From: a virus
Reading direction: 5' to 3' (one strand)
IMG/VR virus record: IMGVR_UViG_3300042691_012319
Location: 1 to 23,899 of that record
Length of the DNA: 23,899 nt
Shown one piece after another: positions 1 through 23,899 of this stretch. The notes beneath the pieces were generated by a model, which had not been told where the DNA came from, searched no databases, and saw nothing but the letters and a program-made list of their open reading frames with translations. Position 1 is the stretch's first letter, and each line of letters begins with the position of its first letter. The translations under genes and the position numbers were made by a program.

Positions 1-1
1 T

Positions 2-958
2 ATGCAACGTGCATACAAAGCCGCGACCAAAGCAAGCATCGATGAGCTTGAAGCACTAGAGGGACGAATAGCCGAGCGTGAAGCCAACGGCGAACCGCCA
101 AGCGAAACCATACTATGGATGCGTCAGCGCATTATCGACAACATCGAAGAGTTAGGCAGGAACCTAAAAAAGTTTAGCATCGAGGGGGCACAGATAACCG
201 CTGATGGACAACTCGAATCTGCCATCCTTGCGAATGAGGCGAGCGGGAGCTTGGTTGAAACGGCAGCTGGTCGTAAACCGGCAGGCGTTACACTCGGAAG
301 TTCATGGACAACCTTGCCCGATGAATCCCTCCAAGCCTTTGTCGGTTTTTCGGGTGATGGAAGCCCTCTGGGTGTCTTATTTGAAACAATCCCGCAGGTA
401 ACCACAGATGCCATGCAGATGGCGCTTGTACAGGGCATCAGCCTCGGTGAAGGTCCACGGACTGTAGCACGGCGTGTACGCAAAGCAGCTGATATCGGCA
501 GGAGCCGTGCAGAGACGATAGCCCGGACAGAGATGATACGGAGCGCCCGTGAAGCGCAACGGCAACTGTATACGCAGAACATTGCAGTGCAGGGATACCG
601 ACGGCAAGCCACACAAGATAGCCGAGTATGTCTTGCATGTCTGGCATTGTCTGGCACTCTACACAAGACCGATGAAATCATGCCTAGCCATCCGAACTGC
701 CGGTGTGTGATGATTCCGGTTACTTTGTCATGGGCAGAGATTACCGGTGATTCTTCTATCCCTGACACGCGCCCAGCGGTAGCCACGCCTGATCGAATCC
801 TTGCTGGTTTGTCTGAGTCTGACAAGATGGCCATCATGGGACCGGCTAGATATCAGATGTATCTAGATGGCAAACCGCTTGCTGATTTCGTGCAGGTGGA
901 ACCGAATATGGATTGGGGCCCTACAACCCGTGTATTGCCTCTGAGAAGCCTTGTGTAG
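2..958 (+). CDS. minor head protein, phage Mu F / SPP1 gp7 family (probably 5'-partial)
   Basis: Likely minor capsid protein associated with the portal or the inside of the procapsid. The C-terminal half carries the family signature: an 'ARTEMIRSAREAQ' helix (about residues 175-187), then paired cysteines C210 and C213, and the terminal cluster 'PSHPNCRC' with H230, C233 and C235, which looks like a structural metal site. The N-terminal 60 residues are helical and charged, as is usual before this domain. The first ATG is at base 2, so the true start may lie upstream and some residues may be missing. Its place directly before a prohead protease and a major capsid gene is the normal position for this family. 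The gene ends with TAG and is in the same frame as the following protease gene, 21 bases apart. Family call is confident; exact start is not. Confidence 0.85.
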   Translation: MQRAYKAATKASIDELEALEGRIAEREANGEPPSETILWMRQRIIDNIEELGRNLKKFSIEGAQITADGQLESAILANEASGSLVETAAGRKPAGVTLGSSWTTLPDESLQAFVGFSGDGSPLGVLFETIPQVTTDAMQMALVQGISLGEGPRTVARRVRKAADIGRSRAETIARTEMIRSAREAQRQLYTQNIAVQGYRRQATQDSRVCLACLALSGTLHKTDEIMPSHPNCRCVMIPVTLSWAEITGDSSIPDTRPAVATPDRILAGLSESDKMAIMGPARYQMYLDGKPLADFVQVEPNMDWGPTTRVLPLRSLV

Positions 959-962
959 GCAC

Positions 963-982
963 TGTGGGATACTGAAGCCATG
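963..982 (+). promoter_or_regulatory. repeated start-site box, copy A (TGTGGGATACTGAAGCCATG)
   Basis: This 20-base box covers the short gap and start codon before the prohead protease gene. It is nearly identical to the box at 3260-3279 before the next transcriptional block; one base differs (G/A). The core GTGGGATACTG also appears at 16739-16749 before the phosphoesterase gene. It could serve as a weak Shine-Dalgarno region (GGGA) or as an extended -10-like element (TGGGATACT). Function is inferred only. Confidence 0.4.
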
Positions 983-1927
983 GACGTGTTGACATCTACT
1001 GTAGACGGTATCAAGAGTGACAGGCTTGGCTATGTCAAAGGTTACCTTGTACGCTTTGGCGATACCCAAAGTGCTGACCTTGAGGGCGATTACTTCACGC
1101 CACAAACCGACTACGGTTTCCCTATAACCGAAGGCAAGCGCGTACCGCTCAACGTGTACTACCACCACGGTATGGATGCTCAGGTCGGCAAGAAGTCTAT
1201 CGGTACTGGCTTCATCAAGATGGACGATACCGGCCTGTGGTATGAAGCACAGCTAGACATGGCTGACGAATACGGGAGCATGATTGCGAAGCTCTGCAAG
1301 CAAGGCAAGATGGGCTTTTCCTCTGGTGCAGCAGGGCATCTGGTTGAGCGCAAGAGTATGGGCGGTGCTTCTGAAATCACACGCTGGCCTATCGCTGAGG
1401 CAAGCATAACACCGACACCAGCCGAGTATCGCAACAGTGTCAAAACCCTCAAGGAGTATTACGGTATGGAGCCGATGGAAGAAGAAGAAATGGTAATGGC
1501 TCCAATGCCTGAGCAATCAGCCGCCGAGTATGCCGCTGAGATATTCAAGGAAGCCGAAGGCGAACTAATCCACGAAGGGCTTGAAGCCTACTGGGATGCG
1601 CTTTCCGGTGCAATGGAAGTAATCGAAAGTGCCGACATGGCTAATGCCTTGGTCGATGCTTTTGCAGAACGTGCAAAGGCTCTATATGCCATGCACGGGA
1701 AAAAGTGTATTCACCCTGTATCGTTGCGGGGTGTAGAACGTCGGCTGCGGGATGCAGTCGGTCTTAGCCGGTCAAGCGCAAAGCGCCTTGCCCCTGTTGT
1801 CTGGGATTCACTGCGGGACGCAGACCAGCCAGAAGTGCAACCGGAACTCGTAGTAGAGGCGAAAGCCACCGACATAGACGAACGCCAGGAACTGCTGGCG
1901 CGTCTGGAGTTGCTAACACAACTATGA
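980..1927 (+). CDS. HK97-type prohead (maturation) protease with long C-terminal extension
   Basis: Protease that processes the procapsid during head maturation. The first about 160 residues match the HK97 gp4 / peptidase S78-type fold: 'VYYHHG' with H62/H63 as the probable catalytic histidine, 'MGFSSGAAGH' with S114/S115 as the probable nucleophile, then 'EASITPTPAEYRNS', a version of the conserved E-x-S-x-T-x-P-A stretch. At 315 residues it is longer than the roughly 225-residue HK97 enzyme. The extra part (about 165-315) is acidic and helical ('MEPMEEEEMV') and could be a scaffold-like domain. The ATG at 980 is chosen because it opens the conserved domain and the preceding in-frame codon run ends in TAG at 956-958. 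The stop overlaps the next start (ATGA), implying coupling to capsid synthesis. Confidence 0.88.
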   Translation: MDVLTSTVDGIKSDRLGYVKGYLVRFGDTQSADLEGDYFTPQTDYGFPITEGKRVPLNVYYHHGMDAQVGKKSIGTGFIKMDDTGLWYEAQLDMADEYGSMIAKLCKQGKMGFSSGAAGHLVERKSMGGASEITRWPIAEASITPTPAEYRNSVKTLKEYYGMEPMEEEEMVMAPMPEQSAAEYAAEIFKEAEGELIHEGLEAYWDALSGAMEVIESADMANALVDAFAERAKALYAMHGKKCIHPVSLRGVERRLRDAVGLSRSSAKRLAPVVWDSLRDADQPEVQPELVVEAKATDIDERQELLARLELLTQL

Positions 1928-3204
1928 ATTTGACACAACTACAGAATCAGAAAGAATCTGTGCTTGCTACCGCACGGGAGCTTGCTTCCGGTAATGGTGA
2001 CCTTGCACAGGTCAAATCCCTTATGGCTGAAGCCAAGGGCATTGAAGAGCGTATCGAGACCATCAAGGCACTCGGACAGAGCCACCCAGTAGCAACGGAA
2101 GTTGCAGCTGAGCAACCATGGAAATCCGGCGGTGTTGGCAAGAACCCATTTTCCGGTACTCGTGACGAGGCAAACTGGAAGGCTTACGCATGGGGTCAGT
2201 GGGGACGCTCTATCATGGGCAACCGCAAGGCCGCTGAGTGGGTCAAGAACAACCTGAAGGCACAGTCCGAAGGCACGACAACCGCTGGTGGTTTTACAGT
2301 CCCAGATCCGTTGTCCTCTGAGCTTATCTACCTGCGTGAGCAGTTCGGTATTGCTCGCCAAAACTGCCGTATCTACCCGATGTCTAGTGACGTTCTCAAC
2401 GTTCCTAACGCTACCCAGTCCACCACGGTTTACTATCCGGGTGAAAACACGGCTATCACTGCAAGCGACTTGACCTTTGCACAGGTCAACTTGGTTGCCA
2501 AGAAGCCATCGGTTCTTACTCAGGTATCTAAGGAACTGGCAGAAGATAGCATCATCGACTTTGGTGCAACCCTTGCCCGTGATATGGCTTATGTTCTTGC
2601 TCGTGAAGAAGACCGCGTTGTTTTCAACAATGCAGTAGACTCCACATCTGGTCTAGATGGCATCCTTTATGCTATCTACAGCAGCAACGGAACGAAGGCT
2701 AATATTGCATCATTGCAGGTCTTCACAACTGGTCAGACAATCACTTACAGCCCGACACTTGCTAACCTCAAGGGTATGGTTGCAAAGCTCCCAACATACG
2801 CCGCTAACGCGAAGTGGTTTATGCACAAGGAGATTTGGTACAACGCCATCGCTCCTCTGCTTGATGCTCTTGGTGGAAACTCGATTATGGACATCCAGAA
2901 CGCATACGGCCCAACGCCTATGCTCTATGGTTATCCTGTTGTCTTTGTGCAGAATATGCAGAAGACATTGGCAGCATCTACGCCTTACATCCTCTTGGGT
3001 GACCTGAGCGTTGGTACTGCATTCGGTGACCGCCGAAGCGTTACCATTGAGGTATCAGATCAGCGCTACTTTGTTGAGGATGCTTTGGCATTCAAGGCAA
3101 CCGAGCGGTTCGCATTCAAGGCCTTTGACATCGGTAACGTTGATTCAACAGCAGCCAACCGTGTCCCTGGCTCGCTTATCGTTGGAGCATCCGCAGCTAC
3201 ATAA
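1924..3204 (+). CDS. major capsid protein, HK97 fold
   Basis: Main shell protein of the head. The 426-residue product begins with a charged helical segment (about 1-75) resembling the HK97 delta or scaffold domain that the protease removes. A linker follows, then the core: 'AGGFTVPDPLSSELI' (about 122-136) is the typical N-arm motif, and 'KPSVLTQVSKELAEDS' (about 193-208) and 'MAYVLAREEDRVVFNN' (about 223-238) match the spine-helix region. 'VSDQRYFVEDALAFKATERF' near the C terminus matches the usual 'F..d.va.r...R.d' ending. The start overlaps the protease stop by 4 bases. A good terminator lies 20 bases after the stop, so capsid mRNA levels can differ from those of the downstream connector genes. 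Confidence 0.93.
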   Translation: MNLTQLQNQKESVLATARELASGNGDLAQVKSLMAEAKGIEERIETIKALGQSHPVATEVAAEQPWKSGGVGKNPFSGTRDEANWKAYAWGQWGRSIMGNRKAAEWVKNNLKAQSEGTTTAGGFTVPDPLSSELIYLREQFGIARQNCRIYPMSSDVLNVPNATQSTTVYYPGENTAITASDLTFAQVNLVAKKPSVLTQVSKELAEDSIIDFGATLARDMAYVLAREEDRVVFNNAVDSTSGLDGILYAIYSSNGTKANIASLQVFTTGQTITYSPTLANLKGMVAKLPTYAANAKWFMHKEIWYNAIAPLLDALGGNSIMDIQNAYGPTPMLYGYPVVFVQNMQKTLAASTPYILLGDLSVGTAFGDRRSVTIEVSDQRYFVEDALAFKATERFAFKAFDIGNVDSTAANRVPGSLIVGASAAT

Positions 3205-3223
3205 GGCTAGCGGTTTCTATCTC

Positions 3224-3254
3224 AAGCCCTCGGCAGACGTGCCGGGGGCTTTTC
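3224..3254 (+). terminator. rho-independent terminator after the capsid gene
   Basis: A GC-rich stem formed by AGCCCTCGGCA and TGCCGGGGGCT around the loop GACG is followed by TTTT. One T/G opposition interrupts otherwise paired arms. It sits 20 bases past the capsid stop and directly before the repeated box at 3260. It probably works partially, lowering expression of the downstream genes relative to capsid. Confidence 0.75.
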
Positions 3255-3259
3255 CCTTG

Positions 3260-3279
3260 TGTGGGATACTGAAACCATG
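3260..3279 (+). promoter_or_regulatory. repeated start-site box, copy B (TGTGGGATACTGAAACCATG)
   Basis: Second copy of the box found at 963-982, again ending in the start codon of the next gene. The sequences just before the two copies also correspond: CCTTGTGT is followed directly by GGGATACTG here, while copy A has eight more bases between two TGTG repeats. Because a terminator lies immediately upstream, this box is a reasonable candidate for a promoter that restarts transcription. No convincing -35 box was seen. Confidence 0.4.
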
Positions 3280-3774
3280 ATGACACGAGCCGAAGCGATA
3301 GCACAGGTATCCCTTTTTTTGGATGCCCAGTCCTACCCGCAGATGTCCACAACCGAGATAGGGAGCATCCTTGATTCCTTCTCACGGTTCACCACTTGGA
3401 CGGCATCCACAGCGTATTCTGTTGGCGATCGTGTTGTACCTGTTGTTCCTAACGGTCGTGTATACGAATGCAGAGTTGCAGGCACGAGCGCAACCACAGA
3501 GCCTGATTACCCGGCTTACCCGGAATATCAGTTCAAGGGTTTTAGTATTGAGGATGGCTCATCGGATCCACGGTTGACATGGGTTGACCAAGGCCCGGCT
3601 AACGTGGAGCGTTACGACGTACGCACAGCCACCCGACAAGGTTGGCTTATCAAAGCTTCTCGATGTGCTTCCGATATCGATGCCAAAGAAGGCACAAGCG
3701 ATGTGAAGCTTTCGCAACTCAAGGCACACTGCCTAAGCATGGCAGAGCGATACAGACCGGTGGTGTTCGCATGA
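3277..3774 (+). CDS. head-tail connector / head completion protein with carbohydrate-binding-like insert
   Basis: Position after the capsid gene and before a head-tail joining protein indicates a connector that closes the filled head. The N-terminal part (1-37, 'MTRAEAIAQVSLFLDA') and C-terminal part (110-165, 'SDVKLSQLKAHCLSMAERYR') are helical and would make the connector body. Between them, residues about 38-107 look like a small beta module of the CBM5/12 type: 'WTASTAYSVGDRV', then 'GRVYECRVAGTSAT' and 'LTWVDQGP'. ATG 3277 is preferred. A GTG at 3259 would add six residues but lies inside the repeated box. The stop overlaps the next start (ATGA). Connector role is inferred from position; the insert is read from sequence pattern. 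Confidence 0.65.
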   Translation: MMTRAEAIAQVSLFLDAQSYPQMSTTEIGSILDSFSRFTTWTASTAYSVGDRVVPVVPNGRVYECRVAGTSATTEPDYPAYPEYQFKGFSIEDGSSDPRLTWVDQGPANVERYDVRTATRQGWLIKASRCASDIDAKEGTSDVKLSQLKAHCLSMAERYRPVVFA

Positions 3775-4136
3775 GCCCTATCCTCCGTGCAACGCTGAGT
3801 GCTGGCATGGTGCGTAACATCTGCCAAACGCCTATAGAGGTACACCGTTTCACCCTCACAGAAGATGGGCGTGGCGGTGTTACTGAGACATGGCGCAAGG
3901 TTGCCGAGTACAAGGGCAGGCTGTCCAATCAATCAGACACTGAGAGCATCGTAGGCGGTGGCATCCAGCCATCAGCCACATGGAGCATTACCCTTGCGGT
4001 CAGTGCTGATGTTATGCCGAACGACCGCATCTATGTTGTCGGGGATGAATCAAAATACTACGATGTTGTTGGTACAGACTTTGGTCAAACAGACCTGATC
4101 GTGCAACACGTTGGATTAGTGGAGCGGGTGGCATGA
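3771..4136 (+). CDS. head-tail joining protein (SPP1 gp16 / Phage_H_T_join-like)
   Basis: A 121-residue protein of the size and pattern of head-tail stoppers. It has an N-terminal 'TPIEVHRFTLTEDGRGGVTE' strand-turn, a 'WRKVAEYKGRLS' segment, and the late 'VMPNDRIYVVGDESKYYDVV' motif, which resembles the 'i...drv.....g..y.V..v' pattern of the family. It is expected to seal the connector channel after DNA packaging and receive the tail. ATG 3771 overlaps the upstream TGA (ATGA) and is preferred over a longer in-frame extension to 3642, which would lie wholly inside the previous gene. The next gene starts in its stop codon, again as ATGA. Confidence 0.78.
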   Translation: MSPILRATLSAGMVRNICQTPIEVHRFTLTEDGRGGVTETWRKVAEYKGRLSNQSDTESIVGGGIQPSATWSITLAVSADVMPNDRIYVVGDESKYYDVVGTDFGQTDLIVQHVGLVERVA

Positions 4137-4345
4137 TGGCAGAATGGATGCAACTAGGGGCAGTGATTGGTATCCCTCTGATTGCTAGTATCAGCGGGCT
4201 GTATAAGATGCTCTGGGATATCAAGTCAGACATCCGTATTCTGGTACATGATGCCAAGCAAACGGAAGCGGATTTGGTAGTGATAAAAAAGGCGATAGCA
4301 AGACTAAGCGAGCGAGTAGCAGCACTGGAGGCACGACATGGGTAG
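4133..4345 (+). CDS. small membrane protein with N-terminal TM helix and C-terminal coiled coil
   Basis: Seventy residues: a hydrophobic segment at about 7-27 ('LGAVIGIPLIASISGLYKML') followed by a charged helix with regular leucine/valine spacing ('VVIKKAIARLSERVAALEAR', about 50-68) that should form a coiled coil. The layout resembles small phage lysis or membrane proteins (an inverted XhlA-like order), but no family is recognised. A holin-related role is possible, although the endolysin gene is about 12 kb away. The start overlaps the previous stop (ATGA); a second ATG follows at once. The 3' end overlaps the next gene by 8 bases. Confidence 0.6.
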   Translation: MMAEWMQLGAVIGIPLIASISGLYKMLWDIKSDIRILVHDAKQTEADLVVIKKAIARLSERVAALEARHG

Positions 4346-4589
4346 CATTTCAATCAAGCGGTTAGTGGTCGTTGTGATCGTGGCTTTCGTGGCTTCCTTC
4401 ACGACCGTTTTCGGCGATGGCATCCGTACTGCACAAGCGCAAGATATCGCCGAGCTAGGCGCAGTGATGGCACTCTACGGGAGCAAGGCGGTAGCGGCTG
4501 GCGTCTCCGCTGCGGTGAGTTCTGTGCTGGCTTTCTTGACGATGCCGTTCAAGGGTGTTGAGGCAAGTGCGTTAAAGGTGGGCAAATGA
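4338..4589 (+). CDS. small protein with two hydrophobic segments (holin-like candidate)
   Basis: Eighty-three residues. A strongly hydrophobic N-terminal segment ('RLVVVVIVAFVASF', about 8-22) is followed by 'TAQAQD', which could be a signal-peptidase-like site. A second hydrophobic stretch, 'AAGVSAAVSSVLAFLTMPF' (about 53-71), is followed by a lysine-containing tail ending 'KVGK'. Two membrane segments plus a basic tail is the outline of a small holin, and it pairs with the adjacent TM/coiled-coil gene. Alternatively it is a secreted or membrane-anchored structural accessory protein. No family is recognised. Overlaps neighbours by 8 and 4 bases. Confidence 0.55.
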   Translation: MGSISIKRLVVVVIVAFVASFTTVFGDGIRTAQAQDIAELGAVMALYGSKAVAAGVSAAVSSVLAFLTMPFKGVEASALKVGK

Positions 4590-4813
4590 ACCTCCAGAAT
4601 TTCTACATTCAAAAGGAACCTGCACCGTCTACCGATTGGCTAGTCTTTGGTGACATCGAAGATGACAACGGCAATATCATCGGCACATTTGGACCTGATG
4701 GAACATCTGTCAATACTTGGTGGGTTCAACAAGATGAGGACTTTCAATCAGGTATTGTCAATCAATTTGCTGTGATTATGGCTCAACAGATCGTGGCAGG
4801 AACAGCTGAATAA
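4586..4813 (+). CDS. hypothetical small protein upstream of the beta-helix gene
   Basis: A 75-residue soluble protein with no recognised family. It is acidic, with a glycine/asparagine-rich middle ('DIEDDNGNIIGTFGPDGTSV') that looks like beta hairpins and a short C-terminal helix ('QFAVIMAQQIVAG'). It overlaps the previous gene by 4 bases (ATGA) and the next by 1 base (TAATG), so it is probably co-translated with the large beta-helix protein. It might be a small structural partner or chaperone for that protein. Local base composition is AT-richer than the capsid genes, as in the first half of the following gene. Confidence 0.6.
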   Translation: MNLQNFYIQKEPAPSTDWLVFGDIEDDNGNIIGTFGPDGTSVNTWWVQQDEDFQSGIVNQFAVIMAQQIVAGTAE

Positions 4814-6837
4814 TGGCGACATATTACGTTCGTACAGATGGCAATGACGCAAATACTGGTTTAGGTCCAGCGACCAATCAGGCGTGGCTAACCATTACAA
4901 AAGCATTAGGTGCAACAGGTATCGGGTCAGGTGACACGCTATACATTGCTCCCGGTGTTTATCGTGGAAACTTTGTCATCAATGCATCCGCATTCAGCGC
5001 AGCGACCTACATCATTGGTGATGTAACAGCATCACAATTCACTGGTGTCAGTGCTGGTGATGTTCGTTTAAGTTCACGAGCAAACGACACATCTGCTTTG
5101 AGTGGCAACTCTCTTACTGGTACATCTAAACCATTCCTAAACATCAGCCAGATTTACTTCGATGGTGCTATATCGCTTGACCAGTGCAATAACTTAGTTA
5201 TCGAAAAGTGTTTATTTTTTGGGGTCAATGAAGCAGTAGGGGTCTGTTTAATTGGTAATGCGACTGGAGCAACTACTCGTAATATTTTTAGACGAAACAT
5301 CGTTATCTCCGGCACAGCCAACAGTTCAAATAATACTGGATTCGTAACCACTGAAAGAGTAGCGTCACAAGGTACAAGTGTTAGTGACTGTTTGTTTATA
5401 ACCTCATGTTTTGGTGCTTACACTTCAGCGACTGTGTCAAATGCAGACGCACGTTACTTCAACTGCACCTTTATGGGTTATGCACTTGGAGCGCACTTCA
5501 GAGTGCCGGGCAATACACCAAATACAGCTTCATTGACTAACTGTCTATTCATCAATGGAAGCAGCTCGACTGGTGTCCTGACATCTGGAACACTTGGCAA
5601 CTTTACCGAGAATTACAATCGGTTTATGATGCCGGGAAACATCAGGACAAATGTTGCCACCGGCGCAAACTCAATTACTACTATTGGTTGGGATGGTGTC
5701 GAATATGGTCAATCCCTATTGATGGGTTATGACTACAAGCAAATGTTTACAGCACTTGCAAACAGTCCAAATATTGATTTCGGTACAAGTACAAATGCGC
5801 CTGCTACTGACATGTATGGCGTAACGTGGACAGGTACAACACCAACCGCTGGATCTGGTGCTTTTAGGTCGCTAAATGGGGCTGGAACATATGTGCCAAC
5901 CGAGCGCAACGCCTCGACCATCACAATCGCTCCCGGAAGTACATCACAAAGCATCGAGCTGTACCTCGGTGCTACAGGTCTAACAGCTTCTACAAGCGGT
6001 CTGTCAGCCCGTTACAATCGCACAAGGACTGCAAGCGTAAACATCCCTCTAGTAGCCCGTACAATCGCACAGGCGTGGACATCTGGTGGATTTGCGGAGG
6101 TAGACGCAACCAATATGCCGGGCGTGTATAGACTTGACATCCCTGATGCTGCGCTTGCTGCTGGTGCTGACGATGTCACGATTGTTGTACGTGGTGCGTC
6201 TGGTACTAACGGTGCGGTAATGACGGTAAAGTTGTCCTCTGGTGGCTTGACATCAGCGCAGACTGCATCAGCTGTGTGGGGTGCTTCACCTGCTGGTTAC
6301 GGTGACGCTACAACCTTTGGCGGTGTAGTCAATCAAACCGATAGTGTGGTCAATGGCATTGACAATGAAGTGCAAGACATCGCAGGCAACGTATGGGACG
6401 AGCTACGCTCAGGACATACAACGGTAGGCACATTCGGCCAGTATGTCAATGCTGAACTGGTTACTCCGGTAACATCAGCCGCTCTGGTTCGCATGGGGCC
6501 GTTTGAAGTTAGGGCTGATGGCTTGGGGGCATCGGATCCGCTAGACATCCAGAAGGGCGCACAGCACGGCATTGATATCCAGTGTGTAGACAACAATGGA
6601 GCCGGGATTGACATCACGAGCGCAACGGTAACGGCTAAGGTCTACAACAGTGGTGCAACGCTGGTTGACACTTACTCCTGTACGGCAACCTATGCAGCTG
6701 ATGGACGTGCAACCTTTACCATTGACACGACGGTAACTAACGTACCTGGCACTTACACTGCAACTATTACACGCACAACGGGTGCATCTGATACGCAGAT
6801 CTTTGGTCCACTGCGAATCTATGTGAGGGATATTTGA
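4813..6837 (+). CDS. right-handed beta-helix (pectate-lyase-like) phage structural protein
   Basis: A 674-residue fibrous protein. The N terminus has the classic entry to a pectate-lyase-type beta helix: 'YYVRTDGNDANTG' and 'AWLTITKAL', then 'GDTLYIAPGVYRG'. Repeating strand/turn sequence rich in Asn, Ser and Gly follows to about residue 350. A middle region (about 360-480) contains 'SGGFAEVDATNMPGVYRLDI', a motif common in phage tail and baseplate proteins. The last about 95 residues form a beta-sandwich-like domain ending 'FGPLRIYV' that resembles the whole of the next protein. It probably acts in surface binding or polysaccharide degradation. Its position between head connectors and tail-connector genes is unusual for a tail spike. 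No catalytic residues can be assigned. The first half is visibly AT-richer than the second. Confidence 0.78.
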   Translation: MATYYVRTDGNDANTGLGPATNQAWLTITKALGATGIGSGDTLYIAPGVYRGNFVINASAFSAATYIIGDVTASQFTGVSAGDVRLSSRANDTSALSGNSLTGTSKPFLNISQIYFDGAISLDQCNNLVIEKCLFFGVNEAVGVCLIGNATGATTRNIFRRNIVISGTANSSNNTGFVTTERVASQGTSVSDCLFITSCFGAYTSATVSNADARYFNCTFMGYALGAHFRVPGNTPNTASLTNCLFINGSSSTGVLTSGTLGNFTENYNRFMMPGNIRTNVATGANSITTIGWDGVEYGQSLLMGYDYKQMFTALANSPNIDFGTSTNAPATDMYGVTWTGTTPTAGSGAFRSLNGAGTYVPTERNASTITIAPGSTSQSIELYLGATGLTASTSGLSARYNRTRTASVNIPLVARTIAQAWTSGGFAEVDATNMPGVYRLDIPDAALAAGADDVTIVVRGASGTNGAVMTVKLSSGGLTSAQTASAVWGASPAGYGDATTFGGVVNQTDSVVNGIDNEVQDIAGNVWDELRSGHTTVGTFGQYVNAELVTPVTSAALVRMGPFEVRADGLGASDPLDIQKGAQHGIDIQCVDNNGAGIDITSATVTAKVYNSGATLVDTYSCTATYAADGRATFTIDTTVTNVPGTYTATITRTTGASDTQIFGPLRIYVRDI

Positions 6838-7190
6838 TGGCATTGATTTATGATTTGACTGAAGACCCTCAGCAGGTCGTGCAAGTCTCCGCTTGGGTCG
6901 GAGACTGGCACTCCTACGTTGTGCGCTTGGTGGACGAACTGGGAAGCCCTGTAGACATCACTACCGGTACTCTTGGTGCAATCTTCACTAACATCCAGAC
7001 CGGCTCAACGTATACGTTTCCATCCGGTAGTGTGACCTTGACAAAGCAGTACAGCGCACAAGGCATCCTTAGTGTGTTGAATCCTGCGGCTTATCCGACA
7101 GCGGCTGATATCAGGCTAACGATTTCCTTTACGGTATCAAGCACGGTGAGGCGCTTTGGACCACTTGAGATTGAGGTTCTGGCTCCGTGA
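6837..7190 (+). CDS. small beta-sandwich protein related to the C-terminal domain of the preceding gene (BppU N-domain-like)
   Basis: A 117-residue all-beta protein. 'VVRLVDELGSPVDITTGTL' and the ending 'TVRRFGPLEIEV' align with 'IQCVDNNGAGIDITSATV' and 'DTQIFGPLRIYV' in the last about 95 residues of the upstream beta-helix protein, so the two look like a tandem duplication. The pattern resembles the N-terminal domain of lactococcal-type baseplate upper proteins, which attaches receptor-binding parts to the virion; this comparison is by eye. ATG 6837 shares its A with the previous TGA (TGATG). A TTG at 6834 is a less likely start. Ends with a 4-base GTGA overlap into the next gene. Confidence 0.65.
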   Translation: MALIYDLTEDPQQVVQVSAWVGDWHSYVVRLVDELGSPVDITTGTLGAIFTNIQTGSTYTFPSGSVTLTKQYSAQGILSVLNPAAYPTAADIRLTISFTVSSTVRRFGPLEIEVLAP

Positions 7191-7630
7191 ATGTTACTGT
7201 CTCACTCAAGACCACTGGTCTAGATGCCTACAAGGCGAATCTAGGCAAGATCACTATGATTGTGGGTAAAGCTGCGGCAGACGTTGAAGCCAACGCTAAA
7301 ACCAGTATTGCCATGAGTAGCGGGCATTACAAGGAATATAAATCAAAACGTGGTGATGACAAGATTCACTGGTCAAGCCCTCCCGGTTCACCACCTAATA
7401 GCGATACGGGCTTCCTTGCTAATAGCATCACTCACGCGATGCAACTAGATAGAAGCAAGGGTGTATCTGCAACGGTCAAGGCTGATGCAAAGTACGCAGT
7501 ACCGCTTGAGCTTGGATGGACTTCTAATGGTGGCAACTCTGTACCTGCTAGGCCGTTTATGGAACCGGCGCTCATGGCTATTAGACCAGTCTTTGTTCGT
7601 GCGCTTAGAAACGTTTTACGAGGCCAATAA
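7187..7630 (+). CDS. HK97 gp10-like head-tail connector / minor tail protein
   Basis: A 147-residue protein with the HK97 gp10-family pattern. A helical N-terminal half with 'KAAADVEANAKTSIAM' is followed by 'SPPGSPPNSDTGFLANSI', a surface loop typical of the family, and the C-terminal 'ELGWTSNGG' and 'VPARPFMEPAL' motif. These proteins join the tail to the head-completion complex. The start is GTG at 7187, overlapping the upstream TGA as GTGA; the ATG four bases later is out of frame. The 3' end couples to the next gene by TAATG. Confidence 0.85.
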   Translation: MNVTVSLKTTGLDAYKANLGKITMIVGKAAADVEANAKTSIAMSSGHYKEYKSKRGDDKIHWSSPPGSPPNSDTGFLANSITHAMQLDRSKGVSATVKADAKYAVPLELGWTSNGGNSVPARPFMEPALMAIRPVFVRALRNVLRGQ

Positions 7631-8106
7631 TGTCGTACGAAATCCCGACTATAGATCAATGGATTTATGAAACATTAACGGGTGATACTACGCTCGCTGA
7701 GTTGCTTGCGCCTGATAACAAGCCGGGCGGTTATCAGATGGGTATTTACAATAGTGTTGCGCCTCAGATTGACCCTATAAGCCGCAAGCAGGTTCAAGTG
7801 CCTTACGTGGTCTTTTCGTCTACATCGCAGACCGTGGTAGAGCGTAGCTTGTGTAATGGCAGATTCCTCACCGACAGCGGGTATCGGATTACCGTGTGGG
7901 ATACTGCAAGTGGAGCCGTGAGCATGGCGAGAGCGCAAAACATACTAGCAAGGATTGATACTCTGCTCGATGGGCAGACAGTAACAAGCACAACGCCAGA
8001 CCTGTTTTGCACTCGCGATGTAGCCGGACAATCCTTTGTTTTGTCGGAAGGTGGTCGGACTGATGTTGCCGTAACCGCCACGTACATCATTCAGTCTGTG
8101 GAGTAA
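7630..8106 (+). CDS. tail terminator protein (DUF3168-like)
   Basis: A 158-residue protein placed between the gp10-like gene and the tail tube gene, where tail terminators are normally found. Recognisable features are the N-terminal helix 'WIYETLTGDTTLAELL', then 'QVPYVVFSSTSQTV', the central 'TDSGYRITVWDTASGAVSMA' and a helix 'AQNILARIDTLLDG', ending in a strand 'VAVTATYIIQSV'. This order matches the DUF3168/gpU-type fold, whose hexamer caps the finished tail tube. The gene also contains an internal copy of the GTGGGATACTG core (about 7892-7902), encoding V-W-D-T; this copy is probably incidental. Start overlaps the upstream stop by one base. Confidence 0.78.
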   Translation: MSYEIPTIDQWIYETLTGDTTLAELLAPDNKPGGYQMGIYNSVAPQIDPISRKQVQVPYVVFSSTSQTVVERSLCNGRFLTDSGYRITVWDTASGAVSMARAQNILARIDTLLDGQTVTSTTPDLFCTRDVAGQSFVLSEGGRTDVAVTATYIIQSVE

Positions 8107-8109
8107 CTT

Positions 8110-8556
8110 ATGCCAACACCTATTCTAGTCAGCAACGCAATTGTAGAGATATCATTTGGAACCGATCCGCAGCTAGGCGCATCGCCTACGCCTGCATCGC
8201 CTTCCACTGGTTATACCTGCCAAGCAAAGAGCGTCCGTGCTTCCATCCAGTCGAGCACGATTGATATCTCTACCCTTTGTTCTACCGTCATTGAGACCCT
8301 TGAAACCCGTAAGACGGGTACGCTTGAGATTGAACTCTATGTGGACAAGACCACTGGCCCTATCTTCCGCGACAAGGTTGGTTACTTGTGCAAGGTTGAA
8401 ATCGACCTTGATGGTGCTGGAACAGTGGCATCTATGACCAAGGTCTACAATGGCTTGGTGACTGATGCGACAACTAACCTTACTCCTGGTGAAGTTAGCA
8501 CAGAGACTGCAACCATCACCCTTGGCGGATTCGGCTTCACAACGGTGGTTAGCTAA
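8110..8556 (+). CDS. major tail (tube) protein
   Basis: A 148-residue, beta-rich protein with the tail-tube pattern. 'YTCQAKSVRASIQSSTIDI' is followed by 'TGTLEIELYVDKTTGPIFRD', a helix-strand region, and the ending 'STETATITLGGFGF', like the 'v..t.t..v.G.p' ending of TP901-1/lambda gpV-type tube proteins. Location directly before the G/G-T frameshift pair and the tape measure gene supports this strongly. Three bases separate it from the upstream stop and the next gene begins in its stop codon (TAATG). A high-level product is expected. Confidence 0.85.
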   Translation: MPTPILVSNAIVEISFGTDPQLGASPTPASPSTGYTCQAKSVRASIQSSTIDISTLCSTVIETLETRKTGTLEIELYVDKTTGPIFRDKVGYLCKVEIDLDGAGTVASMTKVYNGLVTDATTNLTPGEVSTETATITLGGFGFTTVVS

Positions 8557-8942
8557 TGGGTTTGTCCCGCATTGATGCGCTGAAGCGGGAAGAAAAAACA
8601 GCCCTTGAAATCGACTTGTTTGAAGTAACCGGAGAGCATGACATCATCCGGTTCCGAGAACCAAGGGCTGCGGATCTTTTCCCTAATCCAGAACTCAAGC
8701 AGGAGATGAAAGTTGCCTTTCCTGAGTTTCCGGCGTTGATGTTGGATCAAGTGTGCTTACTTGGTAAGACCTACATAAAAGATGAAACCGATACTGAGGT
8801 ATCGCCTATTCGGTCTTTTGGTAGCCTTGCCCGTAACCACCGTGATGTGTTTCTTTTCATCTTTGCCAAGCACTGGGAGTACTTCCAACGTGGAACGGTA
8901 GATGAAGAGGTAAGTGAAGTAAAAAACGCCTCTACGGAGTAG
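8556..8942 (+). CDS. tail assembly chaperone, short form (gpG analogue)
   Basis: A 128-residue protein just upstream of the tape measure gene. It has the helix-rich, charged character of G-type chaperones: an N-terminal 'ALEIDLFEVTGEHDIIRFRE' strand region and a helical C-terminal half ('FLFIFAKHWEYFQRGTVDEE'). It is not thought to be part of the virion; it coats the tape measure protein while the tube polymerises. The stop TAG at 8940-8942 lies 13 bases after an A AAA AAC slippery heptamer, so a fraction of ribosomes bypass it to make the longer form. Role is assigned mainly from gene order and the frameshift site. Confidence 0.85.
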   Translation: MGLSRIDALKREEKTALEIDLFEVTGEHDIIRFREPRAADLFPNPELKQEMKVAFPEFPALMLDQVCLLGKTYIKDETDTEVSPIRSFGSLARNHRDVFLFIFAKHWEYFQRGTVDEEVSEVKNASTE

Positions 8943-9112
8943 CCGGAGAATTTCTCTACTACTCCGTGAACAGGTTAGGTCGGCATCCTTCCGAGCTTGA
9001 TTTATCAATCGGACAAGTGTACGAGGTTGTATGGGCTGGAAGGCATCAAGACAAGATGGAAGATGCACGGTGGGAAGCCCTCATCAAAAGTCTTCAAGGT
9101 AGGGTGCTATGA
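8556..9112 (+). CDS. tail assembly chaperone, frameshifted form (gpG-T analogue)
   Basis: Fusion made by a -1 ribosomal frameshift at 8921-8927. After 124 residues of the G frame, reading continues in the -1 frame from 8927 with 61 further codons (beginning R-L-Y-G-V and ending 'KSLQGRVL') to the TGA at 9110-9112. The expected product is 185 residues. The T-like extension has no start codon of its own and fills the otherwise unexplained 166-base space between the G stop and the tape measure start. Its stop overlaps the tape measure ATG (ATGA). In lambda the equivalent gpG-T recruits tail tube subunits to the tape measure complex. Not visible as a single open frame. Confidence 0.88.
8921..8967 (+). 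promoter_or_regulatory. programmed -1 frameshift signal: A AAA AAC slip site plus downstream hairpin
   Basis: The heptamer A AAA AAC (8921-8927) is in the correct register for the G frame (GTA AAA AAC). Six bases later a stem begins: ACGGAGTAG (8934-8942) pairs perfectly with CTACTCCGT (8959-8967) around a 16-base loop, and a U-G pair can extend it outward. The G stop codon lies inside the left arm. Slip sequence, spacing and stem all fit an efficient -1 signal. Confidence 0.9.
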
Positions 9113-10692
9113 CAGTCGCAGAACTCATTGTAAAACTATCGGCAGTAGGCGGTGACGAGGTCAAACGGAAACTCAACGAGACCGAAAAAGACCTAAAGAA
9201 AACCGCCAAGGCTGCCGAAGAAACTAAGAAGCCGTTTGAAGACCTTGAGATTGCTGGGATCAATGTTAGTACGGCCATAAAAAACGCTGGCAAAGCCTTT
9301 GCTTCCATTACGCCTGAGATGGCGATGATTGGCGGTGGGATTGGTATAGCAACCGTGGCGGTGGTTGGTTTCACAGCTGCAATGCTTGGTTTATCTACAG
9401 CATCCTACAAGATGCTTTTTAATAGCCGTGCGGCTGGTATTGAGTTTGAAGCCATGAAGGCACGGCTTGAAGGTCTGACGGGTTCCGCAACCAGAGCGCA
9501 GGAGATGCTTGCTTTGGCTGCTAAGGAAGCCGGGCCGTCGATGTTTACCACTCAGCAACTTGAGATGGCAATGGTGAACCTTGCTGCCTTTGGTCAGAAC
9601 GTTGAGCGCGTCCTTCCGATGATTACTAAACTTGGTCAGGCTATGGGAGCCGATCAAGAGAAACTCATGCAGTACGTTCGTGGTTTCAATATGCTCAAGC
9701 AAGGGCAACTTCCGGAACTCGAAACCATGGGTGCAATGGGTGTTAGTAAAGGTGACCTCACAAAGAAGGGCATCAAGTTTGATAGCCAAGGAAGCCTAAT
9801 CAGTTCGGCGGAAGTTACCATGTTGGCTTTTGAACGCATCATCAACGAGAAGTTCTCCGGTGCAATCAAGAAGTCAGCTGAAACCACACAGGCCATGGAG
9901 GCAACGATTACCGACTCCATGCAAATGATTCAACGAGCATTCGGTGAAACTACAAACAATGCCCTAAAGCCGTTCTTGATTAGCCTTGGTAGTATCTTCA
10001 AATCTATTGCAGATAGCCAGTTCCCTAAGTTATTTGCCGAGCAAATGATGAAACCTTTACAGGCTTTGGTTGGTGTAGGAGACAGCCTTAAATCTGTATT
10101 CTTAGATGTGTTGGCCACACTGGCATCTATTGCCAATGTAATCCCGCGCAATCTTACTAACCTCATTACTCAGTTTAGGGACATTCAAAAGGAAAAGAAT
10201 CTACTCACAAAGGCTGGGATGATTGGAGAACTTGCGTATAAGTTCACACCCGGTGGCATCATGGAAGGTGGCGTAAGTGAAGGCTACGCTTTCGCTGAAG
10301 ACTTCAAGAAGTTTAGACGCTCATTTGAAATGAAGAGACCGGGTGCAACAGTAAACGAAGCCCGTGCATTATTGCCTTTTGGTGCTGAGTCTAAAATCAA
10401 GGCTGATAAAGACAGTAAGGATGTCAAGAGTAACCTTCAGAAGATTGAATCCAATACCAAGAAATCAGCGGATCTACTTGACCTTAGACGGCAGACACTC
10501 GGTGGTGGTGAGATGGGCAGACTCGGCATTACGGGTGCTGAACTTGCAGGCATGGGCATGAACTACCGCAGTGAGATAACCAAGGTAAAACCAATCCGTG
10601 GAGACACCATGGTTACCCGTGGCATCAAGGACATGATTCAAAATAACATTCTGTTTGCCGTCAATGGTGGACAGGGAATGCCGGTACGCTAA
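9109..10692 (+). CDS. tail tape measure protein (short)
   Basis: A 527-residue, mostly helical protein that sets tail length and probably enters the cell envelope during DNA injection. The N-terminal 'LIVKLSAVGGDEVKRKLNE' coiled-coil start is typical, followed by lysine/glutamate-rich helices. A hydrophobic stretch, 'MIGGGIGIATVAVVGFTAA' (about 73-91), is a likely membrane-spanning part. Central segments such as 'QMAMGADQEKL'-like helices and 'AFGETTNNALKPFLISLGS' match tape measure proteins. Using about 1.5 angstrom per helical residue, it predicts a tail of roughly 80 nm. Start overlaps the G-T stop as ATGA; stop couples to the next gene by TAATG. Confidence 0.9.
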   Translation: MTVAELIVKLSAVGGDEVKRKLNETEKDLKKTAKAAEETKKPFEDLEIAGINVSTAIKNAGKAFASITPEMAMIGGGIGIATVAVVGFTAAMLGLSTASYKMLFNSRAAGIEFEAMKARLEGLTGSATRAQEMLALAAKEAGPSMFTTQQLEMAMVNLAAFGQNVERVLPMITKLGQAMGADQEKLMQYVRGFNMLKQGQLPELETMGAMGVSKGDLTKKGIKFDSQGSLISSAEVTMLAFERIINEKFSGAIKKSAETTQAMEATITDSMQMIQRAFGETTNNALKPFLISLGSIFKSIADSQFPKLFAEQMMKPLQALVGVGDSLKSVFLDVLATLASIANVIPRNLTNLITQFRDIQKEKNLLTKAGMIGELAYKFTPGGIMEGGVSEGYAFAEDFKKFRRSFEMKRPGATVNEARALLPFGAESKIKADKDSKDVKSNLQKIESNTKKSADLLDLRRQTLGGGEMGRLGITGAELAGMGMNYRSEITKVKPIRGDTMVTRGIKDMIQNNILFAVNGGQGMPVR

Positions 10693-13040
10693 TGGCTGGA
10701 CAGATGCGCGTAATCATGGACATCAGCGAGCCACGCCCATACAAGGGCAGGCTTGCTGTTGGTGCTGACGGTAGTACCTGGGACTATACAAAGTCTGAAA
10801 ATGTTTGGATTGATCCGTGTACATCTACGGTCATGCTCAAGCCTTTGCCGCTCACAACCGCATGGAAGTCCACCTTTACCGGAAACTACGCTAGATACGG
10901 CATCAGTGACTTTACAGGCACAGACATTGCTAAGTGGCATCAGTTGGCAATTTCAAAGAGCGTCAATGATAAAGGGCTGAAGCAGTTATCTACATCAACC
11001 CTACCAATCAACCTAACAACTGCACTACCGGCGAACTGCCCGATGTACTTCAAGTATTATCGGAACAGTGTGCAGGAATCTGGCGATGATACTTTCTTGG
11101 TACTTGGCTACAATGTCGGTGGTGGTGGTTCAGCACCGAACAACTTCAGTGTGCAGGTGAAGTTTAGAGACAACGGATCTATTGCAATCTTTAGGAATGG
11201 TGTACTCCAAAAGGAATACGACCGCTCCGGTTCAAACTTCAGTAGTGCTAGAACCTACACGAGCATATTCAACCCAGCGCAAAAGTACGTCAATGTATTA
11301 CTGATTCCTTTCCGTGGTCGTGAGCTTCTAATCTGGACCGATAATGGTACATGTCTCAGCCATACGTTTGAGAATCTTGACTACCCTAACGACATCGCAA
11401 CCGCACCAATCCTTCCCGCTGGTACGTTCTCGGTTACCGTGCCAAACGGAAAGATAACCTTCCAAGCGGCTCGATGTTACTTTGAACAATCGGGCTATAT
11501 CCTTGGAGCGCCTAAGGTATTCCGGTATGCACCGACTGTAGGTGATTGGAATACTCCAACTTTCCAGACGTATCATGAGTACTTTGGAGACGGGGCTACA
11601 TACCCAACCATTACCGCAACAATCGTTGAAGACACTGCCGGTTATCCTACTTTTGTCCCTAACGGCACTAAGAAGAATGTACGCATCAAGGTTGCCTATT
11701 CTGGGGCCTCAGGAGGCACAAACAGCGGGCTTTACTGCTCGGATGGATGGATGGACCCAGACTACAGCAGTACCGCTCTAGGGCATCAAGTAGACATTAC
11801 AACGGCTGTTGAGTCTCTTAGCCTGTCGTTAGGTGAAGATGGTCGCACGGGGCTTGATATGACAACCCGTGTAAAACGCTTGATTGACCTCGGAGTTTCA
11901 CAGCCAACCATTACTGGTGATAGACCGGTTGCGATTCAGCTGAAGTCAAACCACCCAACGAAGGTATGGGTGGATTTGTTCCGTGGAACTCTAAGCCCAC
12001 CAGAAATCATATATGAGCCCGGTGAAGGTGGTCCACAGTTCAGCCTGTTGAAGTTTACTGGTGAAGACCGCTTCGGTGACTTTGACGTTTCAATGTGCCA
12101 AGAGTCTATACCACTAGATGGTAACTCAATCGGTGAAGTGTTCTATAACATCATGCCGTTAGCAGGTTACGATCCAGCCGTATACCTACAGCAGAACCAC
12201 AGTAGTACGTTTACCATCCCTCAGAGCGCAGAGATATCTAAAGCTGGATATGCTTTGATTCCTAAACGTGGTGATTATCCCGGCGGTATCCTTCAAGGCT
12301 TCCGTGATACTTACCTTGCTAACTGGTTTATGGGTTGGAAGCCTACAGCCCTTGGAACTCCAGTCGGTGGTTACATGCTGGCTATCTCAGACCCGGCAGC
12401 GGTTGGCAATGATATTGCGGTAACCCTTTATCAGTCTACTTACGATGCCATTGCTTACGGTGGGTATACGGCAGCTCAGGGAGCAAAGCGTACCGTACGA
12501 AACATGAAACGGTACTTTGAAAGTCCGGAAGCAAACCAGATTGCGGTGATTGGTGCAGACCCTAAAACTAACCGATTACTTTATAACTTTACCTACGTCG
12601 ATGTAAACAGCCAAGACCCAACCTATGCACCCTCTGCAAGGCCTCAGAACTGGCGAGGAAGGCCGGTAGAGTACATCCTAAGTGAACCATCCCTAACCAG
12701 TCAAGCGGCTGTAGATCAGGCTGCTGAGCTGCTCGGTGAACGCTTAGTAAATGGTCGGCAGTTGATTGAGTGGGAGAGTGATTTACTAACCTATCAGGAT
12801 GTTAATGATCACCTAAACATCGTATGGGTTGGTGATGTGGTTGAGATTCTGGAAGAGTCAGACCCTGATAATCCACTAGACCCACCTGTGCAACTCGGCA
12901 CATATCAGGTTATTAGCATCCCGCAGATTCAGTTTGTAAAAGAGCAAGTTACAGACAACACGTTTACACTACGTCAATGTGTCTATAAAGGCATCTACAA
13001 GGCTGATGTAGACACGTACATCCCCGGACCCGGTGACTAA
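10692..13040 (+). CDS. tail hub / baseplate protein with lectin-like N-terminal region
   Basis: A 782-residue protein directly after the tape measure gene, where distal-tail and hub proteins lie. The first about 270 residues are beta-rich and include a stretch like a LamG/concanavalin fold ('FSVQVKFRDNGSIAIFRNG', then 'VLLIPFRGRELLIW'). The middle has 'ESLSLSLGEDGRTGLDMTTR', and the C-terminal third contains 'QAAVDQAAELLGERLVNGRQ' followed by 'LNIVWVGDVVEIL', resembling hub domains (gp27-like) that trimerise at the tail tip. No protease or lysozyme motif was seen. Family assignment is by general pattern and position. Both ends join neighbours by one-base TAATG overlaps. Confidence 0.65.
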   Translation: MAGQMRVIMDISEPRPYKGRLAVGADGSTWDYTKSENVWIDPCTSTVMLKPLPLTTAWKSTFTGNYARYGISDFTGTDIAKWHQLAISKSVNDKGLKQLSTSTLPINLTTALPANCPMYFKYYRNSVQESGDDTFLVLGYNVGGGGSAPNNFSVQVKFRDNGSIAIFRNGVLQKEYDRSGSNFSSARTYTSIFNPAQKYVNVLLIPFRGRELLIWTDNGTCLSHTFENLDYPNDIATAPILPAGTFSVTVPNGKITFQAARCYFEQSGYILGAPKVFRYAPTVGDWNTPTFQTYHEYFGDGATYPTITATIVEDTAGYPTFVPNGTKKNVRIKVAYSGASGGTNSGLYCSDGWMDPDYSSTALGHQVDITTAVESLSLSLGEDGRTGLDMTTRVKRLIDLGVSQPTITGDRPVAIQLKSNHPTKVWVDLFRGTLSPPEIIYEPGEGGPQFSLLKFTGEDRFGDFDVSMCQESIPLDGNSIGEVFYNIMPLAGYDPAVYLQQNHSSTFTIPQSAEISKAGYALIPKRGDYPGGILQGFRDTYLANWFMGWKPTALGTPVGGYMLAISDPAAVGNDIAVTLYQSTYDAIAYGGYTAAQGAKRTVRNMKRYFESPEANQIAVIGADPKTNRLLYNFTYVDVNSQDPTYAPSARPQNWRGRPVEYILSEPSLTSQAAVDQAAELLGERLVNGRQLIEWESDLLTYQDVNDHLNIVWVGDVVEILEESDPDNPLDPPVQLGTYQVISIPQIQFVKEQVTDNTFTLRQCVYKGIYKADVDTYIPGPGD

Positions 13041-15931
13041 TGGCAATCTATATTGACCGCGCAAGAACCAGCAGTGTTGGTGCGACAGCTACGTTTGATG
13101 TCAAGATACACGTATTCCCTGTGGATGTACCTACACCAGATCCACTTGATGATTACTTTCCCCAGTACTTCAATTTTGGTAGCAATCAACAGAGCGTTCA
13201 AGTCACTACGTTGTTTACGGCTAGTACGTCTGGCTTTGGTACAACATCGTGGACGTGGTCGGTTTACTTTAGGTGTGTCTGTAATAACGGATTTGGAACA
13301 ACCAACACCGTAAACCTTACTGTGCAGAGCGGTACAGGTACGGCAGCACAAGCACTAACAGGTATAAGCGTCAACATTGGTGCGGTGCTTGCAACCTATA
13401 CCGGTGAGGTCAACCAGTCAACGGTGTACTGGGATATCACACAGCCGACATTTGGTGGACCGGGTAGTGATTACCCAGACATTACATACAACAACTACGA
13501 AACCGCTAACGTAGGCGGTACGGCATTTGCGCGGGTTGTTATTCAAGGGCTTACCGCTTCAGCCTCTGGGGTTATTGGTACTGCATCAGCCATGACGCAT
13601 GACCTTAGGACGGCTTGGTTCTACAAGAACAATACAGGCGTGGCTAAAACCTTTACTATCGGTGGGCAGACTGTCAACGGTGTAAGCCTAGCATCGAGTG
13701 TGCCGGGGTACGCTCACAGCTACGCAGGACAATCTACAACAGCCACACAAAGCATTGTTCAAGGTATCAATAACCTCAATCCACATGCCATCGCTGAGGT
13801 TGTATCTAACTACACGCTCCGGCGCTTAGTACGCCTCAAGGGTCAAATTAGGAGCTACAACCTAAACTACTACGATGACTTGGATGTACGGATAACTGGC
13901 TTTGATATGCCTACCGGATACCGCGACATCGTGGCTACTGCTGGGCAGTTTCAAGAGGATGGGTCATCAGCCAAGTACAACGTTTCAGATACGCTTACAT
14001 CGGCAGGTGGAGCAACACAAAGCCAAAGCACCACGGTAGACACTACGCCGTCACAAATCTATGCAGACATCAAAGCATCAAGCCTAACGGCTCTGGGGGA
14101 TGACAGCACTAACACCAAGATGATGCTACGTGGTTGGCACTTCCCTGGTGCTTCAGTAATCCAAGCGGACGAGGTTGATGTTTCAACGGCATCCATTGCA
14201 GATACTAGAAGCTTCACCGCTCCCGGCTTTGGTTTGAACTCATACCGGTACATGAAGGTGCAGATAAAAGCACCATCCGGAACTACACATAACGGCACAA
14301 TAAGCGTTACCTACCAGCCCGGTAACCATACAAAGTCATGGGAAGTAAGCACTAACAGCGCAACCTTTATCGATGTCTACTTGGATTTGTGTAGCCCCCA
14401 AAACAAGACAAGCACACTGGATGAAACAGATCATCCTTACCCTAGGATGAATCCGCTTGACACTAATAGCACCAGTCAAATGGAGGATGGAGATTACTGG
14501 GGCGTAACCCGTATAACGCAGATTGCTTTAGGGCATACAGGCTTGGTGATGGGTGACATCAAGTTAGTAGTTCAGGGCGCTGATACTGACTACACAAAGG
14601 GCTACTGGATGCCTGCTAGGGCATGGAATAAACAGCAGTTCACAACGTATGGTGGAAACACATACACCACAAACCGGCACTTCTTAGCCGACTGCCAAGG
14701 TAACAGCATGACGGAGGAAGGTTGGGCAGTCTGGCAATCAAGCCCAGCCACTAATACCATCAGTACCATCGCTGACTTTGTTGGTGCTATGAATGCCGTA
14801 GATGGAACCGTAAAGCGCCATCAGGGCTATACAGCAAGCGCAAGCACACCGCTTGCTAGTGCTGGTTATATTCGGGATGGATACGCTAACAGCACGACCG
14901 GACACGCCTACTGGTTAGGCGGTACTACCTTCCGGACAATAGGTGGTTCTGCTGAGATAAAGAACTGGGTAGAGACAGACCAAAGCGATGACGGGCCAGA
15001 GGCGCAAGTTGCAGCACAAACGTACTTCCGCTCTATTAACGGTAACTTTGTACCGGATATCTTTGATGTCTTTGAACAGGACGATGCAGGGAGTCTATGG
15101 CTATCGATAGGCTCTGTATCCTACCAGCGTGGTCGTTCTCATGGGCTGGTACTTGCAACTGATGCAGATCCGCTTGAAGCGGAGACAGTGCAGCTCATAC
15201 TAGATTCAAATGGTTCGGTTCGTGGTTCAGGTGTATCTGATGTGATGGGTAGGTATTACACCGCCCAGCCTATGGGTTTAGGTCAAAAAAATCACAACAC
15301 CATATGCCTAGCGCAAAACTCAGGAGACCCTGACCCGCTCTACGATAACAAGTCCTATAGGTTTGTATTCAAGAATCCAGCACCAGTGGGTGATGTTTTC
15401 TCAGCTGATAGGAATCCTATCTACGAACACTTCTACGCGACGGTACAAAGCGGTGATGTTAGCCTATGGAGGGCAAACGGTCCACTCGGAACAGACTATA
15501 CCGAGACACCTACAACAATCACGGGAGTGACCGACCTTGCGATTCGATGCTTGAGGCGTGATGCTGACCTTGGAACAATCATCTTTACTCAAGAATCTAG
15601 CGGACTGAAACGATACTACACAAGCAATGATGGAGGCACGGTAAGCGTGGCAACAGTAATAAACTCGACCGGCTCACACCCTGCGCTAGTGGTTGATAAT
15701 CAAGGACAGGAGATCTACATCTGGCGTACATCTGGAAGTGATATCCAGAGCAAGATATTAGATGCCTCAGGAACCGTTGTAATGGCTGCTACGACCGTTG
15801 TAACAGGTAACGTGGCTAATGACTCAATATCGATATATGAGCGGCTAGATGACCTGTACATTGTTTACAACCATCAGAGCAATGGCATCACGGTTGTTAG
15901 GTCGGTGGATGGCGGTAGAACTTACGCCTAG
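13040..15931 (+). CDS. large distal tail protein (fibre/tip), with C-terminal BNR-like repeats
   Basis: A 963-residue, beta-rich protein and the last structural gene of the block. Thr/Ser/Gly-rich strands dominate. The final about 150 residues contain repeated strand-turn units such as 'YYTSNDGGTVS' and the terminal 'VVRSVDGGRTYA', which carry the S-x-D-x-G-x-T/S-x-like signature of BNR/sialidase-type beta-propeller blades. A tail-tip or receptor-binding role is inferred from size, position and this end. No catalytic residues of sialidases can be assigned. Starts by TAATG overlap with the previous gene. Followed by an 87-base gap that holds a strong hairpin and the endolysin ribosome binding site. 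Confidence 0.65.
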   Translation: MAIYIDRARTSSVGATATFDVKIHVFPVDVPTPDPLDDYFPQYFNFGSNQQSVQVTTLFTASTSGFGTTSWTWSVYFRCVCNNGFGTTNTVNLTVQSGTGTAAQALTGISVNIGAVLATYTGEVNQSTVYWDITQPTFGGPGSDYPDITYNNYETANVGGTAFARVVIQGLTASASGVIGTASAMTHDLRTAWFYKNNTGVAKTFTIGGQTVNGVSLASSVPGYAHSYAGQSTTATQSIVQGINNLNPHAIAEVVSNYTLRRLVRLKGQIRSYNLNYYDDLDVRITGFDMPTGYRDIVATAGQFQEDGSSAKYNVSDTLTSAGGATQSQSTTVDTTPSQIYADIKASSLTALGDDSTNTKMMLRGWHFPGASVIQADEVDVSTASIADTRSFTAPGFGLNSYRYMKVQIKAPSGTTHNGTISVTYQPGNHTKSWEVSTNSATFIDVYLDLCSPQNKTSTLDETDHPYPRMNPLDTNSTSQMEDGDYWGVTRITQIALGHTGLVMGDIKLVVQGADTDYTKGYWMPARAWNKQQFTTYGGNTYTTNRHFLADCQGNSMTEEGWAVWQSSPATNTISTIADFVGAMNAVDGTVKRHQGYTASASTPLASAGYIRDGYANSTTGHAYWLGGTTFRTIGGSAEIKNWVETDQSDDGPEAQVAAQTYFRSINGNFVPDIFDVFEQDDAGSLWLSIGSVSYQRGRSHGLVLATDADPLEAETVQLILDSNGSVRGSGVSDVMGRYYTAQPMGLGQKNHNTICLAQNSGDPDPLYDNKSYRFVFKNPAPVGDVFSADRNPIYEHFYATVQSGDVSLWRANGPLGTDYTETPTTITGVTDLAIRCLRRDADLGTIIFTQESSGLKRYYTSNDGGTVSVATVINSTGSHPALVVDNQGQEIYIWRTSGSDIQSKILDASGTVVMAATTVVTGNVANDSISIYERLDDLYIVYNHQSNGITVVRSVDGGRTYA

Positions 15932-15942
15932 AAGAAAGGGGT

Positions 15943-15979
15943 GGTGGGCAGCGAAGATGCAGAAGGGAGACTGCCCACC
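15943..15979 (+). repeat. perfect 9-bp inverted repeat between tail and endolysin genes
   Basis: GGTGGGCAG (15943-15951) and CTGCCCACC (15971-15979) are perfectly complementary around a 19-base loop. No T-run follows, so it is not a standard terminator. It may stabilise the 3' end of the tail mRNA, serve as an RNA processing site, or reduce read-through to the endolysin gene. Confidence 0.6.
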
Positions 15980-16018
15980 GGTGTCGGGAGATAAGATCGA
16001 CAAGGAGAATATATCACC

Positions 16019-16555
16019 ATGTCTAGACCAATCGCTTTAAGGGCAGCTAAAGAAGCCCTAGACAATGTGGGTGTGCAGGAAGTTGGAGACAACCGTGGCA
16101 AGGCGGTTGAAATCTACCAAGCATCCACCATCCCTCCTGTGCCACCCGGTAGCCCTTGGTGCGCTGCCTTTGTGGTTTATAGGCTAAGGAATGCGGCTCA
16201 CGACTTGGCCCTAACAATCCCGGCTGACTGGCCACGCTCGGCATACTGTCCCGATCATGGCAACTGGGCAAGGCGTACCAAGAACTGGGTAAGCGTAAAG
16301 GATGCGGAAGCAGACCCTACTAAAGTGCGTATAGGTGATTTGGTTTGCTTTTGGTTTGCACCGCTGAACAGGCTTGCTCACATCGGCATCGTTACCGGGG
16401 TATTCCCTTGGGGTGTCAAGACCGTAGAGGGTAACACGAGTCCAGAGATGGAAGACGAAGACAAACCAGAACGCGAAGGTGACGGTGTCTACCGCAAGGC
16501 TAGAGCATGGCGCGAGCTTGGCGCAAACGGTGGTTTTGTGTCTATCGATTGGTAG
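16019..16555 (+). CDS. CHAP-type endolysin (peptidoglycan amidase/endopeptidase)
   Basis: Cell-wall hydrolase of 178 residues, probably used for lysis. It has a cysteine peptidase CHAP/NlpC-P60-like fold: 'PGSPWCAAFVVYRL' with the candidate nucleophile C48, 'KVRIGDLVCFWF', then 'LAHIGIVTGV' with H121, and 'VKTVEGNTS' giving E137/N139 as the third polar residue. No signal peptide, SAR segment or separate cell-wall-binding domain is seen, so a holin would be needed for export. Two possible Shine-Dalgarno elements precede it: GGGAGATAAG at 15986 and AAGGAG at 16002; the second is 11 bases from the ATG and is the likely one. A terminator follows. The same fold could instead be a virion-associated hydrolase. 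Confidence 0.85.
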   Translation: MSRPIALRAAKEALDNVGVQEVGDNRGKAVEIYQASTIPPVPPGSPWCAAFVVYRLRNAAHDLALTIPADWPRSAYCPDHGNWARRTKNWVSVKDAEADPTKVRIGDLVCFWFAPLNRLAHIGIVTGVFPWGVKTVEGNTSPEMEDEDKPEREGDGVYRKARAWRELGANGGFVSIDW

Positions 16556-16568
16556 TATAAAGCAACGA

Positions 16569-16610
16569 ACCCGGCAAGCCTCTGTATATGCTCAAACTGC
16601 CGGGTCTCTT
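16569..16610 (+). terminator. terminator after the endolysin gene
   Basis: ACCCGGCA (16569-16576) pairs perfectly with TGCCGGGT (16598-16605) around a 21-base loop that may fold further (AGC/GCT), followed by CTCTT. The weak T-run means termination could be partial. It lies just past the endolysin stop and before the palindrome-rich region. Confidence 0.6.
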
Positions 16611-16623
16611 ATTGAGTGGGTAT

Positions 16624-16667
16624 TTCCAAAATGGAACTAACCACTTGAACTGTTTCCATAATGGAAA
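16624..16667 (+). promoter_or_regulatory. twin palindromes, candidate operators
   Basis: TTCCAAAATGGAA (16624-16636) and TTTCCATAATGGAAA (16653-16667) are near-identical palindromes (TTCCA-3-TGGAA) whose centres are 30 bp apart, about three helical turns. This is the usual layout for two dimers of a regulator binding one DNA face. They lie upstream of the phosphoesterase gene. The binding protein is unknown. Confidence 0.6.
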
Positions 16668-16673
16668 GAGTTG

Positions 16674-16698
16674 AACTTGTAAGAAATCCTTACAAGTT
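16674..16698 (+). repeat. perfect 10-bp inverted repeat adjoining a TTGACA box
   Basis: AACTTGTAAG and CTTACAAGTT are perfect arms around the 5-base AAATC. The right arm runs into TTGACA at 16697-16702. TTGAACT is directly repeated at 16645-16651 and 16671-16677. It may be an operator over a promoter's -35 region. No good -10 was found at 16-18 bp from this TTGACA, so the promoter itself is uncertain. Confidence 0.55.
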
Positions 16699-16719
16699 GA
16701 CAATGATACTACTGCGTTG

Positions 16720-16769
16720 AATGGCTGTATGCCTTCCGGTGGGATACTGCTGGTGAGGTAACAGCCATT
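16720..16769 (+). promoter_or_regulatory. inverted repeat enclosing the ribosome binding site of the phosphoesterase gene
   Basis: AATGGCTGT (16720-16728) is perfectly complementary to ACAGCCATT (16761-16769). The right arm covers the first two bases of the TTG start codon. The loop holds the Shine-Dalgarno-like GGTGAGGT (16752-16759) and the GTGGGATACTG core (16739-16749). In RNA this stem would cover the initiation codon and could control translation; in DNA it could be an operator. Confidence 0.5.
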
Positions 16770-17673
16770 GACAGTCATTGAACATAAACCAGAATCAAAC
16801 GAATTATCGTTATGTCTCATGTCCGACCTGCACATTGGTGGGTTACATGTAGACTATGACCTGATTGAAAAAGAACTCAAACACGCAAAAGATATCGGCG
16901 CAAAGATATTAATAAACGGGGATGTCTTTGATGCCATCATGCCTGGAGACCGTAAGCGTTACCGCGCTAACAACCTACATCCCCGGATGTTCCGCGCTGG
17001 TGATGACATGATCGGCGAATCTATCCGCTGGGCTATCGAAATACTAGAGCCATACAAAGACAACATCATCATGATAGGTGATGGTAACCACGATGACGCG
17101 GTGGCTAGATACCATCATATAGAGCCCGTGAAACACCTTGTGATTGCCCTGAATGGAACAGGTAGTACTAAGATAAAGTATGGCGGTTATCACGGGTTTA
17201 TCCACGTCAAGATGCCTGTAGGTGAGTCAGCAAGTAGGGCACGTTGGGCGCATTACGTCATCCATTATCATCATGGCGCTGGAGGAGCTGCGCCAGTCAC
17301 AAAGGGCGCGATTACTTTCTCCCGTGCTTCTATGTGGCTTGAAGGTGTAGACGCTATCTGGAGAGGTCACACGCATCACAGGCAAGCGGGACGCGACAGC
17401 AAGATAAGCTTCAATCCTTCCATCCTGGAACCGTCAGAGCGTGTCTTATCCAAGGATGTGCTAACGCTCCGCACTGGATCCTATATAGACACTTACAAGG
17501 GTACGACAAGCGAGGAGCTTATACAGCACGGTCGGAAGGATGGCTATGCTGCTTTGTGGGATGCGCCCAATCTGCCTAAAGGTGGCTTGATGCTTCACCT
17601 AAGATGCACAAGGAATAAAAGCAATCCAAACCAGCCACATGTGCCAAGGGTTATAGATCGCTTAGAACTCTAG
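16768..17673 (+). CDS. calcineurin-like metallophosphoesterase
   Basis: A 301-residue two-metal phosphoesterase. All signature motifs are present: D-x-H at D20/H22 ('LMSDLHIGG'), GD at 51-52 ('ILINGDVFDA'), GNHD at 106-109 ('IMIGDGNHDD'), a histidine cluster 'IHYHHG' (H166-H169) and 'GHTHH' at 200-204. The substrate is unknown: nucleotides, nucleic acid ends or phosphoproteins are all possible. There is no nuclease-specific capping domain to mark it as SbcD/Mre11. The TTG start at 16768 is chosen because GGTGAGGT lies eight bases upstream and the core motif begins at residue 20; later ATGs would remove the D-x-H strand. It forms its own unit between two terminators, facing the leftward early genes. 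Confidence 0.88.
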   Translation: MTVIEHKPESNELSLCLMSDLHIGGLHVDYDLIEKELKHAKDIGAKILINGDVFDAIMPGDRKRYRANNLHPRMFRAGDDMIGESIRWAIEILEPYKDNIIMIGDGNHDDAVARYHHIEPVKHLVIALNGTGSTKIKYGGYHGFIHVKMPVGESASRARWAHYVIHYHHGAGGAAPVTKGAITFSRASMWLEGVDAIWRGHTHHRQAGRDSKISFNPSILEPSERVLSKDVLTLRTGSYIDTYKGTTSEELIQHGRKDGYAALWDAPNLPKGGLMLHLRCTRNKSNPNQPHVPRVIDRLEL

Positions 17674-17680
17674 ACAGCAA

Positions 17681-17710
17681 AAGACCACCCTTCTTTCGAG
17701 GGGTGGTCTT
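17681..17710. terminator. bidirectional terminator between converging genes
   Basis: AAGACCACCC (17681-17690) and GGGTGGTCTT (17701-17710) form a perfect 10-bp stem with a 10-base loop. On the minus strand the stem is followed by a TTTT-like tail (GGTCTTTTGC); on the plus strand by TTAC. It should end both the phosphoesterase transcript and the leftward early transcript. The strand is given as unassigned because it serves both. Confidence 0.85.
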
Positions 17711-17765
17711 ACGCTTCCAAGCACCGTTTGTAGTTGTTTTGATTTCCCTTGCGGGTGACTTGATT

Positions 17766-18095
17766 CTATCGCATCAGCTCCGCAATCCAATCAGCAACCC
17801 ATTTACGGATGTCATATTCTGATGGTGGACCCCATGCAAACTGCTCGCCATCAATAATGATGTCAACACCGTTTGAGCTAAACACCATGTGTGTCATAGC
17901 ACCCTTGAAAGTGTGGATGAAAAGAGTACGAGCGATTGGCTCATTGGAAAAGCGCACTGTCTTGGTGTAACGGAAGGAACCGTTTTCCTCATCCCAGTTG
18001 CAATCGTTGCTAATCTCTACCGAATCAAACTGATGCTCTTTGCCCTTGATGGCTGCCGTAAGGCGCTCAAACGTGTACTGCTCTGCTACTGTCAT
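17766..18095 (-). CDS. hypothetical early protein, separately promoted
   Basis: A 109-residue soluble protein of unknown family. It begins 'MTVAEQYTFERLTAAIKGKE', has alternating strand-like segments ('GSFRYTKTVRFSN', 'GVDIIIDGEQFAW') and ends in an amphipathic helix ('IRKWVADWIAELMR'). This alpha-beta-alpha order is common among small phage proteins that bind host targets, but nothing specific can be said. A GGGAGATAAG ribosome binding site lies just before the ATG. A good minus-strand promoter with interlaced inverted repeats sits 35-63 bases upstream, so it can be expressed apart from the upstream recombination genes. The stop is followed at about 55 bases by the bidirectional terminator. 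Confidence 0.7.
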   Translation of the reverse strand: MTVAEQYTFERLTAAIKGKEHQFDSVEISNDCNWDEENGSFRYTKTVRFSNEPIARTLFIHTFKGAMTHMVFSSNGVDIIIDGEQFAWGPPSEYDIRKWVADWIAELMR

Positions 18096-18110
18096 TACTT
18101 ATCTCCCTGC

Positions 18111-18151
18111 GGTGTATATCCGCAATAGGTTTATACACCATGTGCGGATAT
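18111..18151 (-). promoter_or_regulatory. interlaced inverted repeats over a leftward promoter (candidate operator)
   Basis: ATATCCGCA (18116-18124) and TGCGGATAT (18143-18151) are perfect 9-bp arms flanking the -10 box. Interlaced with them, GGTGTAT (18111-18117) and ATACACC (18133-18139) form a second perfect pair. The octamer GGTGTATA recurs at 19671-19678 in the early switch region, so one regulator may act at both places. Confidence 0.6.
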
Positions 18152-18158
18152 CTGTCAA
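18130..18158 (-). promoter_or_regulatory. leftward sigma-70-type promoter (TTGACA-17-TATAAA)
   Basis: Reading the minus strand, TTGACA (18158-18153) and TATAAA (18135-18130) are exactly 17 bp apart, with a full consensus -35 box and a close -10 box. Transcription would begin near 18123, before the GGGAGATAAG site of the 109-residue gene. The -35 box overlaps the end of the upstream Gp157/Gam-like gene. Confidence 0.8.
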
Positions 18159-18694
18159 ACTGTTTTTATGGTTACTGATTCGGTAGCCGGGATTAGATCA
18201 AGCCCAGGCGCATTGTCAAGGGCAAAGTCGCTGAGTTTACTAACCAGCACGGTGTGCTTTGTCTTGACTGCTTCCGGGTTGTGATGCATCAGCCATGCCA
18301 CGGTTTCTTCTTCGTCAACTACCTTGACCCGCTCGGCTACAGTTCGGAATGACACCGTGCCATATGGACAGGTCCACGTCTTGACCTTCAAGGAGCCGTC
18401 TGCCTTGCGTGGTAACTGGCTCATTGCGTAGTCTTGCAGCTGTGCGTTGTACTGACGCTTTAGCCATTCAAGCCGTGCAACTTGTTTACCGATAATCTTG
18501 ACCATGTTATTGGTGATTGCGTCAAGCTTATCTTTCTCGGCTTGTATGCTTGCCTCGATGTCCATACGCTTGCGCATGACCAGCAGTGCGAGATCTTCTG
18601 GTGATTCCTCGCCTGTTATCCAGCCGGATGCTGGACCGGCATACTCGCCGGTTTCCTCGTCCCACAACTCGCCATCTATGATGTCAAAACCCAT
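18155..18694 (-). CDS. Siphovirus Gp157 / Gam-like protein (possible nuclease inhibitor)
   Basis: A 179-residue protein. After an acidic N terminus ('DGELWDEETGEYAGP') comes a long coiled-coil helix, about 43-92 ('MDIEASIQAEKDKLDAI', 'GKQVARLEWLKRQYNAQL'). A strand region follows: 'KVKTWTCPYGTVSFRTVAER' and 'VKVVDEEETVAWLMHHNPEA'. Long helix plus beta hairpin plus this ending is the pattern of Gp157 and Mu Gam-type proteins. Gam shields DNA ends from host exonucleases, and location in an operon with an ERF annealing protein fits. Which of the two related families it belongs to is not decided. GGGAGGT lies about 9 bases before the ATG. Start overlaps the previous stop by one base (TAATG). Confidence 0.72.
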   Translation of the reverse strand: MGFDIIDGELWDEETGEYAGPASGWITGEESPEDLALLVMRKRMDIEASIQAEKDKLDAITNNMVKIIGKQVARLEWLKRQYNAQLQDYAMSQLPRKADGSLKVKTWTCPYGTVSFRTVAERVKVVDEEETVAWLMHHNPEAVKTKHTVLVSKLSDFALDNAPGLDLIPATESVTIKTV

Positions 18695-18912
18695 TATCTA
18701 ATAACCTCCCAATCTTCCCGTGCTTCTTGAATCTGTCGATCGTACAGGTCATCAATGCAAGGACACCAAACGTGCCTATTGCCATCAGCCCTGTACATAA
18801 TCAGATTTCTTTCTCCGATTTTAGAGAACCGGACAAAACTGCCCGGCTCCCATGCTTTGCGCCTGATGCTCAAGCCCTCAAGCAATCTTGTATATACTTC
18901 TCCGAATCTCAA
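18694..18912 (-). CDS. DUF2829 / Tad2-like small protein (candidate anti-Thoeris)
   Basis: Seventy-two residues with the arrangement of the DUF2829 family. The N terminus 'MRFGEVYTRLLEGLSIRRKA' plus W21 corresponds to the family's 'F.eal..l..G..v.R..W' opening. A short strand region follows ('SFVRFSKIG', 'NLIMYR'), and the end 'WCPCIDDL' with final 'REDWEVIR' corresponds to the 'W.ps..Dl.a.DWe' ending. Tad2 proteins of this family bind and hide the cyclic nucleotide signal of Thoeris defence. This member is short, with a compressed middle, so signal binding is not assured. Some DUF2829 proteins have no known role. It overlaps the ERF gene by 4 bases and the Gp157/Gam-like gene by 1. Confidence 0.62.
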   Translation of the reverse strand: MRFGEVYTRLLEGLSIRRKAWEPGSFVRFSKIGERNLIMYRADGNRHVWCPCIDDLYDRQIQEAREDWEVIR

Positions 18913-19388
18913 CGGTTCAAACCTCTTGGCTTGATAGGCTCAGAAATAACGATGTTTCCCTGTGGGCCTCGTGGCAGCTGATTGGTTGCTGTGTTGCCAT
19001 CGTCATCCTCATCAGCTGATATCGCCAGGAGTGCAGACACGCTGTATCTCCTGCCGTAAGTAAGAGCAGAGCCAAGCCCGTGAGCATCAGGCTTAGTTAC
19101 CGGGATGGTTGCTGTTGTGCTGATCCACTCACCTGATGTATGGATGATTCGGCTCTCTACTGTAATCGCTACAACCTTGCCATCTGTGACTATGGTGTCT
19201 GTAGTGCCTTGCGTTAGCATCAAGTCGTTAGCCGTCAGGATAGGGCGCAGAGCGTCCAAGATGGAATCCAAGGTGACGTACTTGGAGCGAAAGGCAGGGT
19301 TAGTGCCTTCCTTACTGATGCCCTGCATCCGGCTTTGTGCCTTAATGAGTGATGGGGCAATAGCGCCTATTGTTTCGCTGCTAGTCAT
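18909..19388 (-). CDS. erf: ERF-family single-strand annealing protein
   Basis: Phage recombinase that anneals complementary single strands, often used for genome circularisation and recombination-dependent replication. In 159 residues it shows the family signatures: 'NPAFRSKYVTLDSILDALRP' (about 30-49), 'LMLTQGTTD', and the hallmark 'GLGSALTYGRRYSVSALL' (104-121) followed by the acidic 'SADEDDDGN' (about 124-132). The length is typical of the core domain without a long C-terminal tail. A GGGAGATAAA site precedes the ATG by six bases, and the start overlaps the upstream gene by 4 bases. It is the main gene of the leftward recombination operon with the Gp157/Gam-like protein. Confidence 0.88.
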   Translation of the reverse strand: MTSSETIGAIAPSLIKAQSRMQGISKEGTNPAFRSKYVTLDSILDALRPILTANDLMLTQGTTDTIVTDGKVVAITVESRIIHTSGEWISTTATIPVTKPDAHGLGSALTYGRRYSVSALLAISADEDDDGNTATNQLPRGPQGNIVISEPIKPRGLNR

Positions 19389-19624
19389 TCTTTATCTCCC
19401 TCTGTATCTGGGTCAGTAATGCTGATCCAAACGGTTTTATCGTTGAACTTGATTAGGTTGTCTTCGATGAAAAACTTACTGTTCCTGTCACGCTCGTAGA
19501 TGAGCCAATCTTGGGCTTCATCTAATGTAAGCTCGTGAGAAGTTTTCAAACCGTGAGCCGTGATGGTTTTGCCCTCTTCGTCGGCATCTTCAACCATAGT
19601 GTAGGCTTGTTGGAAAAGTGTCAT
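19385..19624 (-). CDS. hypothetical first gene of the leftward early operon
   Basis: A 79-residue soluble, acidic protein beginning 'MTLFQQAYTMVEDADEEGKT'. Features include 'LTLDEAQDWLIYERDRN', a helix, and a C-terminal strand region 'KTVWISITDPD'. No family is recognised. The start at 19624 is chosen because a GGGAGATAAG ribosome binding site lies just upstream and because the promoter's -10 (19656-19661) lies inside any longer reading frame to 19684. The mRNA leader would begin with a small hairpin (GTACC at 19636-19640 with GGTAC at 19645-19649). The stop overlaps the ERF start by 4 bases. Confidence 0.68.
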   Translation of the reverse strand: MTLFQQAYTMVEDADEEGKTITAHGLKTSHELTLDEAQDWLIYERDRNSKFFIEDNLIKFNDKTVWISITDPDTEGDKE

Positions 19625-19655
19625 TCTTATCTCCCGTACCGCTTGGTACACATCA

Positions 19656-19684
19656 ATAATATATTCTAACGGTGTATATGTCAA
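19656..19684 (-). promoter_or_regulatory. leftward early promoter (TTGACA-17-TATTAT)
   Basis: On the minus strand, TTGACA (19684-19679) and TATTAT (19661-19656) are 17 bp apart. The spacer contains ATATACACC, the complement of the GGTGTATAT element also found at the 18111 operator. Transcription would start near 19649 and run into the recombination operon. Confidence 0.8.
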
Positions 19685-19693
19685 GTCTTGACA
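19679..19693. promoter_or_regulatory. palindrome made by the two opposing -35 boxes (TGTCAAG T CTTGACA)
   Basis: A perfect 7-bp-arm palindrome in which each arm is the -35 box of one of the divergent promoters. A dimeric regulator bound here would block or touch both RNA polymerases, making this the most probable operator of the early switch. Confidence 0.65.
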
Positions 19694-19715
19694 ATATACT
19701 AAGTGTGTATATACA
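19688..19715 (+). promoter_or_regulatory. rightward promoter (TTGACA-16-TATACA) for the HTH regulator
   Basis: TTGACA (19688-19693) and TATACA (19710-19715) are 16 bp apart. A start seven bases past the -10 would fall at about 19722, directly at the ATG at 19723, which has no Shine-Dalgarno sequence. This suggests a leaderless mRNA. Confidence 0.7.
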
Positions 19716-19722
19716 ATGGGGC

Positions 19723-19947
19723 ATGATTAGAGGATTGACCCAACAGGAGCTGGCGCGTAGGACTGGTTTTACACAACCACGTATCAGCGACTATATGACA
19801 GGCAAAAAGGCTCCATCGGACACAAGTTTGATGAAGCTCGCAGAAGCGATGGATATGGATCCTGCGGAACTCTCGAAGCAGTTGATGTTGCGTAGGACAC
19901 TCCGCAAGGGTAAAGCACCGGAAGCATCGGAGCAACCGGGCGAATAA
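19723..19947 (+). CDS. small Cro/CI-type helix-turn-helix regulator
   Basis: A 74-residue DNA-binding protein, probably the regulator of the divergent early switch. The HTH is plain: 'LTQQELARRTGFTQPRISDY' (about 5-24) followed by 'MTGKKAPSDTSLMKLAEAMD', the usual XRE-family helices 4-5. The C-terminal tail is short and basic then acidic ('RRTLRKGKAPEASEQPGE'), with no peptidase or oligomerisation domain, so it resembles Cro or a minimal repressor. An in-frame GTG at 19672 would add 17 residues, but that stretch is the promoter region itself; ATG 19723 is therefore chosen. The promoter places the mRNA 5' end at or next to this ATG. Confidence 0.82.
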   Translation: MIRGLTQQELARRTGFTQPRISDYMTGKKAPSDTSLMKLAEAMDMDPAELSKQLMLRRTLRKGKAPEASEQPGE

Positions 19948-19974
19948 GTTAGAGATAGTTAGGAGATAAAGAAG

Positions 19975-20283
19975 ATGCGACGATGCAACGAATGTGGGAA
20001 CTCGGTAGAAGATACAGATCGAATGTGTACGGCTTGCCGGTTGGCAGAATGGCGGCACTTTGAACGCCATGCACAGCAGGCACGTAGACGGCAGGAGGCA
20101 CTTGATGCTAACCGACAGGCACACAATGCAAGGCGGCGTAACATCGATGGTGCAATCAAGGCAGGCATTATCACTGCGGTTAGCGTGATGCTGTTCCTTG
20201 CTCTGGTATCTGCTACCCGTGATGCTATGCGATACGAGTACATCACAAAGCCTGCAATGCTCAAGGCAAACGGTGTTAGATGA
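19975..20283 (+). CDS. membrane-anchored zinc-ribbon protein
   Basis: A 102-residue protein. The first 21 residues form a zinc ribbon with C4-x2-C7 and C18-x2-C21 ('MRRCNECGNS', 'MCTACR'). An arginine/glutamine-rich helical linker follows (about 25-58, 'RRRQEALDANRQAHNARR'), then one transmembrane segment at about 63-80 ('AGIITAVSVMLFLALVSA') and a short tail. By the positive-inside rule, the basic linker and zinc ribbon would face the cytoplasm. Function unknown; membrane tethering of a regulatory or DNA-handling complex, or superinfection exclusion, are guesses. An AGGAGATAAA site precedes the ATG. The stop overlaps the methyltransferase start by 4 bases (ATGA). Confidence 0.72.
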   Translation: MRRCNECGNSVEDTDRMCTACRLAEWRHFERHAQQARRRQEALDANRQAHNARRRNIDGAIKAGIITAVSVMLFLALVSATRDAMRYEYITKPAMLKANGVR

Positions 20284-21254
20284 GTAACTATACATTACTG
20301 CAAGGGCATTGTCTGGAAGTACTCCGGACACTGCCTGCCGAATCGGTGCAAACCTGCATCACATCCCCGCCTTACTTTGGCTTACGTGATTACGGATGCG
20401 ATGGGCAGATAGGGCTAGAGTCTACACCTGATGCTTTCGTATCTTCATTGGTTGATGTGTTTGCAGAAGTGCATCGAGTCTTGAAATCAGACGGTACGCT
20501 TTGGCTAAACCTTGGTGACAGTTATGCTGCACAGCGTGGCGGCACTTCAATGCCAGCGGAAACATTAGCCGGTGGTATTGGTGGCAAAGGTGACAAGGCT
20601 GCACACCGTGGACATGATGGAGCAGCTGGACACGCACACCGAAACGCCAGCAATATAGGGCTAAAGCACAAAGACCTTATCGGCATCCCTTGGCGTGTTG
20701 CTTTTGCCCTCCAGCAGTACGGCTGGTATCTACGGCAGGACATCATCTGGCACAAGCCTAACCCTATGCCGGAATCGGTAACTGACCGATGCACCAAGGC
20801 ACACGAGTACATCTTTCTGCTGTCAAAGTCAGACCGCTACTTTTACGATTACGAAGCAATAAAGGAAGATGCCATTACACCTCCTACTGTAAGAGATAAA
20901 CACGCTGAAGGATACCAAGCAGATTATTCAAAGGGCGATAGGTTCAGCTCTGGTGCTCGTGTATATGGCGCAGATGGTAGACGCAACAAACGAAGCGTCT
21001 GGACTGTATGCACAAAGCCCTACAAGGGCGCACACTTTGCCGTATACCCAACCGAACTGATACGACCTTGTATCCTTGCCGGTAGCCGTCCCGGTGACAC
21101 CGTGCTTGACCCATTCAATGGAAGCGGTACAACTGGTTTTGTATCAATGGAAGAACGGCGGAAGTACATCGGGATTGATATCAACGATGAGTACTTAGCC
21201 ATTGCAGAGGCTCGAATCAAATCAGCTCAGGTTCAAGAACAGATGGACTTTTAG
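20280..21254 (+). CDS. DNA (cytosine-N4 or adenine-N6) methyltransferase
   Basis: A 324-residue SAM-dependent DNA methyltransferase with beta-class motif order. The catalytic motif IV 'TSPPYFGLRDYG' (28-39, SPPY at 29-32) comes early and the SAM-binding motif I 'DPFNGSGTTG' (277-286) is near the C terminus, followed by 'KYIGIDINDEYLAIAEARI'. The region between, including 'LGDSYAAQRGG' and 'FALQQYGWYLRQDIIWHKPN', carries further conserved motifs and the target-recognition part. SPPY alone does not separate N4-cytosine from N6-adenine enzymes. No restriction partner is adjacent, so it is probably a solitary protective or regulatory enzyme. Overlaps the previous gene by 4 bases and the sigma gene by 1 (TAGTG). 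Confidence 0.9.
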   Translation: MSNYTLLQGHCLEVLRTLPAESVQTCITSPPYFGLRDYGCDGQIGLESTPDAFVSSLVDVFAEVHRVLKSDGTLWLNLGDSYAAQRGGTSMPAETLAGGIGGKGDKAAHRGHDGAAGHAHRNASNIGLKHKDLIGIPWRVAFALQQYGWYLRQDIIWHKPNPMPESVTDRCTKAHEYIFLLSKSDRYFYDYEAIKEDAITPPTVRDKHAEGYQADYSKGDRFSSGARVYGADGRRNKRSVWTVCTKPYKGAHFAVYPTELIRPCILAGSRPGDTVLDPFNGSGTTGFVSMEERRKYIGIDINDEYLAIAEARIKSAQVQEQMDF

Positions 21255-22075
21255 TGCAGGTTAGACCAAGCATAATACGGCAGACGCTCCGGAAGCTGAG
21301 ACAAGCCCCGGAGCGTTTGCTGTCTCATGACGAGATGCTACTGCTGCACTACGGCTGGTCACATGGCATCGAAAAGGACGAGTGCCTAGATGCTATGATC
21401 CGCCATAACTTTGCCTTCATCAGGGAGGTATGCAAGGTCATCAAGCACAAAGAACATTTCACGGATGCCTGCCAGTACTGCGTTGAGGGCTTGATACGAG
21501 CGATCGAAAAGTGGGAACCAGAGCGTGGATTGAGGTTTAGCACCTATGCACATCCTTGGATTTACCAGAAGCTTAGGCGATACCAAAGCAACCAATACAG
21601 AACCATCCGGATTGCCGAACACACACTGGTCAAGTGGCACAAGCTCAAGCGGCATTATGTCATACTGGAACTCGAACTAAAGCGACCACCCACAGATGCA
21701 GAACTAGCCGAGCGTAGCGGGATGAGCCTAGAGACCATCGACATCTGCCGTACCGCAGCAGGCATTGAGCCGATGTCCATAGAAACCCCGGTACAAGGCT
21801 CCGAGCTGGTCTTGGCGGATACTGCGGTATTCGGATCAACACCAAGCGCGGAGGATGTTTTTTTCAATGAAGCCGAGGAAGGAACCCTAACCGAAGCCCT
21901 CGGAAAGATGGATGATGAAACAAGGCAGATGGTAGCCCTACACCTTGGGCTTGATGGACGTGTACCGCAGACGATACACATGGTAGCCAGCCGTTACCGT
22001 ATACCGCCCGTGGTGGTCAAAGAGCGTATCAATAAGGCATTGCAGGAACTGAGGAACATCCATGAGACATCTTGA
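21254..22075 (+). CDS. phage-encoded sigma-70 family RNA polymerase sigma factor
   Basis: A 273-residue protein with the region order of a sigma factor. Region 2 spans about 45-112: 'MIRHNFAFIREVCKVI' (2.1), 'DACQYCVEGLIRAIEKWEPE' (2.2-2.3) and 'GLRFSTYAHPWIYQKLRRYQ' (2.3-2.4), closely matching the sigma-70 'G..GL..A...fD...G..FstYA.wWIr' pattern. 'RTIRIAEH' resembles region 3.0, and 'RPPTDAELAERSGMSLETI' region 3. Region 4 is about 210-268, with 'MDDETRQMVALHLGLDG' and an HTH-like 'TIHMVASRYRIPPVVVKERI'. It should bind host core RNA polymerase and direct it to phage promoters. Region 1.1 is absent. The GTG start shares its G with the methyltransferase stop (TAGTG), with no strong ribosome site, suggesting coupled translation. 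Confidence 0.85.
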   Translation: MQVRPSIIRQTLRKLRQAPERLLSHDEMLLLHYGWSHGIEKDECLDAMIRHNFAFIREVCKVIKHKEHFTDACQYCVEGLIRAIEKWEPERGLRFSTYAHPWIYQKLRRYQSNQYRTIRIAEHTLVKWHKLKRHYVILELELKRPPTDAELAERSGMSLETIDICRTAAGIEPMSIETPVQGSELVLADTAVFGSTPSAEDVFFNEAEEGTLTEALGKMDDETRQMVALHLGLDGRVPQTIHMVASRYRIPPVVVKERINKALQELRNIHETS

Positions 22076-22421
22076 AGACCGAGAGCAGATAGCCCTTATC
22101 ACTTGGGTACGGCTGATGGAATCCAAACACCCTGAGTTATCAACCATCTACCACTGCCCCAACGGTGGACACCGTGACATCAGGGCAGCTGCAAAGTTCA
22201 AAGCCATGGGAGTGAAGGCGGGTGTCTGGGATATCTTCCTGCCTTGCCCAGCGCCGGGGCTCTACATCGAGATGAAGGCTGGTAAGGGCAGGCTAACACC
22301 GGGGCAGGTGTCCTTTAGGGATGCCTTGCTACCGTACGGGTATTCTTTCGTGGTGGCTTATAGTTGGGTTGATGCTGCCAAGGCTATAGGGAGTCACATT
22401 GGCTTTGAGGTTACCTTATGA
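22062..22421 (+). CDS. VRR-NUC domain nuclease
   Basis: A 119-residue single-domain nuclease. It matches the VRR-NUC form of the PD-(D/E)xK fold: 'REQIALITWVRLM' opens the domain (E8), 'HCPNGGHRDIRAAAKFKAMG' comes next, then 'VKAGVWDIFLPCP' with D57 and 'GLYIEMKAGKGRLTPGQ' with E70 and K72, and Q82 in the following helix. Stand-alone members are common in phages and are thought to act on branched or structured DNA, for example in replication or recombination intermediates. The ATG lies 14 bases inside the sigma gene, and the stop overlaps the next start by 4 bases (ATGA). Confidence 0.87.
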   Translation: MRHLEDREQIALITWVRLMESKHPELSTIYHCPNGGHRDIRAAAKFKAMGVKAGVWDIFLPCPAPGLYIEMKAGKGRLTPGQVSFRDALLPYGYSFVVAYSWVDAAKAIGSHIGFEVTL

Positions 22422-23227
22422 ATCCATACCTCATAGATGAACCACAGGTAGTTAGTTTCTCTGGCGGTCGTACATCTGGCTTCATGCTCTGGCAGATTGT
22501 TCAGGCTCATGGTGGCACTTTGCCGGATTACGTCAAAGTAGCGTTTGCAAATACTGGGCTTGAGCATCCAGCCACATTAGACTTTGTAAAAGCCGTCTCA
22601 GAGAACATCACGCCTGTCACATGGATTGAATATGTCAACTCCGAAGAAGGTAAGAACACTTACAAGGTGGTTGATTATCAAACCGCATCACGTAATGGTG
22701 AACCTATGGAAGCCATTATCGCGAAGCGAAACTACCCACCGAATGTTGTCAGCAGATACTGCACGGCTGAAACCAAGATAAGACCGATTGCCAAGTACAT
22801 CAAGCAATCAACAGGCTGGGATACTTGGACAGATCTGATCGGCTTACGAGCTGATGAACCAAGGCGTGTACATAGACTAAAGTCTGATGGCAAGCGGGAG
22901 ATTCTATGTCCTATGTACCACGCTGGGCATACGTTAAAAGATGTCTTGGATTTCTGGGCATCAATGCCTTTTGACCTTGACCTGCCACACAAGGATAATT
23001 CATACGGTAACTGTGTCTGTTGCTTTCTCAAAAGCACACCAAAGATTCTGCGGATTATGGCAGAAGAACCAGACAAAGCAGACTTTTGGATTCGTATGGA
23101 AGAACTCAAGGGACAACCTTTTAGGCGTGACCGAGCGCCATATAAGCAACTACTAGACATGGCAACCAGTCAAGGTTCTATGGACTTTTCAGATGATGAC
23201 TTGTTTGAATGCAACTGCACTGATTGA
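22418..23227 (+). CDS. PAPS-reductase-like / adenine nucleotide alpha-hydrolase family protein
   Basis: A 269-residue ATP-PPase-type protein. The P-loop 'SGGRTSG' (15-21) is close to the SGGKDS pyrophosphatase motif. 'VAFANTGLEHPATLDFV' is the usual second strand/helix, and 'VSRYCTAETKIRPI' (C115) is the conserved family signature. 'LIGLRADEPRR' and a cysteine group 'GNCVCCFLKS' (C199, C201, C202) plus C164 and the C-terminal 'FECNCTD' follow. The cysteines suggest a metal or iron-sulfur site, or redox chemistry. Family members include PAPS reductases and DndC-type DNA sulfur-modification enzymes, so the substrate is uncertain. The neighbouring methyltransferase and nuclease allow, but do not prove, a role in DNA modification. 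Confidence 0.78.
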   Translation: MNPYLIDEPQVVSFSGGRTSGFMLWQIVQAHGGTLPDYVKVAFANTGLEHPATLDFVKAVSENITPVTWIEYVNSEEGKNTYKVVDYQTASRNGEPMEAIIAKRNYPPNVVSRYCTAETKIRPIAKYIKQSTGWDTWTDLIGLRADEPRRVHRLKSDGKREILCPMYHAGHTLKDVLDFWASMPFDLDLPHKDNSYGNCVCCFLKSTPKILRIMAEEPDKADFWIRMEELKGQPFRRDRAPYKQLLDMATSQGSMDFSDDDLFECNCTD

Positions 23228-23235
23228 TGTATAAT
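23205..23235 (+). promoter_or_regulatory. candidate promoter before the primase gene
   Basis: A full-consensus TATAAT lies at 23230-23235, directly after the PAPS-reductase-like stop codon, with TTGAAT at 23205-23210 and a long 19-bp spacing. A transcript from here would first meet the hairpin at 23273. The -10 is excellent but the -35 spacing is poor, so the assignment is moderate. Confidence 0.5.
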
Positions 23236-23272
23236 GTCAGTGAACCTGTCCTTCTGGTTATGGACTTTGTCC

Positions 23273-23299
23273 ACCCTCCGGCTGATCCCCGGAGGGTTT
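23273..23299 (+). terminator. terminator or attenuator in the primase leader
   Basis: ACCCTCCGG (23273-23281) pairs perfectly with CCGGAGGGT (23289-23297) around a 7-base loop, followed only by TT then CC. It could end the upstream operon, or act as a leaky attenuator on a transcript from the TATAAT box at 23230. Confidence 0.6.
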
Positions 23300-23336
23300 C
23301 CAGATGCAGGTATCTCAGAGGACAACAGGTTACATC

Positions 23337-23899
23337 ATGGCAATACCAGCCACCGATGCTGTTCAGGCTATTTCATTCCTGAGGCATCTATTCAAGCCAT
23401 ACTCGGACGGCTTTATCGAGATTCGTCCGCTCTCCAAACATAACCCTGTACACGCTAACCGGACAACCTACAGGCTCCCAGAATGCCTAAAGGGTGAAGC
23501 CGGGCAGGCATTGAGCCAGCACATCATTTCACTTGCTATGCGTGGTTATGATGTCTATGTAGGCATTTGTCCAAGGGTTGCTCCAGAAGGTCCGGGACGC
23601 AAGCTAGGCAAAGATGCTATCGAGCAAGTTGGCGCAGTGTGGGTAGATCTAGATGCAAAGGTAGAGGGCGCGAGTAGTCAAGTATTGCTTGACACCTGCG
23701 ACATCGTGGTTTCTACCGGCAATGGTTGGCACGGCTACGCACTAACCAAGAGCGTAAGCAAGGTAACCACTGCACGAGACCGAACAACCCTAGAAACCAG
23801 AATCAGGCATTGGGCAAATGGGTTGCTGGCAGGCACTGATAATGTATCCAACGTAGACAGGATATTGAGGGTCCCCGGTACGCTGAACTGGAAGGATAA
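23337..23899 (+). CDS. archaeo-eukaryotic-type DNA primase / RepB-like replication protein (3'-partial)
   Basis: An open frame from ATG 23337 to the window end (187 codons and no stop), so the C-terminal part is missing. Features of an AEP-type primase are visible: 'VGAVWVDLDAKVE' with D104 and D106 as the metal-binding pair, 'VVSTGNGWHGYAL' (126-135) with S126 and H132 as the nucleotide-binding S-x-H-like motif, and 'VDRILRVPGTLNWK' with D174/R175, the usual third motif. The upstream 'GYDVYVGICPR' fits the fold's early strands. In phages such primases often continue into a helicase domain. A weak AGAGGA lies 14 bases before the start. It shares a leader region with the promoter and hairpin just upstream. 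Confidence 0.8.
   Translation, partial: MAIPATDAVQAISFLRHLFKPYSDGFIEIRPLSKHNPVHANRTTYRLPECLKGEAGQALSQHIISLAMRGYDVYVGICPRVAPEGPGRKLGKDAIEQVGAVWVDLDAKVEGASSQVLLDTCDIVVSTGNGWHGYALTKSVSKVTTARDRTTLETRIRHWANGLLAGTDNVSNVDRILRVPGTLNWKD

Follow-up and report, generated by a model that had tools for sequence, protein, structure and literature searches.

The 23,899 bp linear IMG/VR fragment analyzed here (hereafter the window) encodes a sigma-70 family factor, and the window and its relatives carry a short, strictly positioned sequence box at their virion genes. We consider it very likely, from comparison of these sequences, that the phage sigma is made early and directs the host core RNA polymerase to extended -10 late promoters without a -35 element, that the resulting virion mRNAs are leaderless, and that sigma and box have diverged together. 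The identity of the sigma protein is in itself ordinary; the interest lies in a set of putative late promoters that are fused to start codons and vary with the sigma allele.

The product of positions 21254–22075 (+ strand; GTG start at 21254, stop at 22073–22075, 273 aa) is securely a member of the sigma-70 family, as the original prediction proposed, with Pfam, NCBIfam, PHROG, PDB-sequence, and fold searches in agreement. Pfam region 2, the part responsible for core binding and for recognizing and melting the -10, scored 37 bits against a cut-off of 24, and residues 43–271 are spanned by two full-length models, NCBIfam RpoD_Cterm (2.9e-29) and PHROG_351 “RNA polymerase sigma factor” (3.7e-34). 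Regions 2, 3, and 4 had all been called readable; region 2 is clear, but regions 3 and 4 (24.1 and 22.1 bits) fall just under their Pfam cut-offs and are weaker than that description implied. Among the relatives' sigmas, Sigma70_r2 was matched in 29/29, and at E ≤ 0.01 region 3 was found in 29/29 and region 4 in 22/29. A PDB sequence search returned SigA chains (8e-24). The AlphaFold model, built on aligned A- and B-allele sequences (see below), has a mean pLDDT of 73, up from 57 in the first model made before allele B was added; it matches sigmaA chains from structures of initiation complexes (prob 1.0, E 7e-9), with a low global TM-score because its domains are arranged differently from those of sigmaA. 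Relatives of the window sigma in GenBank phages are at most about 32–35% identical. The original prediction also held that such factors are uncommon in small siphovirus-like genomes. For phages of this size they are indeed uncommon, yet there is a precedent: the small tailed Synechococcus phage S-CBS1 (genome ~30 kb) likewise has an RpoD-like sigma, 27% identical to that of the window. Reassignment of stop codons is ruled out, since TGA ends the sigma gene and others. An Rfam search of the sigma region gave no match, and a prophage/host search of genome contigs found no relative of the sigma or the portal protein.

Within the window, GTGGGATACTG occurs in four exact copies, all on the + strand (964, 3261, 7896, and 16739), and was found 0 times in 100 dinucleotide shuffles. 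Two of these copies end 5 nt short of ATGs at 980 and 3277. The first putative late promoter (TGTGGGATACT, 963–973, + strand) has its predicted +1 at 980, the A of the ATG of a protease/scaffold-like gene that precedes the gene for the major capsid protein. The second (3260–3270, + strand) directly follows a terminator-like GC hairpin with a T run, and its predicted +1 at 3277 is the A of the ATG of a head-tail adaptor-like gene. A putative internal late promoter (7895–7905, + strand) lies inside the ORF at 7630–8106, upstream of the ORF at 8110, with a predicted +1 at 7912. These boxes had been described as repeated in intergenic regions; the repetition is confirmed by the four exact copies, but the copy at 7896 is intragenic. 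The fourth (16739–16748, + strand), ahead of a metallophosphoesterase gene (16768), is an exact 11-mer that lacks T at -17; its -1 base is a pyrimidine and its +1 base a purine. At its position the relatives have no box, except for a degenerate one in contig G029, and it is a weak candidate for a promoter.

The relatives comprise 31 IMG/VR contigs with a close sigma (71–97% identical). In all of them taken together, GTGGGATACT is found on the sigma strand only and at four recurring places. One is in front of the portal gene, where the box immediately follows a terminator-like hairpin; two others are in front of the adaptor gene and of the protease-like gene that precedes the capsid gene; the fourth is within a tail gene. 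The gap between box and ATG is exactly 6 nt at 52 of the 55 start-codon sites and 5 nt at the remaining three. For a start-codon census we used an unbiased set in which genes were found by protein and only unique starts were counted. The box GTGGGATA[CG]T precedes the portal gene at 53/53 unique starts, the protease gene at 48/48 (with a gap of 5–6 nt at every one of these related starts), and the adaptor gene at 32/32. No Shine-Dalgarno sequence was seen at these portal, protease, and adaptor starts (0/133). A pyrimidine, C or T, stands at -1 before the ATG at 133/133 boxed starts, which are related and not independent, yet concur across three unrelated genes, compared to 245/546 other starts. 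The intragenic box is present in 14/14 orthologues, where its codons GTG-TGG-GAT-ACT are invariant while adjacent codons vary synonymously; codon usage would give this choice with an expectation of 2% per independent lineage. At the internal sites, where there is no start codon, the pyrimidine at -1 is kept as well, and nearly all also have the purine at +1. Neither the phage group nor the box was described in the literature we searched, coverage of which was incomplete.

The anatomy of the box is that of a promoter element. Its bases are T-17 G-16 T-15 G-14 G-13, followed by GATACT at -12 to -7, so that T-15 G-14 G-13 stands directly upstream of GATA[CGA]T in the layout of a TRTGn extended -10 element with G replacing T at -12. 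No -35 element is common to the four site classes and nothing is shared upstream of about -18; at the portal and adaptor sites a terminator fills the -35 zone. Six nucleotides is the standard distance between -7 and +1, and the pyrimidine at -1 and purine at +1 fall where an extended -10 promoter would be expected to start, about 7 nt past the last base of the hexamer. A 6-nt gap followed by the A of ATG therefore predicts initiation on the start codon itself, i.e., a leaderless mRNA. The reading of the boxes as extended -10 late promoters paired with the phage sigma is well supported, and the sequences argue strongly both for the pairing and for leaderlessness. The suggestion that the sigma would explain the boxes has thus gained ground from their fixed sites in dozens of related phages, their extended -10 anatomy, and their change with the sigma allele.

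Promoters of a different kind serve the early region. Towards the xre-methyltransferase-sigma operon there is TTGACA-18-TACAAT (19688–19717, + strand), and towards the ERF/Gam operon TTGACA-17-TATTAT (19656–19684, − strand), each an 11/12 match. The leftward promoter scores 11–12/12 in nearly all relatives, and their divergent early region has TTGACA-16/17-TATAAT, again 11–12/12 in nearly all. Since these promoters are near-perfect, the host enzyme evidently uses promoters of the ordinary consensus type, and the late box is unlike what the host sigma uses. In the mechanism we propose, host RNA polymerase would transcribe the early operon, including the sigma gene, from these canonical TTGACA/TATAAT promoters. 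The phage sigma would then take the host core polymerase to late promoters consisting of a single T(G)TGG-GATA(C/G/A)T element with no -35. Initiation on the A of ATG at three virion-operon starts would yield leaderless portal, protease/capsid, and adaptor/tail mRNAs, and the copy inside the tail gene would boost expression of the next tail gene. As a separate observation, the rightward early promoter (window 19688–19722) ends 5 nt ahead of an ATG in the gene for the xre-like repressor, whose message may also be leaderless.

The sigma locus exists in three alleles, A (the window), B, and C, which are 26–44% identical and lie before the same VRR-nuclease gene. Allele B, found at 23 loci, is 42% identical to A, and identity for allele C is 26–30%; flanking genes are mostly 74–95% identical between A and B and about 45–72% between A and C. 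With allele A the box reads GATACT at 18/18 protease and 18/18 adaptor sites. With allele B it reads GATAGT at 6/7 protease and 6/6 adaptor sites, the type-B contig G062 having retained GATACT at the protease site, and with allele C it reads GATAAT at 3/3 sites. Portal and internal boxes are GATACT whether the allele is A or B; position -8 therefore probably tolerates more than one base, and box and allele are only partly associated. Contig IMGVR_UViG_3300042429_000522 (62,434 bp) contains two units of about genome length, one A-type and one B-type, each with its own form of the box; it probably represents two phages joined, perhaps by assembly. In gene trees of the protease and the adaptor, A and B are intermixed. 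Independent contrasts of box against allele were concordant in about 3.6 of 4 cases for the protease and 2 of 2 for the adaptor, with none discordant, numbers too few for significance. By association only, sigma and box appear to have diverged in step across the three alleles. It is an even call whether these phages form a mosaic group with interchangeable sigmas, each reading a matching fused “promoter-start codon” box, with leaderless virion regulons and with alleles partly isolated from one another in transcription. A search for boxed relatives lacking a sigma, made via VRR-nuclease neighbors, returned only contigs that carried sigma A, B, or C or ended at the sigma locus, and unrelated phages. 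Very distant sigma homologues (L035–L037) showed no clear repeated box ahead of ATG.

Residues that contact DNA offer a possible basis for the G at -12. A review of promoter contacts (PMC2613000) has Q437/T440 contacting -12, H455/E458 contacting -14, and R584/E585/R588 contacting the -35 element. Compared to E. coli RpoD, alleles A, B, and C all keep W434, R441, and H455 and have R in place of T440. E458 is missing from all three, as are R584, E585, and R588, the residues for the -35. It is plausible that Arg at 440 is linked with G at -12, although R440 also occurs in the sigma of cyanophage S-CREM2. A -35 or other contact by the window sigma is possible, as region 4 is retained. The replacement of R584/E585/R588 in every allele sets these proteins apart from group 1 (housekeeping) sigmas, and the presence of region 3 sets the window sigma apart from ECF (group 4) factors, which have regions 2 and 4 only.

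An alternative is that the boxes are extended -10 promoters for the host's own sigma and that the phage sigma serves otherwise, e.g., by diverting polymerase from host genes. TGn together with A-11 and T-7 does resemble a host extended -10, and host sigmas can use promoters without a -35 element (PMC2613000). We nevertheless regard this as unlikely, given that the early promoters show the host reading TTGACA/TATAAT, whereas in the late box G-12 is constant and a -35 is lacking, and that its -8 base varies with the phage sigma allele.

Still less probable is that the box is no promoter but an element for translation initiation or one associated with starts, comparable to the start-associated sequence (SAS, GGGATAGGAGCCC) of cluster K mycobacteriophages. 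Both are short, conserved, asymmetric sequences right ahead of start codons; the box always takes this place at three genes, and type-B boxes (GTGGGATAGTGGAGCC) resemble SAS at first sight. However, SAS has a Shine-Dalgarno core and is found at non-structural genes (PMC3203893), and it has no known link to a sigma, whereas the box stands at virion genes and the AGGAG core, which pairs with 16S rRNA, is absent, none of the 133 boxed starts having a Shine-Dalgarno sequence. Terminators immediately precede the portal and adaptor boxes, and the box is equally conserved inside the tail gene, where no start codon follows; this intragenic copy, with its pyrimidine at -1 and purine at +1, argues against a purely translational element. 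That the box is instead a boundary sequence at which phages recombine more readily, or that some other phage protein binds it, would fit the high mosaicism of the genomes and the position of boxes at operon borders, but seems very improbable in light of the fixed 6-nt spacing to ATG, the pyrimidine at -1, the strict orientation, the -10-like pattern, and the intragenic copy.

Late promoters read by a phage sigma have precedents. T4 gp55 lacks region 4, works with gp33/gp45, and recognizes late promoters reduced to a -10 element; the window sigma differs in being a full RpoD-like protein with regions 2, 3, and 4. For phiEco32 gp36, middle/late promoters with a single element (tAATGTAtA) and starts 6–8 bp downstream were shown experimentally (PMC8948821). 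The likeness lies in the use of a phage sigma with the host core and one conserved element without a -35, which in our case is predicted from sequence. Unlike gp36, which has no region-4 homology, the window sigma has region 4, with its -35-contact residues replaced. Our box is also an extended -10 of TGn type with predicted initiation on the ATG, and both its sequence and the type of phage differ. Late sigma gp47 of phage 7-11, also shown experimentally, is distant from the sigma of a relative, and the promoters of the two, at similar genome positions, have diverged as well (PMC8948821). Sigma and promoters differ together in our phages too, again at similar genome positions. The 7-11 promoters, in contrast to our single-element box, are bipartite (GTAAtg-16-aCTA) and are not described as leaderless, and the A and B alleles here circulate within one mosaic phage group. 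An earlier 7-11 promoter motif predicted from sequence (PMC4331800) was contradicted by the later primer-extension motif (PMC8948821). Our prediction is likewise sequence-based, but it draws on many more genomes, on a strictly kept spacing, and on a box that varies with the sigma allele.

To our knowledge, few phage sigmas have been paired with the promoters they read, and earlier predictions made from sequence alone have failed. Dozens of natural variants make the pairing testable here, both Arg 440 with G at -12 and the allele with the -8 base. The virion regulon would possibly be expressed wholly from leaderless mRNAs, and small sigma/promoter pairs of this kind could be useful as orthogonal transcription tools.

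A further observation concerns the large terminase gene of the relatives, which lies outside the window (e.g., at about 27280–28383 in G003 and about 2176 in G029). In 25 of 70 distinct genes a 9-nt insertion with a TGA in frame, TGAGTAGGT in 24 and TGAGTAGAT in one, immediately precedes the Walker A motif RRFGKTT. Where the insertion is present, the codon preceding it is always GGC. It resembles a recoding site, either for stop readthrough or for a hop from Gly to Gly like that of T4 gene 60, but in one lineage the codon at the landing place is GAT.

Upstream of the sigma gene the window encodes an N6/N4 DNA methyltransferase (20280–21254, + strand; Pfam PF01555, 2.4e-52), whose stop overlaps the sigma start (TAGTG). 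The translational coupling proposed for the two genes is borne out as far as this TAG/GTG overlap goes, but the methyltransferase is not a constant partner, most relatives carrying another gene upstream of sigma. The 5′ coding region of sigma contains a conserved RNA hairpin (21277–21323, + strand; dG -41.2 kcal/mol for 92 nt, z -5.5). Across 54/54 genes of alleles A and B, codons 10–12 (CAG ACG CTC) and 19–21 (CCG GAG CGT) do not change, unlike their neighbors, and the two alleles are nearly identical over the first ~30 aa and 42% identical over the remainder. Alleles may have been swapped at this junction, the region may act as a control element in the mRNA, or both may hold. A PAPS-reductase-like gene (window 22418–23227) follows sigma downstream as part of one series of overlapping genes.
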